From Roseicyclus marinus (GTDB taxonomy: Bacteria > Pseudomonadota > Alphaproteobacteria > Rhodobacterales > Rhodobacteraceae): a stretch of 64,000 nucleotides of DNA. Every line of letters starts with the position of its first letter. The stretch's first letter is position 1. The notes below the pieces were generated by a model that was not told where the DNA came from, did no database searches, and saw nothing but the letters and a program-made list of their open reading frames with translations. The position numbers and the translations under genes were made by a program. The stretch is taken from positions 1 through 64,000 of the forward strand of contig NZ_JASJOF010000002.1 of NCBI RefSeq assembly GCF_030163795.1. Direction: 5' to 3'. Positions 1 to 64,000 of this stretch are shown piece after piece.

Positions 1-863
1 CGCGGCTTTACCCGATCACCATGGGCCTGTCGAAACAGCTTTTGCCGATCTACGACAAGCCGATGATCTACTACCCGATCAGCGTGCTGATGCTGGGCGG
101 CATCCGCGAGATCGCCATCATCACCACACCGCAGGACCAGGACCAGTTCCGCCGCACGCTGGGCGATGGCAGCCAATGGGGCCTGTCGCTCACCTATATC
201 CCGCAACCAAGCCCCGACGGCCTCGCGCAGGCCTATATCCTCGCCCGCGATTTCCTGAACGGCGCGCCCTCGGCCATGGTTCTGGGCGACAACATCTTTT
301 TCGGTCACGGCCTGCCCGAGATCCTGGCCGAGGCCGATGCGCAGACCCATGGCGGCACGGTCTTCGGCTATCGCGTGGCAGACCCCGAACGCTACGGCGT
401 GGTGGATTTCGCCCCCGACGGATCGGTGCGTGCCTTGATCGAGAAACCGACCCATCCGCCCTCACCCTTTGCTGTGACGGGGCTTTATTTCCTCGACGGT
501 ACCGCCCCCGACCGCGCGGCGACGGTCACCCCATCGGCGCGGGGCGAACTGGAAATCACCAGCCTTCTCGAAAGCTATCTGCACGACGGCACGTTGCGCG
601 TCGCCAAGATGGGGCGTGGGTTCGCCTGGCTCGATACGGGCACCCATGCGAGCTTGCTCGATGCGGGAAACTTCGTGCGGACGCTTGAGCAACGTCAGGG
701 GATGCAGACCGGCAGCCCCGATGAAATCGCCTATGCGCAGGGCTGGATCTCTGCAGAAGATCTGGCCGCCCGCGCATCCCTGTTTGGCAAGAACGAATAC
801 GGGACATATCTATATTCGCTTTTGACTGCGATAACCGCCGATCATTCATCGGACCGACGATGA
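1..863 (+). CDS. rmlA: Glucose-1-phosphate thymidylyltransferase, 5'-truncated by window edge
   Basis: Makes dTDP-glucose from glucose-1-phosphate and dTTP, the first step of dTDP-L-rhamnose synthesis in the cytoplasm. The frame is open to the window edge: the six codons before the first visible ATG (position 21) read RLYPIT, the family's N-terminal nucleotide-binding loop, so the true start lies just upstream. Further family motifs are SKQLLPIYDKPMIYYP, LGDNIFFGHGL and EKP. About 286 residues are visible, so only the first few are missing. rmlB, rmlC and rmlD are not in the window and may lie upstream. The gene converges on the sensor kinase with about 100 bp between them. Its product could feed the rhamnosyltransferase-like gene at 11172. 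Family assignment is secure. Confidence 0.93.
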   Translation, partial: RLYPITMGLSKQLLPIYDKPMIYYPISVLMLGGIREIAIITTPQDQDQFRRTLGDGSQWGLSLTYIPQPSPDGLAQAYILARDFLNGAPSAMVLGDNIFFGHGLPEILAEADAQTHGGTVFGYRVADPERYGVVDFAPDGSVRALIEKPTHPPSPFAVTGLYFLDGTAPDRAATVTPSARGELEITSLLESYLHDGTLRVAKMGRGFAWLDTGTHASLLDAGNFVRTLEQRQGMQTGSPDEIAYAQGWISAEDLAARASLFGKNEYGTYLYSLLTAITADHSSDRR

Positions 864-961
864 ACACACGCCCAGATTGAATAGTTCGGCTGAACGCCTA
901 CCGCCCCGCTATCGAAGTCTTTTTGCGGAACGTTCAACCTTCCGCGCAGATTAGACCAGGC

Positions 962-3598
962 TCAAATTTTTATACTGGAAAGCGCAGATTCTGTATCCGA
1001 CCATATCGACCGCAAGCGTGAGCCAGTCGTTATATCGTTATGCACCCCCCGATGGATCGCATCCTCAACGGCGACGAGTTCTCCATGAAGTGCTAAGGCA
1101 CCGAACATGGCGGCAGACCCCGCTGCGTGATGGGCTTCATTGGCAAGCTCGGGTCCTATCTCACCGCGCTCGATAAAGGATGCGACTGCCTCTACGCTTT
1201 CCGCCATTTCATTGCAAAAGCTCGCTAAGAGATCTGAGAACTTCGAACGGCCTAGAGCGCTGTTGAGCTCCTTGAGCTGGGTATCGTCAAGCAATATGGT
1301 CGAGTTGGGAGTGGCAATGGCGGACCAGTGGGGACCTCGTGAAAACCGAGCAAGCATGGAGCGCAGACCGCGCCTCGAGATCGGCTTGACAAGGATGTCA
1401 TCAAGACCCGCAGCCCGGAAACGCTCTTTATCGGAGTCGGCTGCATGCGCCGTAAGGGCGACTATTGGAAGACGTGTGCCTCGCCCCTCAGCTAGACGGA
1501 TGGCCCGAGTAGCTTCTACACCGTCGAGCACGGGCATGGAAATATCCATGAAAACGATGTCGTAGGAAGCTTTATCGACCTTTTCGACACCCTGTTGACC
1601 GTTATGAGCCTCGTCTACAGTGTGACCGTCCTGCTCGAGAAGGTCGCGTAGCACGATCCGGTTGATACGATTGTCCTCTACGATAAGAATTTTCATCGGC
1701 GCGACGACCGCTGCATCTGTAGAGTACTCTACGGTGCTTTCAGGCGGGCTAGGGGGCAACCCCATAGCTGTGACCGATTCCAATGGTATGCGCACGCGGA
1801 ATAGGCTTCCTTTACCTTTGACACTCTCAACGCAGATCTCGCCGTCCATCGCCTTTACGAGGCGTCGTACGATGCCAAGGCCAAGACCTGTACCGCCGAC
1901 GGCACGGGTATAAGAGGTGTCAAGGGTCACGAAGTCTTCAAAAATCCTTTCGAGGTCAGAGCCATCGATGCCAATTCCATCGTCGATCACGCGAAACTCA
2001 ACTGCTTCAAGACCATCTAGGCGTTCGGCCTCAACCAAGATCGTGCCATTGCGCGTAAACTTAATTGCATTGCCCAAAAGGTTTAGCAGCACCTGCCGAA
2101 TACGTATCGGATCGCCAACAACAGTGTTTTGATCGCCAATCATGACACGACATGCGAGAGCATTTCCTCGGTGCTCTGCTACAATACGCTGACTTTCAAT
2201 TAATTCGCGCACAAGCGCGTCCAGCGAGAATGGCTCTTTGTTGAGAGCGATCTTGCCTGACTCAATGCGAGACATATCAAGCACGGTGTCTACATGATAC
2301 AAGAGTTGTCGCCCTGACGCTCGGATTATATCAAGATATTCACGTTCCTTCGGTGAGCGGTCGCGCACGTCGAGCAGATCGAGCGTGCCAAGCATTCCAT
2401 TTAGTGGCGTGCGCATCTCGTGACTCATGACGGCGATCAGATCGGCCTTGGCCTTTTCGCCGGCCACCGCCTCGTCTCGGGCTTCGATCAACTCACGCTC
2501 GGCGGCGACCCGGTGCGAAATGTCACGTATGTAGGAAATGAAAACCTCACCATCGCGGGTTTCTGCAGACGAGATTGACAATTCTACAGGAAAAACTCTA
2601 CCCAACTTGTTGCGCGCTTCGAGCCGGACGCGTCCCTTGTCGATCACGCGTTTCTCGCCGGTGCTCAAGTAGCGCCGCATGCCGTCAGCGTGGGCAGCGC
2701 GGTGGTGGTCCGGCACGATCAGGTCGTCCATCGGATTGCCTAGAGCTTCCTCGCGGGCATAGCCGAAGATATTCTCTGCAGCACTATTGAATTCAAGAAT
2801 ACGTCCCTGGTCGTCAGCCACAATAATTGCATCGAGCGACGTTGAAATTATCGTTCCAAGTCGAGCCCTTGTTTGCCCCTCTTGGTAGGCGCGAGTGCGT
2901 TCCCGAAGCACGAAATGAGCAAGTAAAGCAAGTAGCACAACCATAAAGAAGAACAGCGCAAATGTAATTCTAGAGACAAAAGACAGCGTCGAGGCAACGC
3001 CAGACCTTTGTTCGTCCGATTGGCGCGCCAGGGCAGCGACACCCTGAATAGTTACAGTCCGCACATCGGCTCTGATCTGTTCGGCACGGGCAGAAAGCAT
3101 GGGGAGCCCAGCGCGAAGCTGAGCATCTTCCGCATCAATCAACGGGACCATATCTTCGAGAAAAGCTTCGAGACGAGAGAGGGCCGCCATCGCGGACGGG
3201 TCTTGTCTTACGATCGAGAAGAGCGGGCTCGACTGAAGAATATTGAAACGGCTGTACAGTATGTCGAACCGACGTCGTACTTCGCCGACTGGATTAGGTT
3301 CCAATCCATCCGTAACCAAAGCATCGTTGATGGCATCGACCAGCCCGAGAAGTTCGACGTCGGCCTGCGCTAGCGACCATTGGGTGTTGTCAGAATTAGC
3401 GGTTGCGAGCTCATCGATCTCTCGGCTGACTTGCTGACCCATATTGATCAGAAAAGCAAAGGCCAAGACAGCTGGTATCAGGCTAAAAAGGATAAATGCC
3501 CACAGACGAAATCGTCGACTGTCAGACTGGCGACTTGTCCCTCTTGGCCGCTCGTCAACCTGGGTCAGGGCAGCACCTCGATCCTGTCGAGCTGCCAA
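962..3598 (-). CDS. Hybrid sensor histidine kinase (PAS-HisKA-HATPase-REC-HPt)
   Basis: An 878-residue membrane sensor kinase. Two membrane segments (about 32-53 and 205-231) flank a roughly 150-residue periplasmic domain. A PAS domain follows at about 243-365. The HisKA domain has the phosphorylated histidine H393 in MSHEMRTPLNG. The ATPase domain carries an N box near 510, DDGIGID near 540 and GTGLGLG near 570. A receiver domain starts near 635 with phospho-acceptor D685, and a C-terminal HPt domain has H823 in EAHHAAGSA. The whole His-Asp-His relay is therefore in one protein and needs an outside Asp partner; the LuxR-type regulator at 4315 is the obvious candidate. Its start overlaps the end of the upstream periplasmic-protein gene by 34 bp, so the two are cotranscribed. 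Confidence 0.93.
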   Translation of the reverse strand: MAARQDRGAALTQVDERPRGTSRQSDSRRFRLWAFILFSLIPAVLAFAFLINMGQQVSREIDELATANSDNTQWSLAQADVELLGLVDAINDALVTDGLEPNPVGEVRRRFDILYSRFNILQSSPLFSIVRQDPSAMAALSRLEAFLEDMVPLIDAEDAQLRAGLPMLSARAEQIRADVRTVTIQGVAALARQSDEQRSGVASTLSFVSRITFALFFFMVVLLALLAHFVLRERTRAYQEGQTRARLGTIISTSLDAIIVADDQGRILEFNSAAENIFGYAREEALGNPMDDLIVPDHHRAAHADGMRRYLSTGEKRVIDKGRVRLEARNKLGRVFPVELSISSAETRDGEVFISYIRDISHRVAAERELIEARDEAVAGEKAKADLIAVMSHEMRTPLNGMLGTLDLLDVRDRSPKEREYLDIIRASGRQLLYHVDTVLDMSRIESGKIALNKEPFSLDALVRELIESQRIVAEHRGNALACRVMIGDQNTVVGDPIRIRQVLLNLLGNAIKFTRNGTILVEAERLDGLEAVEFRVIDDGIGIDGSDLERIFEDFVTLDTSYTRAVGGTGLGLGIVRRLVKAMDGEICVESVKGKGSLFRVRIPLESVTAMGLPPSPPESTVEYSTDAAVVAPMKILIVEDNRINRIVLRDLLEQDGHTVDEAHNGQQGVEKVDKASYDIVFMDISMPVLDGVEATRAIRLAEGRGTRLPIVALTAHAADSDKERFRAAGLDDILVKPISRRGLRSMLARFSRGPHWSAIATPNSTILLDDTQLKELNSALGRSKFSDLLASFCNEMAESVEAVASFIERGEIGPELANEAHHAAGSAAMFGALALHGELVAVEDAIHRGVHNDITTGSRLRSIWSDTESALSSIKI

Positions 3599-4074
3599 AT
3601 GCTGCGGGAGTAAATCGTCTCGCTCTGATATTCAGGCGAACTATCGAATGGATAGATCAGCCAAAGCGGACCCTTGTCGCGGAGGCCCATAAGTTCGCCA
3701 TTTCGAAGAAACGCGATGATCGGCCCGCCTTCGATCGCATCCGCTATTGGGATATCGACGGCATAATCATTGTGAGCAATAGCACGAAGGCTACTGCCCT
3801 CGGCCATGATGGCATCGAGCAAGTCGACAAGCTCCACGCCCTCGAAGGTCTGTAGGCCGTCGGTCCAGATCGTTGAGGTTTCAATCACCACCGTGCCGAG
3901 AGTCTCAAGGAGCGGAAGATCAAACTCAGCCGCTTGCCCGGAGTTTGTCGCGCCGATCTCCCCAGTCACGGTCAGCAGGACCTCACCCTCGGTCGGTTCA
4001 AGCGCCGTCGCGGTCCCTGCCGCCAGAATGGCAGCCGCGAGCGTCAACGGTTTAGCAAGCGAATAGAAACCCAT
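3565..4074 (-). CDS. Periplasmic molybdopterin-oxidoreductase-like protein, probable sensor partner
   Basis: A 169-residue protein with a clear signal peptide (about residues 1-25, cleavage near TATALEP). The rest resembles the sulfite-oxidase / oxidoreductase molybdopterin-binding fold: a VTGEI strand near 37, FDLPLLETLG near 50, an FEGVELVDLLD loop near 75, and GPLWLIYPFD near 135. It is about as short as the single-domain versions found in proteobacteria, and I see no cysteine to hold a molybdenum cofactor, so enzymatic activity is doubtful. It is the first gene of an operon with the hybrid kinase. A role as a ligand-binding partner of the kinase's periplasmic domain is inference from that arrangement. 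Confidence 0.7.
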   Translation of the reverse strand: MGFYSLAKPLTLAAAILAAGTATALEPTEGEVLLTVTGEIGATNSGQAAEFDLPLLETLGTVVIETSTIWTDGLQTFEGVELVDLLDAIMAEGSSLRAIAHNDYAVDIPIADAIEGGPIIAFLRNGELMGLRDKGPLWLIYPFDSSPEYQSETIYSRSIWQLDRIEVLP

Positions 4075-4173
4075 TCCTTGGCCCCTTTAACATCCTGTCT
4101 GCAGTGATCTGCACACTAACTTTGCTTGTGCCACAGCGCCCGAGGACAATCACTGGCGCAAGAGGATAATAAG

Positions 4174-4189
4174 CTATACTTTTGTATAG
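4174..4189. promoter_or_regulatory. Palindrome in the divergent intergenic region (candidate operator)
   Basis: The perfect inverted repeat CTATAC-TTTT-GTATAG lies in the AT-rich 240-bp gap between the divergent periplasmic-protein gene and the LuxR-type regulator. It is well placed to bind a dimeric regulator acting on both promoters. It could also form part of a promoter core; no binding evidence can be read from sequence alone. Confidence 0.35.
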
Positions 4190-4314
4190 GAAAGTATGTC
4201 GTTTTTCTTCTTCTCTCGCTTTCCAAGTATATTGAACGATGCAATGATGGGACGATAGTAGGGCTAGCAGGTGTGCAGATTATGGTTGAGTTCAACCAAT
4301 CACGGAGCGACGAC

Positions 4315-4917
4315 ATGCGCATTTTGGTAGCCGATGATCACGACCTCGTCCGTGAAACCATCGCCGCCTTCCTGAAATCCGAAGCCCAAGCCGAAGTCTC
4401 AACAGCCGGTTCCCTGGCCGATGCGCTCGAGATGGTCGCGACGAACGGCGCCTTCGATCTCGTGCTGCTTGACTACAACATGCCGGGCATGAACGGGCTG
4501 GAGGGCCTGCGGAGAATGATTGCTTCAAACGGCGACAAGCCTGTGGCTGTCATTTCTGGAACCACGACACGGGCGCTTGCTGAAGAAGTGCTGAATGCCG
4601 GGGCACAAGGGTTCGTCCCGAAGACACTATCCTCCAAATCGATGGTGACGGCCGCTCGCTTCATGGCTGCAGGTGAAATCTACGCGCCATTCCAGCTAGT
4701 CCGCGACCGCGACGAGGCCGCTTCGGAGCTATTGACGCCCCGAGAGACCGATGTTTTGCGTGGTGTCTGCCGCGGACAATCGAATAAAGAAATCGCACTC
4801 GACTTCGATCTGGCGGAGGCAACTGTGAAGCTTCATGTCAAAACTCTTTGCCGCAAGCTCGACGCCAAGAACCGCACCCATGCCGCGATGATCGCGCGGG
4901 ACCGCAACCTCGTGTGA
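4315..4917 (+). CDS. Two-component response regulator, LuxR/NarL family
   Basis: A 200-residue DNA-binding response regulator. The receiver domain begins MRILVADDHDLVRE, has the phospho-acceptor aspartate in LVLLDYNMPGMNGL (about residue 54), and ends near 120. The C-terminal HTH is of LuxR type: LTPRETDVLRGVCRGQSNKEIA followed by TVKLHVKTLCRKL. I chose ATG 4315 because a GGAGCG stands about 9 bases upstream and the receiver domain starts directly there; an in-frame ATG at 4282 would add 11 residues. The gene is divergent from the kinase operon and is the likely phosphate acceptor for its HPt domain. It is followed by the exopolysaccharide operon 190 bp downstream, a plausible but unproven target. 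Confidence 0.9.
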   Translation: MRILVADDHDLVRETIAAFLKSEAQAEVSTAGSLADALEMVATNGAFDLVLLDYNMPGMNGLEGLRRMIASNGDKPVAVISGTTTRALAEEVLNAGAQGFVPKTLSSKSMVTAARFMAAGEIYAPFQLVRDRDEAASELLTPRETDVLRGVCRGQSNKEIALDFDLAEATVKLHVKTLCRKLDAKNRTHAAMIARDRNLV

Positions 4918-4992
4918 CCGGCCCTCGCAGGCGACCATAGCACCCCAACGCCCCACGCACGAAATTGTTCTTGCGGGCAGCCTTACCCCGGA

Positions 4993-5010
4993 CCTATCCG
5001 AATGGATAGG
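4993..5010. promoter_or_regulatory. Palindrome upstream of the exopolysaccharide operon
   Basis: CCTATCC-GAAT-GGATAGG is a perfect 7-bp inverted repeat about 95 bp before the first exopolysaccharide gene. A near copy, CCCATCCGAAAGGATAGG, occurs at 13314-13331, just before the second block of the same locus. The shared spacing and sequence suggest an operator for a locus regulator. This is inference; the core could also arise by chance. Confidence 0.4.
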
Positions 5011-5105
5011 ATGGACTGTCCAACCGGGCGGCGTTCTCTTCTCCTGCGCGGACGACTTTATCATTAAAGCACCTTATCGCTGCCTCGACCAACTGAGGTG
5101 GACCC

Positions 5106-6353
5106 ATGATCACGATTCTCAACGCCGCTCCGGACACCGGAAATCAGGGTGTCAGCGCATTGTGCCATTCCGTCGTCGCGGGGCTTTGGCAGCGCGGCGG
5201 CCGCGCGATCACGGTCGCCGACCACGGTCGCGGCCTGCGACGTGCGGAATGGGGGGCGGTAAGTGTAGATCTTGTGGGGCTAACGCATCACCGCCGTGTC
5301 TGGCGCAGCGATAATCTACGCGCAACGCACGCTATGCTGCGCCTCGGCGTCGTCGGCACGGCACCCGCACGCGTCATTGCCCGCTCGCAGGCCGTGCTCG
5401 ACATTTCAGGCGGCGATAGCTTCACCGACATCTACGGGTCGAAGCGATTCAGCGCGATGGTGTTGACTAAGCGTCTTGCACTTGACGCCGGCGTTCCGTT
5501 GATCCTCCTACCGCAGAAGCTGGGGCCGTTTCGCGACCCAGCGAACGAAGCCAAGGCCGTCGCGATTCTGAAGCGAGCCACCGCTGTATGGGTTCGCGAC
5601 GCCAGCAGTTTTGCGTTCCTGCAGGCAGCCCTGCGTGAAGACTTCGATCCTGAACGGCACCGTCTTGCAGTCGACGTCGCGGTCGCTCTCCCTGCAGAGG
5701 CACCTGTTGGGCTCGACAGCGAGACGATGGCCTGGCTTTCTCCAGAGCGCGGTTTCCCACTGGCAGCACTGAACGTATCGGGGCTTCTATGCAACAATGC
5801 GGTGGCTGCGAAGGACAACTTCGGCTTGACCGACCGTCACGACGCCCAAATCGAGGCTGTAGCCCGTGCTTTGCTGGAGGCTGACCCATCGCTGCGATTG
5901 CTCCTAATGCCGCACGTGCATCGTCCGGTTGGCGACGCAGAAAGCGACCTTGCCGCGTCGAACGCTCTATTTCACAGGCTCGGCGCCGAAGCTGAAGGCC
6001 GGGTTCGGATAGTCGAGGCACCGCTACCGGCGATGCAGCTGAAGTGGGTACTTTCAAGATTGGACTGGTTTGCCGGGGCACGGATGCATGCCACGATCGG
6101 TGCCTTCTCCTCAGGCACACCAACGCTCGGGTTGGGCTACACCGATAAGACCGAGGGCGTCTTCGCCGAATGCGGGATCGCCAGCGACGTTGCCGACCTT
6201 CGGAAGCTCGACGCGCGTGCGCTGTCGCATCGCGCTCTAGTGTCCTACGCTCGTCGGCACGACCGTGCGGACGACCTCGCCAAACGCGTAGTCGCGCTGC
6301 GAACTCGCGCCACAAAAGAAATGGAAGAAATCGCGCGGCAGGCTGGGCTTTGA
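5106..6353 (+). CDS. Polysaccharide pyruvyl transferase family protein
   Basis: A 415-residue cytoplasmic protein of the family that puts pyruvate ketal groups on sugars from phosphoenolpyruvate. Visible family features are the N-terminal ILNAAPDTGNQGVSALCHSV, the DISGGDSFTDIYG segment near 100, PLILLPQKLGPF near 138, and a C-terminal half with RLDWFAGARMHATIGAFSSGTPTLGLGYTDK near 318-348. A GAGGTGG ribosome site stands just upstream of the ATG. It is the first gene of the long exopolysaccharide operon and overlaps the flippase gene by one base. Pyruvylation gives the polymer negative charge. The acceptor sugar cannot be told from sequence. Confidence 0.87.
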   Translation: MITILNAAPDTGNQGVSALCHSVVAGLWQRGGRAITVADHGRGLRRAEWGAVSVDLVGLTHHRRVWRSDNLRATHAMLRLGVVGTAPARVIARSQAVLDISGGDSFTDIYGSKRFSAMVLTKRLALDAGVPLILLPQKLGPFRDPANEAKAVAILKRATAVWVRDASSFAFLQAALREDFDPERHRLAVDVAVALPAEAPVGLDSETMAWLSPERGFPLAALNVSGLLCNNAVAAKDNFGLTDRHDAQIEAVARALLEADPSLRLLLMPHVHRPVGDAESDLAASNALFHRLGAEAEGRVRIVEAPLPAMQLKWVLSRLDWFAGARMHATIGAFSSGTPTLGLGYTDKTEGVFAECGIASDVADLRKLDARALSHRALVSYARRHDRADDLAKRVVALRTRATKEMEEIARQAGL

Positions 6354-7585
6354 TGGCACGCAGTCTGCAAGAGGGTAAGGCACTGGCTTGGGGCGTGCCA
6401 ATGCTGGCCGAAGCCGCAGCGCTGGGTCGCTCGGTTGCCTTTGCCTGGGCAATTGGTCCGGACGAACTGGGCCGCGCTTTGATGCTGGCGCTCACGGTGC
6501 GACTGGTAGAAATGATGAGTGATCTCGGTGCCGACCGGCTCATGCTTCAAGCGCGTGACGGCAATTCCGCGGCGCTACAGGCCGAGTTGCAGGGCGGCTT
6601 CGTGCTACGCGGGCTTCTGGGCGCGCTTGTGCTACTCGCGGCCGCGCCGGTCCTTCCGGTGCTCTTTGACGGCGGACCCACAGCTGCTTCTTACGCTCTG
6701 CTCGCGTTGGTGCCGCTTCTGCGCGGCGTCACGCATCTCGATTTCCGCCGCGCTGAGCGCGGCTTCCGCTACCGGCCGATGGCCTTGGTCGAAGGCGGTG
6801 CGACGCTGGCGATGGCCCTGGCGGTATTGCCCGCCGCCGCCGTGTTGGGCGACCACCGTGCGATGGCGTGGGTCCTAATCGCCCATGCCTCGGCGCTTGT
6901 CTTGCTTTCGCATGCCGTCGCATCGCGGCACTATCGGCTGCGGGTCTCGATCCCTGCGCTCCGGCGCATGTGGCTGTTCGGCGCGCCCCTGATGCTCAAC
7001 GCGCTCCTGATGTTCGTGACCTTCTACGCAGACCGAGTGATCGTAGCGACGGCCTATGACTGGGCGACGCTGGCTCTTTACGGAGTGGTGCTGCAACTGG
7101 CGCTGTTGCCTGCACAGATCGTGGGCCGCGCCGCCGGCTCGCTCGTGCTACCGCGGCTACGCACCGCCCTTGCGCAGGGGCGGATGGGCGCAGTCTGGGC
7201 ACCGCTCGTGGCCGCCCATGCGGGCCTTGCGGCGTTGCTAGCACTTGGTTTCGCCGTACTCGCCGCGCCCGTGATTGGACTGGTCTACGGCGCGGTCTTC
7301 CAGCCCGACGCGGCGCTCGCCTTGGCGACGGGCCTTGCAGCCGGGTTCCGCGTGCTGCGCACGCCGTTTTCGCAACTGGCAGTTGCCACGGGCCGCACCG
7401 GCGACCCGGCGCGCGCCAACATCATCCGGGCGCTGGCACTGATCCCCGCCGCGGGCGCGGCCGCGCTCGGCCTGCCGCTGGCCGGCATCGCCGCCGCCGC
7501 GGCACTTGGCGAGGCCGGCGCGACCCTTCGCGCCTGGCTTCTCACGCTGCCCCGGCGCAACCAGACACAGGAGAGCTTCGCATGA
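6353..7585 (+). CDS. Polysaccharide flippase, Wzx/MATE-like membrane protein
   Basis: A 410-residue integral membrane protein with about 12 hydrophobic segments, in the oligosaccharide flippase family that moves lipid-linked repeat units across the inner membrane. Conserved-looking stretches include LVEMMSDLGADRLMLQ near 45 and MLNALLMFVTFYADRVIVA near 215. I start it at ATG 6353, overlapping the previous stop as TGATG; the frame is open further upstream only because it runs antiparallel to coding sequence. It overlaps the next gene by ATGA. A flippase plus a separate polymerase and Wzc-like protein points to Wzx/Wzy-dependent synthesis. Confidence 0.85.
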   Translation: MARSLQEGKALAWGVPMLAEAAALGRSVAFAWAIGPDELGRALMLALTVRLVEMMSDLGADRLMLQARDGNSAALQAELQGGFVLRGLLGALVLLAAAPVLPVLFDGGPTAASYALLALVPLLRGVTHLDFRRAERGFRYRPMALVEGGATLAMALAVLPAAAVLGDHRAMAWVLIAHASALVLLSHAVASRHYRLRVSIPALRRMWLFGAPLMLNALLMFVTFYADRVIVATAYDWATLALYGVVLQLALLPAQIVGRAAGSLVLPRLRTALAQGRMGAVWAPLVAAHAGLAALLALGFAVLAAPVIGLVYGAVFQPDAALALATGLAAGFRVLRTPFSQLAVATGRTGDPARANIIRALALIPAAGAAALGLPLAGIAAAAALGEAGATLRAWLLTLPRRNQTQESFA

Positions 7586-8841
7586 GCGCCGATCCGATCA
7601 CCAAAATCGTCGCCTGCAACCTCTGCACCGGCTGCGGGGCCTGCGCGGGCGCCTTCCCAGAGTTAATACGCATGGTCGATGACCCGATGAACGGCCGCCG
7701 CCCCGTCGTCGCCGCCACCGCCGAGGGCCGCGCCGCCGCACGCGATGCCGTGGCGCTTTGCGCCGGAAGTGCAAGCGACTGGACGACGCTCGACCGCGCC
7801 GACAAAATCGATGACGACTGGGGTCCGGTGCTGGCCACGTGGGAGGGTTGGGCCACCGACGACGAGATCCGCCACCGGGGGTCCTCGGGCGGGGCCGTCA
7901 CTGCATTAGCAGCTTTCGCGCTGGAGAGCGGCGTTGCCAAGGGTGTGGCTCATATTGCCGCCCGCGTCGATGATCCGCGCCTGAACGAGGCCGTCATCAG
8001 CCGCGATCGTGCGGCCCTGATGCGCGGGGCGGGGTCGCGATATGCGCAAGCAAGCCCGGCCGAGACCCTCGGACGGATCGCCCGCAGCGACGAGGCCGTG
8101 GCCTTCATCGGAAAACCCTGCGATGTCGCATCGGCCCACAAGGCGATGCGAGCGGATAGCGGCCTTACCGACAAGATCCCACTGACCATCGCCATCTTCT
8201 GCGCCGGTGCGCCGAACCTCAATGCGACCAACAATCTGCTCGACAGGTTAGGAGTACCGAAGGGCGGCAAGGTCGTCGACCTGCGATATCGCGGGGAAGG
8301 GTGGCCGGGGCTGATGCAGGCGGAATGGGTGGACGACGATGGCAACCGCCACACCTCGGACGGTATCCCCTACGCCGAGGGCTGGGGCCGTATCCTGCAA
8401 GTCGAGCGCCGCTGGCGCTGCCGGGTCTGCGCCGATCACACCGGCGCTTTCGCCGACATCTCGGTCGGCGATCCATGGCACAACCCGCCCGAGGGCAACA
8501 CCGACGCGGGTCGGTCGCTGATCGTGGCGCGCACACTCCGCGGGCGGGCCTTTGTCGAGGCCGCCATCGCGGCGGGCGTGCTGGTGACCGAGGCACGCGG
8601 GCGCGCCGTGATCGCGGCGGCGCAGCCGAACCTGAAGGCGACGCATGGTGCCGTCTGGGGCCGCCGCGTTGCAATGCGGGCCGTCGGCCTGCGGGCGCCA
8701 CGTGACCGCGGGCTTGCGCTCTTCGGGATGTGGCGCGGGCTGAGCTTGCGCGAAAAGCTACAGTCGTTCGCGGGCACTTGGAAGCGGGTCATCCGCGAGC
8801 GCCTGTGGCGCCGCGTCGTGATTTCAGGGGCTGCGCGATGA
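7582..8841 (+). CDS. Coenzyme F420 hydrogenase beta-subunit (FrhB) family protein, polysaccharide-associated
   Basis: A 419-residue protein. The N-terminus has the iron-sulfur motif CNLCTGCGAC (four cysteines spaced C-x2-C-x2-C-x2-C). An RGSSGGAVTAL segment near 97 and FIGKPCDVASA near 175 are typical of the FrhB family, and a late segment CRVCADHTGAFADISVGDPWH near 280 adds two more cysteines. F420 itself is not expected here; members in polysaccharide loci are thought to be flavin/iron-sulfur reductases of unknown substrate, sometimes annotated as acting with pyruvyl transferases. It overlaps both neighbours by ATGA, which ties it to the operon. Exact reaction unknown. Confidence 0.85.
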   Translation: MSADPITKIVACNLCTGCGACAGAFPELIRMVDDPMNGRRPVVAATAEGRAAARDAVALCAGSASDWTTLDRADKIDDDWGPVLATWEGWATDDEIRHRGSSGGAVTALAAFALESGVAKGVAHIAARVDDPRLNEAVISRDRAALMRGAGSRYAQASPAETLGRIARSDEAVAFIGKPCDVASAHKAMRADSGLTDKIPLTIAIFCAGAPNLNATNNLLDRLGVPKGGKVVDLRYRGEGWPGLMQAEWVDDDGNRHTSDGIPYAEGWGRILQVERRWRCRVCADHTGAFADISVGDPWHNPPEGNTDAGRSLIVARTLRGRAFVEAAIAAGVLVTEARGRAVIAAAQPNLKATHGAVWGRRVAMRAVGLRAPRDRGLALFGMWRGLSLREKLQSFAGTWKRVIRERLWRRVVISGAAR

Positions 8842-9821
8842 AGCTGGGCCAGGCCTTTTCCGAGGGGCGGAGCGTCAACCTCGACGCGCTGCGGCTGGTG
8901 CTGGCGGCTGCCGTCATGATTAGCCACGCCTGGCCGCTGGCGCTGGGTTCGGGCACGCCTGAGCCGCTGTTGGCGCTGACCGGCCATGCACTCGGGGGTT
9001 GGGCCTTGGGGCTCTTCTTCTTCCTATCGGGTCTCCTGGTGACGGCCAGCGCCGAGCGCCGCGGTGCGCGCGCCTTCTGGGCCGCCCGAGCACGCCGGAT
9101 CGTGCCGGGGCTCGGCGCTGCACTTTTGGTTACTCTCGGGCTGGCCTATGCCAGCGGTGCTGTCGCCGGCCCAGCGGAGGCCGCAGCGTGGTTCCTTCGC
9201 GCGCTGACGCTCGTGTCAATCGAGCACCGCCTGGAGGGCGCCTTTGCCACGAACCCCTATCCGGAGGTTTTGAACGGCCCGCTCTGGAGCCTGTTCCACG
9301 AGGTCACGGCCTACGTGGTCTGTTTCGGCTTCGTCGCTCTCGGCGGCACGCGGCGCCCGGTCGCGGTCGTGGCCCTTATTGCTCTCGCGGCCTTCGCCGC
9401 GCTCTTCTCCGAGGCGCTGCCCGGTCGGATCGGCACCTTTGCGCCACTTTTCGCGGCGTTCTCGCTCGGCACCGCCGCGCATGTCTTCCGTGACCGGCTG
9501 CACCTGTCGCCCGTGCTTGCTTTGGCCGCTCTGCCGCTTGCCCTTGTCGCAGCCTGGCCGCTGGCCATCGCGGCGCTCGGCTACGCGGCGCTTGTCCTAT
9601 CGCTCCGCGCCCCGGCGCTGCACCTGCCTAACGACATATCCTACGGGGTCTACATCTACGGCTGGCCAGTGATGCAGACTATTGTCCACCTTGTTCCCGA
9701 AATAGGTCCGCTCGCCCTAGCAGCGGCCAGCCTCGCCGCCACGCTGCCCTTCGCCATAGCGAGTTGGCACCTGGTAGAGCGCCCTGCCCTGACCCGCTGC
9801 AGGTCGCGTTGTAAGTCATGA
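8838..9821 (+). CDS. Membrane acyltransferase, acyltransferase-3 (OafA/YrhL) family
   Basis: A 327-residue membrane protein with about ten hydrophobic segments. The N-terminus NLDALRLVLAAAVMISHAWPL matches the family's start, with the conserved histidine in ISHAWPL. ARRARRIVPG near 80 and GPLWSLFHEVTAY near 145 are further marks. Such proteins O-acetylate or otherwise acylate sugars, here probably the exopolysaccharide repeat unit. The start at 8838 overlaps the previous stop as ATGA. The acyl donor and acceptor cannot be read from the sequence. Confidence 0.88.
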   Translation: MKLGQAFSEGRSVNLDALRLVLAAAVMISHAWPLALGSGTPEPLLALTGHALGGWALGLFFFLSGLLVTASAERRGARAFWAARARRIVPGLGAALLVTLGLAYASGAVAGPAEAAAWFLRALTLVSIEHRLEGAFATNPYPEVLNGPLWSLFHEVTAYVVCFGFVALGGTRRPVAVVALIALAAFAALFSEALPGRIGTFAPLFAAFSLGTAAHVFRDRLHLSPVLALAALPLALVAAWPLAIAALGYAALVLSLRAPALHLPNDISYGVYIYGWPVMQTIVHLVPEIGPLALAAASLAATLPFAIASWHLVERPALTRCRSRCKS

Positions 9822-11143
9822 GCACCGCGACTGTCCCCTCAAAGATCAAACGCATTTTCGGCGTACCCGCAGCGGTCGCGCTGTTTTTCGTCGCGATGAT
9901 GCTGCCGACCGCGGTATCAGTGAACCTGGGCGGCCTACGTCTTTCGGCCTATCGAGTGGTTCTGATCGTGATGTTCCTGCCGATGCTAATCCAGCTGTTG
10001 TCAGGCCGAGCCGGGCGTATCCACATCTTCGACATGCTGGTCTTTGCCCATTGCGCATGGGCGCTCATGGCACTGATCAACTGGGGCGGCGTTGCGCAAG
10101 GGATCGAGTCGGGCGGAATTTACATCGTGGAGTTCGCCGGCGCTTACCTGTTGGCCAGGGTCTACATCCGCAGCTATGAGGACTTCTCGGCCATGGCGAA
10201 GCTCTATGTGGGGCTGGTGCTTGGCACCCTGATCTTCACGATCCCCGAGGCGCTGACCTCGGTCCATTTCCTGCACGACACAATCTCGGGCGCGCTGGGT
10301 GGCCCGATGGCCCCCTATATCGAGCAGCGCATGGGGCTGGAGCGCACCTTCGGACCCTTCGATCACCCCATCCTGTACGGCGTCTTTTCGGCAGCAGCCT
10401 TTTCTCTCGCGTATTACGTGATCGCCGAGGCGCGGCTCATGAACGGGGGTGGCATGCTCAAGGTTTTGGGTGTGGGGCTGGCGACATTCATGTCGGCCTC
10501 AGGCGGGCCTTACGTGGTGCTCATGATGCAGGGCTTCGTCGCCGCGTGGCAAAGGGTGCTGGGCAAGATCCAGGGCCGCTGGGCGGCGCTCTTTACGATG
10601 TTCGCCTTGATGTATGTCGCGATCGACGTCTTCTCGACTAAGACGCCTTTCCATGTCTTCGTCAACAACTTCACCTTCTCTCGGCAATCGGCCTACAACC
10701 GCATCCTGATCTTTGAATTCGGCAGCGCCGAGGTCCGCCGTCACCCGATCTTCGGGATCGGACTGGGAGATTGGGAGCGTCCAGTCTGGATGTCCGACAG
10801 CATGGACAATTTCTGGCTGGTGACAGCGGTGCGTTACGGGCTGCCTGCCCTGTTCCTTCTTATGGGGCTGCTGTTCGGGCTGCTCTGGGCAGCGGGCCAG
10901 CGCAAGGGTCTTCCGCCGGAATGGCGCCGCGCTCGCCATGCCTGGGCCTTCACGCTCTTCGGGATCACCGTAGCCGCAGCCACTGTACACCTGTGGAACG
11001 CGCTCTTCGTGCTGTTCCTGTTCCTGATCGGTGCGGGCGCCTGGCTGCTTGATGCTAAGCCTGGAACCGCCCAAACCGCCCTGAACACCCGCCAGCGCGG
11101 CGGCTCCGCCGTCCGGCGCGCGCAGCCAGCCCGCCTTTTCTGA
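9818..11143 (+). CDS. Polysaccharide polymerase, Wzy/O-antigen ligase-like
   Basis: A 441-residue membrane protein with ten or more hydrophobic segments and a large loop near 110-190, consistent with a Wzy-type polymerase. Positions carrying family character include LERTFGPFDHPILYGVFSA near 170 and RRHPIFGIGLGDWERPVWM near 305, which resembles the HPxxGxG stretch of the O-antigen ligase superfamily. It overlaps the acyltransferase gene by ATGA and precedes the glycosyltransferases. Its job would be joining flipped repeat units in the periplasm. Sequence conservation in this group is weak, so polymerase is the best reading rather than a proven one. Confidence 0.78.
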   Translation: MSTATVPSKIKRIFGVPAAVALFFVAMMLPTAVSVNLGGLRLSAYRVVLIVMFLPMLIQLLSGRAGRIHIFDMLVFAHCAWALMALINWGGVAQGIESGGIYIVEFAGAYLLARVYIRSYEDFSAMAKLYVGLVLGTLIFTIPEALTSVHFLHDTISGALGGPMAPYIEQRMGLERTFGPFDHPILYGVFSAAAFSLAYYVIAEARLMNGGGMLKVLGVGLATFMSASGGPYVVLMMQGFVAAWQRVLGKIQGRWAALFTMFALMYVAIDVFSTKTPFHVFVNNFTFSRQSAYNRILIFEFGSAEVRRHPIFGIGLGDWERPVWMSDSMDNFWLVTAVRYGLPALFLLMGLLFGLLWAAGQRKGLPPEWRRARHAWAFTLFGITVAAATVHLWNALFVLFLFLIGAGAWLLDAKPGTAQTALNTRQRGGSAVRRAQPARLF

Positions 11144-11171
11144 GACCGTTTTCCATCAAGGACGCATTCGC

Positions 11172-12101
11172 ATGGACCTCTCCATCATCATCGTGAACTG
11201 GAACACAGAAGACTTTCTGCGCGATTGCCTGCACAGCGTCCTTGCAGGGCTCGGGCCGCTCACGGCCGAGGTGATCGTCGTCGACAACGCCTCGTCCGAC
11301 GGATCGGTTGCAATGCTGCGGGCCGAGTTCCCGCAGGTGCGGCTGATCGAGACGGGGCGAAACCTGGGATTTGCGGGTGGCAACAACGTGGCCCTGAGGG
11401 TTGCGCGGGGGCGGCACGTGATGCTCTTGAACACCGACACGCTGGTGCATGGCGATGTCCTGCCCCGCGCGGTCGCCTGGATGGACGCGCATCCGGGGGT
11501 CGGTGTGATGGGGCCGCGTGTGCTGAACACAGACGGGACGGTGCAGCCGTCCTCCTCGGCGTTCCCCTCGCTGAAACACCTTGCCATGCAGACGCTGGGT
11601 CTGACGCGTATCCGTCGCTTCGACAGCTATAGGATGACGGGATGGGACCGGAGAACCGAGGCTCGGGTCGAGGTCATCTCGGGCGCGGCCATGTTTGTCC
11701 GTCGCGCGGCGATGGATGGGGTGGGCCTGCTGGACGAGGCGTTCTTCTTCTACGGCGAAGAGACCGACTGGTGCCACCGCTTCGCGCGCGCGGGCTGGGA
11801 TCTGGTCTTCGTGCCGATACCGTCGATCACCCATTTCGGCGGCGGTGCTGCGGGCAAGCTGAACCACCGGCGTGACGTTCTGATGACCGAAGGCACCACG
11901 CGTCTGCACCGCAAGCATGGCGGGCTGGTCGCAGGGCTGGCCTGTTTCGCTATGCTGTCGGCGCATAACGCCTCGCGCGCAATACTATGGACGGGGCTGG
12001 CGCTCCTCGGGAACCGTGGTGCCCGCGCCCGCGCCCGGCATTTCCGCGCCGTGGTCGCCGACCTGCCCAAGGCATGGCCCACACGGGGGGCTACGGCATG
12101 A
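11172..12101 (+). CDS. Glycosyltransferase family 2 (WbbL rhamnosyltransferase-like)
   Basis: A 309-residue GT-A enzyme. MDLSIIIVNWNTEDFLRDCL is the standard start of WbbL-like rhamnosyltransferases, followed by EVIVVDNASSDGS near 34, LGFAGGNNVAL near 68 and the metal-binding LLNTDTLV near 88. The acceptor half has FFFYGEETDWCHRFARAGW near 195, again typical of this group. A rhamnosyl donor would agree with rmlA at the window's left edge, but the donor is inferred. It overlaps the next gene by ATGA. Confidence 0.88.
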   Translation: MDLSIIIVNWNTEDFLRDCLHSVLAGLGPLTAEVIVVDNASSDGSVAMLRAEFPQVRLIETGRNLGFAGGNNVALRVARGRHVMLLNTDTLVHGDVLPRAVAWMDAHPGVGVMGPRVLNTDGTVQPSSSAFPSLKHLAMQTLGLTRIRRFDSYRMTGWDRRTEARVEVISGAAMFVRRAAMDGVGLLDEAFFFYGEETDWCHRFARAGWDLVFVPIPSITHFGGGAAGKLNHRRDVLMTEGTTRLHRKHGGLVAGLACFAMLSAHNASRAILWTGLALLGNRGARARARHFRAVVADLPKAWPTRGATA

Positions 12102-13330
12102 AGGTTTTGCTGCTCGCCCCGAACGTCGACGGCACGGATGTCGGCGAAGCGCTGATGGCCTTCAAATGGGCCGAGGCGCTGGCTGAACGGGTCGACCTGA
12201 CGGTTCTCTGCTTTCAGCGGCCAAGCCGGGCCGAGGTCGCGCGGCAACTCCCCGGTGCGCGTGTCGTCACCTGGCCTGAGCCCGCCTGGGCGCTGAAACG
12301 CGAGCGGCTGAACGCGATGCTGAAACCGGCGTGGCCAGTATTCGCAGGCCACGTCCGGCGTTGGATCGCGGCGGCTGTGGCGCAGGGCGAGCGCTTCGAC
12401 ATAGCCCACCAGCTTATGCCGCAGGCGGCGCGCTACGCTTCGCCGCTTCGGCATTTCGAGATGCCCTACATCATCGGCCCGCTTGGCGGCGCGCTCGACA
12501 CTCCCAAGCCGTTTCGCGCCGAGGCGGGCAGCGCGCCGCTTTTCACCCGGCTGCGAGGGCTGGATGCTACACGCTTTCGCTTCGACCCTTGGCTGCGAGC
12601 AAGCTACACGCGAGCGGCCTGCATACTAGGCGTTGCACCCTACGTGAAGGACGTGCTGGGCGCTGTGCCGCTCAACAGGTTTGAAAGCGTGCTGGAGCTG
12701 GGCGTCGACAGTGTTGCGCCGGAGCGCGCGCGCCGGATGGAAGCCGGTCGCCTCGACGTGCTCCATGTCGGGCGGGCCGTCCGTACAAAGGGGCTGCGCG
12801 ATGTCATCCGCGCGCTGGCGCTCCTGCCTGACCTTCCAGGCGTCCGGCTCACCAGCGCGGGCGCTGGCGAAGAGCTGGAACTCTGCCGCGCCGAGGCCAA
12901 GCGGCTGGGCGTGGCCGATCGTGTGCGGTTTCTCGGCCGGGTGCCGCGCGCGGCGGTAGAGGCGCTTTATGAAAGCCACGACCTGTTTTGCTTTCCGTCT
13001 TTCCGCGAGCCCGCGGGCGGCGTCCTTTACGAGGCAATGCGTCATGGGCTGCCGGTGATCACCGCAGACCGTGGCGGCCCCTCCTCCATCATCGACGCGG
13101 CGTCGGGCATCAAGGTGCCGGTCACAGACCCCTCGGGCTTCGCCGCCGACATCGCCGCCGCGCTGCGCCGAATGGCGATGTTTCCGGAACACCGCACCAC
13201 CTTGGGTGAAGGCGCACGGGCGAAGGTCCTGCGAGAGGGACTGTGGTCGGCCAAAGCCGAAAGGATGGTCGGGCTCTACAAGGAGATCACGGACCATCCG
13301 ACCGGGCGTGCGACCCATCCGAAAGGATAG
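12098..13330 (+). CDS. Glycosyltransferase family 4
   Basis: A 410-residue GT-B enzyme. The N-terminal domain has PNVDGTDVGEALMAFKWAEAL; the C-terminal GT1/GT4 domain has LHVGRAVRTKGLRDVIRAL near 225, RVRFLGRVPRAAVEALYESHDLFCFPSFREPAGGVLYEAM near 270-310 with the conserved donor-binding E-x7-E, and HGLPVITADRGGPSSII near 312. Start chosen at ATG 12098 (ATGA overlap). It ends the first tightly overlapped block; a 112-bp gap follows before the PssD-like gene. Transfers a sugar from a nucleotide donor to the lipid-linked repeat unit; specificity unknown. Confidence 0.88.
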   Translation: MKVLLLAPNVDGTDVGEALMAFKWAEALAERVDLTVLCFQRPSRAEVARQLPGARVVTWPEPAWALKRERLNAMLKPAWPVFAGHVRRWIAAAVAQGERFDIAHQLMPQAARYASPLRHFEMPYIIGPLGGALDTPKPFRAEAGSAPLFTRLRGLDATRFRFDPWLRASYTRAACILGVAPYVKDVLGAVPLNRFESVLELGVDSVAPERARRMEAGRLDVLHVGRAVRTKGLRDVIRALALLPDLPGVRLTSAGAGEELELCRAEAKRLGVADRVRFLGRVPRAAVEALYESHDLFCFPSFREPAGGVLYEAMRHGLPVITADRGGPSSIIDAASGIKVPVTDPSGFAADIAAALRRMAMFPEHRTTLGEGARAKVLREGLWSAKAERMVGLYKEITDHPTGRATHPKG

Positions 13331-13421
13331 GACCACCTCTCCTAGATCGCCGTTAACATCGCTTTTTGCGTTGTAACATCAATTGGTTAATTCGGGTTAA
13401 CCAGGTTGCGAAAACCGCAAC
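13314..13421. promoter_or_regulatory. Intergenic regulatory candidates inside the exopolysaccharide locus
   Basis: This is the only sizeable gap in the exopolysaccharide gene run. It opens with CCCATCCGAAAGGATAGG (13314-13331), a near copy of the palindrome at 4993-5010; the copy overlaps the stop codon of the preceding gene. It is followed by an AT-rich stretch with GGTTAA repeats and a small hairpin GTTGCG-AAAAC-CGCAAC (13405-13421). Together these suggest an internal promoter or control region for the block starting at 13443. No clear -35/-10 pair could be fixed. Confidence 0.35.
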
Positions 13422-13442
13422 TGACACCCGGATGACTAGACA

Positions 13443-13910
13443 ATGTTCACTACTTCCCGCTCTCGCCCCGTCCTTCTCGCCGTCGCTTCCGGTGGCGGTC
13501 ACTGGGTGCAGATGCAGCGCTTGCGCGCGGCCTTCGACGGAGCCGACGTGCATTACGCGACGACCGATGCAAGCGCCGTCGAAGCGACGCGCGGTGGCTG
13601 CGTCCATGTCTATCCCGATGCCAACAAGCAGACGCCGCTGCGGTTGATGCTGTGCCTCATCCGACTTGCATGGATCGTGCTGCGCGTACGGCCTGACGTC
13701 GTCGTCTCGACCGGGGCGGCGGGCGGTTTCCTGGCAATCCGGATCGCGCGGCTGATGGGCGCGCGGACCATGTTCATCGATTCCATTGCCAATGCCCGCG
13801 AGCTGTCGATCTCGGCCCGGCTGTCGCTGGGCGTGGCCGACCGCGTGCTCTCGCAATGGCCGCGTGTGGCCGAGCTGTCGGGTGCAGAATACCGCGGCGC
13901 TGTCCTCTGA
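13443..13910 (+). CDS. PssD/Alg14-like glycosyltransferase subunit
   Basis: A 155-residue protein matching the Alg14/PssD half of a two-part GT28 glycosyltransferase: LLAVASGGGHWVQMQRL near 10, RPDVVVSTGAAGGFLAIRIA near 84, and RTMFIDSIANARELSISARL near 108. The membrane-anchoring Alg14-type subunit recruits the catalytic PssE/Alg13-type subunit, encoded next door at 13939. In rhizobia the pair adds glucuronic acid to the growing exopolysaccharide unit; that donor is assumed here by family only. Confidence 0.87.
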   Translation: MFTTSRSRPVLLAVASGGGHWVQMQRLRAAFDGADVHYATTDASAVEATRGGCVHVYPDANKQTPLRLMLCLIRLAWIVLRVRPDVVVSTGAAGGFLAIRIARLMGARTMFIDSIANARELSISARLSLGVADRVLSQWPRVAELSGAEYRGAVL

Positions 13911-13938
13911 CCCTGACACGCATATCGGGACATTCATC

Positions 13939-14457
13939 ATGATTTTCGCGACTGTGGGCACGCAGCTGCCTTTCGACCGTCTTTTGCTTGGCTTAGACAG
14001 TTGGGCTGCCCTGAACCCCGGCGTTTCGGTCTTCGCACAATGTGGCGATAGCCGAAAGCGCCTGCGCCACATCGAGACCGTCGCGCAGTTGAGCCAGCGC
14101 GATTTCCGCGCCCGCCTCAAGGCCGCAAAGCTCGTAGTGTCCCATGCGGGGATGGGCAGTATCTTGACGGCGGCCGAGCTCGGCAAGCCGGTCATCCTGA
14201 TGCCGCGACGCGCCAAGTTCGGCGAGCATCGCAACGACCACCAGCAAGATACCGCCATCGAGATGGCGCGACTGTCGAACGTGACCGTCGCCGAAGATGG
14301 CGAAGCACTGCACGCTGCACTGGATGCAGCGGTGGCGCTCGGCTTCGAAAGCCCGATTGGCCGGGCCGAGCTGGGAGGCGAGGCGCTAGCGCCGTTGATC
14401 GAAGTGGTGCGCGACTTCGTCTGGAACCGCACGCCGTGCGGGGGGGCCTCGGCATGA
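13939..14457 (+). CDS. PssE/Alg13-like glycosyltransferase subunit
   Basis: A 172-residue GT28 C-terminal-domain protein. It opens IFATVGTQLPFDRLL, the usual PssE/Alg13 start, and has KLVVSHAGMGSILTAAELGKPVILMPRRAKFGEHRNDHQ near 66-104, the nucleotide-sugar binding core. I start it at ATG 13939, 28 bp after the PssD-like stop, because the family motif begins there; the open frame upstream overlaps the PssD-like gene. It overlaps the next gene by ATGA. Works as the catalytic partner of the 13443 product. Confidence 0.88.
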   Translation: MIFATVGTQLPFDRLLLGLDSWAALNPGVSVFAQCGDSRKRLRHIETVAQLSQRDFRARLKAAKLVVSHAGMGSILTAAELGKPVILMPRRAKFGEHRNDHQQDTAIEMARLSNVTVAEDGEALHAALDAAVALGFESPIGRAELGGEALAPLIEVVRDFVWNRTPCGGASA

Positions 14458-15296
14458 CCCGCGCCACCATCCTGATTCCTGCTCATGACGAGGCACAAGT
14501 TATTGGTCGCACCCTATGGTACTTATCGCGCGGACTGCCGCTGGATAAGTTCCGGGTCGTGGTCATCGCCAATGGCTGTGCCGACGCAACCGCGGCGCGG
14601 GCGCGCGCGGCACTGCCGCAGGCGTTGGTGATAGAGACCGACCGGGCCGGCAAGTGCCATGCCCTCAACCTCGGCTACGAAGCCGCTGACAAGAACGCGC
14701 CCGTTGTCTGCCTTGATGCCGACCTCGACGTTACCGCCGAGGCGGTGGTCGCGCTGATCGCGCCGCTCGCAGACGGCCGCGCACTGGCCGCCTGCGGCAA
14801 GATGGACGTCGACACCTCGGGCGTCTCGCCCGCGGTCCGGGTCTTCTACCAGGGATGGCGCACCAATCCCTATTTCGCCCGCGGAAAGTTTGGCGGCCTT
14901 TTCGCGCTGGCGCCCGAAGGCGCCGCACGCGTCTTCCCGCTGCCCGAGATCACCGCTGACGACGAATTCATCCGCCGCAGCTTCGGATCCGCCGAAATCG
15001 CCTTCTTGCCTGCCTGCCGCTTCGTGGCGCGAGCACCGCGCACGCTGGCAAGCCTCGTGCAGGTGCGCCGCCGCAGCCTGCGCGGAGCGCGTGAGGTCTC
15101 GCGCATGGGCAAAGCAAGCCCCGAGCGCGGCAGCGCCCGGAGGATGATCCTGAATACGCTCAGCGCACCTGCCACCCTTTGGCCAGTCGCGGTGTTCCTT
15201 GGCGTGTCTGTCTGGGTGCGGCTGTCGCTCATGCGCGAGCGCTCCGGTGCCGCGCCGCGATGGGAACGCGACTTGACCACGCGCGTGGAGGGCTGA
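14454..15296 (+). CDS. Glycosyltransferase family 2
   Basis: A 280-residue GT-A enzyme, beginning RATILIPAHDEAQVIGRTL with a VVVIANGCADATAARAR segment near 36, a DRAGKCHALNLGY segment near 63 and the metal-binding CLDADLDV near 86. Near 175 the acceptor half has EITADDEFIRRSF, the D-E pair typical of the catalytic base region. A hydrophobic stretch near 240-260 suggests membrane association. It overlaps the previous gene by ATGA and is 4 bp from the next gene. Donor and linkage unknown. Confidence 0.85.
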   Translation: MTRATILIPAHDEAQVIGRTLWYLSRGLPLDKFRVVVIANGCADATAARARAALPQALVIETDRAGKCHALNLGYEAADKNAPVVCLDADLDVTAEAVVALIAPLADGRALAACGKMDVDTSGVSPAVRVFYQGWRTNPYFARGKFGGLFALAPEGAARVFPLPEITADDEFIRRSFGSAEIAFLPACRFVARAPRTLASLVQVRRRSLRGAREVSRMGKASPERGSARRMILNTLSAPATLWPVAVFLGVSVWVRLSLMRERSGAAPRWERDLTTRVEG

Positions 15297-15300
15297 GCCA

Positions 15301-17358
15301 ATGACCGCTGTCGCCACCCCGCTTCCGCTCGAAGTGGCCCCCGAAGCCGCCGCTGCCGTATCCGAAGCGCCCGAGCCGAACCCGATCTCCGATGTTGTGC
15401 GCGCCATGCGCGGCCGCTGGAAAGGAACCATTTGCGGCGCGCTGGTCCTCGGCGCGCTGATGGGCGCAGGAGGCTACCTGTCCGGCGTCCAGCTGTACGA
15501 AAGCCAAGCGATCCTGCGCGTCTTCCCACAGGAATCGAACATCCTCTATTCAACCGGCGACGATAGCGTTCTGCGCACCTTCGAGAGCTTTGTACGCGCC
15601 GAGACCACTTACGTGGCTTCGCATCCCGTCATGTCCCGTGCAGTTGAAACGCTAGCCGCAGCGCGTCCAGACCTTGCCCAAGGGTTAACCTTGCAGGACC
15701 TGACGAGCTCCATCGAGATCCGTCGCTCCGATAGCCTTATCGTTCTGACCACGCTTAGCCGCGAGCCGGCTTTTGCCGCGCAGAAGCTCGAGGCGGTGGT
15801 CGATGCATATCTTGCACTCAACCTAGAGGCTGACGATGCCCGCTATGGGGTGCGCCTATCCGAGCTGCACGACCGCGAGGAAGAACTCGTCGCGCGGCTT
15901 GCAGAGTTGCGAACAAACCAGCTTGAGATTGGAGGCGAGTTCGGCATGAGTGCCATCTCGCGCGCGCACGTCGAGAAAATCGGGCAGATTGACGCGCTGG
16001 CCATTCGTCTGGGCGAGATTGAAACCTCCATAGCAGCGATGGAAGCCAATACTGGTAGCACCTCTGTCGACGGTGCCGACCAAGAAATCATGCGCGCGAC
16101 GCTACTCGACGATATCATTGGGGCCCTCGGCACGGAACGCGCGAGGCTACTTGCTGAACTGGCGGCGCTGCGAGTCGATTTCGCCGACCGCACCAACCCT
16201 CGCTTCGAACAGCGCGAGCGGACACTGGTAGAGGAAATTCGTGTCGTCGAGACTGCGCTGGAGGATAGGCGAGAGCAAATTCGCGTTCTGGCGCAGACCG
16301 GTGCGCTGACCGATGCGCCCGACCAAGGCGACGAACAGAGCATCGCTGAGATCCGTTCGCTGCGTGACCGCATCTCCAACCAACTGGATGCCGCGCGCGA
16401 GGAGGCACGGGACCTCAACCGCCGCAGGATCGACCTTGACCGGGTCGAGCAAGAGATTGCCGCTGCCGAGGAACTTCTGAGCGAAACGCGCCGTGCTCTC
16501 GAAGTGATCATGGTTGAGTCCGGCCGCGATCTCCCAGGGTTCACGGTTCTCATGTCCCCCCCGTCAAGGCCGGTGAGCCCAGCGGAAGATAGCCGGAAAA
16601 TGCTGGCAGCGGGCGGTTTCGCGGGCGGTGCAGCCGCAGCCTTGCTGATCGCGCTGGTTCTGGCCCTGACCGAGCGCAGGTTGCGGTTTGCCGAGAGCCT
16701 TACCCCAATCAGCCACCGCCTACCGGTTTTGCAGGTCTCAGCTGTCAACGAGGCTGATACCGATGCCGCCGACCGGTTGCGCAACGAGTTGCAACTCCTC
16801 CCTCTGCGCCGTCCTCGGCTTGTGGGCAAAGCACCCATCATCACAGTGGTGCGCGCAAGTTCCGGGTCGACGACAGATCTCGCGGTGTCACTTGCCGAAA
16901 GCTACGCACGCGCTCGAATGAAAGTCCTCTTCATTGAGGCCGATATGGGTCACTGCGTCGAGGGCGCGACCGAGATTGGTTGGTGCGACTTGTTGTGTGG
17001 TGCGCAACTCACGTTGCCCAGATCCTCCGAGGCGCATGGTCTGTGGACGCTCCCCGTCGGATCGTTCCAAAGACTTGATGACCGAGCCATCTCAGCACCA
17101 ATGGTGAGGACGGCATTGGAACGCGTCGTTCATGATTTCGACATAATAATCATCTCGGGCGGCAGCCTGAAGGATCGGCTCTCGTGCCAGTTCCTTCTTT
17201 CCGCAGCCGATGTCGGCGTCCTCGCAACTCGACCTGACGAGCCCCGTGCGGCTGTCCATAGCCAAGTTGAGCGGCTCGATACCCTACCACGCAATGGTTC
17301 AGTCGCCGTGATGCGCAACGCGCTACCCGGAGATCCCTGGCTCGCCGTCAGAACCTGA
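15301..17358 (+). CDS. Wzc/Wzz-type polysaccharide chain-length protein with degenerate kinase domain
   Basis: A 685-residue inner-membrane protein of the polysaccharide co-polymerase family. A first membrane segment lies near 42-60, then a long periplasmic coiled-coil region (about 190-410), a proline-rich PPSRPVSPAED before the second membrane segment near 430-455, and a cytoplasmic domain that resembles BY-type tyrosine kinases. In that domain the P-loop region (about 516-526) reads VRASSGSTTDLAV: the lysine of the usual GEGKST is absent. A Walker A'-like VLFIEADMG follows near 540. No C-terminal tyrosine cluster is present. It therefore probably controls chain length or export without autophosphorylation. 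It sits between a glycosyltransferase and the priming transferase. Confidence 0.85.
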   Translation: MTAVATPLPLEVAPEAAAAVSEAPEPNPISDVVRAMRGRWKGTICGALVLGALMGAGGYLSGVQLYESQAILRVFPQESNILYSTGDDSVLRTFESFVRAETTYVASHPVMSRAVETLAAARPDLAQGLTLQDLTSSIEIRRSDSLIVLTTLSREPAFAAQKLEAVVDAYLALNLEADDARYGVRLSELHDREEELVARLAELRTNQLEIGGEFGMSAISRAHVEKIGQIDALAIRLGEIETSIAAMEANTGSTSVDGADQEIMRATLLDDIIGALGTERARLLAELAALRVDFADRTNPRFEQRERTLVEEIRVVETALEDRREQIRVLAQTGALTDAPDQGDEQSIAEIRSLRDRISNQLDAAREEARDLNRRRIDLDRVEQEIAAAEELLSETRRALEVIMVESGRDLPGFTVLMSPPSRPVSPAEDSRKMLAAGGFAGGAAAALLIALVLALTERRLRFAESLTPISHRLPVLQVSAVNEADTDAADRLRNELQLLPLRRPRLVGKAPIITVVRASSGSTTDLAVSLAESYARARMKVLFIEADMGHCVEGATEIGWCDLLCGAQLTLPRSSEAHGLWTLPVGSFQRLDDRAISAPMVRTALERVVHDFDIIIISGGSLKDRLSCQFLLSAADVGVLATRPDEPRAAVHSQVERLDTLPRNGSVAVMRNALPGDPWLAVRT

Positions 17359-17409
17359 TCGTTCTCCCTTTATTCAGCCTCTCGACAATTCCCTCTGAAA
17401 GGAAATGCC

Positions 17410-18075
17410 ATGACCTTGGCTTCTACAAATACGACTTTGGTCTCCCGCTCCCTGCTAATCAATCAGGCATCCTCTCCAATTCCATTTGGCAAGCGGATAT
17501 TAGACATCGTCGTTTCCACTCTGATGATTATCGTTCTCCTTCCATTGATGATCATTACAGGCCTTGCGATTAAGCTCAACAGCCAAGGGCCAGTCTTTTT
17601 CGTACAGACGCGAGTGGGCCTGAACGGAAAGACCTTTGGCATGGTCAAATTTAGGTCGATGTACCGGGACGCTGAGGCAAGGCGGGCCGAGCTTCTAGCT
17701 CAGTCGGATCGAACCGGTGTGTGCTTCAAGAAAAAAAACGATCCGCGGATCACCCCTGTAGGCCGCATCATTCGGCGCTACTCAATCGATGAACTGCCTC
17801 AACTTTTCAACGTTTTGAAAGGAGACATGTCACTCGTTGGCCCCCGCCCCGCGCTCCCTTCCGAAGTCGCTTCATACCCAATCCATGCCCTTGATCGCCT
17901 CAAGATACTGCCTGGCATTACGGGTATATGGCAGGTCTCCGGTAGAGCCGAAGTCTCCTTCGAGGAAATGGTCGAAATGGACATTTCCTACGCCCGGTCA
18001 ATGGGCCTGCGCCGCGATCTCCACGTCCTATTTTTGACAATTCCAGCCGTATTATTGGGACGCGGTGCTTATTGA
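17410..18075 (+). CDS. Undecaprenyl-phosphate sugar phosphotransferase (ExoY/WcaJ-like priming enzyme)
   Basis: A 221-residue priming transferase that moves a sugar-1-phosphate from a nucleotide sugar to undecaprenyl phosphate. KRILDIVVSTLMIIVLLPLM (about 28-47) is the usual membrane entry, followed by GPVFFVQTRVGLNGKTFGMVKFRSM near 58-82, DPRITPVGRIIRRYSIDELPQLFNVLKGDMSLVGPRP near 113-150, and PGITGIWQVSGR near 170. It is the short ExoY-type form with one N-terminal hydrophobic segment. A strong AAAGGA site precedes the ATG. AT-richer than the genes before it. It would start assembly of the repeat unit built by the upstream glycosyltransferases. Confidence 0.92.
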   Translation: MTLASTNTTLVSRSLLINQASSPIPFGKRILDIVVSTLMIIVLLPLMIITGLAIKLNSQGPVFFVQTRVGLNGKTFGMVKFRSMYRDAEARRAELLAQSDRTGVCFKKKNDPRITPVGRIIRRYSIDELPQLFNVLKGDMSLVGPRPALPSEVASYPIHALDRLKILPGITGIWQVSGRAEVSFEEMVEMDISYARSMGLRRDLHVLFLTIPAVLLGRGAY

Positions 18076-18162
18076 TCGCTCCGGAAAGTAAGAAACGGCC
18101 ATTCGGTCGCACTTAAAAAGTAGGAACTCATTTAAAAAATCGGAACCGACAAGGCATAAGAA

Positions 18163-18654
18163 ATGGTTATCGACACACACCAGTACAAAGACCGCGATTT
18201 TCTTGTAATTAAGATCATGACGCCGAGTCTTAATACAAGTAATGCGTCTCACCTGCGCCTGCTTCTCTCCGACAACATTGATCAAGGCGATCGTAATATA
18301 GTCCTTGACATGACGGGAGTTAAGTCAATCGACAGCTCTGCTCTTTATGAAATTATTGCCGCGGTGAAGCGAGTAGGAAATCTTGGCGCAATTAGTGTCG
18401 CGCAACTCACACCGAAGGTGGAACAGGTCTTTAAGCTAACACGAATGGACAAGGTGGTCACTGTCGCAGAAACGGTCGATCACGCCATCCTGGGCATTGC
18501 GAAGGCATCGAATGGTCCGTCCGCACGGCAATCGTGGTGGCGCTTGATCGCACGACCCTTGGCCTCACTTAGCCGCCCACACGCAAATTCGCCTCGCGAT
18601 ATCTCAACGCCATATTGGCCAGAAACTTCAGGTCTAGGGCGGACGCAACGCTGA
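18163..18654 (+). CDS. STAS-domain protein (anti-sigma-factor antagonist-like)
   Basis: A 163-residue cytoplasmic protein. The first ~110 residues form a STAS domain: FLVIKIMTPSLNTSNA near 13, NIVLDMTGVKSIDSSALYEIIAAVKR near 46-71 with the serine pair at the usual phosphorylation site, and VFKLTRMDKVVTVAETVD near 90. The last ~50 residues are unlike the STAS fold and polar. Such proteins act in partner-switching control, but no partner kinase or phosphatase is encoded next to it. It follows the priming transferase by 87 bp in the same direction, so control of exopolysaccharide synthesis is plausible. The IS element begins 40 bp after its stop. Confidence 0.8.
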   Translation: MVIDTHQYKDRDFLVIKIMTPSLNTSNASHLRLLLSDNIDQGDRNIVLDMTGVKSIDSSALYEIIAAVKRVGNLGAISVAQLTPKVEQVFKLTRMDKVVTVAETVDHAILGIAKASNGPSARQSWWRLIARPLASLSRPHANSPRDISTPYWPETSGLGRTQR

Positions 18655-18750
18655 TTGTGAGGGCATCGCTGTATTAAGAGGCGTATGTGCTGACTGAACT
18701 GGCCCCCGTTTCGACCGGACACTTGGGCATAACCATGGAGGCTTAGGCAT

Positions 18751-19146
18751 ATGCCTGAGCACGTGCTTATGTCTGAAATAGAGATCATCACCGATGGCGG
18801 CCGCCGGCGCCGCTGGACTGCCGCTGAGAAGCTGCGAATTGTGGAAGAGACGCTGGACGACCGGGCCAGCATCTCGGTCGTAGCGCGCCGCAATGGCGTG
18901 GCACCGAACCTGTTGTATCGGTGGCGGCGGCTTATGCTCGAAGGGGGAAGTGTCGCCGTGTCCGAGGACGATGACGTCACCAGCAACAAGGTTGTCCGCC
19001 AGATGGAGGACCGTATCCGCGAGCTCGAACGCCAGCTCGGGCGCAAGACGCTGGAGGCGGAGATCCTGCGTGAGGCACTGGACAAGTCACGGTCAAAAAA
19101 ACCGACCTTGCTCGCGCGGTCGCCGCTGAAGGACGATTTCCGGTGA
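18751..19146 (+). CDS. IS3-family (IS2-like) transposase OrfA
   Basis: A 131-residue DNA-binding subunit. RRRRWTAAEKLRIVEETL near 18 and the helix-turn-helix SISVVARRNGVAPNLLYRWRRL near 41-62 bind the element's ends. A leucine-zipper-like segment (RQMEDRIRELERQLGRKTLE, about 87-106) follows. It resembles IS2 OrfA from memory of that protein. The slippery stretch near its end would shift a fraction of ribosomes into orfB. Its stop overlaps the orfB GTG as GTGA. Confidence 0.9.
   Translation: MPEHVLMSEIEIITDGGRRRRWTAAEKLRIVEETLDDRASISVVARRNGVAPNLLYRWRRLMLEGGSVAVSEDDDVTSNKVVRQMEDRIRELERQLGRKTLEAEILREALDKSRSKKPTLLARSPLKDDFR
19095..19101 (+). other. Programmed -1 frameshift site (A7)
   Basis: Seven adenines are read in the orfA frame as A-AAA-AAA. 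A slip of -1 enters the orfB frame, which is open from here to the orfB start at 19143, so a fused OrfAB transposase can be made. This is the normal way IS3-family elements make their active transposase. Confidence 0.75.
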
Positions 19147-19976
19147 AGGTCGTGGCCGAAACCCTGGGCGTGGCCCGCTCAAACCTGATCGATCGGATGA
19201 ACGGGCGAACGAAGCCGCGGCGGCGCTATCATAAAGCGCAAGACGCGGCGCTGGTGCCGTTGATCACCACGCTGGTGGCGGCGCGCCCGACCTACGGCTA
19301 TCGGCGGATTACGGCGATCCTGAACCGCCAGTTGCGCTCGGAGGGCTTGGCCCCGGTCAATCACAAACGGGTCTACCGGATCATGCAGGCCCACAACCTG
19401 CTCCTGGCTCGAAAATACACGGAGCGCCCCGAGCACGTTCACGATGGCAAGGTCATCGTCATGCGCTCGAACCTGCGCTGGTGTTCGGACGGGTTCGAGT
19501 TCACCTGCTGGAATGGCGACATCCTCCGTGGCGCGTTCATCATTGATGCTCACGACCGTGAGGTCATCGCATGGCGGGCCGTAGTGAACGCTGGGATCAG
19601 CGGCTCGGACATCCGCGACATCATGCTCGAAGCTGTGGAGCGCCGCTTTGGCGGTCACCGTGCGCCGTCGGTCATCGAGATGCTGTCCGACAACGGCTCG
19701 CCCTACACCGCGAAGGACACGCAGATCTTCGCCCGCCAGCTGGGTCTGAAGCCCTGCTTCACGCCGGTCCAGAGCCCGCAGAGCAACGGAATCTCAGAGG
19801 CCTTTGTGAAGACGCTGAAGCGCGATTACGTCCAGGTGACACCGTTGCCGGATGCTAAAACCGTTCTCGGATTGATCGGAGGCTGGATCGAGGACTACAA
19901 CGACAACCACCCGCACTCAGGGCTGAAAATGCGCTCGCCACGCGAGTTCATCGCAGCTCAAACCGCAACCGCCTGA
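19143..19976 (+). CDS. IS3-family (IS2-like) transposase OrfB
   Basis: A 277-residue DDE integrase-core protein. An HTH_21-type region has RPTYGYRRITAILNRQL near 41. The catalytic core reads RWCSDGFEFTCWNGD near 113 (first D), EMLSDNGSPYTAKD near 178 (second D) and SPQSNGISEAFVKTLKRDY near 210 (E). The C-terminus WIEDYNDNHPHSGLKMRSPREF is typical of the group. It can start at GTG 19143, which overlaps the orfA stop, or be made as an OrfAB fusion from the A7 slip site. Confidence 0.92.
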   Translation: MKVVAETLGVARSNLIDRMNGRTKPRRRYHKAQDAALVPLITTLVAARPTYGYRRITAILNRQLRSEGLAPVNHKRVYRIMQAHNLLLARKYTERPEHVHDGKVIVMRSNLRWCSDGFEFTCWNGDILRGAFIIDAHDREVIAWRAVVNAGISGSDIRDIMLEAVERRFGGHRAPSVIEMLSDNGSPYTAKDTQIFARQLGLKPCFTPVQSPQSNGISEAFVKTLKRDYVQVTPLPDAKTVLGLIGGWIEDYNDNHPHSGLKMRSPREFIAAQTATA

Positions 19977-20270
19977 GTGTCCGGTGAATTGGGGGCAAGA
20001 CCACTGACCAGTCCATCGCCTTTCAAGTCGGCAGCATTGGCTCGCCCCAAGAACCCAGCTTTCCCTTTGAAGCAGAGAGATAAATCCGTCTGAAATTTTG
20101 TGAGATCGAGCCGGAGACCGCTTTCGTCGATCAAGAACAAGGAACGTCGGCAAATCCTGCCACACTTTCGCATAGGAAACCCTTGTCGAAAGGAAAGCAG
20201 ACTCGCCGCATGCGTTGAAGACAAAAGCTGACGAGTTTCCTATCCAAGTTCGGAGCGTACGGAGAAGCAG

Positions 20271-21137
20271 ATGTGTGCAGATTGTGAAGCGGAAATCTTG
20301 GCCGATAAAGAGAGCGAGAGCGAGCGCAAAAGTTTCAGCCTCGCACTCGTCTTCGCCATTGTGTCCACAGGCGCTGCAGCGAATGCGGCAGCGCCCTCGA
20401 TGCTGCATCAATTCCGCGTGCAACAAAATTCTTGGCTCACAACACCTGACCTCGGTGTGAGCAAGATCGTTTTCATCTGCATCATGATCGGTATCTGGAG
20501 AGCGTCATCCGGCCTGCATGGTCCGGCGCGACCGTGGCACGTCTTTCTACTCCTTCCTGCCGCAATTGGCACTCTTGGTGTGTCAGGAAACAGCGCTTGG
20601 GCAGGACTGGCTTTGAGCGCAATAGCCTTCCTGGCTGTCTTCTCTCAACCATCGGGTACACGTTGCGGTTTATGGATTATCCTTCTGGGCGCGCTCCACG
20701 GTCCTGGCACAAGTCTTCTTGGGCAGATGGCGGGCGGCAACCTGCTGGCGATTGATCAATTTGTGACGGTTTCGATCCTTTCGCTGTTTGAGACCATCAC
20801 GCCCGTCCGGGGAAATGTGATTCAGACCGCCGGCGGCGATGCGATACTGCTTGTATGGGAATGTGGCGTGTTAAAAAATATCGCCTTAGTTCTGTTGCTT
20901 TGGCTAACAATGCTCCAGCTTCTGATCGGGCCCGAATATCGCGCGCCACTATCAGACGCAGTTCTGCTTGTTGGCGTCTGCGTAGCAATCAATACTGTTC
21001 GCTTGTCACTGATGGCCATCACAGCGGATTGGTTCGATCTTTTTCATGATGGAGCGGGAGCGACAACACTTCGGCTGCTTCTTCTCTCCACACCCGTGGC
21101 TTTAGCCTGGTCGAAGGCAAATCATGCGCGCGCGTGA
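20271..21137 (+). CDS. Exosortase/archaeosortase-like membrane cysteine protease (candidate)
   Basis: A 288-residue protein with about eight hydrophobic segments. The late part carries the order of residues expected for the exosortase catalytic triad: a cysteine in VWECGVLKN (C198) at the start of a membrane segment, an arginine in AINTVRLSLM (R244), and a histidine in DLFHDGAG (H259). Exosortases cut and transfer secreted proteins carrying a short C-terminal signal of motif, membrane segment and basic tail, and often sit beside exopolysaccharide genes. A good GGAGAA ribosome site is at 20261. The gene overlaps the next by 14 bp, and a small protein with a matching C-terminal layout follows. 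The stretch is AT-richer than the core genes. Subtype not assigned; the CG after the cysteine differs from the common CSG. Confidence 0.68.
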   Translation: MCADCEAEILADKESESERKSFSLALVFAIVSTGAAANAAAPSMLHQFRVQQNSWLTTPDLGVSKIVFICIMIGIWRASSGLHGPARPWHVFLLLPAAIGTLGVSGNSAWAGLALSAIAFLAVFSQPSGTRCGLWIILLGALHGPGTSLLGQMAGGNLLAIDQFVTVSILSLFETITPVRGNVIQTAGGDAILLVWECGVLKNIALVLLLWLTMLQLLIGPEYRAPLSDAVLLVGVCVAINTVRLSLMAITADWFDLFHDGAGATTLRLLLLSTPVALAWSKANHARA

Positions 21138-21621
21138 TATAATTTTTTGGCTTGCCCTTTTCATCACGCCGGGTCTTGGCCTTGCGCTGAAATCTCGCGA
21201 TACTTCGGTAGAGGCATTCGACAGGGTGAGTTCGGTGCAGCGAGCCGAAGACGTCCTCTTGGAGCACGGCCTCGTGAGAGACGATACTTCCAGAGTGCTT
21301 ATCAGCGGGATCTCCGCTGCAGCTATATTCCACCGACCGCATTGTGACGGGTTGCTTGCGGTAGTCCCCTTGCCACTTACCGCCCAACGATTTGAACATG
21401 TCGTTCCGACGCTAGGGGAGAACGTGACGGCTTCCGGATATGTATTCCAAGGGCGCCATTCAGACGCATATCCTGCGCTGGCGCGCCTCCGCGCGCGCCT
21501 CCTTGCAGATCTGCGCATTCGAGATCAAACCGATACAACCGTTTTTTCTTTCAAGGAATTGGGTAACTGCGGCCTGGCGGCAATAATAGACTGGTCCAAG
21601 CTTGAGCCAAGGAGAACGTAG
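21124..21621 (+). CDS. Unknown exported protein, exosortase-cassette member
   Basis: A 165-residue protein I do not recognise. The N-terminus (IIFWLALFITPGLGLAL, about 6-22) is a signal anchor or signal peptide; the rest looks soluble and periplasmic, with two cysteines (in HRPHCDGLL and ELGNCGLAA). It starts inside the end of the exosortase-like gene and lies 3 bp before the small candidate substrate, so all three are one transcription unit. By position it could be an accessory protein, as EpsI-type proteins are for exosortases, but I see no clear EpsI signature. Confidence 0.6.
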   Translation: MRARDIIFWLALFITPGLGLALKSRDTSVEAFDRVSSVQRAEDVLLEHGLVRDDTSRVLISGISAAAIFHRPHCDGLLAVVPLPLTAQRFEHVVPTLGENVTASGYVFQGRHSDAYPALARLRARLLADLRIRDQTDTTVFSFKELGNCGLAAIIDWSKLEPRRT

Positions 21622-21624
21622 AAA

Positions 21625-21918
21625 ATGTTTTTTCTTTACAACAGCCTGAGGTGTAGCTTTCGGAGCGTATTTGTAACACTGACTGGTTCCTTATTTTTCA
21701 TGACTGAAGCAGCGAAGTCTCAAAGTGGCACCGCTCATGCATCAGCTAATTGTAATGCAAGCTTTAAGGTCAATTGCACCGGGAGTAACATTACTATCGA
21801 CTTTACTCCGTCTGCCGCGCCATTAGAAAATCTCGGAGACCATCCAAATGAGCTTTTGGCGATACTTGCGATTATGATTTTTTTTGCAATGCGACTTGGC
21901 GTACGCCGCAAGGGTTGA
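21625..21918 (+). CDS. Small exported protein with C-terminal sorting-signal layout (candidate exosortase substrate)
   Basis: A 97-residue protein preceded by a strong AAGGAG site (21609). It has an N-terminal signal peptide (about 1-32), a polar centre rich in Asn, Ser and Thr with two cysteines (C43, C51), and ends with PNELLAILAIMIFFAMRLGVRRKG-type architecture: a hydrophobic segment (about 76-89) and a basic tail RRKG. That is the layout of proteins processed by exosortases, although no PEP motif is present; PLENLGDHP would be the candidate recognition stretch. It is the last gene of the cassette. Function is inferred only from layout and location. Confidence 0.6.
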   Translation: MFFLYNSLRCSFRSVFVTLTGSLFFMTEAAKSQSGTAHASANCNASFKVNCTGSNITIDFTPSAAPLENLGDHPNELLAILAIMIFFAMRLGVRRKG

Positions 21919-22582
21919 GTTGGGAACCCATAAAACTTGAGGGTTTTTAGTTGCATAAGCTACTGAAAGACTTTTCCATCAAGGCTGGATACTTATTTCA
22001 TTATTTTTGCACAACCTACGCGTGACACCGCTAATTTTCTTCATGGGCCGCGCGGGTCAACTTATACTCATGGCAAGTCTTGCCAGCTGTTCATTTCGCG
22101 CACGGGGAGAACAATGGCAAGCCACGACGCGCAGCGTTGTCTGCAGCCCCTTGCTCGTTTCCAGCACCATGCGCGGCACCGGATCCTCGACCGCGCCCCG
22201 CGCATCCAGCGCCCGATAGGTGTTGATCGTAAAGGCGACAGTGGCCACCTCCCCAAGACCCATTAGCCCCACCCAGACGACATGAGCCGCGCGCAGCGCG
22301 GGCAGCCGCCGCCGCTCCTAGCCGAGGGTCATGTGAAATCTGTCGAAACGGCCGGTGGCAGCCATGGCGCGATCTCCGCATTCTGTCTCTGGCGCCTCCG
22401 GGCCGGGTCGGCCTTTCGTCGCGTCCAGATCACACTACGCGGAGCGCGGGGATGCCGCGCGCGGACAGGGGTATCGCCGGGCCGTCCAAAACGGCATCCG
22501 GGCGGCCCAACGGTAGCACCATGCTACTTTGGATACGTCGCACCCGCCGATCGACGCAGGCCGGGCCCTCCCACCGGACAAG
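21919..22582. other. Gap with a possible minus-strand gene remnant
   Basis: No convincing complete gene is present. The first 150 bases are AT-rich like the cassette to the left. From about 22057 to 22350 the minus strand reads like part of a small membrane protein (for example AAHVVWVGLMGLGEVATVAF and YRALDARGAVEDPVPRMVLE), but it lacks a proper start: the upstream ATG frame (MAATGRFDRFHMTLG) stops almost at once in another frame. I read this as a frameshifted, truncated remnant at the edge of the acquired DNA. Family not recognised. Confidence 0.35.
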
Positions 22583-22611
22583 AAAAAAGGCCGCCCCCGC
22601 AGGGACGGCCT
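22583..22611 (-). terminator. Rho-independent terminator of ndk
   Basis: On the minus strand, AGGCCG and a GGG/CCC extension form a GC-rich stem closed by CGGCCT and followed by TTTTTTC. It lies about 30 bases after the ndk stop codon. Confidence 0.8.
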
Positions 22612-22639
22612 GATCTTTCGCGCCCTTGGGCGACTCGGC

Positions 22640-23062
22640 TCAGCCGACCAGTTCCATCCCGGCGAAGAAATACGCGATTTCCTCGGCCGCGGTTTCCGGC
22701 GCATCCGAGCCATGGACCGAATTTTCGCCCTTGGAGATGGCGAAATCCTTGCGGATCGTGCCTTCCGCCGCTTCCGCCGGATCGGTCGCGCCCATCACTT
22801 CGCGGTATTTCGCGATGGCGTTCTCGCCTTCCAGCACCTGAACCACGACCGGCTCGGAGGCCATGAATTCGCACAGTTCGCCATAGAACGGGCGTTCCTT
22901 GTGGACGGCGTAGAAGTGGCCGGCCTGTGCGGGGGTCATGTGAATGCGCTTTTGCGCGATGATCCGCAGGCCCGCGGCCTCGATCTTGGCGTTGATCGCG
23001 CCGGTCAGGTTGCGCTTGGTGGCGTCGGGCTTGATGATCGAAAAGGTGCGCTGAATGGCCAT
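22640..23062 (-). CDS. ndk: Nucleoside diphosphate kinase
   Basis: A 140-residue enzyme that moves the gamma phosphate between nucleoside di- and triphosphates through a phosphohistidine. It starts [21 protein letters not shown], has [13 protein letters not shown] near 51, [19 protein letters not shown] near 87, and the active-site histidine in ENSVHGSDA near 117. Start chosen at 23062, where the family N-terminus begins. A terminator follows directly. Standard length, no oddities. Confidence 0.97.
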
Positions 23063-23135
23063 GTTTCGGGTCTCGTCTGCATGAGGAGTGGAGTTCGCGC
23101 GCCGGGTAACATGCAGGGCAGCGGTTGAAAAGGCG

Positions 23136-24332
23136 TCAATCGACCGGTTGGCGCGCCGCCCCGCGCGCGGCCAGCACCGCAAGACCCAGCGCAATGACCG
23201 AGGCCGCGATCATCAAGGCCAAAAGCCTCAGCGGCGTTGCCCCCGCCGCCATCACCGGCAGCGTCAGCCCCGTCAGGACCGCACCCCCGAACAATTGAAG
23301 CGCCCCCGACAGGCCCGCCGCACTTCCCGCCAGATCGGGCCGGACGGAAATCAGCCCCGCATTGGTGTTGGAAATCGTCAGACCATTGCCGAACCCCACG
23401 CAGATCGTCGCCCCGAACAGGACCAGCGGGTGCCAGAACCCCAAAAGGAACACCCCCGCCCCCGCGCACAGACCCGCCAGCGCGAAACCGCGCCCCACGA
23501 GGATCAGAACGGTCACGCCCAGCCGGGGCGCCAGCCGCGCCGTGATCACCGACCCAAGCATGTATCCGCCCGTGATCGACCCCAGCCCGACCCCGATCCA
23601 CGTCGTCGATAGGCCGAAACTCTCCAGCGCCACAAAGGGCGCACCCGTCAGGAAGATGTAGAAGGTGCCCACCGACACGCCGGTACACAGCGCATAGGCC
23701 CAGTAAAGGCCCGATCCCAACAGCGCCCGGTAGGCCGCGATCTGCTCGCGCGGACTGCGCCGCACCCGCACGCGCGTCTCGCCCCAGTCGATCCACGCCA
23801 GCACAAGACAGATCGCCCCAAGCAGCGTGTAGAACCCGAAGATCGCCCGCCAGCCGACCAGCGTATCCAGAATGCCCCCCACCGTCGGCCCGATCATCGG
23901 CGCAATCGCCATGGCGGCGGCGATCGTGCCCATCTTTCCGGCCGCCTCGCGGGTCGAATACATGTCGCGCAGCGCCGCCAACCCCACCACGCTGCCCGCC
24001 AGAACCAGCGCCTGCAGCAAGCGGCAAATCAGGAAAAGCGTGAAATCCACCGCCAGCGCCGCACCCAAAGACGCCAACACATAGACCGCCAGCGCGACCA
24101 AGATCACCCGCCGCCGCCCAAGCAGATCCGAAATCGGCCCAAGGATCAGCTGCATCACCCCCGCCGCCACCATGTAGGCCGAAACCGCCAGCCCCATCGT
24201 GGCCTCGCTCACGCCGAAAACCTCGGCCATGCGCGGCAGCGCGGGCAAAAACATGTTCAATGTCAGGACCACAAGGGCGACGAGCAAGATCATCGTGGCC
24301 AGATGCGGAGGTCTCTGGGCGGGGGCGATCAC
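23136..24332 (-). CDS. Bcr/CflA-family multidrug efflux MFS transporter
   Basis: A 398-residue protein with 12 membrane segments. [52 protein letters not shown] near 27-78 contains the Bcr/CflA entry and the MFS motif between helices 2 and 3; [22 protein letters not shown] near 103 carries helix 4/5 signatures; [12 protein letters not shown] near 142 is the antiporter-type motif. A proton-driven drug/H+ exporter of the inner membrane. Divergent from the ABC-F gene and 73 bp from ndk in the same direction. Substrate unknown. Confidence 0.93.
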
Positions 24333-24498
24333 GGGGCGGATGGGTCCTGAGAATTCTTCCCCCTCGCGCTACCACCGCCCGCTTGCCCGCGCCAGTGGCC
24401 GCCCGCACGAGGATCGAATATGCCTTCCGCGCAAAAGCCCTATGCCCATGCCGCGCTGAGGCATTGACCGTGACGCCCTGCCCTGCCACATCGCGCCC

Positions 24499-26352
24499 AT
24501 GCTGCGCATCACCGACATTTCCTATTCCATCGCCGGTCGCCCCCTCATCGAAGGGGCGAGCGTCACCATTCCCGCCGGCCACAAGGTGGGCATCGTGGGC
24601 CGCAACGGTGCGGGCAAGACCACGCTGTTCAAACTGATCCGGGGCGAATTGACCCTCGACTCGGGCGAGATCGAGCTTCCCTCCCGCGCCCGCATCGGCG
24701 GCGTCGCGCAGGAAGTGCCGGGCAGCGAGGTGTCGCTGATCGACACCGTTCTGGCCGCCGACACCGAACGCGCCAGCCTCATGGCCGAGGCCGAAACCGC
24801 CACCGGCAACCGCATGGCCGAGATTCAGGCCCGTCTGCAAGACATCGACGCATGGTCCGCCGAGGCGCGCGCCGCAGCCATCCTCAAGGGCCTCGGCTTC
24901 ACCGACGAGGAAAGCCGGATGCCCTGTTCCGCCTTTTCCGGCGGCTGGCGGATGCGCGTGGCGCTGGCCGGTGTGCTCTTCGCCCAGCCCGATGTGCTGC
25001 TGCTCGACGAACCGACCAACTACCTCGACCTCGAAGGCGCGCTCTGGCTCGAAAGCTATCTCACGCGCTATCCGCATACCGTGATCATCATCAGCCATGA
25101 CCGCGAGCTTTTGAACCGCGCGGTCGGCCATATCCTGCATCTCGAAAACAAGACCCTCACGCTTTACACCGGCGGCTATGACGCTTTCGCCCGCGCCCGG
25201 GCCGAAGCGCGCGCCATCCAGACCGCGGCGGCCAAAAAGCAAGACGCCCAGCGCGCGCATCTTCAGGCCTTCGTCGACCGCTTCAAAGCCAAGGCGTCAA
25301 AGGCGCGTCAGGCGCAATCCCGCGTCAAGATGCTCGAAAAGATGACGCCGATCCGGATGCCCGAGGATGCGGCACGCACCGTCTTCACCTTCCCCGCGCC
25401 CGACCAGCTGTCGCCGCCGATCCTGACCATGGATGGTGCGGCGGTGGGCTATGACGGCACCCCCGTTCTGCGCCGTCTCGCGCTGCGGATCGACCAAGAT
25501 GACCGGATCGCGCTGCTCGGCCGCAACGGCGAGGGAAAATCAACACTTTCTAAACTCTTGGCCGGAAAACTTAACGCTTTGGAAGGAAAGGTTACCGCCT
25601 CCTCCAAGCTGCGCGTGGGCTATTTCGCCCAGCACCAGGTCGACGAATTGCACATCGACGAAACGCCGCTTGCCCATATCCAACGGATGCGCCCGGGCGT
25701 GACGCCGCCCAAACTCCGCGCGATCCTCGCCGGTTTCGGCCTCGGCGCGGATCAGGCCGAGACCGAGGTGGGCCGCCTGTCCGGAGGACAAAAAGCGCGT
25801 CTTTCCCTATGCTTGGCCACGCTCGACGCGCCGCACATGCTGATCTTGGACGAACCGACGAACCACCTCGACATCGAAAGCCGCGAGGCGCTGGTCGAGG
25901 CGCTCACCGCCTATTCGGGCGCGGTCATCCTCGTCAGCCACGACATGCACCTCCTGTCGCTTGTCGCAGACCGCCTCTGGCTCGTGAAAGATGGCGCGGT
26001 GCAGCCTTATGACGGCGATCTGGAAACCTATCGCAATCTTCTCCTGAAAGGTGAAGATCGCCCCGCAAAGTCCCAGAAAAAAGAAGAAAAAAAGAAACCA
26101 GCCTTGACGCAGGAGCAGATAAAAGAGCTGCGCGCCGAGGTTCGCCGCTGCGAGGCCCGCATCGAAAAGATCGAGGATATGCGCGGCAAACTTGCCACAA
26201 AACTGGCCGATCCCGCGCTCTACGAAGACGGTCGCGCGGGCGAATTGGCGACCTGGCAAAAGAAATATGCCGAGGTGATGGAAGGTCTCGACCGCGCCGA
26301 GGCACTTTGGGTTGCCGCCTCCGAAAAACTGGAAAACGCCAAGGCGGGTTGA
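24499..26352 (+). CDS. ABC-F family ATPase (YheS/Uup-like ribosome-associated)
   Basis: A 617-residue soluble protein with two ABC ATPase domains and no membrane segment. First domain: Walker A GRNGAGKTT near 34, signature FSGGWRMRVALAG near 147, Walker B VLLLDEPTNYLDLE near 165. A linker (about 225-290) with KAKASKARQAQSRVKMLEKM is the P-site tRNA interaction motif region. Second domain: GRNGEGKST near 341, LSGGQKARLSLC near 427, LILDEPTNHLDIE near 448. A charged C-terminal coiled coil (about 525-615, KKEEKKK) follows. ABC-F proteins act on stalled or antibiotic-bound ribosomes. Divergent from the efflux gene. Confidence 0.94.
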   Translation: MLRITDISYSIAGRPLIEGASVTIPAGHKVGIVGRNGAGKTTLFKLIRGELTLDSGEIELPSRARIGGVAQEVPGSEVSLIDTVLAADTERASLMAEAETATGNRMAEIQARLQDIDAWSAEARAAAILKGLGFTDEESRMPCSAFSGGWRMRVALAGVLFAQPDVLLLDEPTNYLDLEGALWLESYLTRYPHTVIIISHDRELLNRAVGHILHLENKTLTLYTGGYDAFARARAEARAIQTAAAKKQDAQRAHLQAFVDRFKAKASKARQAQSRVKMLEKMTPIRMPEDAARTVFTFPAPDQLSPPILTMDGAAVGYDGTPVLRRLALRIDQDDRIALLGRNGEGKSTLSKLLAGKLNALEGKVTASSKLRVGYFAQHQVDELHIDETPLAHIQRMRPGVTPPKLRAILAGFGLGADQAETEVGRLSGGQKARLSLCLATLDAPHMLILDEPTNHLDIESREALVEALTAYSGAVILVSHDMHLLSLVADRLWLVKDGAVQPYDGDLETYRNLLLKGEDRPAKSQKKEEKKKPALTQEQIKELRAEVRRCEARIEKIEDMRGKLATKLADPALYEDGRAGELATWQKKYAEVMEGLDRAEALWVAASEKLENAKAG

Positions 26353-26703
26353 CCATCCGCACACGGAAATGGCGTTGGATGACGGGTGCCTTGCAGTCTT
26401 TCACCGGCCTTTTCATGCGGCCGGAGAATCAAAATGCCATCCAGAAAGGTCACCGCAATCACTGCGACCGGAATGACGAAGGATATCGCTCTCCCCCGTC
26501 GTCACATAAACTGACAGACCAAAACGCGCCGAAGCGGTACATCTTGACCACGCCGATTGATTTGGCCCGCAACAAGGCAGTTGTTGCCGACAGCACAATC
26601 GCGGTTTCACTTTCTTGGCTTGGTTCGAATTCCCGGAGATGTCTGGCCGCGCCGGATCATCCGAATTCGACTTGCCGCAAAGCGCCCATTCCTGTGGCGC
26701 TGG
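26353..26703. other. Intergenic gap, no gene seen
   Basis: This lies between the convergent ABC-F and diguanylate cyclase genes. Small overlapping frames on both strands show no family feature. A short hairpin CCGGCC/GGCCGG at 26404-26424 could contribute to termination but has no T-run. Confidence 0.5.
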
Positions 26704-27837
26704 TCACAATTCGACGTCTCGGACAATCACATTTCCGCCGCCATCTTTCTTGGCAACATAGAGCAGCTTGTCGGAGGCTTCGAGAAGCGCTTCGATGTTC
26801 TCGGGTGGCTTCGGGACAAAGGCGACACCGATGCTGACCGTGATCATGGCATGGGCCGCTTTCAGGTCCGGATCGGTCTCGGAAACCTGGATTTCCGCAA
26901 GCGCGCTGCACAGGCGCTCGGCGGTGTCCACGGCCTTCTCCTGCTTGATATTCGTGAGGACCACCACGAATTCGTCCCCCCCGGTTCGGGCAACCAGATC
27001 GCTTTTGCGCACGAAGTGACCGATCCGATCCGCCACCAGCCTCAGAAGCCGATCACCGACCGTATGACCGAAGCTGTCGTTGACTTGCTTGAAGCGGTCG
27101 AGATCCAGCGTGGCAAGCGCAATCCCGGTGTCCTGCTTTTCGGACAGAAAGGACTCGTATTCCAATTTCAGGCCACGGCGGTTCAGCACTTGGGTCAGCT
27201 CATCCTTGCGGGATGCCGAAATGGCGCGCTGTCTTTGATCGACGACGTTTCGCAGGTGAAGATGGATGAACCCCGAGGCAACCGCCCCACAGACCACGCT
27301 GGCGATCGTCAAAACGGCATATGTGGAATTGAGCGACGGCATGCGCATGGAGTCTGGCAAGACCGAAATCCAGAACACAGCCACGAACAAACACAACGAC
27401 CCGCCCACTGCTCCCCACATGAAGGATCGATTCAGCCTGCTTTTTTCGATCACGATATGTCCAAGAATTCCGAAAGCCGCGGCCGCACAGAGAACGAGGA
27501 TTTTGGTCTGCAGATCGGGGCCCGCAATGGCCAGCTGCGTGATCGACGTAAAGACAAGAGCGGTGACGGCGGCAATCCAGCCGCCCAGCAATCCGGCGAA
27601 ACCCACAAACATGGGTCGATTGCTGAAAGTGACATCACTGCCCAAGTCCAGCGGCTGGAGGATCAAAATCGAGCCACCCACCCCCAGCATCGCGCCAAGC
27701 GCCAAAGCCTTGATGTGTTTCGATGCGACACGGTGCCGGATGTGATGATGATAAAACAGCATGATCGCCGCAAACATCACCAAACTGCTGGTGACAATCG
27801 AAATGACCTGAGTCAACGCGCTTTCCCCTGTTGCCAT
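26704..27837 (-). CDS. Membrane-bound diguanylate cyclase (GGDEF)
   Basis: A 377-residue protein. Six or so membrane segments (about 10-205) resemble the 5TMR-LYT sensor region, for example FVGFAGLLGGWIAAVTALVFTS. The cytoplasmic GGDEF domain begins near 215 with DELTQVLNRRGL, DLDRFKQVNDSFGHTVGDRLL near 255-275, and the active site ARTGGDEFVVVL near 305. An RKSD (RxxD) inhibitory site stands five residues before GGDEF, so product feedback is expected. It makes cyclic di-GMP, which commonly raises exopolysaccharide output. I place the start at 27837, just before the first membrane segment; an upstream in-frame start at 27942 would add 35 polar residues. Confidence 0.9.
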   Translation of the reverse strand: MATGESALTQVISIVTSSLVMFAAIMLFYHHHIRHRVASKHIKALALGAMLGVGGSILILQPLDLGSDVTFSNRPMFVGFAGLLGGWIAAVTALVFTSITQLAIAGPDLQTKILVLCAAAAFGILGHIVIEKSRLNRSFMWGAVGGSLCLFVAVFWISVLPDSMRMPSLNSTYAVLTIASVVCGAVASGFIHLHLRNVVDQRQRAISASRKDELTQVLNRRGLKLEYESFLSEKQDTGIALATLDLDRFKQVNDSFGHTVGDRLLRLVADRIGHFVRKSDLVARTGGDEFVVVLTNIKQEKAVDTAERLCSALAEIQVSETDPDLKAAHAMITVSIGVAFVPKPPENIEALLEASDKLLYVAKKDGGGNVIVRDVEL

Positions 27838-28087
27838 ACATTTACGGCAAACACGCCTGTCGACCCTCAGGTACTGATCCTCATTCTCCTCACTCGTGAC
27901 ACGGCCGAAAGTTGTGGACACCCGATACGGAGGCTCGCGCAAGTTGGCGTATCACATTGTGGAACTCAATCCCCTGAATGATGCGGCCCTTGAATGATCC
28001 GGCGCGAACGGCCGTCATCGCCGCGCGTGACAGCTCATCCGTGTCGCCGCGATGGGCAAGGCATTGACCTTGTGCCCGAGGCGCGGC

Positions 28088-28717
28088 ATGGGCTTTGACA
28101 TGGATCTGGCCGCCTATATCCCAGCCTTCGTGGCGCTTTTCGTCGTGATCGATCCGATCGGCATGGCACCGCTTTTCGTTGCCCTGACCGCGGGCCAGAC
28201 GACGCGGCAGCGCCGCACCATCGCGCTGCGCGCGTGCCTCGTGGCCTTCGGCATTCTCACGTTGTTCGGGCTGGCGGGCGAGGCGGTGTTGAACTTCCTT
28301 GGGATTTCAATGCCCGCCTTCCGCATGGCCGGGGGGATCTTGCTGTTTCTGACCGCGCTCGACATGCTCTTCGAGCGTCGCGCACAACGTCGCAAGGGCC
28401 AGGCCGATCAAAGCCATCCCGAAGATCCGTCAGTTTTTCCGCTGGCCATCCCGCTTATCGCTGGGCCGGGCGCGATTGCCACGATGATCCTCCTGACCGG
28501 CCAGACCGGCGCGGATGCGACACATATCCTGCTGGTGCATCTGGTGATGCTGGCGGTGCTGGCCGTTGTCCTGTCGCTCTTCCTGCTCGCCGCCCCGTTG
28601 GAGCGGCTGCTGGGCCCCACGGGCATCAACGTGGTCACGCGGCTTTTGGGCATGCTGCTCGCGGCGCTGTCGGTGCAATTCGTGATCGACGGGATGCGCG
28701 ACCTGCAGGTGATCTGA
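28088..28717 (+). CDS. MarC-family integral membrane protein
   Basis: A 209-residue protein with six membrane segments, matching the MarC/UPF0056 family: VALFVVIDPIGMAPLFVALT near 14, AGEAVLNFLGISMPAFRMAGGILLFLTALDML near 60-95, and FPLAIPLIAGPGAIATMILLTG near 115-137. The family's transported substrate is not established. Start chosen at ATG 28088 with GAGG just upstream; 28052 and 28100 are alternatives. Followed 49 bp later by the aspartic protease gene. Confidence 0.9.
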   Translation: MGFDMDLAAYIPAFVALFVVIDPIGMAPLFVALTAGQTTRQRRTIALRACLVAFGILTLFGLAGEAVLNFLGISMPAFRMAGGILLFLTALDMLFERRAQRRKGQADQSHPEDPSVFPLAIPLIAGPGAIATMILLTGQTGADATHILLVHLVMLAVLAVVLSLFLLAAPLERLLGPTGINVVTRLLGMLLAALSVQFVIDGMRDLQVI

Positions 28718-28766
28718 GCACCTCCCAACCCCATATAAGGTGCGGAACGGCAGAGGGGCGCAGCAG

Positions 28767-29354
28767 ATGGACATGACCGGAGACCAGATCGGATCGCTGA
28801 TCTACCTCGGCCTTCTGTTGGCGGTGATCGCAGGCTGGTATCTTGCCGCGAACCGCAGGAACCTTGGCCGCGTGGCGCAACATGCGGCGATCTGGGTCTT
28901 TATTTTCTTGGGCGGGATCGTGGCGGTCGGCCTGTGGTCGGACGTGCGCGACACCGTCGTCCCACGCCAAAGCGTGATGCAAGACGGCGCGCAGGTCGTT
29001 GTGCCGATGGACCGCGACGGGCATTTCTACCTGACGCTCGACGTGAACGGCGTGCCGGTGCGTTTCGTGGTCGACACCGGCGCGAGCGAGATGGTGTTGT
29101 CAGGTCAGGATGCCGCCCGCGTCGGTATTGCGCCAGACGACCTGATCTTTTCCGGACGCGCCTTCACCGCCAATGGCATGGTGGCCACCGCCCCCGTGCG
29201 GCTGGACCGTGTGGACTTGGGCGGCATCGTCGATCACGACGTGCGGGCTGTGGTCAACCAAGGCGATCTGGAGGAAAGCCTTCTTGGTATGACCTACCTC
29301 AACCGCTTCGAAAGACTGGAAATTTCGCGCGGGCAGATGGTGCTGGAACGCTAG
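28767..29354 (+). CDS. TIGR02281-type clan AA retropepsin-like aspartic protease
   Basis: A 195-residue membrane-anchored protein. Two N-terminal membrane segments (about 9-25 and 39-58) lead to a periplasmic retropepsin-like domain with the catalytic motif VVDTGASEMVLS near 110, then RAFTANGMVATAPVRLDRVDLGG near 140 and ESLLGMTYLNRFERLEI near 172. Single-domain proteins of this type act as dimers. Start taken at ATG 28767; ATG 28773 is also possible. The substrate is unknown. The gene is convergent with holC. Confidence 0.87.
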   Translation: MDMTGDQIGSLIYLGLLLAVIAGWYLAANRRNLGRVAQHAAIWVFIFLGGIVAVGLWSDVRDTVVPRQSVMQDGAQVVVPMDRDGHFYLTLDVNGVPVRFVVDTGASEMVLSGQDAARVGIAPDDLIFSGRAFTANGMVATAPVRLDRVDLGGIVDHDVRAVVNQGDLEESLLGMTYLNRFERLEISRGQMVLER

Positions 29355-29384
29355 GGTTGGCCGGCCAAAGGCGCGGAGTGCGCC

Positions 29385-29843
29385 TCAGGTCTCGGCCTTC
29401 ATCGCCCAGCGGCCGCTTTCCTCGGACCAGTATTTTGCCTTGACCCCGGCCTCCTTGAGGCTGCGCCACTGGTTCCGCGCCTCCTGCACCGCTTGCGGAT
29501 CATGCCCGTCGAACACGATCATGGCACGCGCCAGCAGCCCAACCTCTTCCGCGCCGATTTCGGCCCCCTCGACGCAAAGGAGGCAGTCGGGGCGGTTCAC
29601 GGCCTCCCGCCCCACGGTCAGAAGGATGGGCTGATCGGCATCATGTGCCCCGCCCGCCCGACCATGCGGCAGGAAACCGGCCTCATCCCCAAGCCAGAGC
29701 GCGGCATCCAACTGATCGAGCAGGGCCTCCGAGCGCCCACGCACCGCCACGCGCCAACCCGCACCGAGCGATTTCTCGACCAAGAGCCGCACCGCCCCGT
29801 CGAGCGGCGATTGCGTCAGATGGTAGAAGAAAACCTCGCCCAA
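29385..29843 (-). CDS. holC: DNA polymerase III chi subunit
   Basis: A 152-residue clamp-loader-associated subunit that links the replisome to single-strand binding protein. FYHLTQSPLDGAVRLLVEKSLGAGWRVAVR near 6-35, LDAALWLGDEAGFLPHG near 45-60, and the C-terminal ARNQWRSLKEAGVKAKYWSEESGRW near 122-146 are family features. It is 10 bp downstream of pepA in the same direction, the arrangement usual in alphaproteobacteria. Confidence 0.93.
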   Translation of the reverse strand: MGEVFFYHLTQSPLDGAVRLLVEKSLGAGWRVAVRGRSEALLDQLDAALWLGDEAGFLPHGRAGGAHDADQPILLTVGREAVNRPDCLLCVEGAEIGAEEVGLLARAMIVFDGHDPQAVQEARNQWRSLKEAGVKAKYWSEESGRWAMKAET

Positions 29844-29853
29844 TGCGCGGCCC

Positions 29854-31320
29854 TCACCCTTCGAACTGGTCGCGGATCAGCCGGTCCAGCGCCATGACAC
29901 CCCATCCGGTCGCCCCCTTGGGCGCCAGCATCGTGTCGGATTTCACGCTGGCCACGCCCGCAATGTCGAGATGGATCCACGGCGTCTCGTCCTTGACGAA
30001 GCGTTGCAGGAATTGCGCCGCCGTAATCGAGCCACCATCGCGACCACCCACGTTCTTCATGTCGGCGATCCGGCTCTTGAGCTTTTCGTCGTAGGCCGAA
30101 CCCAAAGGCATCCGCCACGCACCCTCTCCCTCGGCCTTGGCTGATTTGAGGAAGGCGTCGCACAGAACGTCGTTGTTGGAAAAAACGCCCGCGTTTTCAT
30201 GGCCCAGCGCGATGATGATCGCACCGGTCAACGTGGCAAGGTCGATCATACCCACCGGTTTGAACCGGTCCTGCGCATACCACATGACGTCAGCAAGAAC
30301 CAAACGCCCCTCGGCGTCGGTGTTGATGACCTCAATCGTGTCGCCTTTCATCGAACGGACCACATCGCCGGGGCGCTGTGCGTTCGGGCCCGGCATGTTT
30401 TCCACCAAGCCGACAAGGCCCACGACATTTGCCTTGGCACGGCGAAGTGCCAGCGTACGCATGACGCCCGCCACGACACCCGCGCCGCCCATGTCCATGG
30501 TCATGTCCTCCATGCCCCCTGCGGGCTTGAGGCTGATGCCGCCGGTGTCGAACACGACACCTTTGCCGACCAGCGCAAGCGGTGCTTCGGCGTCGCCCCC
30601 CTTCCAGTTCATGATGACGATCTTGGAGGGGCTGTCCGATCCCTGCCCCACGCCCAGAAGCGCCCCCATGCCGAGGCTTGTCATCTCGTCCTCGTCCAAC
30701 ACCTCGACCTCGACACCAAGCTCGCGCAGCGCCACGAGGCGCTCGGCGAAATCTTGCGTCGTCAAGATGTTGGCGGGCTCGTTCACCAGATCGCGGGTAA
30801 AGAACACGCCTTCGGCCAGCGCCATCATCGGTTCGGCCTCGGCCTGCGCCTCGTCGGGTTTGGCGACCATGATCTTGGCATCCTTGGGCGTCTCGGCAGC
30901 CGCGGATTTGTGACGGGTGAAGTCGTAGCTGCGCAGGACAAGACCGAGCGCCAGATCGCCGATGCGGCCCGTGCTGCCCGCGGCGAGCGTCAGCGCCTCG
31001 GTGCCCTTGAAGCGGGCCAGCGTCGCGCCCGTCTTGCGCGCCTCCTCCGGCGCGGGTCGGCGGGGCAGCTTGACCGCCATGAGGCCGGAGGCCGCAAGGC
31101 CCGTGGGCCATCCGAGCGTCAGCCCCTCGCCCGGCTTGAGCTTGGTCCAGCCCTCGCCCGCCACGGCGCGGGACAGCGCGCCACGGGTCAGCCTGTCGAC
31201 ACGCCGGGCCGCCGGATCGAGCTTGCCATCCGGCGGCACGAGCACCGCAAGGCGCCCCTCGGCACTGGCCAACGCCTCCAGATCAAGGGGGATAAAGGCA
31301 ACGGCGATCGGATTGGTCAT
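29854..31320 (-). CDS. pepA: Leucyl aminopeptidase (M17)
   Basis: A 488-residue cytosolic metallopeptidase that removes N-terminal residues from peptides. The C-terminal catalytic domain shows the metal and active-site stretches LVGKGVVFDTGGISLKPAGGMEDMTMDMGGAG near 250-280 and VINTDAEGRLVLADVMWYA near 333-351, the family signature. The N-terminal domain (1-170) is more variable as usual. Forms hexamers in known relatives. Directly followed by holC; divergent from lptF. Confidence 0.96.
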   Translation of the reverse strand: MTNPIAVAFIPLDLEALASAEGRLAVLVPPDGKLDPAARRVDRLTRGALSRAVAGEGWTKLKPGEGLTLGWPTGLAASGLMAVKLPRRPAPEEARKTGATLARFKGTEALTLAAGSTGRIGDLALGLVLRSYDFTRHKSAAAETPKDAKIMVAKPDEAQAEAEPMMALAEGVFFTRDLVNEPANILTTQDFAERLVALRELGVEVEVLDEDEMTSLGMGALLGVGQGSDSPSKIVIMNWKGGDAEAPLALVGKGVVFDTGGISLKPAGGMEDMTMDMGGAGVVAGVMRTLALRRAKANVVGLVGLVENMPGPNAQRPGDVVRSMKGDTIEVINTDAEGRLVLADVMWYAQDRFKPVGMIDLATLTGAIIIALGHENAGVFSNNDVLCDAFLKSAKAEGEGAWRMPLGSAYDEKLKSRIADMKNVGGRDGGSITAAQFLQRFVKDETPWIHLDIAGVASVKSDTMLAPKGATGWGVMALDRLIRDQFEG

Positions 31321-31505
31321 CGGGCGTGATCCTCAAGTCGGGTTCGGAGTGGCGTGTCGCGTCGCGGCGGCATCGTCTGCCGCAAGACTAGGCCGAGGAC
31401 CGGGCGAAGACCAGATCGCCCTCGCATGAAGTCCATGTTTGGCCTAAGACTGCGCGCATCCGGACCGGGCAACCGGCTGGAAACAGACATGAGGGATGTT
31501 GCGTC

Positions 31506-32636
31506 TTGGGGCGGTATGACCGCTATATCTTGTCCCAATTGACCGTGCTGTTTGGCTTTTTCAGCCTCGTGCTGATCTCGGTCTATTGGGTCAACGAAGC
31601 CGTCGACCTGTTCGATTCGTTGATCGCGGACGGACAGACCCTATCGGTATTCTTCGAATTCACGGCGCTCAGCTTGCCGCAGATCATGCTGGTGGTCCTG
31701 CCGGTCGCGGGGTTCGTCGCCACGCTCTACATCTTCAACCGCCTGATCGGGGACAGCGAATTGGTCGTGTTGCAGACCGCGGGCCTGTCGGCGGCCCGAC
31801 TCTTGCGGCCTGTGGCACTGTTCGGCCTGTTTCTCGGGCTGGTGATCACGGTTCTGGGCAATGTCGTGGCCCCGGTGGCGCGCGCCCAATACATCGACCG
31901 CACGCAGCAGGTGCAGGACGACATGACGGGAAAATTCCTGCGCGCGGGCCAATTTGTGCATCCTGCCCCAGGCCTGACCGTCTACATCCGCGAGATCACC
32001 GAACTGGGTGAATTCCGCGACCTGTTCCTGCAGGACCGGACCGCCCCCCTGTCCGAGACGACCTATACCGCGCAAAGCGCCCTGATGTTGTCCTCGGAAA
32101 CCGGGCCGCGGATGGTGATGTTCGACGGGATGGCGCAAACGCTTTCTGCAGAAACCGGACGCCTGACGACGGTTTTGTTCGACGAATTCACCTACAACCT
32201 CGGCGAGCTGATCGCGAGCGGGGGATTGCGCAGCTACGACCTGCGCGAGATCCCCACCTGGGTGCTTTTGTCGGCCACGCCCGAGATCGCGCAACAGATG
32301 GGCCAGGACCTGGCCTATATGCGGTTCGCGGGGCATGAGCGGATCGCGCGCGCTCTTTTCGTGATCTTCCCTCCCCTGATCGCGGCGGCCTGCCTGATGC
32401 TGGGAGGGTTCTCGCGCTTCGGGGTCTGGCCGCAGATCCTGCTGGCGGTGGGCCTCGTGATCCCCCTCCAGATGATCTGGAATGCCGCAGAGACAGCGGC
32501 GGTCCGCAACGTCGACTTGCAATATCTCGCCTATGTGCAACCCGTGGTCGCTGCGGCGCTGACACTTGTGCTGATCTGGTTGGCGATGCGGCGCAAATGG
32601 ACGAAGGCCGCGGCGCGGCAGGCGGTGGCGGCATGA
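31506..32636 (+). CDS. lptF: LPS export ABC transporter permease LptF
   Basis: A 376-residue inner-membrane permease of the LptB2FGC complex, which extracts lipopolysaccharide for transport to the outer membrane. RYILSQLTVLFGFFSLVLISVYWVNEAVDLFD opens the first helix; LPQIMLVVLPVAGFVATLYIFNRLIGDSELVVLQTAGLSA near 55-95 is the typical coupling region; three more helices follow the periplasmic domain after 270. It overlaps lptG by ATGA. The lpt bridge also needs LptD, which is not found next to it here. Confidence 0.94.
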   Translation: MGRYDRYILSQLTVLFGFFSLVLISVYWVNEAVDLFDSLIADGQTLSVFFEFTALSLPQIMLVVLPVAGFVATLYIFNRLIGDSELVVLQTAGLSAARLLRPVALFGLFLGLVITVLGNVVAPVARAQYIDRTQQVQDDMTGKFLRAGQFVHPAPGLTVYIREITELGEFRDLFLQDRTAPLSETTYTAQSALMLSSETGPRMVMFDGMAQTLSAETGRLTTVLFDEFTYNLGELIASGGLRSYDLREIPTWVLLSATPEIAQQMGQDLAYMRFAGHERIARALFVIFPPLIAAACLMLGGFSRFGVWPQILLAVGLVIPLQMIWNAAETAAVRNVDLQYLAYVQPVVAAALTLVLIWLAMRRKWTKAAARQAVAA

Positions 32637-33727
32637 TCCTGCATTTCTATCTGGCGCGGAGGTTTTTGCGGGCGCTCGGGATCGTCACGGCGGTGTTCGT
32701 GGCCATCCTGCTCCCCATCGATATCGCGGAACAATTGCGGCGGATCGGCCCTGCGCAGGGGTTCGGGCCGGTGCTGGAACTGGCGCTTCTGAACCTACCC
32801 GGTTCGCTTTACGAGATGATCCCGCTGTTCGTGCTGCTTGGCACGCTCCTGATGTTCCTCGGCCTTGCGCGCAGTTCGGAATTGGTGGTGGTGCGCGCGG
32901 CCGGTCGCTCGGCGCTCAAGGCAGCGGCGGCACCCGTGTTGGTGGCGGGGCTTTTGGGCGTGTTCATCATCATGGTGCTCAATCCGATCGTCGCCACGAC
33001 TGAACAACAGTTCGATTTGCGCAGCGCGCGGTATCTGGGCGCGGAGGAACGCACCGTTTCGGTCAGCGCAGAAGGCCTTTGGCTCAGGCAGGGCAGCCCG
33101 GAAAACCAGACGGTGATCCGCGCGAGCGCCGCCAATTCGGATGGCACGCAATTGTTTGACGCCACTTTCTTCGGCTTCGACGCCGAGGGTACGGTGACGG
33201 AGCGGATCAACGCCCGCGAGGCCGTTCTGGTCGACGGCGCGTGGGACTTGACCGGGGTACGGCGCTGGCCGTTGATCGAGGGGGTAAACCCCGAGGCGCA
33301 GGCCGAAAGCCTGCCAAGCCTGTTGCTACCCTCGACGCTGACCCGCGAACAGATCCGCGACAGTTTCGGCAAGCCAGAGACCGTGCCGATCTATCAACTG
33401 CCCGCCTTTATCGCGCAGTTGAACAGGGCGGGCTTTGCCGCCCTGCAACACCGTGTGTGGCTGCAAAGCGAATTGTCCTCGCCGCTCATGCTGGCAGCGA
33501 TGGTGCTGATCGGGGCGGGGTTCACCATGCGCCACACCCGTTTCGGGCGGACGGGGATCATGGTCTTGTCCGCCATTCTCCTGGGCTTCGGCACGTTTTT
33601 CGTGCGTTCTTTCGCGCAGGTGCTGGGTGAGACCGGCCAATTGCCCGTGGCGCTTGTGGCTTGGACGCCGCCGATCGCCGCGATCTTGCTCGCTGTCGCC
33701 TTGCTCCTGCATACGGAGGATGGGTGA
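32633..33727 (+). CDS. lptG: LPS export ABC transporter permease LptG
   Basis: A 364-residue partner permease of LptF. ILHFYLARRFLRALGIVTAVFVAILLPIDIAEQLRR starts the protein; LYEMIPLFVLLGTLLMFLGLARSSELVVVRAAGRS near 55-90 is the coupling-helix region; SSPLMLAAMVLIGAGFTMRH near 282 and the two last helices close it. A periplasmic beta domain lies in the middle (about 120-265). Start at 32633 in an ATGA overlap. Only 115 bp separate it from surA, without room for lptD. Confidence 0.94.
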   Translation: MILHFYLARRFLRALGIVTAVFVAILLPIDIAEQLRRIGPAQGFGPVLELALLNLPGSLYEMIPLFVLLGTLLMFLGLARSSELVVVRAAGRSALKAAAAPVLVAGLLGVFIIMVLNPIVATTEQQFDLRSARYLGAEERTVSVSAEGLWLRQGSPENQTVIRASAANSDGTQLFDATFFGFDAEGTVTERINAREAVLVDGAWDLTGVRRWPLIEGVNPEAQAESLPSLLLPSTLTREQIRDSFGKPETVPIYQLPAFIAQLNRAGFAALQHRVWLQSELSSPLMLAAMVLIGAGFTMRHTRFGRTGIMVLSAILLGFGTFFVRSFAQVLGETGQLPVALVAWTPPIAAILLAVALLLHTEDG

Positions 33728-33842
33728 TGCGGGCGCAAGAATCCAACAGCCACAGTTGCCTTCGGGCACGGCTCGGTCCACAACAGGGACGGGGCACGCA
33801 CCCGACCACGCCCGCACATGAGCAGACCGGACGACAGACGCG

Positions 33843-35072
33843 ATGATCCAGAGCATTCAGACCCCGATCCGCCGCATCCTTGGGCCGCTCGCACTGGCGA
33901 CAGTGACCTTTCTTGCGGGCACGGCAGCCATGGCGCAATCACCCTTTGCCGCTGCGGCGCGGGTCAATGACAGCATCGTCACGAATTACGACATCGAACA
34001 GCGCGCCCTTTTCCTCGAGGTGCTGCGGGCACCGGGCGACCTGCGCGCCGAAGCCCTCGAAGCGCTGGTGAACGAACGTTTGCAGGTGGGCGAAGCGCGC
34101 CGGATGGATGTCGTTGCAACCCCCGAAGAGATCGAGGCGGGCGTTGCCGAATTCGCCGCCCGCGCCGATCTGGGGGCGGAGCAATTCATCCGCACCATCG
34201 GCGAAGAAGGGGTCGCTCCCGAAACTTTCCGCGATTTCGTGGCGAACGGCATTTCTTGGCGCAACGTGGTACGGGGCCGCTTCGGACCTAGAGTGCAGAT
34301 CACGGAGGCAGATATCGACGAGGCCTTGGCTTTTGCGCCCCGACTTGATCCCGCGCAGATCCTTCTGGCGGAAATCGTCGTGCCCCTCACGCCGGAGAAC
34401 GAGGAAAACCTCCGCAGCGAATTGGCCCGTCTTGCCGCCGATCTGAATTTTGACACCGAGACCTTTAGTGAAGCCGCACGCCGCTTTTCGGCAGCACCGA
34501 CGCGGGAAAACGATGGTCTGACCGGATGGCGACCGCTGATGGCCGTGCCGCCGCAGCTGCGAGAGGATATGGTTCTGCTCGCACCGGGCCAAACCTACGG
34601 CCCCGTGTCGCTGGGACCGGCAATCGCCATCTTCCAGATGCGCGGCCTGTCCGAGGGTACGTTCCGGCAACCGAGCGTCACTTCGGTCGATTACGTCACC
34701 ATCGCCCTCCCCCCGATCAGCACCGAGGAAGGCGCAGCCGCCGCCGCCGCGCTGCGGGCCGAAATCGACATCTGTGATGATCTCTATGCTACCCGACCCG
34801 GTGGCTTTGAACGGTTCGACCAATCCCTTGGCGCCATTCCGGGTGATATCGCCATGGCGCTGGCCGCACTGGATGCTGGCGAGATGGATTTCGGCCTGAC
34901 GCGAAATGGCGGTGCGACGACGCTCGCCGTTATGCTCTGCGGTCGCACTATCGAGGAACCCGAGGCAGGCCGTGAAGCGGTGCGCCAGCAGTTGATCGCC
35001 CAGCGTCTTGAAGGCTACGCCGAGGCCCTGCTCGAGGAACTGCGCGCCGACGCCATCATCGTTTACGAATGA
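33843..35072 (+). CDS. surA: SurA-like periplasmic chaperone / peptidyl-prolyl isomerase
   Basis: A 409-residue exported protein. The signal peptide runs about 1-31 (cleavage near AMAQS). A SurA N-terminal chaperone domain follows: AAARVNDSIVTNYDIEQRALFLEVL near 38-62 and LEALVNERLQVGEARRMDV near 73. One parvulin domain lies near 155-285, with ILLAEIVVPLT, FSEAARRFSAAPTRENDGLTGW and GQTYGPVSLGPAIAIFQM. SurA escorts outer-membrane proteins, LptD among them. It overlaps pdxA by ATGA. Confidence 0.9.
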   Translation: MIQSIQTPIRRILGPLALATVTFLAGTAAMAQSPFAAAARVNDSIVTNYDIEQRALFLEVLRAPGDLRAEALEALVNERLQVGEARRMDVVATPEEIEAGVAEFAARADLGAEQFIRTIGEEGVAPETFRDFVANGISWRNVVRGRFGPRVQITEADIDEALAFAPRLDPAQILLAEIVVPLTPENEENLRSELARLAADLNFDTETFSEAARRFSAAPTRENDGLTGWRPLMAVPPQLREDMVLLAPGQTYGPVSLGPAIAIFQMRGLSEGTFRQPSVTSVDYVTIALPPISTEEGAAAAAALRAEIDICDDLYATRPGGFERFDQSLGAIPGDIAMALAALDAGEMDFGLTRNGGATTLAVMLCGRTIEEPEAGREAVRQQLIAQRLEGYAEALLEELRADAIIVYE

Positions 35073-36055
35073 GCATCGCCAAGGCTCCCGTCGCCGTCAG
35101 CATCGGTGAACCTGCAGGCATCGGCCCCGAGATCTTGGCGCGGGCTTGGGAAAAGCTTGGCACGCGCCTGCCCTTTTTCGTGATCGGGGATCCCGCGCAT
35201 CTTTCTGGCCATGGCGTCGAGCCTGTACCGATCGCGCGCGCCGCCGATGCGAGTGCCGCGAGCAGCCGTGGCCTGCCGGTCCTGCCCCACCCCTTTCCCG
35301 CCCCCGCCGTGCCAGGCCGACCCGCCCCGGAAAACGCCGCTGCCGTGATTGAGGTGATCGCGCGCGGCGTCGATCTGGTGATGCGGGGCGAAGCAAGCGC
35401 GCTGACGACCGCTCCGATCCACAAGAAGGCACTGATGGACGGCGCGGGTTTCCGGTTTCCGGGCCACACCGAATACCTTGCGCATCTGGCCGGGGTGGAA
35501 CGGGTGGTGATGATGCTTGCCTGTCCGGAGCTGCGCGTTGTGCCGACGACGATCCACATTGCGCTGTCCGAGGTGCCGGGGACGCTGACACCGGAGCTTT
35601 TGCGCGACACGATCCGGATAACCCATGCCGCGCTCAGGCAGGATTTCGGGATCTCATCGCCCCGCCTCGCCGTGGCGGGGTTGAACCCCCATGCCGGCGA
35701 AGGCGGCGCCATGGGCCGCGAGGAGATCGAAACCATCGCCCCCGTGATCGCCGCCCTGCGCGCCGAGGGTCTGGCGCTGAGCGGGCCGCATTCGGCCGAC
35801 ACGATGTTTCACGCAGGCGCGCGGGCGGAGTATGATGCAGCGATCTGCATGTATCACGATCAGGCACTTATCCCGATCAAGACGCTGGATTTTGCGGGCG
35901 GCGTGAACGTGACGCTGGGCCTGCCCTTCATCCGCACGTCACCCGATCACGGCACGGCCTTCGACATCGCGGGACAGGGCCGCGCCGATCCAACCAGCCT
36001 GATCGCCGCGCTGGACATGGCGCAGGAAATGGCGCGCCAACGCCACGCCGGCTAA
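35069..36055 (+). CDS. pdxA: 4-hydroxythreonine-4-phosphate dehydrogenase
   Basis: A 328-residue enzyme of pyridoxal-phosphate synthesis that oxidises 4-phosphohydroxythreonine with NAD. Family stretches are SIGEPAGIGPEILARAW near 11, ALTTAPIHKKALMDGAGFRFPGHTEYLAHL near 111-140 with metal-binding histidine, LAVAGLNPHAGEGG near 200, and AAICMYHDQALIPIKTLDFAGGVNVTLGLPFIRTSPDHGTAFDIAG near 257-303. It closes the lptF-lptG-surA-pdxA unit. In relatives rsmA usually follows; here it does not. Confidence 0.96.
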   Translation: MSIAKAPVAVSIGEPAGIGPEILARAWEKLGTRLPFFVIGDPAHLSGHGVEPVPIARAADASAASSRGLPVLPHPFPAPAVPGRPAPENAAAVIEVIARGVDLVMRGEASALTTAPIHKKALMDGAGFRFPGHTEYLAHLAGVERVVMMLACPELRVVPTTIHIALSEVPGTLTPELLRDTIRITHAALRQDFGISSPRLAVAGLNPHAGEGGAMGREEIETIAPVIAALRAEGLALSGPHSADTMFHAGARAEYDAAICMYHDQALIPIKTLDFAGGVNVTLGLPFIRTSPDHGTAFDIAGQGRADPTSLIAALDMAQEMARQRHAG

Positions 36056-36118
36056 AGCATGTCGCGCAAAGGTGGAAACCTGTTTTGCGCTCCTCGAACA
36101 TGCGACATCAAAGGGTTG
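36055..36118. repeat. Palindromic intergenic repeat of alphaproteobacterial type
   Basis: Immediately after the pdxA stop lies a nested palindrome. The outer arms are CATGTCGC (36058) and GCGACAT (36102). The inner arms are GCGCAAA (36064) and TTTGCGC (36084), with GGT/ACC inside. It closely resembles, from memory, a dispersed intergenic mosaic repeat common in alphaproteobacteria. It may act at the mRNA end of the pdxA operon. Confidence 0.55.
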
Positions 36119-36172
36119 GAGCGAGGCGCGCGCTCGGGCACGCCATCGTGCCGCCTGCCTTGCCCCGTCAAG

Positions 36173-36352
36173 TCAGACCGGCATATCGTTGAACAAATCA
36201 TCCTCGTCCGCGTCCCCGGTTTGATCGATGGGGCGACGTGGTACCACGGAGTGGATCGTGGTAGCGGCTTCCGCCTCGGGATCACTGACGGGATTGTCCT
36301 GCTTGCTCAAGTCGGCCTCGATGGGCTGTTTGCGCTTCACGTGGTCGGGCAT
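36173..36352 (-). CDS. Small unknown acidic protein, 59 aa
   Basis: A 59-residue reading frame that runs MPDHVKRKQPIEADL to a stop just after DLFNDMPV. It is short but coherent: basic start, acidic tail rich in Asp (DADEDDLF), no membrane segment. It is the third in a row of small minus-strand genes after the DksA-like gene and the 83-residue gene, with only 23 bp before it. Position and orderly composition favour a real gene. No family recognised and no function proposed. Confidence 0.5.
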   Translation of the reverse strand: MPDHVKRKQPIEADLSKQDNPVSDPEAEAATTIHSVVPRRPIDQTGDADEDDLFNDMPV

Positions 36353-36375
36353 TCTTTATCCTCTCGCTTGTTTTC

Positions 36376-36627
36376 TCAATCTTGTTTGGCCCAAGGCGTG
36401 CGGCGCTGGCCTGGCTCCAACCGCGCCGCCTCGATACAATCGATATCGCGGTGCAGAAGAGCCTCGGCGCGGCGGCCGTGCAGATCTTCCACCATGCAGC
36501 GCAGATCGCGAGCGACAGCCCCGCGGATCAGGGTTTCGGCCACTGCCCGCCCGGTGCCTGGTGCGAGCCAAAGCACCTCGAGAACGTGGTGACGCTGCTG
36601 GGGGTCCGGAACGGTTCGGGTCGGCAT
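36376..36627 (-). CDS. Small unknown protein, 83 aa
   Basis: An 83-residue frame starting MPTRTVPDPQQRHHVLEVLW at ATG 36627 (an upstream in-frame ATG at 36678 would overlap the DksA-like gene). The middle, AVAETLIRGAVARDLRCMVEDLHGRRAEALLHRDIDCIEA, looks like a helical, soluble protein. It lies 29 bp after the DksA-like gene on the same strand, so they are likely cotranscribed. Family not recognised; related roseobacters may carry a homologue in the same place, which would confirm it. Confidence 0.5.
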   Translation of the reverse strand: MPTRTVPDPQQRHHVLEVLWLAPGTGRAVAETLIRGAVARDLRCMVEDLHGRRAEALLHRDIDCIEAARLEPGQRRTPWAKQD

Positions 36628-36656
36628 GGCAGCTGCCTTTTGTGGCGGAACGCCCC

Positions 36657-36974
36657 CTATCGGGCGCAGGTCCGGCAAAACGGGGTGCTGGGCAAAAGGT
36701 CGAGGCGTTCGTCCGAGATCGGATCGCCGCAGGTGACGCAGATGCCGTAGCTGCCTTCGTCTATCCGGGTCAGCGCTGCACGGATCTGGGCGATTTCCTG
36801 CTGTCCGGTCTGTCCCAGCCGTTCAAGCACCTCGTCATCCTCGCGCTCGACGGCCAGTTCTTCCCAATCCTTGGCCTGATGGCTGTCCAACTCCGCATCG
36901 AGATCGCGCAGCCGCGCGGTCAGCAGCGCCAATTGATCGTCCAGCTTTGCACGATATCCGGCAAGATCTTTCAT
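36657..36974 (-). CDS. TraR/DksA-family zinc-finger protein
   Basis: A 105-residue protein with a coiled-coil N-terminal half (about 1-70, for example KLDDQLALLTARLRDLDAELDSHQ) and a C-terminal C4 zinc finger: GICVTCGDPISDERL and PFCRTCAR (four cysteines near 79, 82, 100, 103). It belongs to the DksA/TraR group, which binds the RNA polymerase secondary channel. It is shorter than full DksA and lacks a clear DxxDxA coil tip, so it is probably a DksA-like paralogue rather than the main stringent-response factor. Confidence 0.87.
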   Translation of the reverse strand: MKDLAGYRAKLDDQLALLTARLRDLDAELDSHQAKDWEELAVEREDDEVLERLGQTGQQEIAQIRAALTRIDEGSYGICVTCGDPISDERLDLLPSTPFCRTCAR

Positions 36975-37154
36975 CGTTTTCTCCCGCCCTGTGATAGGGT
37001 CCTGTCATCCTGACATCTTTGGCGGTCTCGCCCTGCCGGTGCCATGAGGCTACCGACCTTCGCACCGCCCGACCTTGATATGGGTCAACGCCATCTTTCC
37101 CTCGACGCGGGCTTGCGGCATGGTACGCACAGCTTTCCAGACAGGAGCCTTTCG

Positions 37155-37586
37155 ATGGATCTGCGCCAGATCACCGACACCTACACCGTCGCCCCGCAAC
37201 TCGAACCCGGCGACATGGCCGTGCTTGCCGAACAGGGTGTCACGACCGTGATCTGCAACCGCCCCGACGCCGAGAACCCCGCCCCCCTTCAGGCCGCCGC
37301 GATGCAGGCCGCCGCCGAAGCGGCAGGGATTGCCTTCGTGTTCAACCCGGTCGTGGGCGGTCAACTGACCATGGACAATGTCGAGGAACAGCGCGACGCG
37401 ATCGACGCCGCCGAAGGCCCGGTGGTGGCTTATTGCGCCTCGGGCAACCGGTCGACCATCGTCTGGGCACTGGGGATGGCGGGCGAGATGCCCACGACCG
37501 AGATCATCGCCCGCGGCGAAAAATGGGGATACCAGCTGGAATGGCTGCGTCCCCAGATCGAGGCGCTGGCGGCCCGGAACGGGTGA
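37155..37586 (+). CDS. TIGR01244-type sulfurtransferase/phosphatase (DUF442 domain)
   Basis: A 143-residue single-domain protein. MDLRQITDTYTVAPQLEPGDMAVLAEQGVTTVICNRPDAE is the usual DUF442/beta-lactamase-hydrolase-like start, and AYCASGNRSTIVW near 93 carries the active-site cysteine-arginine loop. In related operons the domain is fused or next to sulfide-handling enzymes. Here it precedes an EamA transporter, with which it overlaps as GTGA. Start chosen at 37155, where the family begins and a GGAG stands upstream. True substrate unknown. Confidence 0.83.
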   Translation: MDLRQITDTYTVAPQLEPGDMAVLAEQGVTTVICNRPDAENPAPLQAAAMQAAAEAAGIAFVFNPVVGGQLTMDNVEEQRDAIDAAEGPVVAYCASGNRSTIVWALGMAGEMPTTEIIARGEKWGYQLEWLRPQIEALAARNG

Positions 37587-38467
37587 GCGCCTTTGGGCGC
37601 CTGACGCCGACGGCGCAGGGCATCGTACTCATGATCGCGGCCATCTTACTGTTCTCGACGATGGATGCGACGGCCAAGATGCTGATGAGCCGCTATGCGC
37701 CCATGCAGGTGGTTTGGGCACGCTACGCTGGCATGATGCTGATCGTGGGTCTGGTTCTGGCCCCCCGGCTGGGACCAATCCTGCGGACGCGGCGGATGGG
37801 GCTGCAACTTCTGCGGTCGGCGTTTTTGTTCGCGGCGACGCTGTCGTTCTTCACCGCGATCAGCCGGATGGATATCGCCGCCGCGACCGCCGTGATGCAG
37901 GTGCATCCCGTACTGCTGACGCTGGGGGCCGCGCTCCTGCTGCGCGAACCCCTCGGGCCACGGCGCATTTTCGGGATCGGAGCAGCGCTGGCGGGGGCCT
38001 TGATCGTCATCCGGCCGGGGACGGAGATCTTTACGCTGACGGCTCTTCTGCCGCTTTTGGGCGGTGTGTTCTACGCTTCCTATGCGCTGACCACGCGATT
38101 TCTGGGCCGGGACGAACCGATCCTGACCTCTTTCGTCTATACCGCGATCATCGGGACGCTGGTGGCAAGCCTTCTGACCCTGCCCGTCTGGCAATGGCCC
38201 GGCCCTGCGGATGCCGCGATCTTTCTGGGGCTTGGGGCGACCGGGGCGCTTGGGCAGTTCCTGCTGATCCGCTCGCTCACCATCGCCGAGGCCGGGGCCG
38301 TCGCGCCCTTCGGTTATGCCGGCGTGGTCTTTGCCACCTTGTGGGGTCTTCTGGCCTTTGGCGAAGTGCCCGATCTGTGGACACTGGTCGGTGCGCTTGT
38401 GATCGTGGGGGCCGGTGTCTATGTCTGGCACCGCGAAACTCGCGCCCGTGCCGCCACCGCGGCGTGA
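37583..38467 (+). CDS. EamA (DMT-superfamily) transporter
   Basis: A 294-residue protein with ten membrane segments in two EamA repeats: FSTMDATAKMLMSRYAPMQVVWARYAGMML near 22-52 opens the first, and GGVFYASYALTTRFLGRDEPILTSFVYTAIIG near 155-185 the second. It starts at GTG 37583, overlapping the previous stop as GTGA; the longer open frame upstream is antiphase to that gene. Exports a small metabolite, not identifiable from sequence. Confidence 0.9.
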   Translation: MSAFGRLTPTAQGIVLMIAAILLFSTMDATAKMLMSRYAPMQVVWARYAGMMLIVGLVLAPRLGPILRTRRMGLQLLRSAFLFAATLSFFTAISRMDIAAATAVMQVHPVLLTLGAALLLREPLGPRRIFGIGAALAGALIVIRPGTEIFTLTALLPLLGGVFYASYALTTRFLGRDEPILTSFVYTAIIGTLVASLLTLPVWQWPGPADAAIFLGLGATGALGQFLLIRSLTIAEAGAVAPFGYAGVVFATLWGLLAFGEVPDLWTLVGALVIVGAGVYVWHRETRARAATAA

Positions 38468-38503
38468 TCGCTGCGCGAAGAACGGACAGGATTAAAGAAC
38501 CGG

Positions 38504-39451
38504 ATGCCCAAACCCCGCCGCCTCTGGGTCGACTGGAGTGTCGACCGCGCCGCCCGCGGGCTTTTGTGGATGGCCTTCCGCCTGCCCTATGAGACGCGGG
38601 TGCCGATGATGGGCCGCATGTTTCGGGCCCTGGGCGGGGTCAGCGGCTACCGCGCCCGGGCCGAAGAGCAACTGGCCTATATCCACCCCGACATACCCGC
38701 CACCGAACGCCGCCGCATCGCAATGGGTGTGCTGGACAATTTCGGCCGCGTTCTGATCGAGAATTATTCCACCGCTGATCAACTGGCTTGGGCGCGCCGC
38801 TGGCAACCCAAGGGACCCGGGTGGGAGGCGTGTGAGGCGGCGCGTCAGTCCGGGCGCCCGATCCTGTTTGTGTCGGGGCATTTCGGAAATTACCAAGCCG
38901 CGCGCGCCGCGATGAACGTGCGCGGCTACGAGATGGGCGGCCTCTACCGGCTGATGAACAACCCCTATGCCAATGCCCATTATGTCGCCTCGGTCGAAGG
39001 TGTCGGCGGCAAGGCCTTTGCCCGCGACAGGCGCGGCCTCGCGGGCTTCGTCAAAGTGCTGCGCGACGGCGGACAGGGCGCGATGCTGATCGACCAGTAT
39101 TTCGCGGGGGGTACGCGGCTCGATTTCCTTGGCAAACGCGCGCCGACGGCGCTGTCGGCGGGCGAGATGGCGTTGAAATACGAGGCCCTCCTTGTGCCGA
39201 TCTATGCCGAACGGCAGGAAAACGGCGTCGACTTCGACGTGACCGTCGAGGCGCCAATCCCCCACAGCGATGCGCGGGCCATGACGCAGGCCCTGAACGA
39301 CAGTCTATCGGCGCGCGTGACGGCGCGGCCCGAACAGTGGTTTTGGGTACATCGCCGTTGGAAACCCGCGCGGCAGGCCAAGTATTTCGCGCCCGAGGAC
39401 GACGAGCTGCCCGAGCTGGACAGCCTGCCGGCCGACGATCACCGAATGTGA
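38504..39451 (+). CDS. LpxL/HtrB-like lysophospholipid acyltransferase
   Basis: A 315-residue inner-membrane acyltransferase of the lipid A late-acylation family. ILFVSGHFGNYQAARAAM near 125 is the catalytic HX4D/E region, but here the sixth position is Q rather than D or E. LYRLMNNPYAN near 147, KVLRDGGQGAMLIDQYFAGG near 184-203 and RPEQWFWVHRRWKP near 278 are further family marks. It would add a secondary acyl chain to lipid A (or a related lysolipid). The lone Q may mean altered chemistry or a relative with another role. Separated from the EamA gene by 36 bp. Confidence 0.82.
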   Translation: MPKPRRLWVDWSVDRAARGLLWMAFRLPYETRVPMMGRMFRALGGVSGYRARAEEQLAYIHPDIPATERRRIAMGVLDNFGRVLIENYSTADQLAWARRWQPKGPGWEACEAARQSGRPILFVSGHFGNYQAARAAMNVRGYEMGGLYRLMNNPYANAHYVASVEGVGGKAFARDRRGLAGFVKVLRDGGQGAMLIDQYFAGGTRLDFLGKRAPTALSAGEMALKYEALLVPIYAERQENGVDFDVTVEAPIPHSDARAMTQALNDSLSARVTARPEQWFWVHRRWKPARQAKYFAPEDDELPELDSLPADDHRM

Positions 39452-39461
39452 GGTTTGATCT

Positions 39462-40169
39462 TCAGTCGATCCGGGCCGCGCCAAGGATCGGCCCCTGCCC
39501 GGCCACCTGCACGATGACAGCTATGGGCTGGGTGTCTTGCGACGCGATCCGGGCGTTGAACGGCATGGAGCCATCCCAATCGGCCACGACCTGCCACGAT
39601 GTCACCACGTTGTAGTGTTCCGAGATGCTTCCAGCCCGTTCGCCGCGTTCGATCCGCACCTCTTCATGCGGGGTGAAGGTGACGACCTGTACCACCATGG
39701 CGGGGCGTGGCGGATCCATATGCGCCTCGGCCGAAACACGGATCTCCGCGCCATCGCGCGTCACATCGACCGAGACAGGATCGGCAGCCGCATATTCCGC
39801 CTGGATCAGATCAGCCACGGCCATGGGTCGCACGCCCACCACATGGTCGCGCCCCCCCACCACGATCTGCGGCGTGTAGACGACGGTGGACCCCTGAGCG
39901 TGGGCATATCCCTGCTGGCGCGCGGTCATTTCCGGCATGGCGAAGGTATCTTCCCAGCCAATGTAATCCCAGTAATCGACATGCAGCGCCAAGGCGATAA
40001 CCTCTTCACGCATCGCCAGTTCGCCAAGGAGAGCATCGGCCGGCGGACAAGAGGAACAGCCCTGCGAGGTGAACAATTCGACTACCACGGGGCCGTGACG
40101 TTCCTCTGCCATCGCCCCTTGCCCGATCATCACAAGCGCCACAAACGCCCCAGCCAATGTCGGTTTCAT
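39462..40169 (-). CDS. DUF1223 secreted thioredoxin-like protein
   Basis: A 235-residue exported protein. Signal peptide about 1-21 (GAMAEE). VVVELFTSQGCSSCPPADALLGELA near 28-52 holds the CxxC of the DUF1223 thioredoxin-like fold, LALHVDYWDYIGWEDTFAMPEMTARQQGYA near 60-90 and VYTPQIVVGGRDHVVG near 97 are strongly conserved family stretches. Start chosen at ATG 40169; the open frame upstream belongs to the neighbouring broken gene. Function of the family unknown; a periplasmic redox role is inferred from the CxxC. Confidence 0.9.
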   Translation of the reverse strand: MKPTLAGAFVALVMIGQGAMAEERHGPVVVELFTSQGCSSCPPADALLGELAMREEVIALALHVDYWDYIGWEDTFAMPEMTARQQGYAHAQGSTVVYTPQIVVGGRDHVVGVRPMAVADLIQAEYAAADPVSVDVTRDGAEIRVSAEAHMDPPRPAMVVQVVTFTPHEEVRIERGERAGSISEHYNVVTSWQVVADWDGSMPFNARIASQDTQPIAVIVQVAGQGPILGAARID

Positions 40170-40258
40170 TTCCGTCTCCGTCTCGTCGGCGTGATGCCAC
40201 GACATCCTAGGTAGATGCGCCAGACCGGCTTTGCCAATCAAGCCTTTGCGAGACGGCG

Positions 40259-40705
40259 TTACAACGGACGGCGTATGGTGGTGAAATAGCGCCGGGCCTC
40301 GGGCCCGAAGGCACGGAAAAGCGCAGCTACTTCGGGAAGAATGAAGCGGCGCAAGGGAATGGCAGCAAAGACGAAGGGTACGGGCAATGCGCTGAGCGCT
40401 CCTTGCCACATTGCCACGTCTGTCAGGATGGCCAGCAGGCCAAGATAGACGGGATTTCGCGACACCGGGTAAGGGCCTTCGACAATGAGCGCGCTTGGGG
40501 CATGGTGGGGCTTGATCGTGATGCGTTTGCGATAGAACCAGAGCGCTGCCCAGAGGATAAGCAAGCCCGGCCAGAGCCAGCGCCAAACCTGCCACCTGCT
40601 CGACCGAGCCGAAGAGCCGCCTGAGCGGGAGCTCATTTACCAACAGCCATGCAGATGCGAGGGAGAGCAGGAACAAAGGGGCGGGAGATCGGGGAAACCC
40701 TTCAT
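40259..40705 (-). pseudogene. ICMT/PEMT-type membrane methyltransferase, two compensating frameshifts
   Basis: The start ATG at 40705 overlaps the stop of the FkbM gene as ATGA and reads MKGFPDLPP. The protein sense then continues in a different frame (LFLLSLASAWLLVNELPLRR, then EQVAGLALALAG) and returns to the first frame at LLILWAALWFYRKRITIKP, then IVEGPYPVSRNPVYLGL, the family's conserved core. In the first frame a TAA interrupts the middle. Joined together the three parts make a normal ~150-residue isoprenylcysteine carboxyl methyltransferase-like protein. Either two small indels broke the gene or the sequence has errors; a shorter 125-residue product from ATG 40636 is possible but would lose the first membrane segment. 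Confidence 0.7.
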
Positions 40706-41529
40706 TGTTGATTGAACCGCGCCTCGTTACGGTAAACTGCCGTCACCCGCGTGAAGCCCGCCTCGATAAGCCGATAGCCGCGAGCCAGCAGAAAATCGTT
40801 CACTTCGATGAATGTGTGCTGCGCTGCGCGCCCACGTTCGTATCCGCAATCCGCCGCTATATAGTCGAGATGGGGCAAGAGACCTTCGGCACCTTGCAAG
40901 ATCTCAGGCTCTGCCCCCTCACCCTCGAGCTTGAAGATACGGGTTCCGGCGCCGAAGGTGGCGGGATCAATCGCAGCATCGAGCCGAACCGCCTGCACCT
41001 CCCGCGAGCCGGCGGCATCATCGATCTCAAACACGGAGCTATCAGCAGTGTCGGGCTTGGAGTGAAATGTCAGAGTTGTCGCCTCATTCCACAACGCCAC
41101 ACGATGCGTGCGCGCCGCGCCATCGAAGTTATTGAGGTCACAACAGCGGGCCTCGAGCGGCTCTGGCTCGAAGGCTTCGTAGGCAAGGCCTTGTTCACGC
41201 GCCCAGATGCCCAGCTCACCAACATTCGCACCGCAATCTATAAAGACGCCACCAGGCGAGATGGGGAGCTTGTGCAGGTGATAGGTGCGGGCAAGCCCTT
41301 CCACTCCGGCCAAAACACCCTTCTTGTAACGCCGATGGCGTATCCTGCGACAGATATGGATCCGCCGTGGATCATGGCGATCATGATCCGTGGTTACCAG
41401 AATGTCGCCCTCGCCGAACGGCTCGACCCGGTAGGGTTTATGACCGAGCCGCGCGAAAGCATTTGCGAGGCGCGTATAGAGGCCGATCGGCAGCGTATCG
41501 AGGAGCTTAAAGGCTTTTTCAGAGGGCAT
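40702..41529 (-). CDS. FkbM-family methyltransferase
   Basis: A 275-residue SAM-dependent methyltransferase. GGVFIDCGANVGELGIWAREQGLAYEAFEPEP near 98-128 is the SAM-binding motif I and following acidic loop; RLDAAIDPATFGAGTRIFKLEGEGAEPEILQGAEGLL near 190-225 is the FkbM core with its EGxExxIL pattern. Members methylate sugars or small metabolites at hydroxyl groups. I start it at ATG 41529 since the extra 54 upstream residues of the longer frame are low-complexity and unlike the family. Overlaps the broken methyltransferase gene. Confidence 0.85.
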   Translation of the reverse strand: MPSEKAFKLLDTLPIGLYTRLANAFARLGHKPYRVEPFGEGDILVTTDHDRHDPRRIHICRRIRHRRYKKGVLAGVEGLARTYHLHKLPISPGGVFIDCGANVGELGIWAREQGLAYEAFEPEPLEARCCDLNNFDGAARTHRVALWNEATTLTFHSKPDTADSSVFEIDDAAGSREVQAVRLDAAIDPATFGAGTRIFKLEGEGAEPEILQGAEGLLPHLDYIAADCGYERGRAAQHTFIEVNDFLLARGYRLIEAGFTRVTAVYRNEARFNQQ

Positions 41530-42121
41530 AGCGGCACATCCGGATTGGTCTATCGCTGCGGTAGCGGATCGGCTGGCAGGCAACAAGGCAGTACGATTTT
41601 GGCGTGGCCTAGCTTGCTGAGCGGACCAACAAGGTGAGCCGATGCGATCTGTCGACGTTTCTCGGCGACTTATCAAGGCGCGCCGCTCCATGATCTATGA
41701 CGACATCCACATCGCGAGGGCCGCGCCAATGCTGAGAGCGTAGGTCTTTGAAACGCCCGGGTCCCAAAAACTGTCACTATGGAACAAATGGATGAGGGCA
41801 TCGCGGCAGTCACGGTTGTCGGAACACTATGATTGCTGCCAAGACATCTGTCCTCGAAGACGGGCAAAGGACGCCTCTGGTAGTCTATAGAAATCAAAAA
41901 AACCGCCTCGTGATCATGCAAACCGTAACTTGTTGATGTTTGGAACGTCGGGCAGCCTTTTTGAAACGCGTGTCGCAGGTCAAGAGCACTGCTTCCCGAC
42001 CCTCTGCTGTTGTAAAAATATGGGGGCTGTCCTTGCAGGCTCATCCGTTTTCGTTCGAGCGGCAAAAGCGGTGGTCCACGCAACGCGCGATCGAGATCGT
42101 CGGCGCGCACCGGACACGGCC
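41530..42121. other. Gap at the island's left edge, no gene seen
   Basis: About 590 bp between the FkbM gene and the toxin gene. Frames on both strands are short, interrupted and lack family features. Base composition shifts to less GC around 41830-41950. It may hold decayed coding sequence at the junction of the core chromosome and the accessory region. Confidence 0.45.
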
Positions 42122-42529
42122 CTAGCTGAAAGGATCAAAGACTCGAGCGCCCGTGTGGACAAAATCCGCCGTGTTGCCGGTCACGACCGTGGCATCTCGC
42201 GTCAAAGCTTGAGCCGCGATCATCAGGTCGGCACCAGTGTGACCAATCCGAGCCGATAATCTCCCCCAGACGAGTGCATCGCTTGGCGTAAAGTCGATGA
42301 GCCGGTCAGAGAAGATCAAGATCGGCTGATCGAGCCAGTGCCGGGGATCCAAGGCGAAATCGCGATTTCGGTTTTCCTGCAGGCAAATACCCCGCTCGAT
42401 CTCTCCGAGGGTGATTACGCTAATAAACAGCCCCGCTTCCTGTTGGGCCTTTCGCCAACTTGCCACTTGCGGCGCGCGATCTGCGCGGCGCACGGCCGAA
42501 ATCACATTGGTGTCGAGAATGAATGTCAA
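42122..42529 (-). CDS. vapC: VapC-type PIN-domain ribonuclease toxin
   Basis: A 135-residue PIN-domain protein. FILDTNVISAVRRADRAP near 3 carries the first acidic residue, SVITLGEIERGI near 37 the conserved glutamate, and GHTGADLMIAAQALTRDATVVTGNTADF near 96-123 the last acidic cluster. PIN toxins cut RNA in a metal-dependent way. It overlaps the antitoxin gene by 4 bp and is translated after it. Typical of mobile or accessory DNA. Confidence 0.93.
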   Translation of the reverse strand: MTFILDTNVISAVRRADRAPQVASWRKAQQEAGLFISVITLGEIERGICLQENRNRDFALDPRHWLDQPILIFSDRLIDFTPSDALVWGRLSARIGHTGADLMIAAQALTRDATVVTGNTADFVHTGARVFDPFS

Positions 42530-42768
42530 AAGAGGACTTCCCGAGGTCTGGCCTGCGCGCGCTCCATGACGCCGCCCGGGAACGCCATCACGTGATCTGC
42601 GAAAGATCCACGACGCGACTGTGCCGCGTCGACGAGCCGGCGATACTCTTCTGCGGAGATCACGACGACTGCAGGCTTGCCTCGGCGGGACACTTCCCGT
42701 GGACGACCGGCCAAGGCGGCTTCGACCACAGCGCTAAACCGGTTCTTTGCGTCTTGACGCGTTAGCAT
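42526..42768 (-). CDS. Phd/YefM-type antitoxin
   Basis: An 80-residue protein starting MLTRQDAKNRFSAVVEAALAGRPREVSRRGKPAVVVISAEEYRRL, the standard Phd/YefM N-terminal DNA-binding fold, with a C-terminal tail (FADHVMAFPGGVMERAQARPREVLF) that would wrap the toxin. It is the first gene of the toxin-antitoxin operon and probably represses its own promoter, which lies in the gap 42769-43226. That gap has no other gene. Confidence 0.92.
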   Translation of the reverse strand: MLTRQDAKNRFSAVVEAALAGRPREVSRRGKPAVVVISAEEYRRLVDAAQSRRGSFADHVMAFPGGVMERAQARPREVLF

Positions 42769-43100
42769 GCGACCACCATAACTGGCTAGACATCTGGCTA
42801 GCTACACAAAGATTTGTGGGAGTTCATTCAAGCTGCCAGACCGAAAAGGCGATGCGGACCTGCGCGCGCTGCGTTGGCGCAAAGCAATCGACGCTAAAGA
42901 AAAAGGCCCGAGAGTAAGCGTTATCGGCCCTTTGCACAGGCCACGGAGCTCCAGGCTACACAAGTCATGCGCCCACATGCCCCTCTCTTTGACGCCGCTC
43001 TGCTCCCCCCCAAAAAATCCCCTACCCCCAGCAGATCGAGCACGCCAACGGACCACCACATCAGCCGCCCAATGAGGGTCCCCCCAAGGGCGCGTGCCCT

Positions 43101-43149
43101 GTTTGCGCAGGTTTTCTAGTAGGTCGTTCCTTTCAAAACCTGCGCAAAC
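43101..43149. repeat. Perfect 15-bp inverted repeat, candidate oriT
   Basis: GTTTGCGCAGGTTTT (43101-43115) and its exact reverse complement AAAACCTGCGCAAAC (43135-43149) are separated by 19 bases containing CTAGTAGG. The repeat stands about 80 bp before the start of a MobV-like relaxase gene. Relaxases nick next to such inverted repeats, so this is a good candidate origin of transfer. An alternative is a regulator-binding or transcript-end hairpin. Confidence 0.6.
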
Positions 43150-43226
43150 CTCTCTCAGCGATATTGGGAGTTACACCGTCAGACCGTATCCTCGTCTTAA
43201 AGCACCGCACACGAGGACCCCCGCCA

Positions 43227-45269
43227 ATGACATTCCATCTGACTGATTTTACTCCGGCCTGGCCATTCAACCCCAAGCTTGCCCCCTTCCAGCGCCGCTA
43301 CTCTGCCGTTTTGCGCTTCGAGTCCATCGGGCTCCACGACCTATGGCGCATCTTGATCCACGAACTGCGGGCAGGCGGTGATCTCTCCCATGTCAATCGC
43401 GACAAGTCGGATCACAACCGCTACGAATACGGTGACCTCAGCGCGATACCTGAGCTCATCGCGAAGATCGAGTCGATCAAGCTGCAAAATCAAGCCCAGC
43501 ATGTTGCAGCGCTGCGCGCGCGGCGGCGCACGTCTGAAGCTAACGAGCTTGAAGCGGCAGAGCCCCCCTCGCCCTGGCATGGCAACACCAATACGCCGCT
43601 TCGCGAAGGCATTCTCACCGTCCACAAGGCCTGGTTCGGCGGCAGTGGCGTTGACGCCTGGAACGAGGCCAAGGTCGAAATGTTTCGACTCTTCGCCATG
43701 GCCTTCATCATTGCAAACTTTCCCGACGATCAGCTGATCTACGCGAGCAGTCACAGCGATGAGGAAAGCTTTCACATCCATTTCCTCGTGGCGGTCTGGG
43801 AAACGCGATACAGCAAGAGCCGTGGCTGGCAGTGCCTTCTCCGGGCCGACGCCAACCCGCTTTTGCGCGACTACGAGTTGGCGCAAGACCTTGCTGGGGC
43901 GCATTTCGCACCACTCGGCCTTGTTCGTCCAAAGCGCCACGCCGCCGCCCGGCGTGACTACAACGCCAAGATCCGCGCGGCCGAGCTCGCAGGTGAGGAG
44001 CTCAACATCCCGCGCCCCGTGCCGCCCTTGCATGTGTCGCCGAGCCGTTACCGCCTGACCGAGCGGAAAAAGGCACGCTTGGAGGCAGACGCAGTCGCGG
44101 CTGCACGACAGGAAGACTGGCGGGTTGCGATAAAGAAACTCAAGAAGCGCCACGCGCGAGCGATTGCAGCCCAGTCTCGCCAGCAGGCCCGAAACGCTCG
44201 CGTGATTGCAGCCGAGGCGAGCAAGATCGCAGCCCTGCAAGAGACCAGCGCGCGACTGTCAAACCAGAATGACCGCTTGTCCGATGACATCGTGCGCCGC
44301 AGCCTCGAGAGCGAACTCCGCGCTGCCGATACCCAGGAGACGGCGGAGGTGGCTGCCGCAATGACCCGCAAGGCCGCCGAAGATGAAGCCAAACAGATTG
44401 TCGAGAAGGCGCAGAAGCAGGCGGAAATCGTTGCCACCGCTTCTAATGCCAAGATCGACGAACTCACCCAAAAGGAACTCGCGTTGCGAGCTACGTGCGA
44501 CGCCCTCACCCAAGACGAACAGGCCTTGAAGGCTAAGTGCGGCACACTCGAACGCGAACTCGGCGCTTTGGCAAACGACCTTCAGGACACCAAAACAGAG
44601 CTTCACGCGACACAACGGGCCCACAGCCGCGAAAAAGACGCGCTTGACGCGGTCAAAGAAGAGCGTGCGACGGAAGATAATGCGCGCGATGCCGCGATAG
44701 CCTCTTCTTTGGCGGCCCGGCAATCGCGCGACGAGCTCCAAAAGGAGATCGAGGATCTCACAAGACGCGAAACCGAAGCAAAGGAAAGGCTTCAAGCCGT
44801 CGCAGATCAGGGCAAGGCGGCGGTAGAAGTGTTCAACTGTATCTCAAAGGGCGTTCTTGAGATCAGCCCCGATGGGCGGATCGGGTTTGGGCCTGCGGCG
44901 CCACTCAAGGAAACTGGTGCTCGGAAGCAGATCGTCGCGAACTACAAAGCAAGCGCAAAGCTTGTCAACCCGGTGCTTGCCGCGTTCCGCGACGCGGTGG
45001 AGACACGCGTAGCGCAGCAAAAGGTGGAGCTGGCGAAGATGAACGCGGATCTGGCAGAGAAGGACGTGAAACTGGCGAGGAAGAAGGCGGACCTGACCAA
45101 GACGGCCGTGTGGTTGGCCAGCGAAGTCGGCAAGAATGCCCGGGAGGCTTCGGTGTTGACCGAAATGCGGGAGGCCATGGGGCTGAAGCCAGATGACACC
45201 CTAGCCGACATCCAGGCGCGCCACCCCCTCCTACCGAGCGAGGATGCAGGCTATTCACTCGAGCCGTGA
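43227..45269 (+). CDS. MobV-like relaxase with long C-terminal coiled coil
   Basis: A 680-residue protein. The N-terminal ~250 residues resemble plasmid mobilisation (Pre/Mob, MobV) proteins: LSHVNRDKSDHNRYEYGDL near 53-71 and the metal-binding triad ASSHSDEESFHIHFLVAVWE near 175-195, matching the HxDExxxHxH pattern of the family. From about 290 to 620 it is almost all charged heptad sequence, a long coiled coil. Start chosen at ATG 43227 with GAGGA upstream. It would nick at the inverted repeat upstream and lead DNA transfer by a helper system; no conjugation pore genes are present, so the element would be mobilisable only. Confidence 0.72.
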   Translation: MTFHLTDFTPAWPFNPKLAPFQRRYSAVLRFESIGLHDLWRILIHELRAGGDLSHVNRDKSDHNRYEYGDLSAIPELIAKIESIKLQNQAQHVAALRARRRTSEANELEAAEPPSPWHGNTNTPLREGILTVHKAWFGGSGVDAWNEAKVEMFRLFAMAFIIANFPDDQLIYASSHSDEESFHIHFLVAVWETRYSKSRGWQCLLRADANPLLRDYELAQDLAGAHFAPLGLVRPKRHAAARRDYNAKIRAAELAGEELNIPRPVPPLHVSPSRYRLTERKKARLEADAVAAARQEDWRVAIKKLKKRHARAIAAQSRQQARNARVIAAEASKIAALQETSARLSNQNDRLSDDIVRRSLESELRAADTQETAEVAAAMTRKAAEDEAKQIVEKAQKQAEIVATASNAKIDELTQKELALRATCDALTQDEQALKAKCGTLERELGALANDLQDTKTELHATQRAHSREKDALDAVKEERATEDNARDAAIASSLAARQSRDELQKEIEDLTRRETEAKERLQAVADQGKAAVEVFNCISKGVLEISPDGRIGFGPAAPLKETGARKQIVANYKASAKLVNPVLAAFRDAVETRVAQQKVELAKMNADLAEKDVKLARKKADLTKTAVWLASEVGKNAREASVLTEMREAMGLKPDDTLADIQARHPLLPSEDAGYSLEP

Positions 45270-45465
45270 GGGTCAATGCAGAAGCCCCGCGTGCGGTGTT
45301 CAGGTATCACCACTGCAGGCGAGGCCGAGAGCTTCTCACTCTCGGGTTTTCCCAACATCCCAAAACGCGGCTGCGGCATCAACTGTACTTCCCGGTTCGG
45401 TAGGTTAAAGCTGATCTGCGAGTTTTAACCTTGCAAAAGCGGATTTAAGATCCATAATCGCACGG

Positions 45466-46635
45466 ATGATGATTGATCGCCGCATAGCTGACGAACTGCA
45501 AGGTCTTCTCGAGGATGGCCCAGCCGTAGCCCTGCTAGGACCACGGCAGGTTGGAAAAACAACGCTGGCACAACAGATCGGAGAAGGGCGCCCCTCGCTT
45601 TATCTTGATCTCGAGTCCGATGGCGATCGCGCGAAGCTGTCCGACCCGGAGCTCTATCTTTCCTCACATGAAGACAAGCTGGTGATCCTTGATGAAGTTC
45701 AGCGTATGCCGAACCTTTTCCAAAACCTGCGCGGGCTGATCGATCGAGGACGACGCAAGGGGCAGCGCACTGGCCGTTTCCTGCTTTTGGGGTCGGCTTC
45801 CATCGACCTGCTGAGACAGTCGGGGGAAAGTCTAGCGGGGAGGATCAGCTACATCGAACTTGCGCCACTCGATGCGTTGGAAGTTCCTGCCATCGATCTT
45901 GACAAGCTTTGGCTGCGCGGGGGGTTCCCTGACAGCTTTCTGGCTCGCAACGATCAGGCCAGCTTTCGGTGGCGGCGCGACTTCATCCGCACGTATCTGG
46001 AGCGCGATATTCCGGCCCTTGGCCCAAGGATCGCCGCCGAAACCCTGCGTCGTTTCTGGACCATGCTGGCCCATCGCCAGGGGGGACTTTCGAATGCTGC
46101 CGAGCTTGCCCGCGCCCTCGGTGTCGATGGGAAAACCGTGGCATCTTACCTAGACCTACTGGTCGACCTGATGCTTGTGCGCCGACTGGAGCCCTGGCAC
46201 GCCAATATCGGCAAACGGCTGATCAAATCTCCCCGTATTTATGTCCGAGACACCGGCATCCTCCATGCCCTTCTGGGGCTGCAAACTCTCGATGAGGTGC
46301 TTGCACATCCTGTCGCCGGTGCGGGCTGGGAGGGGCTGGTCATTGAGACCGCGCACGCCACGATGCCGGATGGCACGCAGGCGCAGTTCTACCGCAGTGG
46401 GGCGGGGGCCGAAGTTGATCTGGTGCTGACATTGCCCGGAGGTGCGCGGTGGGCCATAGAAATTAAGCGCAGCCTGTCCCCCAAAGTCGAACGTGGCTTT
46501 CACCATGCCTGCGAAGATCTGGACCCGGAGCGGCGCATCGTCGTCTATCCAGGAAATGAGCGCTTTCCGCTCTCAAACGGGATCGAGGTCATGTCGCCGC
46601 ACCAGCTCGCGCAAGACCTCGTTGCGCGTCGGTAG
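45466..46635 (+). CDS. DUF4143-type AAA ATPase, copy 1
   Basis: A 389-residue protein with an N-terminal AAA_14 ATPase domain: Walker A LLGPRQVGKTTLA near 23, Walker B LVILDEVQRMPNLF near 70, FLLLGSASIDLL near 105. The middle RTYLERDIPALGPRI near 176 and a winged-helix stretch lead into the DUF4143 nuclease-like domain with GWEGLVIE near 285 and EVDLVLTLPGGARWAIEIKRS near 314-335 (a D-ExK pattern). Function of the family is not settled. A paralogue with the same layout lies at 51708. It is in the same direction as the relaxase gene. Confidence 0.9.
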   Translation: MMIDRRIADELQGLLEDGPAVALLGPRQVGKTTLAQQIGEGRPSLYLDLESDGDRAKLSDPELYLSSHEDKLVILDEVQRMPNLFQNLRGLIDRGRRKGQRTGRFLLLGSASIDLLRQSGESLAGRISYIELAPLDALEVPAIDLDKLWLRGGFPDSFLARNDQASFRWRRDFIRTYLERDIPALGPRIAAETLRRFWTMLAHRQGGLSNAAELARALGVDGKTVASYLDLLVDLMLVRRLEPWHANIGKRLIKSPRIYVRDTGILHALLGLQTLDEVLAHPVAGAGWEGLVIETAHATMPDGTQAQFYRSGAGAEVDLVLTLPGGARWAIEIKRSLSPKVERGFHHACEDLDPERRIVVYPGNERFPLSNGIEVMSPHQLAQDLVARR

Positions 46636-46868
46636 CTCATCACGGCTGCAGGATCGCCATTACTACGCCGTGCAGTGGGCCCCAAAGGTGATCGGGGACC
46701 CCCGATGGCTGTGACCGGAACATACCCAAACCAGGGACCGAACGCTTTCCGAACCCTTGACTGGATGACCCCGGGCTGTGCAGCCCCAAATCACATTCCC
46801 AGCTTTGGACACCAGCTTTTCGCGCTATCTTGTCACCTTGACTTTTTCAAAAACATTAAAAGTTCTTA

Positions 46869-46897
46869 TTGACACATCGATTCCATGGCGATATCTA
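46869..46897 (+). promoter_or_regulatory. Sigma70-type promoter
   Basis: TTGACA (46869) and TATCTA (46892) are spaced 17 bp apart, about 100 bp before the unknown gene at 46998. The rest of the 362-bp gap (46636-46997) holds no gene. This promoter would drive the unknown / PD-(D/E)XK-like / FtsH-like series. Confidence 0.5.
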
Positions 46898-46997
46898 TAA
46901 GGTGTGGGCAGAGACCCGCAAAAAAAATCGGGCGAACACAGGGCTCCTACCCCCTGCATCCGCCCTAACCTCAACGACGACCTATGGAGTCATCGTC

Positions 46998-47525
46998 ATG
47001 GCTAAGCCAAATGTAAGCGCCCGGGCGGCGCGGCGCAACGAACAGCGTAAGACTGCCCATCCCATCACCACGAAATTCATCGATTTGCTGAGGTGGCTGC
47101 ACCTCGCGCTTGCGATCGAGCAGCATCTGATGACCTGTCCGGGCTCGAGCCCCCGCACGGTCAAGGTGATCGCAGCAGCAGAGAGCAGCTGGAACAAGCT
47201 CGACATCGACGGCCGTCGTTTCCTTGCCGAAACGGCGCCGTTCGCAAGTCACTGGCCTTTGCGCGAAGCCTGCAAGCTGATGCTCGCGGCTTACCTGCTC
47301 CGTGACCACGAGCGCGCACCGATCCTGTTCAGCAAGATCCTGAGGCGCCTTGTCATCCTGCGCTTCATGCCTGGCATCAATGCAGGAATGCGGCCGCCGC
47401 TCGCGATTGCAAACGAACTGATGGCACAAGCCTGCGTGCTCGAAAAGCTTTCTGCCGCCTGCCCGATGCCTGAGGCAGCTAGCGCCGCAAGTTCTAAGAG
47501 CCCGTCGCCCGATATCCGGGTCTGA
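46998..47525 (+). CDS. Unknown protein, first gene of the FtsH-like cassette
   Basis: A 175-residue soluble, mostly helical protein starting MAKPNVSARAARRNEQRKTAHP with a basic N-terminus. I do not recognise a family. GGAG stands 9 bases before ATG 46998; the frame is open further upstream but the promoter overlaps it. A tight hairpin follows the stop. It lies ahead of the PD-(D/E)XK-like gene in the same direction with 110 bp between. Confidence 0.7.
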   Translation: MAKPNVSARAARRNEQRKTAHPITTKFIDLLRWLHLALAIEQHLMTCPGSSPRTVKVIAAAESSWNKLDIDGRRFLAETAPFASHWPLREACKLMLAAYLLRDHERAPILFSKILRRLVILRFMPGINAGMRPPLAIANELMAQACVLEKLSAACPMPEAASAASSKSPSPDIRV

Positions 47526-47538
47526 CAGCTTGCGAAGG

Positions 47539-47560
47539 CCGACGGGCGTCTGCCCGTCGG
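47539..47560 (+). terminator. Hairpin after the unknown gene
   Basis: CCGACGGGC-GTCT-GCCCGTCGG is a perfect 9-bp stem with a 4-base loop, 14 bases after the stop codon. No T-run follows, so it may be an mRNA end protector or weak terminator rather than a full rho-independent terminator. Confidence 0.5.
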
Positions 47561-47635
47561 CACCCCCCTCACACCTCACAAGACGCCCCTCCCGTTTCGG
47601 GAGCTCCGCCCATTGCGAGCGGAAAGGAACACCTC

Positions 47636-48178
47636 ATGCCCAAGCGCCCCTTCAACACCTTGATCTCTGGCGATGACTGCACGCTCAGCCGCGCCTCGGA
47701 AGACTTGCGCGACTACCCGAATGTTTCCCCTGACGCTTTGAGCCGCCATGCCCGCGCCATTGGTGCCGCCGGCGAGGCGCTCGTCGACAGCCTCTTGTTG
47801 CGCCACGGCCTCACGCCGGCAACCGTCCAAGATGGCCTTGCAACCGACCGTTTGCTCCAGCTGCCGGGAGGTGTTGTCAGGTTGCAGATCAAGACGAGGA
47901 CCAGTCCTGGCCCCACCGGCTATACGTTCAGGATGGCCAAGGGCTATCGTGGCAATCCCTGCGGGCGGCGGCCTTACAGCACGACGGACTACGATATCGC
48001 CGCGCTCGTGATGCTTCCGCTTAACTTGGTTTATTTCACCGCTGAGAAGGCCCCGCAGCACCTGGTACGCTTCTCCGAAATCAGGCGGCTGCACACCTCC
48101 CCGCTCGCCAGCCTCGACGTTGCGCTGCGCCACTTTCTTGACCTCGAAGAGATCGAGCCACCCCTGCCCGGCTTCTGA
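47636..48178 (+). CDS. PD-(D/E)XK-nuclease-like protein
   Basis: A 180-residue protein with a strong AAGGAA site before its ATG. The middle resembles small PD-(D/E)XK proteins of the group I intron/phage type: GAAGEALVDSLLLRHGL near 43 (helix with the first acidic residue), then TDRLLQLPGGVVRLQIKTRTS near 70-92, where a D and the Q-x-K stand where the catalytic D-ExK is expected. TTDYDIAALVMLPLNLVYFTAEK near 112 is the usual following strand. The E-to-Q change leaves activity uncertain. It precedes the FtsH-like gene with 71 bp between, holding a hairpin. Confidence 0.55.
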   Translation: MPKRPFNTLISGDDCTLSRASEDLRDYPNVSPDALSRHARAIGAAGEALVDSLLLRHGLTPATVQDGLATDRLLQLPGGVVRLQIKTRTSPGPTGYTFRMAKGYRGNPCGRRPYSTTDYDIAALVMLPLNLVYFTAEKAPQHLVRFSEIRRLHTSPLASLDVALRHFLDLEEIEPPLPGF

Positions 48179-48190
48179 ACGTTGAACACG

Positions 48191-48212
48191 GAGGGCCCGC
48201 GCGCGGGCCCTC
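48191..48212 (+). terminator. Perfect palindromic hairpin between cassette genes
   Basis: GAGGGCCCGC and GCGGGCCCTC form a perfect 22-bp palindrome 12 bases after the PD-(D/E)XK-like stop. It lacks a long T-run. Like the hairpin at 47539 it separates genes of the same unit. Confidence 0.5.
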
Positions 48213-48249
48213 TTGCTGCACTCCTGATTACTGTTTGGAGACACGTCCT

Positions 48250-50514
48250 ATGGACAGCACTGCTTCGCAATACATCGCAGAACCCACCTCCACGGAAAAC
48301 TGGGTTTCGAATGCCGAGACTTTTCTTGCTGTAATCGAGCGGCGCGCCATTGGTGATTGGGCCTTTGTCGCCGCTGACGCCCTCTTGCAAAACCAGAGCA
48401 TTCAAAACGACGGGACCGAGGCCTGTGGAACTGAAGCCGCCGGGGCGGTCTTCGATCAAGACCTCGAAGACATTCTGCAACAGTTTGGTGTGGGACCCGC
48501 GACCCAAACCGCTAACCCCGTCACGATCCCAGTAAAGGCAAAGCGAAGACCGCGCACCGCCGCTGCCCAACTCGCGTTGCGCCTTGCACGTCAATTTGGA
48601 TCTCAAGAGGCGTTTGAGGCCGCTTTGTCCTCTGGACGGCGGATTGTCATCTTCCGCTGTGATCGCGATCTAGTCTCTGTCACCGAACAGCTGTTACCTG
48701 ACCTGTTGCATCAAACACATCGGATTGGAGGTCGCGTGTCACCCCTCGTCCTGAAGTTGCAACATGCATGCGACAACGCTTCGAGCTCCACCCCCGGTTC
48801 GCCGCAAGACATCTCAGACAGTTTACGGCGCGGCCTTGATAGCGATCGTACGGTCGTCATTTTAATGGAGAGTGGCGAAACGCTGCCATCTCTGATCCGC
48901 ACTCTGCGACCCGAGATCATCGATCTCTCGTCCTTTGATCAGGCGCTTTTGCTGGCGCATTTGCGCCTCCGCTATCCCAATGCCGAACTTACGGAAGAGG
49001 AGGTCGACCACGCCTTCCCGGAAAGTGGTGATCTCGCACATATCGGCATGACGGATCTCGCTCATGCCTGCCGCGCCGAGACGCCAGGTGAAGCACTAGG
49101 CCTTTTGATCGGCGCAGCCCACGACCAGAATTTCCATGATGGAAGAGAGTTGGCGAATTTCCCAGTGACGACCAAAGTGCGCGAAGAACTCGAGCAGGTC
49201 GTGCATGATCTCCGCGACTGGAAGGTTGGACGTATCGGCTGGCAGGACGTGACCCGCGGAATTTTGCTTTGGGGTCCGCCCGGCACGGGAAAGACGGAGC
49301 TTCCGAGGTTGGTCGCACGAGAAGCTGGGATCTCGGTCTTGGCCGCCTCGCTTGCAGCGTGGCAAGGCAAGAGCGCTCGCTCAAGCGATACCATCTCGCA
49401 GATGCAGGCGTTTTTCCGGGAAGCTGCGGCACGGGCTCCGTGCATCGCGTTCATTGATGAGCTTGATGCAATCGGGGATCGTGCTCGCCCGGCCGATCAC
49501 AACAGCGCATGGACGTCACTGATCGTCGGGGCTCTTCTAGAACAACTGGATGGGTTTTCCGACCGCAATGGTGTCGTTGTTATTGGGGCAACCAACCATC
49601 CCGATCGCATTGACGATGCGCTTATTCGGGCTGGCCGCTTTGATCGGCACATCAGGCTCGATCACCCTACGCCAGACCTCCTGCCTGATGTCCTGCGATG
49701 GCATCTAAAAAAGGATCTTGCTGAGCTCGACCTCGCTCCGTTCTCCAGTCGCCTCATCGGGATGAGCGGCGCGGCTGTTGGAGAAGTCGTGCGTCGGGCG
49801 CGGGCTCTGGCGCGGCGCGCGCGCAGCAGCCTCAGCCTCACCGACCTCGACGTCGCGCTCTCCGAGCAGCGCCCCAAGCTGCCGAGTGCCCTCCGGCGGG
49901 TCATCGCCGTGCATGAAGCGGGACATGCGCTGATCGCCCATGCCATTGGACGCAACACTCCTGACATGCTTGCGATTTTGCCAGAGGGCGGCATCGCGCG
50001 CCAATTGGTGACACCAGGGCCCGTCGGGGTTGAGGAGCTCGAAGACGAGCTTGTGGTGCTTCTGGGTGGACGGGCAGCGGAGCGGGTTATGTTTGGACGC
50101 GTGACCACCGGTTCAGGAGGTGACGAAACAAGCGATCTTGCTGCGGCAACGAAGATCGCGGTCGCCATCGATTCGTCTTTTTGCTTGGGAGGCTCACCGA
50201 TCTGGCGGGGGCGGCCGGAATCCGCACAGCGGCACCTGCAGGAAGATCCCGAGCTCCGCAGGCAGGTGGGCATGCGGTTACGTCACGCCGAAAATCGCGC
50301 GATGAACGTGCTTACGGCGCACCGTTCTACCCTCGAGCGTCTTGCAGCAGAACTAGACGCAAGAGGCAATCTCGGCAGGGCGGCATTGGCGGCACTTCTT
50401 CAAGACATCGAGGCAGGCTCAGCATCCAAGATGGATTGCTCGGCCATCCAGATTGCCAGTGCTGAGCGCCCTTGCTCATCCCGCATGTTCAAAAATGCGG
50501 TTCCTCGGGGCTGA
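48250..50514 (+). CDS. FtsH-like AAA ATPase / M41 metalloprotease, soluble form
   Basis: A 754-residue protein. The AAA domain has Walker A GPPGTGKTELPRL near 342, Walker B CIAFIDELDAIGDR near 400, and IGATNHPDRIDDALIRAGRFDRHIRLDHP near 440-468 with the arginine-finger region. The M41 peptidase domain has the zinc motif HEAGH at 555-559 and GGRAAERVMFGRVTTGSGGDETSDLAAATKIA near 605-635. Unlike housekeeping FtsH there is no membrane segment; instead the first ~330 residues are a distinct region with an ATPase-like middle (RRIVIFRCDRDLVS, DRTVVILMESGE). Start at ATG 48250 with GGAG upstream; a TTG at 48235 is the alternative. Housekeeping ftsH should exist elsewhere; this copy is part of the island. 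Confidence 0.87.
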   Translation: MDSTASQYIAEPTSTENWVSNAETFLAVIERRAIGDWAFVAADALLQNQSIQNDGTEACGTEAAGAVFDQDLEDILQQFGVGPATQTANPVTIPVKAKRRPRTAAAQLALRLARQFGSQEAFEAALSSGRRIVIFRCDRDLVSVTEQLLPDLLHQTHRIGGRVSPLVLKLQHACDNASSSTPGSPQDISDSLRRGLDSDRTVVILMESGETLPSLIRTLRPEIIDLSSFDQALLLAHLRLRYPNAELTEEEVDHAFPESGDLAHIGMTDLAHACRAETPGEALGLLIGAAHDQNFHDGRELANFPVTTKVREELEQVVHDLRDWKVGRIGWQDVTRGILLWGPPGTGKTELPRLVAREAGISVLAASLAAWQGKSARSSDTISQMQAFFREAAARAPCIAFIDELDAIGDRARPADHNSAWTSLIVGALLEQLDGFSDRNGVVVIGATNHPDRIDDALIRAGRFDRHIRLDHPTPDLLPDVLRWHLKKDLAELDLAPFSSRLIGMSGAAVGEVVRRARALARRARSSLSLTDLDVALSEQRPKLPSALRRVIAVHEAGHALIAHAIGRNTPDMLAILPEGGIARQLVTPGPVGVEELEDELVVLLGGRAAERVMFGRVTTGSGGDETSDLAAATKIAVAIDSSFCLGGSPIWRGRPESAQRHLQEDPELRRQVGMRLRHAENRAMNVLTAHRSTLERLAAELDARGNLGRAALAALLQDIEAGSASKMDCSAIQIASAERPCSSRMFKNAVPRG

Positions 50515-50562
50515 ACACGGCACTCTTGCCTGATAATCGTCGCAAAAGAGGTATTCAAAACT

Positions 50563-51468
50563 ATGAGCGGGATGTCAGACGCCCCCGAATGGCGCTTCGA
50601 GCTTTCACGGCTCGATGGCGCCTATGCGCCCGCGACTATGCGCAGCTACCGTGCCGATCTCGACGCATTCGAGGCGTGGTGCGATGTCAAGGGCGAGATC
50701 CCTTTCCCCGCCACCGTGGCGGTGGTTTGCAGTTTCATCGAAGATGAAGGAAGGACGAAGGCACCGTCGACCGTACAGCGCCGTCTTTATGCAATACGTA
50801 AAATGCATAGGCTCCTGCGCATGGATGACCCGACCGATGACGAAGAAATCAATCTCTCGCTACGGCGGGTGAAACGGCGTCGATCCGTACGTCCCAAGCA
50901 AGCAAAGGGCTTGACGAGGCAATACCTTGCAAGATTTCTGGCCGCACAGCCTGACAGCCCGATCGGGGTGCGGAACCGTGCCATGCTGGCCCTCGGCTAC
51001 GACTTGCTTATTCGCAGGTCCGAGTTGATCGCGTTGACAACCCACGATCTCGAAGAGGCCTGTGACGGCAGCTACCGGGTGTTGATCCGGCGTAGCAAGT
51101 CCGACCAATTCGGCGAAGGGCGGCTTGCCTTCACGTCGCCGCAGACGGCAACCTTGCTCAGGACTTGGTTGGCGGTGCGGGGACCTGAAATTGAGTGGTT
51201 GTTTTGCCCTGTATACAAGAACAGGCCGATCAATAGGGGATTGAGCACGACCACGGTCAAACGGCTGATCAAGCAATCCGCATTACGGGCCGGGCTCAGC
51301 ATTGCGGAGGTTGCGGAATTCAGCGCTCATTCCTTAAGGGTCGGCGCTGCACAGGATCTGCTCTACCGTGGCAAAGATACGACCACGATCATGCGAGCGG
51401 GCGGCTGGACATCGATCAACGTGCTTGCCCGCTATCTCAAGAAGGCGGAGCATAATGTTTGGACATGA
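50563..51468 (+). CDS. Tyrosine recombinase / phage-type integrase
   Basis: A 301-residue site-specific recombinase. The N-terminal SAM-like core-binding domain runs about 12-100 (YAPATMRSYRADLDAFEAWC). The catalytic domain shows LGYDLLIRRSELIAL near 146 (first Arg), IRRSKSDQFGEG near 173 (Lys), HSLRVGAAQDLLYRGKD near 253 (H-x-x-R), RAGGWTSINVLARYLKKAEHNVW near 275-298 (Trp and the nucleophile Tyr). All catalytic residues are present. It follows the FtsH-like gene by 48 bp. No attachment site or tRNA gene is visible near it, so the integration target is unknown. Confidence 0.93.
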   Translation: MSGMSDAPEWRFELSRLDGAYAPATMRSYRADLDAFEAWCDVKGEIPFPATVAVVCSFIEDEGRTKAPSTVQRRLYAIRKMHRLLRMDDPTDDEEINLSLRRVKRRRSVRPKQAKGLTRQYLARFLAAQPDSPIGVRNRAMLALGYDLLIRRSELIALTTHDLEEACDGSYRVLIRRSKSDQFGEGRLAFTSPQTATLLRTWLAVRGPEIEWLFCPVYKNRPINRGLSTTTVKRLIKQSALRAGLSIAEVAEFSAHSLRVGAAQDLLYRGKDTTTIMRAGGWTSINVLARYLKKAEHNVWT

Positions 51469-51707
51469 CAATTGTGGCTGCATTTTAGCTATCACTGCCC
51501 CATGCATGCCGTGAATTCGCTTGGTTCGGTTGCAGGTTTCACCGCGTGCCGACTGAGCATCGCAATACCTGACCACCGCCCTGAGTTCCTGCCGCTCGTA
51601 GCAGCAGCGACAACCGCGCCCTCGTAGGTGCGGGCTAAACGCCTTGGAATAGTCTGGGAACTATTATATCCTTGCAATTATTCCAGATCGTGGAAGATAT
51701 GCTAGGT

Positions 51708-52871
51708 ATGTATCAGCGTCGAACCCGTCAGGCTGTGCAAGACGCCCTCCAAGCCCAAGCGGCCGTTGTCCTCTTGGGACCCCGTCAGGTTGGCAAGACG
51801 ACTCTTGCACTGGAGATCGCAGAGCATCACCCATCCGTCTACCTTGATCTCGAGCGTGACGCAGATCGGCAGGTCCTGTCAGAACCGGATCTTTATCTGG
51901 ACGAGCAGATCGGAAAGCTCGTTATTTTGGACGAGGTTCAGCAAATGCCGGATCTGTTCAAGACCCTCCGCGGTCAGATCGATATGCGGCGCCGCAAGGG
52001 TGCCCGAACAGGCCAGTTCCTCCTCCTTGGATCTGCATCCAACCTGCTTCTTCATCAATCGGCCGAGTCCCTGGCCGGGCGCGTTCGTTACATCGAAATG
52101 CCCCCGCTTCAGCTGGATGAGGTCGGTTCTGACAGTTTGAATGATCTGTGGTTGCGCGGCGGCTTTCCGGACAGTTTCCAAGCCGCCAGCGATCCCGAGA
52201 GCCTGGCCTGGCGCGAAGACTTTCTAAGAACCTATCTCGAACGCGATATCCCGGCCCTCGGGCCACGCATCCCGGCGACTACGCTACGCCGTTTCTGGAC
52301 GATGCTGGCGCATTCACAAGGTGGCCTTCTGAATGCAAGCGCATTGGCCGGTGGCTTAGGCGTTTCAGGACAGACAGTCGGACGATACCTCGACCTCCTC
52401 GTTGACCTGATGCTGGTCCGTCGATTGCAGCCGTGGCACGAAAATGTCGGCAAGCGTCTTGTGAAGTCGCCCAAAGTTTACGTTAGGGACAGCGGGCTCG
52501 TCCATGCGTTGCTCAACCTTGGGTCGATTGAAGGCGTTCTGGGGCATCCGGTCGTCGGCGGGAGCTGGGAAGGGTTGTGCATCGAGACCCTGATCGCCAC
52601 AGCGCCAACAGGTAGCGAGCCCTACTTCTACAGGACTGCAGCGGGGGCCGAATTGGACCTAGTCCTGCGGCTTCCCGGAAACGACATTTGGGCAATCGAG
52701 ATCAAGCGGACGACCGCGCCCAAGGTGTCGCGCGGGTTTCACCTAGCCGTACAGGACATCAAGGCTGACCGGCAGCTCCTCGTCTATGCCGGCGAACGCG
52801 AAATCCCAGCAGGTGATGGGGTGCGCGCGCTGTCCTTATCGGCGGCCGTTCAACACCTGCGCGAGGTTTAG
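51708..52871 (+). CDS. DUF4143-type AAA ATPase, copy 2
   Basis: A 387-residue paralogue of the 45466 protein with the same order of parts: Walker A LLGPRQVGKTTLA near 22, LVILDEVQQMPDLF near 70, FLLLGSASNLLL near 105, RTYLERDIPALGPRI near 176, SWEGLCIE near 285, and ELDLVLRLPGNDIWAIEIKRT near 313-334. Much of the middle is identical between copies. Start taken at ATG 51708 to match copy 1; ATG 51699 and TTG 51672 are upstream options. It ends the accessory island; 230 bp without a gene follow. Confidence 0.9.
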   Translation: MYQRRTRQAVQDALQAQAAVVLLGPRQVGKTTLALEIAEHHPSVYLDLERDADRQVLSEPDLYLDEQIGKLVILDEVQQMPDLFKTLRGQIDMRRRKGARTGQFLLLGSASNLLLHQSAESLAGRVRYIEMPPLQLDEVGSDSLNDLWLRGGFPDSFQAASDPESLAWREDFLRTYLERDIPALGPRIPATTLRRFWTMLAHSQGGLLNASALAGGLGVSGQTVGRYLDLLVDLMLVRRLQPWHENVGKRLVKSPKVYVRDSGLVHALLNLGSIEGVLGHPVVGGSWEGLCIETLIATAPTGSEPYFYRTAAGAELDLVLRLPGNDIWAIEIKRTTAPKVSRGFHLAVQDIKADRQLLVYAGEREIPAGDGVRALSLSAAVQHLREV

Positions 52872-53100
52872 GTATTCAGTCCCGGCATGTGGTGGATCGG
52901 ATTGAGGATCAGTCGATCTGGCTCCGAAATCTCGTAGGCCTTGCTGACGGATAGTCGTCTTTTCCGGACATTTGGCCTAAACTAGGCACATCTAAGAGCC
53001 CCGATTGCGACAACGCGGCCTTTTCGCGTTTCAGCGCCCCCTACGACCTACGCTTCAGACGACCAAGGCATCTTGCCTGCTTACGCACACCGAGATCCAA

Positions 53101-54363
53101 TCAAACTTGGTGGCTTGCGCCCGCGCCTGTCCCCAGCAATCCCCTGCCCCGCAAGTATCCATAGGCAACGGCGATAAAGGCCATACCCGCCTGTCCGTGC
53201 TCATTCATCATGGTCGTGTTGCCGAGACCCGCCACGACAAAGCCAACCGCCACCAGCAGACCACCCACGGCAATCCCACGATCGACCGGGTCGTTCTGGT
53301 CACGACCAAGAACGATCGGCAGAAATGTTCTGAAGTACAGAAATAGGAGGAGTGTCACCAGCACAATGCCCACAAGGCCGCGCTCGATCAGCATGGTGGT
53401 CCAGAGGTTGTGACCATGACCGTAGTGCCAGTACACGTTGGGGTCGTACTCGAGGCCTTCAGCCTCAACGGCTTCGCGGACGACCCCTTCTGATGTCGCT
53501 GGCCCGAAACTGAACCAGCCCGTCCCCAGAATTGGGTGCCGGTCCCAGACCGCCAAAGCTGAGTTCAGGATCGTGTCACGCCCGGAGAATATGCTGTCGC
53601 CCGAGACGCGATAGGCCAACTCCGCCCTGAAATTGGCTGCTGGTGGCGTCATGAGGGCGCCCGCGACGATGATTACTCCAGCAGCTATCGCCGCCGGGAG
53701 CCCGCGAAGCGACCAGCGCCAAACCGCGTAGATACTGATAGCAAAAATTAAAACTGCCGTGACGGCCACACCGCCAACAAGGCTTCTCGACGGCGGGAGA
53801 AAGGCCAGCGTTGACGCAATCGCCAGCAACCCAAGCACTTGCAGCCACCTGTTTTGCAGATACAGGGCACCCAACCCCGCAGCGAGGGTTACGAGTGTGT
53901 ACATGGACGAGTGATTGACGTGCCCAACCGACCGAAACTCCGGATAGTCTTTTCCGTTGGAGGACCAAACCCAGAAGCTCTCCACGACTGCCCACAGGCC
54001 ACCAACCAGTAGCGCTGCCCAGATCAAGAGCAGTTGAGAACGCGAATAGTCCAGCTGCGCAGCTGCGATCACAAAGAGCGCAAGCAGTGTCCACCGCGGC
54101 GCAGAATTTAGGGGCGTGATCGTGTCTCCATACGCGGAGAACATCGGCGCTAGCCACAAGACAGCCGCGAGGCCCACAATGGGCCAGTTGAAGACGCAAT
54201 TAGCGCCGAGCGACTTGGTGCGGACCGCCTGCATGACCCACGCAATCAGGAACAGCGCGCTGAAGATGTTCTTAGGCGCCTCAAATAGTGGAATGCAAAG
54301 TATGGCTAAAGAAAGAAAAAGTACCTCGACGAGCGTCCCTGCGCGTTGATTATAATTTATCAT
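53101..54363 (-). CDS. O-antigen ligase family membrane protein
   Basis: A 420-residue protein with about 12 membrane segments and the Wzy_C family's large periplasmic loop. SVGHVNHSSMYTLVTLAAGLGALYL near 144-168 and SGRDTILNSALAVWDRHPILGTGWFSFG near 263-290 (with HPILGTGW) are characteristic, and the HYGHGHNLWTTMLIERGLVGIVLVTLLLF stretch near 318-346 has the histidine used in WaaL-type ligases. It either joins O-antigen to lipid A core or polymerises a polysaccharide. It is separated from the other second-cluster genes by IS debris. Confidence 0.85.
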   Translation of the reverse strand: MINYNQRAGTLVEVLFLSLAILCIPLFEAPKNIFSALFLIAWVMQAVRTKSLGANCVFNWPIVGLAAVLWLAPMFSAYGDTITPLNSAPRWTLLALFVIAAAQLDYSRSQLLLIWAALLVGGLWAVVESFWVWSSNGKDYPEFRSVGHVNHSSMYTLVTLAAGLGALYLQNRWLQVLGLLAIASTLAFLPPSRSLVGGVAVTAVLIFAISIYAVWRWSLRGLPAAIAAGVIIVAGALMTPPAANFRAELAYRVSGDSIFSGRDTILNSALAVWDRHPILGTGWFSFGPATSEGVVREAVEAEGLEYDPNVYWHYGHGHNLWTTMLIERGLVGIVLVTLLLFLYFRTFLPIVLGRDQNDPVDRGIAVGGLLVAVGFVVAGLGNTTMMNEHGQAGMAFIAVAYGYLRGRGLLGTGAGASHQV

Positions 54364-54477
54364 TAGGTGCCTACCTGTGTTGCAAACTTTACCTGTATTT
54401 CCAAATTTCTCTTCATAAAAGGTTAAGAATCCCGGAAATTCCAGCTTCCGGCAGCCCGAAGAGGGGGATGTAAACCT

Positions 54478-54655
54478 TGAGCTGCTGCCGGTTCCGCGGA
54501 CACAGGGTTAAGTTTGCATAGGTCGGTCATCTAACGCCATGGGGCTTAGGGAGCCCAGCATCGAGTAGTGTCGCCTCGGATTGTAGAAGCACTCGATGTA
54601 GTCGAACACGTCGGCACGGGCGGCATCGCTGGTGCGGTAGACCTTGTAGGCTGTC
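54478..54655 (-). mobile_element. Truncated IS3-family remnant
   Basis: On the minus strand the last ~48 codons of an IS3-type OrfB are readable (ADVFDYIECFYNPRRHYSMLG, then a stop at 54508), followed by a terminal-repeat-like end TGAGCTGCTGCCGG at 54478. The rest of the element is missing: it stops exactly where the next IS begins at 54656, so that insertion or a later deletion cut it. Confidence 0.75.
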
Positions 54656-54736
54656 TGAGCTGCTCCCCGAAAATCGGACAGTGACGTAAGCCACGATATG
54701 ACGTCTGCTGGTCTCCAAGAACGAGGAGATCAGAAC

Positions 54737-55030
54737 ATGAAGAAGCGCAGGAACCATGATGCTGGGTTCAAAGCTCGCGTGGCGCTGGAAGCCGTGAAGG
54801 GTGAGCGCACGGTGTCGGAGCTGGCCGCCGAATATGGCGTGCATCCGACGATGATCCATCAGTGGAAGAAGGCCCTCTTGGATGGCGCGGCCGACATCTT
54901 TGAGCGGGGCGGCAAGAGAGCGCCTGAGATCGACGAGCAAACGGTGCGGTCGTTGCATGCCAAGATCGGGGAGCTGGCTGTGGCCAATGATTTTTTGTCC
55001 AGAAAGCTCAAGCCCTGGACCGGCAAGTGA
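54737..55030 (+). CDS. IS3-family transposase OrfA
   Basis: A 97-residue DNA-binding subunit: KKRRNHDAGFKARVALEAVKGERTVSELAAEYGVHPTMIHQWKK contains the helix-turn-helix, followed by a short coiled coil. It appears intact. Start at ATG 54737 with GAGGAG upstream. Its end overlaps the start of orfB as in intact relatives. Confidence 0.85.
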   Translation: MKKRRNHDAGFKARVALEAVKGERTVSELAAEYGVHPTMIHQWKKALLDGAADIFERGGKRAPEIDEQTVRSLHAKIGELAVANDFLSRKLKPWTGK

Positions 55031-55992
55031 GGCGCGGGATGATCGAGAAAAACCATCCGAGCCTGTCGGTCGGGGCACAATGCCGTCTGCTGTCGATCTC
55101 GCGGTCGTCGTTCTACTACGAGCTGATAGGCGAGACGGCGATGAACCTCGACCTCATGGTAGTGATCGACCAGCAGTTCCTTGAGACGCCGTTTTATGGC
55201 GTCCAGCAGATGACATGGCACCTGCGGAACGAGGGGTATGTCGTAAACTAGAAACGCATTCGTCGACTGATGCGGCTGATGCACCTGATGCCGATCTCCC
55301 TCAGTCCCTTCACCTGCCTGCCCCCGTCGTTCTCCACTCGGAGCATCAGGCCTGTGTCCCGCGTCAGCGCCAATTCCAAATAAACAAGGTTCGGAACTGG
55401 CCCTGACGCTTATGTCTGGGGAAAATTCAAACGGCGGTTTTGGGGAGATTACGTCCGGCGGTTACATGGAGGGCTGCGGGTCGATAGGCCCAATCAAGTC
55501 TGGTGCGCCGACATCACCTACATCCCGATGCGCCGCGGCTTCCTCTATCTGGTTTCCATCATGGACGGGTATACTCGGAGGGTGCTGGCCTGGCGGATAT
55601 CCAACACGCCGGAAGCCGACTTCTGCGTGGAGGCTTTGAACGAGGCAATCCACAGCTTCGGTCCGACCGAGATCATGAACATCGATCAGGGGTCGCAGTT
55701 CACATCATTCGTATGGACGGACCGGCTGAAAAGGGTCGGCCGCCGGATCTCGATGGATGGTAAGGGACGCTGCATCGACAACAACTTCATTGAGCGTCTC
55801 TGGCGGTCCTTGAAGTACGAATGCGTTTATCTGCACGCTTGGGAAACCGGGTCGCAGGCTTGGGTCGGCATCGGGCGCTGGATCACCTTCTGCAACCACC
55901 AGCGCCCTCACACAGCCCATGGCGGACAGCCGCCCACCGTGATCTACTTCAACGCCATCGAAGCCGATCAGCAGGTGCAGGCAGTAGCTTAA
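55027..55992 (+). pseudogene. IS3-family transposase OrfB, interrupted
   Basis: The frame opens RRGMIEKNHPSLSVGAQCRLLSISRSSFYYE and includes FYGVQQMTWHLRNEGYVVN, then meets TAG at 55249 and TAA at 55381. In the same frame the catalytic part resumes: VWCADITYIPMRRGFLYLVSIMDGYTRRVLAW near 55495, then NIDQGSQFTS and FIERLWRSLKYE, so all three acidic residues are still present. The stretch 55300-55470 between is unlike the family and may be decayed or inserted sequence. Not functional as one protein. Confidence 0.82.
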
Positions 55993-56157
55993 ATTACCCG
56001 GAAAGCTGTCCAAGAGTTGGGGTGTAGCTCAATATTCCTTCGCTTCTTGCGCGGCCTTAGCGCGCACCTTATTGGCTTTGTAAAAGCCATGGCGGCCACC
56101 AACAAAAGAAGTGCCCTGTGTTGAGTGTGTTGGAATTCAGGCTGAGGAGCGACGCAG

Positions 56158-57342
56158 TTGCATAACATTTTACATGTAACCCTGACGCCTTGTCGCAATG
56201 AGAGCCGCCTGATGAAGCAGTGCAGCACCTTGGCGGCCAACTCTGGAATATCGCAAGTTGTGATTGCCGCTCTTTGGGAAGATGATTTGCCGCCTGAAGA
56301 AAATCTCGTTTCAGGCGTGGTGGTGCGGCGACTGCGGTTGCGCAGCCGGAACTGGGGACGCAGCCTGCCAATACAGCTTATCAAATATCTGGAATTCCTG
56401 ATCCGTGTACTCTTGCTGGCCTTTCGGTTGCGCGTTTCGGCCATCAGTTGCCATGCGCTGGCGCTCTTGCCATTGGGGGCGACGGTCAAGCTGCTCACCC
56501 GAGCGCGGCTGATCTACGATGCGCATGAGTTGGAAACTGAACGAGCCGGGCTGCACGGACTACGAAAGCGGCTCTCACAGATCGTGGAACGGCGATTGAT
56601 CCCCTATTGCGACCATACGTTTGTTGTAAGCGAGAGCATCCACAATGATTACGTCGCCCGATACGGGCTCAGCCGCATTTCGACAGTGATGAACTGCCCG
56701 CATCGTTTGGAGCATCGTCCTGTCTCGAGCCGCTTTCGGGATATTTTTTCTATTCCCGATAGCGATGTGATCTTTCTTTATCAGGGGTTGCTTGACGAAG
56801 GGAGAGGGCTACGGCTGATGCTGGACGCGTTTAAGCTGTTACAGGCGCGCAGCAATACCGCGCATCTGCACCTCGTGATCATGGGATATGGTCCCATGAA
56901 GGAAGAAATCGAGCAAATGGCAGCCCATGTTCCTTGCATTCACCTTCATCCCGGCGTGGCCCCTGATCAGGTTCTTGATTATACTGCGTCTGCTGATATT
57001 GGTCTGTCACTGATTGAACCAATCAGTCTGAGCTACGCCTATAGCCTGCCTAACAAGCTTTTCGAGTATCTGGCCTGCGGCTTGCATGTCTTATGTGCCG
57101 ACCTGCCTGAAATTCGCCGACATGCAGATAATCTGAATATCACGCTTTTGCCCAAACTCAGCGCCGAGGCGCTGGCCGGGTACTGTATCGTGCTTTCTAA
57201 GGGGAATAAGGCAAACACATCTCCTTTACCCAAACAATATAGTTGGGAATATCAGGGCGAAGTGATGATGCAGGCATATCGTACGTGCTTGACCGATCTC
57301 GCTACACTAACGGTGTCAGAAGAAAGAGCTTCTGATGCGTAG
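56158..57342 (+). CDS. Glycosyltransferase family 4
   Basis: A 394-residue GT-B enzyme. It begins at TTG 56158, with GAGGAG eight bases upstream and no better ATG. ARLIYDAHELETERAGLHGLRKRLSQIVERRLI near 118-150 and FLYQGLLDEGRGLRLMLDAF near 203 are shared with its neighbour; the donor site lies near LSLIEPISLSYAYSLPNKLFEYLACGLHVL (about 283-312). It overlaps the next gene by 8 bp. First gene of the acetamidino-sugar polysaccharide block. AT-richer than the core genes. Confidence 0.85.
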   Translation: MHNILHVTLTPCRNESRLMKQCSTLAANSGISQVVIAALWEDDLPPEENLVSGVVVRRLRLRSRNWGRSLPIQLIKYLEFLIRVLLLAFRLRVSAISCHALALLPLGATVKLLTRARLIYDAHELETERAGLHGLRKRLSQIVERRLIPYCDHTFVVSESIHNDYVARYGLSRISTVMNCPHRLEHRPVSSRFRDIFSIPDSDVIFLYQGLLDEGRGLRLMLDAFKLLQARSNTAHLHLVIMGYGPMKEEIEQMAAHVPCIHLHPGVAPDQVLDYTASADIGLSLIEPISLSYAYSLPNKLFEYLACGLHVLCADLPEIRRHADNLNITLLPKLSAEALAGYCIVLSKGNKANTSPLPKQYSWEYQGEVMMQAYRTCLTDLATLTVSEERASDA

Positions 57343-58474
57343 CAATATTCATCTCTACCCAAGTGATTTCCGTTCCGAAAGCCGGATAATGCGCGAAGCA
57401 CGCGCCCTAGCTGGCATGAATATCTTCAGCCATATCTATCTGATTGGTGCATGTTCTGCAGATCTGCCAAAGCGCGAGCAGATCGACCCAAGGATAACGC
57501 TTTACCGTCTCGGGCCGCGAAAGGAGCGTTTCCGTTCAGCGCCTGCGCGGATGATCTGGCTGGTATGCTGGATGGGTGCAGTTCTATGGTTTTGCCTGCG
57601 TCATCCACTGGCTTGTGTGAACGCGCATAGCCTGCCGGTGCTGCCACTTGCGGCGCTAATCAAGGGACTCAAATCTTGCTATTTGGTTTATGATACCCAT
57701 GAGCTGGAAACCGAGACCGGGTATTCGCGCGGGCTGCGCAAACGTCTGGCCAGCTTCATCGAACGCCGCTTCATTCGTGTATGTGACCGGCATGTTTTTG
57801 TCGGTCAGGCGATCGCTGACTGGTATCAGGAACGCTACGGGCTGACCGACCCCATGGTGGTCTATAACGTACCATGCCTGAGCGGACAGATCCCCTCCGA
57901 TCCGCAGGGCGGCCTACGCAACAGGCTCGGTATTGCGCAAAATCAACCGATTGCGCTGTATCAGGGACTTCTGGGGCAGGGGCGCGGCGTCAATGTCTTG
58001 CTTGAGGTTGCGGCTTTGGTGCCTGAGATGGCGATTGTTTTTCTTGGTTTCGGCCCGCTAGAAGAACAGGTGCGCAACGCGGCTGCGGAGCAGGCCAATA
58101 TTTACTTTCATCCACGCGTGCCCCCCGAAGAGCTGTTGCCGATCACCAAGAGTGCCGATTTCGGCCTGTCATTCATCGAGCCGGTCAGTTTGAGTTATGA
58201 GCTGTGCATGCCCAATAAGATGTTCGAATATATGCACGCAGATATCCCGGTATTGGTTTCGCCAACCACCGAGCAGAAACGGTTGATCGAAAGATTTGGT
58301 GCCGGTTTGGTGGCGTGCTCGGTTTCCGTTTCTGATATTGCCGATTGCCTGCGACTGGCGCTGCGCGCGGATCGGACCGCCTTGCAGCAAGGTTGCAGGG
58401 CCGCAACAGTGCATTACGCATGGGAAAATCAGGTAGACATCTTGCGCCGCGTACACCAAGTGCTGAAGAGATGA
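57335..58474 (+). CDS. Glycosyltransferase family 4
   Basis: A 379-residue GT-B enzyme, clearly a relative of the previous protein (YLVYDTHELETETGYSRGLRKRLASFIERRFIRVCDRH near 112-150; ALYQGLLGQGRGVNVLLEV near 207; LSFIEPVSLSYELCMPNKMFEYMHADIPVL near 279-308). It probably arose by duplication and adds a neighbouring sugar. It overlaps the next gene by ATGA, so all are cotranscribed. Confidence 0.86.
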   Translation: MRSNIHLYPSDFRSESRIMREARALAGMNIFSHIYLIGACSADLPKREQIDPRITLYRLGPRKERFRSAPARMIWLVCWMGAVLWFCLRHPLACVNAHSLPVLPLAALIKGLKSCYLVYDTHELETETGYSRGLRKRLASFIERRFIRVCDRHVFVGQAIADWYQERYGLTDPMVVYNVPCLSGQIPSDPQGGLRNRLGIAQNQPIALYQGLLGQGRGVNVLLEVAALVPEMAIVFLGFGPLEEQVRNAAAEQANIYFHPRVPPEELLPITKSADFGLSFIEPVSLSYELCMPNKMFEYMHADIPVLVSPTTEQKRLIERFGAGLVACSVSVSDIADCLRLALRADRTALQQGCRAATVHYAWENQVDILRRVHQVLKR

Positions 58475-59598
58475 CCGAACGAGCAAGCTGTCGCCGTTGT
58501 ATTATGAACCGCGTGGTTGATCCGCTCATCACCTTCGATAGAAGCGGGCTGTGCAACCATTGTTCGCGTTATGATGCTTTGATCAGTTCCCGTGTGTTCA
58601 CCGGACAAGAGGGTAAAGATAAGATTGCTGCCTTGGTTGCGACAATCAAGGCGGCGGGGAAGGGGCGCGACTATGATTGCCTCATCGGGGTGAGCGGCGG
58701 GGTCGACAGCACCTATGTTGCCTATTTGGCCAAAAAACTTGGGCTGCGCCCGCTGGCTGTGCATTTAGACAATGGCTGGAATTCAGAATTGGCGGTGATG
58801 AATATCGAACGCGTTCTGAAGAAGCTCGATATCGATCTGATGACCTATGTGATCGACTGGGAAGAATTCCGCGATCTGCAAATGGCCTTCCTGAAAGCCT
58901 CCACCCCAGATGGGGAGATCCCCACAGATCATGCAATCAATGCGCTGCTTTGGCAGCAGGCGCTCAAGCACCGGATCAAATACATCATCTCGGGAATGAA
59001 CTTCGCCACCGAAGCGCTCAGCGTGCCGCATTGGGCCTACGGTCATTCCGACTGGCGCTATATCCGCGATGTGCATCGCCGCTTTGGCACACGAAAGCTG
59101 AAGACCTATCCGCATTTCGGCCTGCCGTATCTGGGTTATCTGAATTTCCTGCGCGGGGTCCGCACGGTCTCAATCCTGAATTATGTAGACTATAACAAGC
59201 AGGAGGTGATGCAAACAATCCAGGATGATCTTGGATGGGTCTATTATGGCGGCAAGCATTACGAGTCAATCTACACCCGCTTTTTCCAAGGCTATATCCT
59301 GCCGCGTAAATTCAGCATCGATAAACGTTACGGCCATCTATCGGATCTGATCAATTCCGGTCAGCTTAGCCGTGAGGCCGCGCTGCGCGAGATCCAGCAG
59401 CCCCCCTATCCTGAAGCGCTGCTGGCCCAAGACATGGATTTCGTGCTGAAGAAATTCCAGATCAGCCAGGCCGAGTTTGACGCACTCATGGCGCTGCCGA
59501 CGCGCAGTTTTCGTGATTTCAAAAATCAGTATAACCGGATCGAGTTGCTCAAGAAGCTGGTTACAAAGCTGCGCGCGCGAGGGCTCTATCCAAAATAA
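58471..59598 (+). CDS. N-acetyl sugar amidotransferase (WbpG/PseA-like)
   Basis: A 375-residue ATP-dependent enzyme. Zinc-type cysteines appear at CRRCIMN near 7 and CNHCSRY near 29; the PP-loop is IGVSGGVDSTYVAYLAKKLG near 72-91; HLDNGWNSELAV near 98 and IISGMNFATEAL near 170 are typical. WbpG-type enzymes take ammonia made by a HisH-like glutaminase through a HisF-like partner and turn an N-acetyl group into an acetamidino group. Both partner genes follow directly. Starts in an ATGA overlap. Confidence 0.92.
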   Translation: MTERASCRRCIMNRVVDPLITFDRSGLCNHCSRYDALISSRVFTGQEGKDKIAALVATIKAAGKGRDYDCLIGVSGGVDSTYVAYLAKKLGLRPLAVHLDNGWNSELAVMNIERVLKKLDIDLMTYVIDWEEFRDLQMAFLKASTPDGEIPTDHAINALLWQQALKHRIKYIISGMNFATEALSVPHWAYGHSDWRYIRDVHRRFGTRKLKTYPHFGLPYLGYLNFLRGVRTVSILNYVDYNKQEVMQTIQDDLGWVYYGGKHYESIYTRFFQGYILPRKFSIDKRYGHLSDLINSGQLSREAALREIQQPPYPEALLAQDMDFVLKKFQISQAEFDALMALPTRSFRDFKNQYNRIELLKKLVTKLRARGLYPK

Positions 59599-59711
59599 CA
59601 TTTTGCCGCTGAGAGCAAACGAGTGGCTTGAAGCATGGTACGAAAGCAGCCTAAGTCTGAGCCTAGAACTGGCCGTTGCCAGCGTACAGCCTGAATCCGG
59701 AGTTCGAAGAG

Positions 59712-60338
59712 ATGATCGTGATTGTGGATTACGGGGTCGGCAACCTGATGTCGGTGCGCAATATGGCGCGCAAGGTCGGGGCTCAGGCGACCATTTCAGG
59801 CGATGCAGATGAAATCGCCGCCGCCGACCGGATCATCCTGCCCGGCGTTGGCCATTTCAATTACGGCATGGAGAGGCTGCGTGCCTCGGGTCTGGTTGAT
59901 GTGCTGAATAAAGCTGCTTTGGAAGACAAAAAACCCTTCCTTGGCATCTGCTTGGGCGCGCAGATCCTGGGCAAGGGCAGCGAAGAAGGTGACGCGCCTG
60001 GTCTTGGCTGGATTGACATGGAATGCACGCGCTTTCCCCGCGCTGATCATCTGCCGGTGCCGCATATGATGTGGAACGAGTTGGAGATCAAACAGCCCGG
60101 CACGATGCTCGACAGCGCCTCGGATCAGGCGCGCTACTATTTCGTACACTCCTATTACATGAATTGCGCCGCCCCTGAAAACGTGGTCGCCACCACGCGC
60201 TACGGGGTGGAATTTACCTCTGTGGTCAAGCAAGGCAATATCATGGGCATGCAGTTCCATCCTGAGAAATCCCTAAAATACGGGATGGAGATCATACGCG
60301 CCTTCAACGAATTCGGCACGGCAGGACCCGCTCAATGA
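59712..60338 (+). CDS. HisH-like glutamine amidotransferase subunit
   Basis: A 208-residue class I glutaminase: IVIVDYGVGNLMSVRNMARKVGA at the start, ILPGVGHFNYGM near 47, nucleophile cysteine in LGICLGAQILG near 80, and the catalytic His-Glu in GMQFHPEKSLKYG near 180. It releases ammonia for sugar amidination together with the 60335 product. Genuine histidine-pathway hisH would sit in a his operon; the polysaccharide context marks this as the second, sugar-specific type. Overlaps the next gene by ATGA; start chosen at ATG 59712. Confidence 0.92.
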   Translation: MIVIVDYGVGNLMSVRNMARKVGAQATISGDADEIAAADRIILPGVGHFNYGMERLRASGLVDVLNKAALEDKKPFLGICLGAQILGKGSEEGDAPGLGWIDMECTRFPRADHLPVPHMMWNELEIKQPGTMLDSASDQARYYFVHSYYMNCAAPENVVATTRYGVEFTSVVKQGNIMGMQFHPEKSLKYGMEIIRAFNEFGTAGPAQ

Positions 60339-61099
60339 TTATCAAGACACGCGTTATTCCGGTTCTTTTGCTGCGCGGTGGCGGGCTGGTGAAAACGGTC
60401 AAGTTCAAGAACCCGACCTATGTGGGTGATCCGATCAATTCAGTGCGCATCTTCAACGAGAAAGAAGTCGATGAGCTGGCCTTTCTCGACATTTCCGCCA
60501 CGCCGGAGAAACGCGGCCCCAACTTCGATCTGCTGCAGGATATTGCCAGTGAGGCGTTCATGCCCATGGCTTATGGCGGCGGCATCCGTTCCTTTGAGGA
60601 TGCCAAGCGAATCCTCTCGATCGGCTTCGAAAAGGTGATCGTGAACACCCTGGCTCATAGTGATCCCGATGCGGTGCGCAAGATCGTCTCGGTTTACGGC
60701 GCGCAAAGCGTTGTGGCATGTCTGGATGTGAAGAAATCCCTGCTCGGTAAGGCGGCCTTGTTCACCCATTCCGGCGCGATGGCAATCAAGACCAGCATCG
60801 ACCAGCACCTTAAAAATCTCGAAGCGATGAATGTGGGCGAGATCCTGATCAACTCGATTGACCGCGATGGCACCCAGTCAGGCTACGATCTGAAGATGCT
60901 GAAATCGATCACCGAGAAGGTGGATGTGCCCACCGTGGCCTGCGGCGGTGCCTACAGTATGGAGTGCTTCGTGCAAGCGGTGAAGGAGGCGGGCTGCTCG
61001 GCAGTGGCCGCCGGGTCGATGTTCGTCTTTCACGGCAAGCACCGCGCAGTGCTGATCAGCTACCCCAAGCGCGTCGATCTGGAAGCAAATCTGCCCTGA
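60335..61099 (+). CDS. HisF-like partner of the sugar amidotransferase
   Basis: A 254-residue (beta-alpha)8 barrel protein. VIPVLLLRGGGLVKTVKFKNPTYVGDP at the start is the sugar-type form: the catalytic aspartate of true HisF (in CLDV) is replaced by a leucine. MAYGGGIRSFEDAKRIL near 78, INSIDRDGTQSGYDL near 171 and CGGAYSMECFVQA near 207 keep the HisF fold. It should channel ammonia from the HisH-like subunit to the amidotransferase and not make imidazole. Last gene of the unit; converges on a second amidotransferase. Confidence 0.92.
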   Translation: MIIKTRVIPVLLLRGGGLVKTVKFKNPTYVGDPINSVRIFNEKEVDELAFLDISATPEKRGPNFDLLQDIASEAFMPMAYGGGIRSFEDAKRILSIGFEKVIVNTLAHSDPDAVRKIVSVYGAQSVVACLDVKKSLLGKAALFTHSGAMAIKTSIDQHLKNLEAMNVGEILINSIDRDGTQSGYDLKMLKSITEKVDVPTVACGGAYSMECFVQAVKEAGCSAVAAGSMFVFHGKHRAVLISYPKRVDLEANLP

Positions 61100-61157
61100 A
61101 ACCCGCCCACTAGTACAATTTTGTCGAGCGATTGGCTTCTACAGTTTTCAGGTCGCC

Positions 61158-62525
61158 CTAGCGTCCCAGCATCTTCCGCGCGGCCGCTTTGCCATAGTTG
61201 CGCATACGAACGGCTTGCCGCAGCACCTTGTTGCCTAAGGCTTTGCCATACGCTCCGCCGCGGCGACCGGTTGCCAGCACCTTGTTTCCCATTACCTTCG
61301 GCAGTCCGCTAATTTGCTTAGCCTTGCTGCGCAGCGCCAGTGCTTTCTGATAGCGCCCATGCCAGAGCTCGAACTGGCCCTCATTATGCGGAAACTCGCT
61401 GTAATGGCGGCAGGGCTCGTGGATCAGCTTTTCCAGTTCTTCTTCGGAAATTCCCAGTTTCTTGGATACAAAAGCTTTGTCCTCGGCAAGCATATTGCCG
61501 GTATAGAGCGGCTTTTCCAGCTCTTTGAGAGCCTGCTCGCGGGTCATCTGACCCGCCACTACAAGGCTTGCTAGATGCGCCTTGCGTTTGTCGTAGCCGA
61601 ATTTGTAGGGCAGGTAGTAGCCTTGGAAGAAGCGGGTCCAGCGGCTCTCGTAATGCTTGCCGCCATAGTAGCGCCAGCCCCAGTCGCGCTCGAGGATGCG
61701 CATCGCTTCTTCCTTGTCATATTCAATGAAGTTGAGCGGTGCGAGCACCTTCATCCCTTTGACCATCGGGAAGCGGAAATAGAAATCCCAGAACCCGACC
61801 CGCGGGAAGCTCTTGAGCTTGCGGGTGCCGAATTCTTTGTGAATGGACTCCAGATGTTTGATGTCCATCGCATTGTAACCCCAAGCTTGGGGAAGAATAC
61901 TCTCGGTGGCGAAATTGCTACCGGAAATCACATATTTGATGTCCGATTTGATCGCGTAGGAATAGAGCGCCGCGAAAAAGGCGTGATCCTGGGGCACATC
62001 CTGATTGGCCACGTTGGAGCGCATGAAGGCCAGTTGCACATCCTTCATTTCTTCCCAATCAACCACATGAGTGACCAGATCAATCCCCAAGCGGCGGGTG
62101 ATTTCTTCGATATTCTGGACCGCCAGCTCCGAATTCCAGCCGGCATCCACATGCACTACCAGCGGACGCAAGCCCCATTCGACGACCTTAACCGCAATGT
62201 ATGAGCTGTCGATCCCCCCTGACATGCCGATGATGCAGTCATATTCCTTGCCTTTGCCATAGGCTTTGACCTCTGCGAGCATGGCAGCGAGCTTACGAGC
62301 GCCTTCCTCATTGGGGAACCAGGCTGGGGTGATGTTGTTCTCGAAATACTTGCAGTGATTGCACACACCGTCTTCGTCAAATTCGATCAGCGGATCGGTG
62401 GTATCCATAATACAGCGGGTGCAAACCTGATAAAGACTATCCTTAGACACGAATGCAGCTTCGGTGATTGGTGAGCCATCCAGAGGGGCGCAGGCCGGCA
62501 AGGCATTGGTCAAATCAATAGTCAT
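61158..62525 (-). CDS. Second N-acetyl sugar amidotransferase (WbpG-like)
   Basis: A 455-residue paralogue of the 58471 protein: CTRCIMDTTDPLIEFDEDGVCNHCKYF near 35-60, PP-loop IIGMSGGIDSSYIAVKV near 97, HVDAGWNSELAV near 123, and YYGGKHYESRWTRFFQGYYLP near 295-315. It has an N-terminal extension of about 28 residues and a basic C-terminal tail (about 400-455) with a repeated GNKVL motif, absent from the other copy. It converges on the first set and has no second HisH/HisF pair beside it, so it may share theirs. Confidence 0.9.
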   Translation of the reverse strand: MTIDLTNALPACAPLDGSPITEAAFVSKDSLYQVCTRCIMDTTDPLIEFDEDGVCNHCKYFENNITPAWFPNEEGARKLAAMLAEVKAYGKGKEYDCIIGMSGGIDSSYIAVKVVEWGLRPLVVHVDAGWNSELAVQNIEEITRRLGIDLVTHVVDWEEMKDVQLAFMRSNVANQDVPQDHAFFAALYSYAIKSDIKYVISGSNFATESILPQAWGYNAMDIKHLESIHKEFGTRKLKSFPRVGFWDFYFRFPMVKGMKVLAPLNFIEYDKEEAMRILERDWGWRYYGGKHYESRWTRFFQGYYLPYKFGYDKRKAHLASLVVAGQMTREQALKELEKPLYTGNMLAEDKAFVSKKLGISEEELEKLIHEPCRHYSEFPHNEGQFELWHGRYQKALALRSKAKQISGLPKVMGNKVLATGRRGGAYGKALGNKVLRQAVRMRNYGKAAARKMLGR

Positions 62526-62648
62526 GTCATCAGTGTCCGAATGTGGCGAGATTGCAAGAAAGATGCTTCAGGTTGGAGTAGGTAGCTTCTTTTGCCTGCC
62601 TGCGCAACGATGAGCGTGTTCGAAGCAATGTCGCATAAATGGACCACC

Positions 62649-63926
62649 TCACAAAAGAGTGTTGTAATGGGCAAGAAGTTTTTCCTTTTCCACATCCCAG
62701 TTCAACTCCTTCGCCGCGTTCAGGGCATTGCGCTTGAATCTCATAATTGAAGCTCGGTCAAATGCGTTGATACTCGCAGCAATCTGCTGCTCATCATAAT
62801 CAGACACCAGATGACCCATGTCATATTGCCGGGTCAAACTTGCCATCTCTGGCAGGTCGCTGACACATAAAGCAAGGCCCGCTGCAACATATTCGAAGAA
62901 TTTATTTGGCAGCACGAAGCGCTTTTGCGGCGAGGCATCGTAATGGACAAAATAGCCGATATCGGCCTCATTGGCACGTGGAATGATCTGATCGAAGGGC
63001 ACTGGACCCTCGATACGCACCCTGTGCCCTAGGCCCAGACCTTCTGCCTGGGTGCGCAGATGTTCGATATAAACGGGATCACCATTACCCCGTAGAAGTA
63101 GATCGAATTCGTCACGCCATAGCGGCATGGATGCGATGGCCATATGCAGTCCACGCACATGGCTGATATCACCGTGATAGAGCACGGTCAGTCGATCTCT
63201 TGGCTCCTGTGCTTCGAATGGGCGGTAGAACGGCGTGGAGCGGATCAGCTGCACGGGTCGCTTGAGCCGTTCTTCGCGGTTCATCAACTTCGCAATTCCG
63301 GCACTGACGGTTGTGACACTGTCAGCGCGCGGCAGATAGTAATCATGCATACCGGAAACATAAGGCAGGGTATATTTCACCCATGCCGGATCATGGGCAT
63401 ACTGCCCACGTGCATATTCGTGACAGTCGACAGAAATCTTGGCTTTGAACTGATCCCGCACAGCAAAGGCAACTTCACAGGAATGAAAGTCATGTGCCAG
63501 AACCAAATCGGCCTTCAGCTCTGGGTGCGCTTTCGCGAAGTCACGGACTGTCTTTGTATGATAGCGCCAGAGCGGAATATGGGCATGATGCATCCGCGCC
63601 ATGCCCATGCGCCAGATGCGGCCAAGGGGTAAACGGCACAACACTTTTGCCGCGCGGCGTAGGAATTCATGGAAGTGGATTTCGTCTGAAGAGTAGGGAT
63701 GGCTCGCGGACATTTTCACAAAATGCCAATTCGGATTTGTCTCTGTATGTCCCTGATAGCCGACCACGACAACGCTCCATCCAGCGTCCATCAAGGCCTG
63801 GCTTTGCCGGAGCACACGAGGTTCGTTGGACACGCCGGTGAACGAGACGATCCATGCGATTTTCTCCTGTAGTGGCGCGCCAACCTGATAGGCAATGCGC
63901 GTCTCATCAGAACGGCGCTGCTCCAT
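62649..63926 (-). CDS. Glycosyltransferase family 4
   Basis: A 425-residue GT-B enzyme. EKIAWIVSFTGVSNEPRVLRQSQALMDAGWSVVVVGY near 20-55 is the N-terminal entry; TVLYHGDISHVRGLHMAIASM near 250 and YFVHYDASPQKRFVLPNKFFEYVAAGLALCVSDLP near 325-360 form the donor half. I take the start at ATG 63926; in-frame ATGs at 63968 and 63986 near the window edge are possible and cannot be ruled out. It follows the same strand as the second amidotransferase and likely acts on the same polymer. Confidence 0.83.
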   Translation of the reverse strand: MEQRRSDETRIAYQVGAPLQEKIAWIVSFTGVSNEPRVLRQSQALMDAGWSVVVVGYQGHTETNPNWHFVKMSASHPYSSDEIHFHEFLRRAAKVLCRLPLGRIWRMGMARMHHAHIPLWRYHTKTVRDFAKAHPELKADLVLAHDFHSCEVAFAVRDQFKAKISVDCHEYARGQYAHDPAWVKYTLPYVSGMHDYYLPRADSVTTVSAGIAKLMNREERLKRPVQLIRSTPFYRPFEAQEPRDRLTVLYHGDISHVRGLHMAIASMPLWRDEFDLLLRGNGDPVYIEHLRTQAEGLGLGHRVRIEGPVPFDQIIPRANEADIGYFVHYDASPQKRFVLPNKFFEYVAAGLALCVSDLPEMASLTRQYDMGHLVSDYDEQQIAASINAFDRASIMRFKRNALNAAKELNWDVEKEKLLAHYNTLL

Positions 63927-64000
63927 GTTCCGAAATTTCTGGAACGGAGGCGCGATCCTAAACGGCATCAGAATGAATCCAGCCAAGCTGGCGCATATTC

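Follow-up and report, generated by a model that had tools for sequence, protein, structure and literature searches.

A stretch of 64,000 nt from Roseicyclus marinus (hereafter the window) carries a cassette of three tightly packed open reading frames, which we consider likely to be a dedicated exosortase-type sorting system with a client protein of 97 amino acids. Our check of the open reading frames returned the coordinates of the preliminary description, and its arrangement of two short genes closely following the enzyme gene proved accurate: the second gene overlaps the first by 14 nt and is separated from the third by 3 nt. The parts of the cassette are as follows.

20271-21137, + strand: exosortase-like enzyme gene, encoding a multi-pass membrane protein of 288 aa
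20862-20864, 21000-21002 and 21045-21047, + strand: proposed catalytic residues Cys198, Arg244 and His259 of the enzyme, identical in every one of the 18 family members
21124-21621, + strand: accessory protein gene, 165 aa, sharing 14 nt with the enzyme gene; N-terminal membrane helix and a small alpha/beta domain, presumably extracytoplasmic
21625-21918, + strand: candidate client gene, 97 aa, starting 3 nt past the accessory stop; signal-peptide-like N-terminus, CX7C core, tag, membrane segment and RRKG tail
21751-21777, + strand: CX7C stretch of the client, Cys43-Cys51, motif ANC-x7-C, with A41, N42, C43 and C51 shared by all five members of the client family
21817-21915, + strand: C-terminal tag AP[LI]xxLGxxPxEL, membrane segment and basic tail of the client, conserved with the relative in genome G142

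The nearest relative of the cassette, in a genome of the same family (G142), has counterparts of the three genes in an unchanged order, at 38, 44 and 47% identity. For assembly of the enzyme family, a first profile was built from two rows, the window and G142 enzymes, and was then searched in a sample of the class, where it matched 25 of 385 genomes at E<=1; only rows with E<1e-6 were kept, and the rows above this value (17 of 27) were discarded as chance. Two members used in plasmid searches added proteins from Microvirga ossetica, Rhizobium gallicum and Rhizobium sp. WL3, and the plasmid-borne enzyme matches were alphaproteobacterial; tblastn against plasmids gave no match with either the window enzyme or the G623 enzyme as the query. 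A profile search in the family of G623 matched 2 of 36 genomes, G623 itself and G914, which was added, and a later profile search of the class sample (13 of 385 genomes at E<=0.001) added G643, G551 and G840. One of these 13, G567, was left out as a classical exosortase. Two pattern scans of genome contigs for close relatives returned 62 and 589 pattern matches, none of which was confirmed. The final set comprised 18 proteins from 17 genomes or records, with G869 contributing two, and its members are 16-38% identical to the window enzyme.

A match to exosortase profiles, as expected from the preliminary description, was found for the family but not for the window enzyme by itself. Alone, this enzyme scored 9.1 bits (E 1.6) against the superfamily model exo_archaeo (TIGR04178, cut-off 23) and had no Pfam match; within the search of its own genome it reached 16.6 bits (E 0.024). 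When the 18 members were scanned singly against NCBIfam, four passed the TIGR04178 cut-off (L010, 24.4 bits; L011, 24.6 bits; R. gallicum, 30.8 bits; WL3, 23.6 bits) and the others matched weakly, while none of the 18 reached the cut-off of any named exosortase or archaeosortase model. The family matches to ArtD, ArtE, cyanoexosortase C and XrtX were all sub-threshold, that to cyanoexosortase C giving 30.6 bits against a cut-off of 225. With Pfam PF09721 matched by one of 15 family enzymes (E 1.5e-7), current models mostly miss the clade.

As a yardstick, TIGR02914 was located in 12 of 152 genomes, of which one short locus (L090) was dropped; the remaining 11 loci each held a classical enzyme beside or fused with EpsI, picked by the order of C-[SA]-G, N-x-x-R and H-x-x-x-G. 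The profile of the 18 members aligned with that of the 11 classical exosortases at 96.6% (hhalign, E 6.5e-10), with C198, N241xxR244 and H259xxxG in register with the classical motifs, whereas reversed profiles stayed at or below 0.3% and 20 column-shuffled profiles at or below 1.2%. Against the same classical profile, the window enzyme alone gave 3.3% and together with G142 13.5%, so the exosortase assignment rests on the family. Judged by these profile comparisons, the window enzyme is a remote member of the exosortase/archaeosortase superfamily, and the 18 proteins appear to form a separate exosortase subfamily without a name in Pfam or NCBIfam as searched.

The catalytic residues lie exactly where the preliminary description had read them, in the order and setting known from exosortases: C198 within ECGV, R244 within NTVR and H259 within HDGAG. 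C198, N241, R244, H259 and G189 are invariant in all 18 enzymes, and G263 is kept in 17. Like exosortase A/EpsH (PF09721), the cassette enzyme is polytopic with a Cys, an N-x-x-R and an H-x-x-x-G motif; unlike exosortase A/EpsH, it has C-G-V, or C-S-S in relatives, for C-x-G, and Arg and His are 15 residues apart (18 of 18) instead of 21 (11 of 11 classical enzymes). The Cys-Arg spacing is 43-49, mostly 46, in the family versus 45-46 in the 11 classical enzymes. The unusual context of the Cys, which had been contrasted with the common CSG, was confirmed: G-V follows the Cys in the window and G142, S-S or similar residues in most of the others. The window enzyme lacks the C-x-G motif, and the G551 relative has C-A-G.

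An AlphaFold2 model of the enzyme, made from 15 aligned sequences, had a mean pLDDT of 87.3 and a pTM of 0.83. In the model, helix 200-218 starts shortly after C198, helix 227-248 holds R244 close to its end, and the short helix 252-260 has H259 at its end, with helix 262-287 following directly. By this order of helices the three residues are predicted to gather at one membrane face, in agreement with the cluster previously proposed. No sequence relative of the enzyme was found among solved structures (best E 0.66), and Foldseek gave no match at E<=0.001 for the enzyme or accessory model; GPCR and kinase rows in its output were dismissed as not meaningful.

In a tree limited to the new enzymes and the EpsI-linked exosortases, the new enzymes split from the classical set with support of 100/99; 11 of the 26 inner branches lacked resolution, and the program warned of long branches meeting.

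The accessory protein is a constant partner of the enzyme. Its relatives adjoin the enzyme gene directly downstream in 17 of the 18 loci, overlapping it, abutting it or lying a few bases away, and in the 18th, from Microvirga, the accessory and the enzyme are fused in one frame of 443 residues. The second gene, first read as a short exported protein, is accordingly not a loose exported product but a companion of the enzyme. When each of the 18 accessories was compared with a profile of the other 17, it scored 17.4-68.7 bits; 200 shuffled versions of each sequence reached 9.8 bits at most. Cys149 is invariant in all 18, and the structure model had a pLDDT of 87.8. EpsI-like regions are fused to or next to EpsH, and EpsH/EpsI (TIGR02914) form an adjoining or fused pair with a small membrane-anchored partner in polysaccharide loci, as described in PMC1569441; the cassette resembles them in these respects and differs from them in that its partner lacks EpsI homology. 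An identity of the accessory with EpsI was rejected: hhalign against 11 EpsI sequences gave 0.3%. Pfam and NCBIfam scans of 15 of the 18 accessories returned chance-level matches only, and TIGR02914 had no match at E<=0.001 in the genome of the window. Since the family matches were at chance level and the hhalign value was this low, the accessory appears, as far as these tools can see, to be EpsI-like by place and not by descent.

The last product of the cassette ends in a membrane segment and RRKG, preceded by Cys43 and Cys51 in the CX7C arrangement, which bears out and refines its previous description as a protein with a Cys-containing polar region ahead of such a tail. Six open reading frames of the window passed a crude filter for a signal and a tail, and the client alone also had NC-x6-8-C. 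Despite its PEP-CTERM-like architecture it lacks the PEP motif, and it had no NCBIfam match at E<=10. Proteins of this CX7C type were found in five enzyme-carrying genomes (the window, G142, G623, G914 and G612) that belong to three families (f1, f96 and f107). The gene follows the accessory gene in the window and G142 and precedes the enzyme gene in G623 and G914. In G612 no such gene adjoins the enzyme gene; one with the full architecture lies 15 kb from it on the same contig. The distance from signal to tag, with signal cleavage judged by eye, is 25-42 residues in all five clients and 35 in the window.

A client profile (A7) built from four members (window, G142, G623 and G914) was searched in the same sample of 385 class genomes and gave six matches at E<=0.01. 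The matches with E<1e-10 came from three genomes only, all enzyme carriers (G623, 1e-39; G000, 4e-22; G612, 2e-13); three others at 0.003-0.009 were dropped, being frames of 743 and 1004 aa or containing stops. The G612 client lay outside the profile and was found blind, and a rough estimate of the chance of this match is 2e-4 (10 further carriers in 383 genomes, times 30 kb in 3.9 Mb). The genome of the window gave one TIGR04178 match and one client match, in line with the one-substrate system previously suggested, a count to be read with the reservation that short divergent tags can escape the search.

The C-terminal tags connect the client with a wider set of proteins. Among the relatives, the common tail consists of [AVM]P-x-P (PGP, PSP or PAP), a hydrophobic helix and a basic end, and the G623, G914 and G612 clients have AP-x-P or VP-x-P at the place of the window tag, the window form itself being kept in G142. 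The same kind of tail occurs on other bodies. In G551 a DUF4114 protein (PF13448, 4.8e-13) with an AP-x-P tail occupies the third position, the place of the window mini-protein, and in G726 a tagged DUF4114 protein (1.2e-13) lies about 8 kb from the enzyme on the same contig; these proteins (319-327 aa) are larger than the CX7C mini-proteins. A DUF4114 gene is also in the third position in G643, where the contig stops short of the tail. Tagged small proteins, some of them Gly-rich, were seen in G869 (two), G720, G611 and Microvirga. Both Rhizobium records have VPGPEAGxGL tails on two tagged proteins read per record, whose bodies match their counterparts across the records (E 3e-9 or better) and do not match each other within a record. 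Altogether, 13 of the 18 enzymes could be assigned a tag-bearing candidate; the second G869 enzyme, not among these 13, had only a doubtful 57-aa open reading frame.

Six tails were combined into a profile, which we searched in 17 carriers and 5 non-carriers, 22 genomes or records altogether. At E<0.001 it gave 12 matches in six of the 22, all carriers, six of the matches being in the profile and six outside it; the remaining 11 carriers, which have tags of another type or no tag, gave no match at this threshold. At E<=0.1, 12 of the 22 matched, including two non-carriers. Because the [AVM]P-x-P motif with its helix and basic end recurs on different bodies, the comparison of sequences points to these comparable tags on unrelated bodies as the suffix pattern of a sorting signal. 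They recall the clients of PEP-CTERM (TIGR02595), which, according to PMC1569441, are exported proteins with a tripartite C-terminal tag. A recognition motif other than PEP had been proposed for the cassette, and the window and G142 tag is indeed odd, but the [AVM]P-x-P tags of most relatives are not far from PEP.

Taken as a sorting system, the cassette would work as follows. The 97-aa client would be exported by Sec and its signal peptide removed, after which the C-terminal helix and the RRKG tail would hold it in the inner membrane so that its AP[LI]xxLGxxPxEL tag faces the periplasm. With the help of Arg244 and His259, predicted to lie at the same membrane face, Cys198 would cut at or near the tag to form a thioester. 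Transfer of the client to an acceptor, possibly a lipid or polysaccharide precursor, would then place a CX7C peptide of some 35 residues at the cell surface or within the exopolysaccharide. On the periplasmic side, the accessory would assist the enzyme by presenting the client or by supplying the acceptor. Cleavage and transfer by the enzyme are proposed here by homology to exosortases; the thioester, the disulphide, the surface location, the acceptor and the role of the accessory are likewise inferred. More tentatively, and with somewhat less than even probability, the family with CX7C clients may be a peptide-only exosortase system, whose products of 25-42 residues, closed by a single CX7C disulphide, would sit on the surface or in the exopolysaccharide. 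Several observations weigh against this reading: the window tag departs from the [AVM]P-x-P of the relatives, the window enzyme falls below every exosortase cut-off and lacks C-x-G, no solved structure backs the fold, some relatives have no recognised client or only a doubtful or truncated one, and the contig of G142 shows no polysaccharide gene by eye.

The most serious competing explanation, which we regard as unlikely, is that the enzyme is a genuine exosortase relative and the 97-aa gene a passenger, the true client being elsewhere or lost. The preliminary description had tied the small gene to the presence of the enzyme; this held for G142, G623 and G914, where it lies beside the enzyme gene, and for G612, where it is on the same contig, but no client was recognised near the enzyme in G712, G791 and G840, so the small gene need not accompany the enzyme. 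Short divergent tags can also escape a tag search of the window's own genome. Moreover, the best tree placed the five CX7C-linked enzymes in three places, and three independent lineages with a CX7C client were not established, as a single clade was not rejected (p-AU 0.141); the five enzymes may be one clade, and the pairing of enzyme and client could therefore be one old linkage. Against the idea of a passenger, enzyme and CX7C protein occur together in five genomes from three families, with differing gene orders, and relatives place other tag-bearing proteins in the same role. In addition, the tail departs from AP-x-P in the same two genomes that have the CGV context: the AP[LI]xxLGxxPxEL tag and the CGV enzyme coincide in the window and G142 only, which are sisters, so this co-change counts as one event. 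On balance we favour the sorting system with the 97-aa protein as its client.

The surroundings of the cassette bear on a second alternative. The upstream features are given here for context.

17410-18075, + strand: polysaccharide sugar transferase (PF02397, E 6.8e-67)
18163-18654, + strand: STAS-domain protein of the polysaccharide locus (PF01740, E 3.2e-12), probably not a core part
18714-19985, + strand: insertion sequence, which we take to be of the IS3 type, with 15-nt terminal inverted repeats, 87% complementary

The exopolysaccharide locus reported beside the cassette is thus present upstream as sugar transferase and STAS genes, but it is not immediately adjacent, as the insertion sequence, with two transposase-like open reading frames (18751-19146 and 19143-19976), intervenes. 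In G623 the cassette is followed by a STAS gene as well (PF01740), and such genes were recognised by eye in the G914 and G726 loci. Polysaccharide-type genes lie near 12 of the 18 loci, counting the window, WL3 by its RefSeq names, and ten other loci in each of which one neighbour, picked for its polysaccharide-like look, was scanned with Pfam. Nine of these ten neighbours match glycosyltransferase, sugar transferase or polysaccharide export (SLBB) families, and the remaining one, from G611, was read as a Wzc-like kinase on a GNVR match below the cut-off. The G643 locus looks polysaccharide-like by eye, and a family-4 glycosyltransferase is encoded directly upstream in G712, G612, G726 and G551.

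With this company, the enzyme family might take part in building the polysaccharide, for instance as a polymerase or flippase, instead of sorting proteins; a flippase or polymerase role had earlier been proposed for EpsH too, as cited in PMC1569441. We hold this to be improbable in view of the homology and triad register with exosortases and the co-occurrence of the enzyme with tagged proteins; by eye, moreover, there is no polysaccharide gene around G840 or on the 10.6-kb contig of G142.

The cassette looks horizontally acquired, since its GC content is low (0.529 versus 0.606 for the window, with 21 of 624 segments of equal size as low) and it is rare: it is present in one of 13 genomes of the genus, and the enzyme was found in 2 of 295 genomes of the family sample (the own genome and G142; a G268 match at 0.00657 was dropped as chance) and in the own genome alone (1 of 292) in the order-level search. 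That it is a decaying or inactive remnant, gained horizontally and cut off by the insertion element directly upstream, would fit this GC content and rarity but is very hard to reconcile with three open frames, an intact triad, the conservation of all products with G142 and the purine-rich, ribosome-binding-like sequences before the starts of genes 1 and 3, and we give it hardly any weight.

The superfamily to which we assign the enzyme is already known, while the clade, its partner, its tags and the peptide client are without a name in Pfam and NCBIfam as searched. None of the literature matches listed, which were titles and abstract openings with few subscription journals among them, describes the clade, the partner or the tags. 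PEP-CTERM genomes have a median of eight clients according to PMC1569441, unlike the cassette, with which one client was detected and whose tag is not PEP. A parallel in economy is the dedicated rhombosortase/GlyGly-CTERM system, in which a single client is encoded beside the enzyme (PMC3237569); unlike the cassette enzyme, rhombosortase is a non-homologous rhomboid serine protease.

The clade gains a signature, the Arg-His spacing of 15, together with a new partner family and new tags. If the sorting system is real, a CX7C peptide has been kept with its enzyme in three families of one class and in three gene arrangements, and enzyme and tag differ together, CSS-like enzymes going with AP-x-P and CGV enzymes with AP[LI]xxLGxxPxEL. 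No other member of the exosortase/archaeosortase superfamily dedicated to a peptide is known to us. With a single enzyme, a single helper and a single client of fewer than 100 residues, the cassette would make an unusually simple system in which to ask what becomes attached to the new C-terminus of exosortase clients, since mass spectrometry can read a small processed peptide in full. In Rhizobium sp. WL3, whose enzyme just passes TIGR04178 (23.6 versus 23), both the enzyme and its partner are annotated as hypothetical proteins.

Proteins encoded on plasmids of Rhizobium gallicum and Rhizobium sp. WL3 (loci L076-L079) end in VPGPEAGxGL, followed by a helix and then RRR, and in each record this tail is borne by two unrelated protein families. 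The whole tail is a predicted C-terminal sorting tag; NCBIfam as searched held no dedicated model for it. The PGPxxGxGLP tail profile gave four matches on the Microvirga ossetica plasmid NZ_CP016617.1, three of which were read, and the same plasmid carries the enzyme and the accessory protein fused:

L044:6962-8293, exosortase-like enzyme-accessory fusion, single frame of 443 aa

An IS110-like frame, recognised by eye, lies immediately 3' of this fusion. Genome G869 encodes the enzyme-accessory pair twice, as distant copies on separate contigs (L037, L040), with clear tagged neighbours beside only one of them.

In four genomes carrying related enzymes (G712, G612, G726 and G551; loci L032, L034, L036 and L063), a family-4 glycosyltransferase gene overlaps or abuts the enzyme gene immediately on its 5' side, and its product contains the text GGIE(T/S)HV. 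Genes resembling glmS were recognised by eye 3' of the accessory gene in G612 and G726. These flanking genes may hint at the acceptor.

Two further features lie near the cassette in the window:

18714-19985, insertion sequence whose terminal inverted repeats measure 15 nt, located between the STAS gene and the cassette
26704-27942, minus strand, membrane-bound diguanylate cyclase (GGDEF) by appearance, recognised by eye

The insertion sequence, of IS3 type, is surrounded by a GC-poor stretch (about 17000-22000), and the GGDEF-like gene is a few kb away from the cassette.
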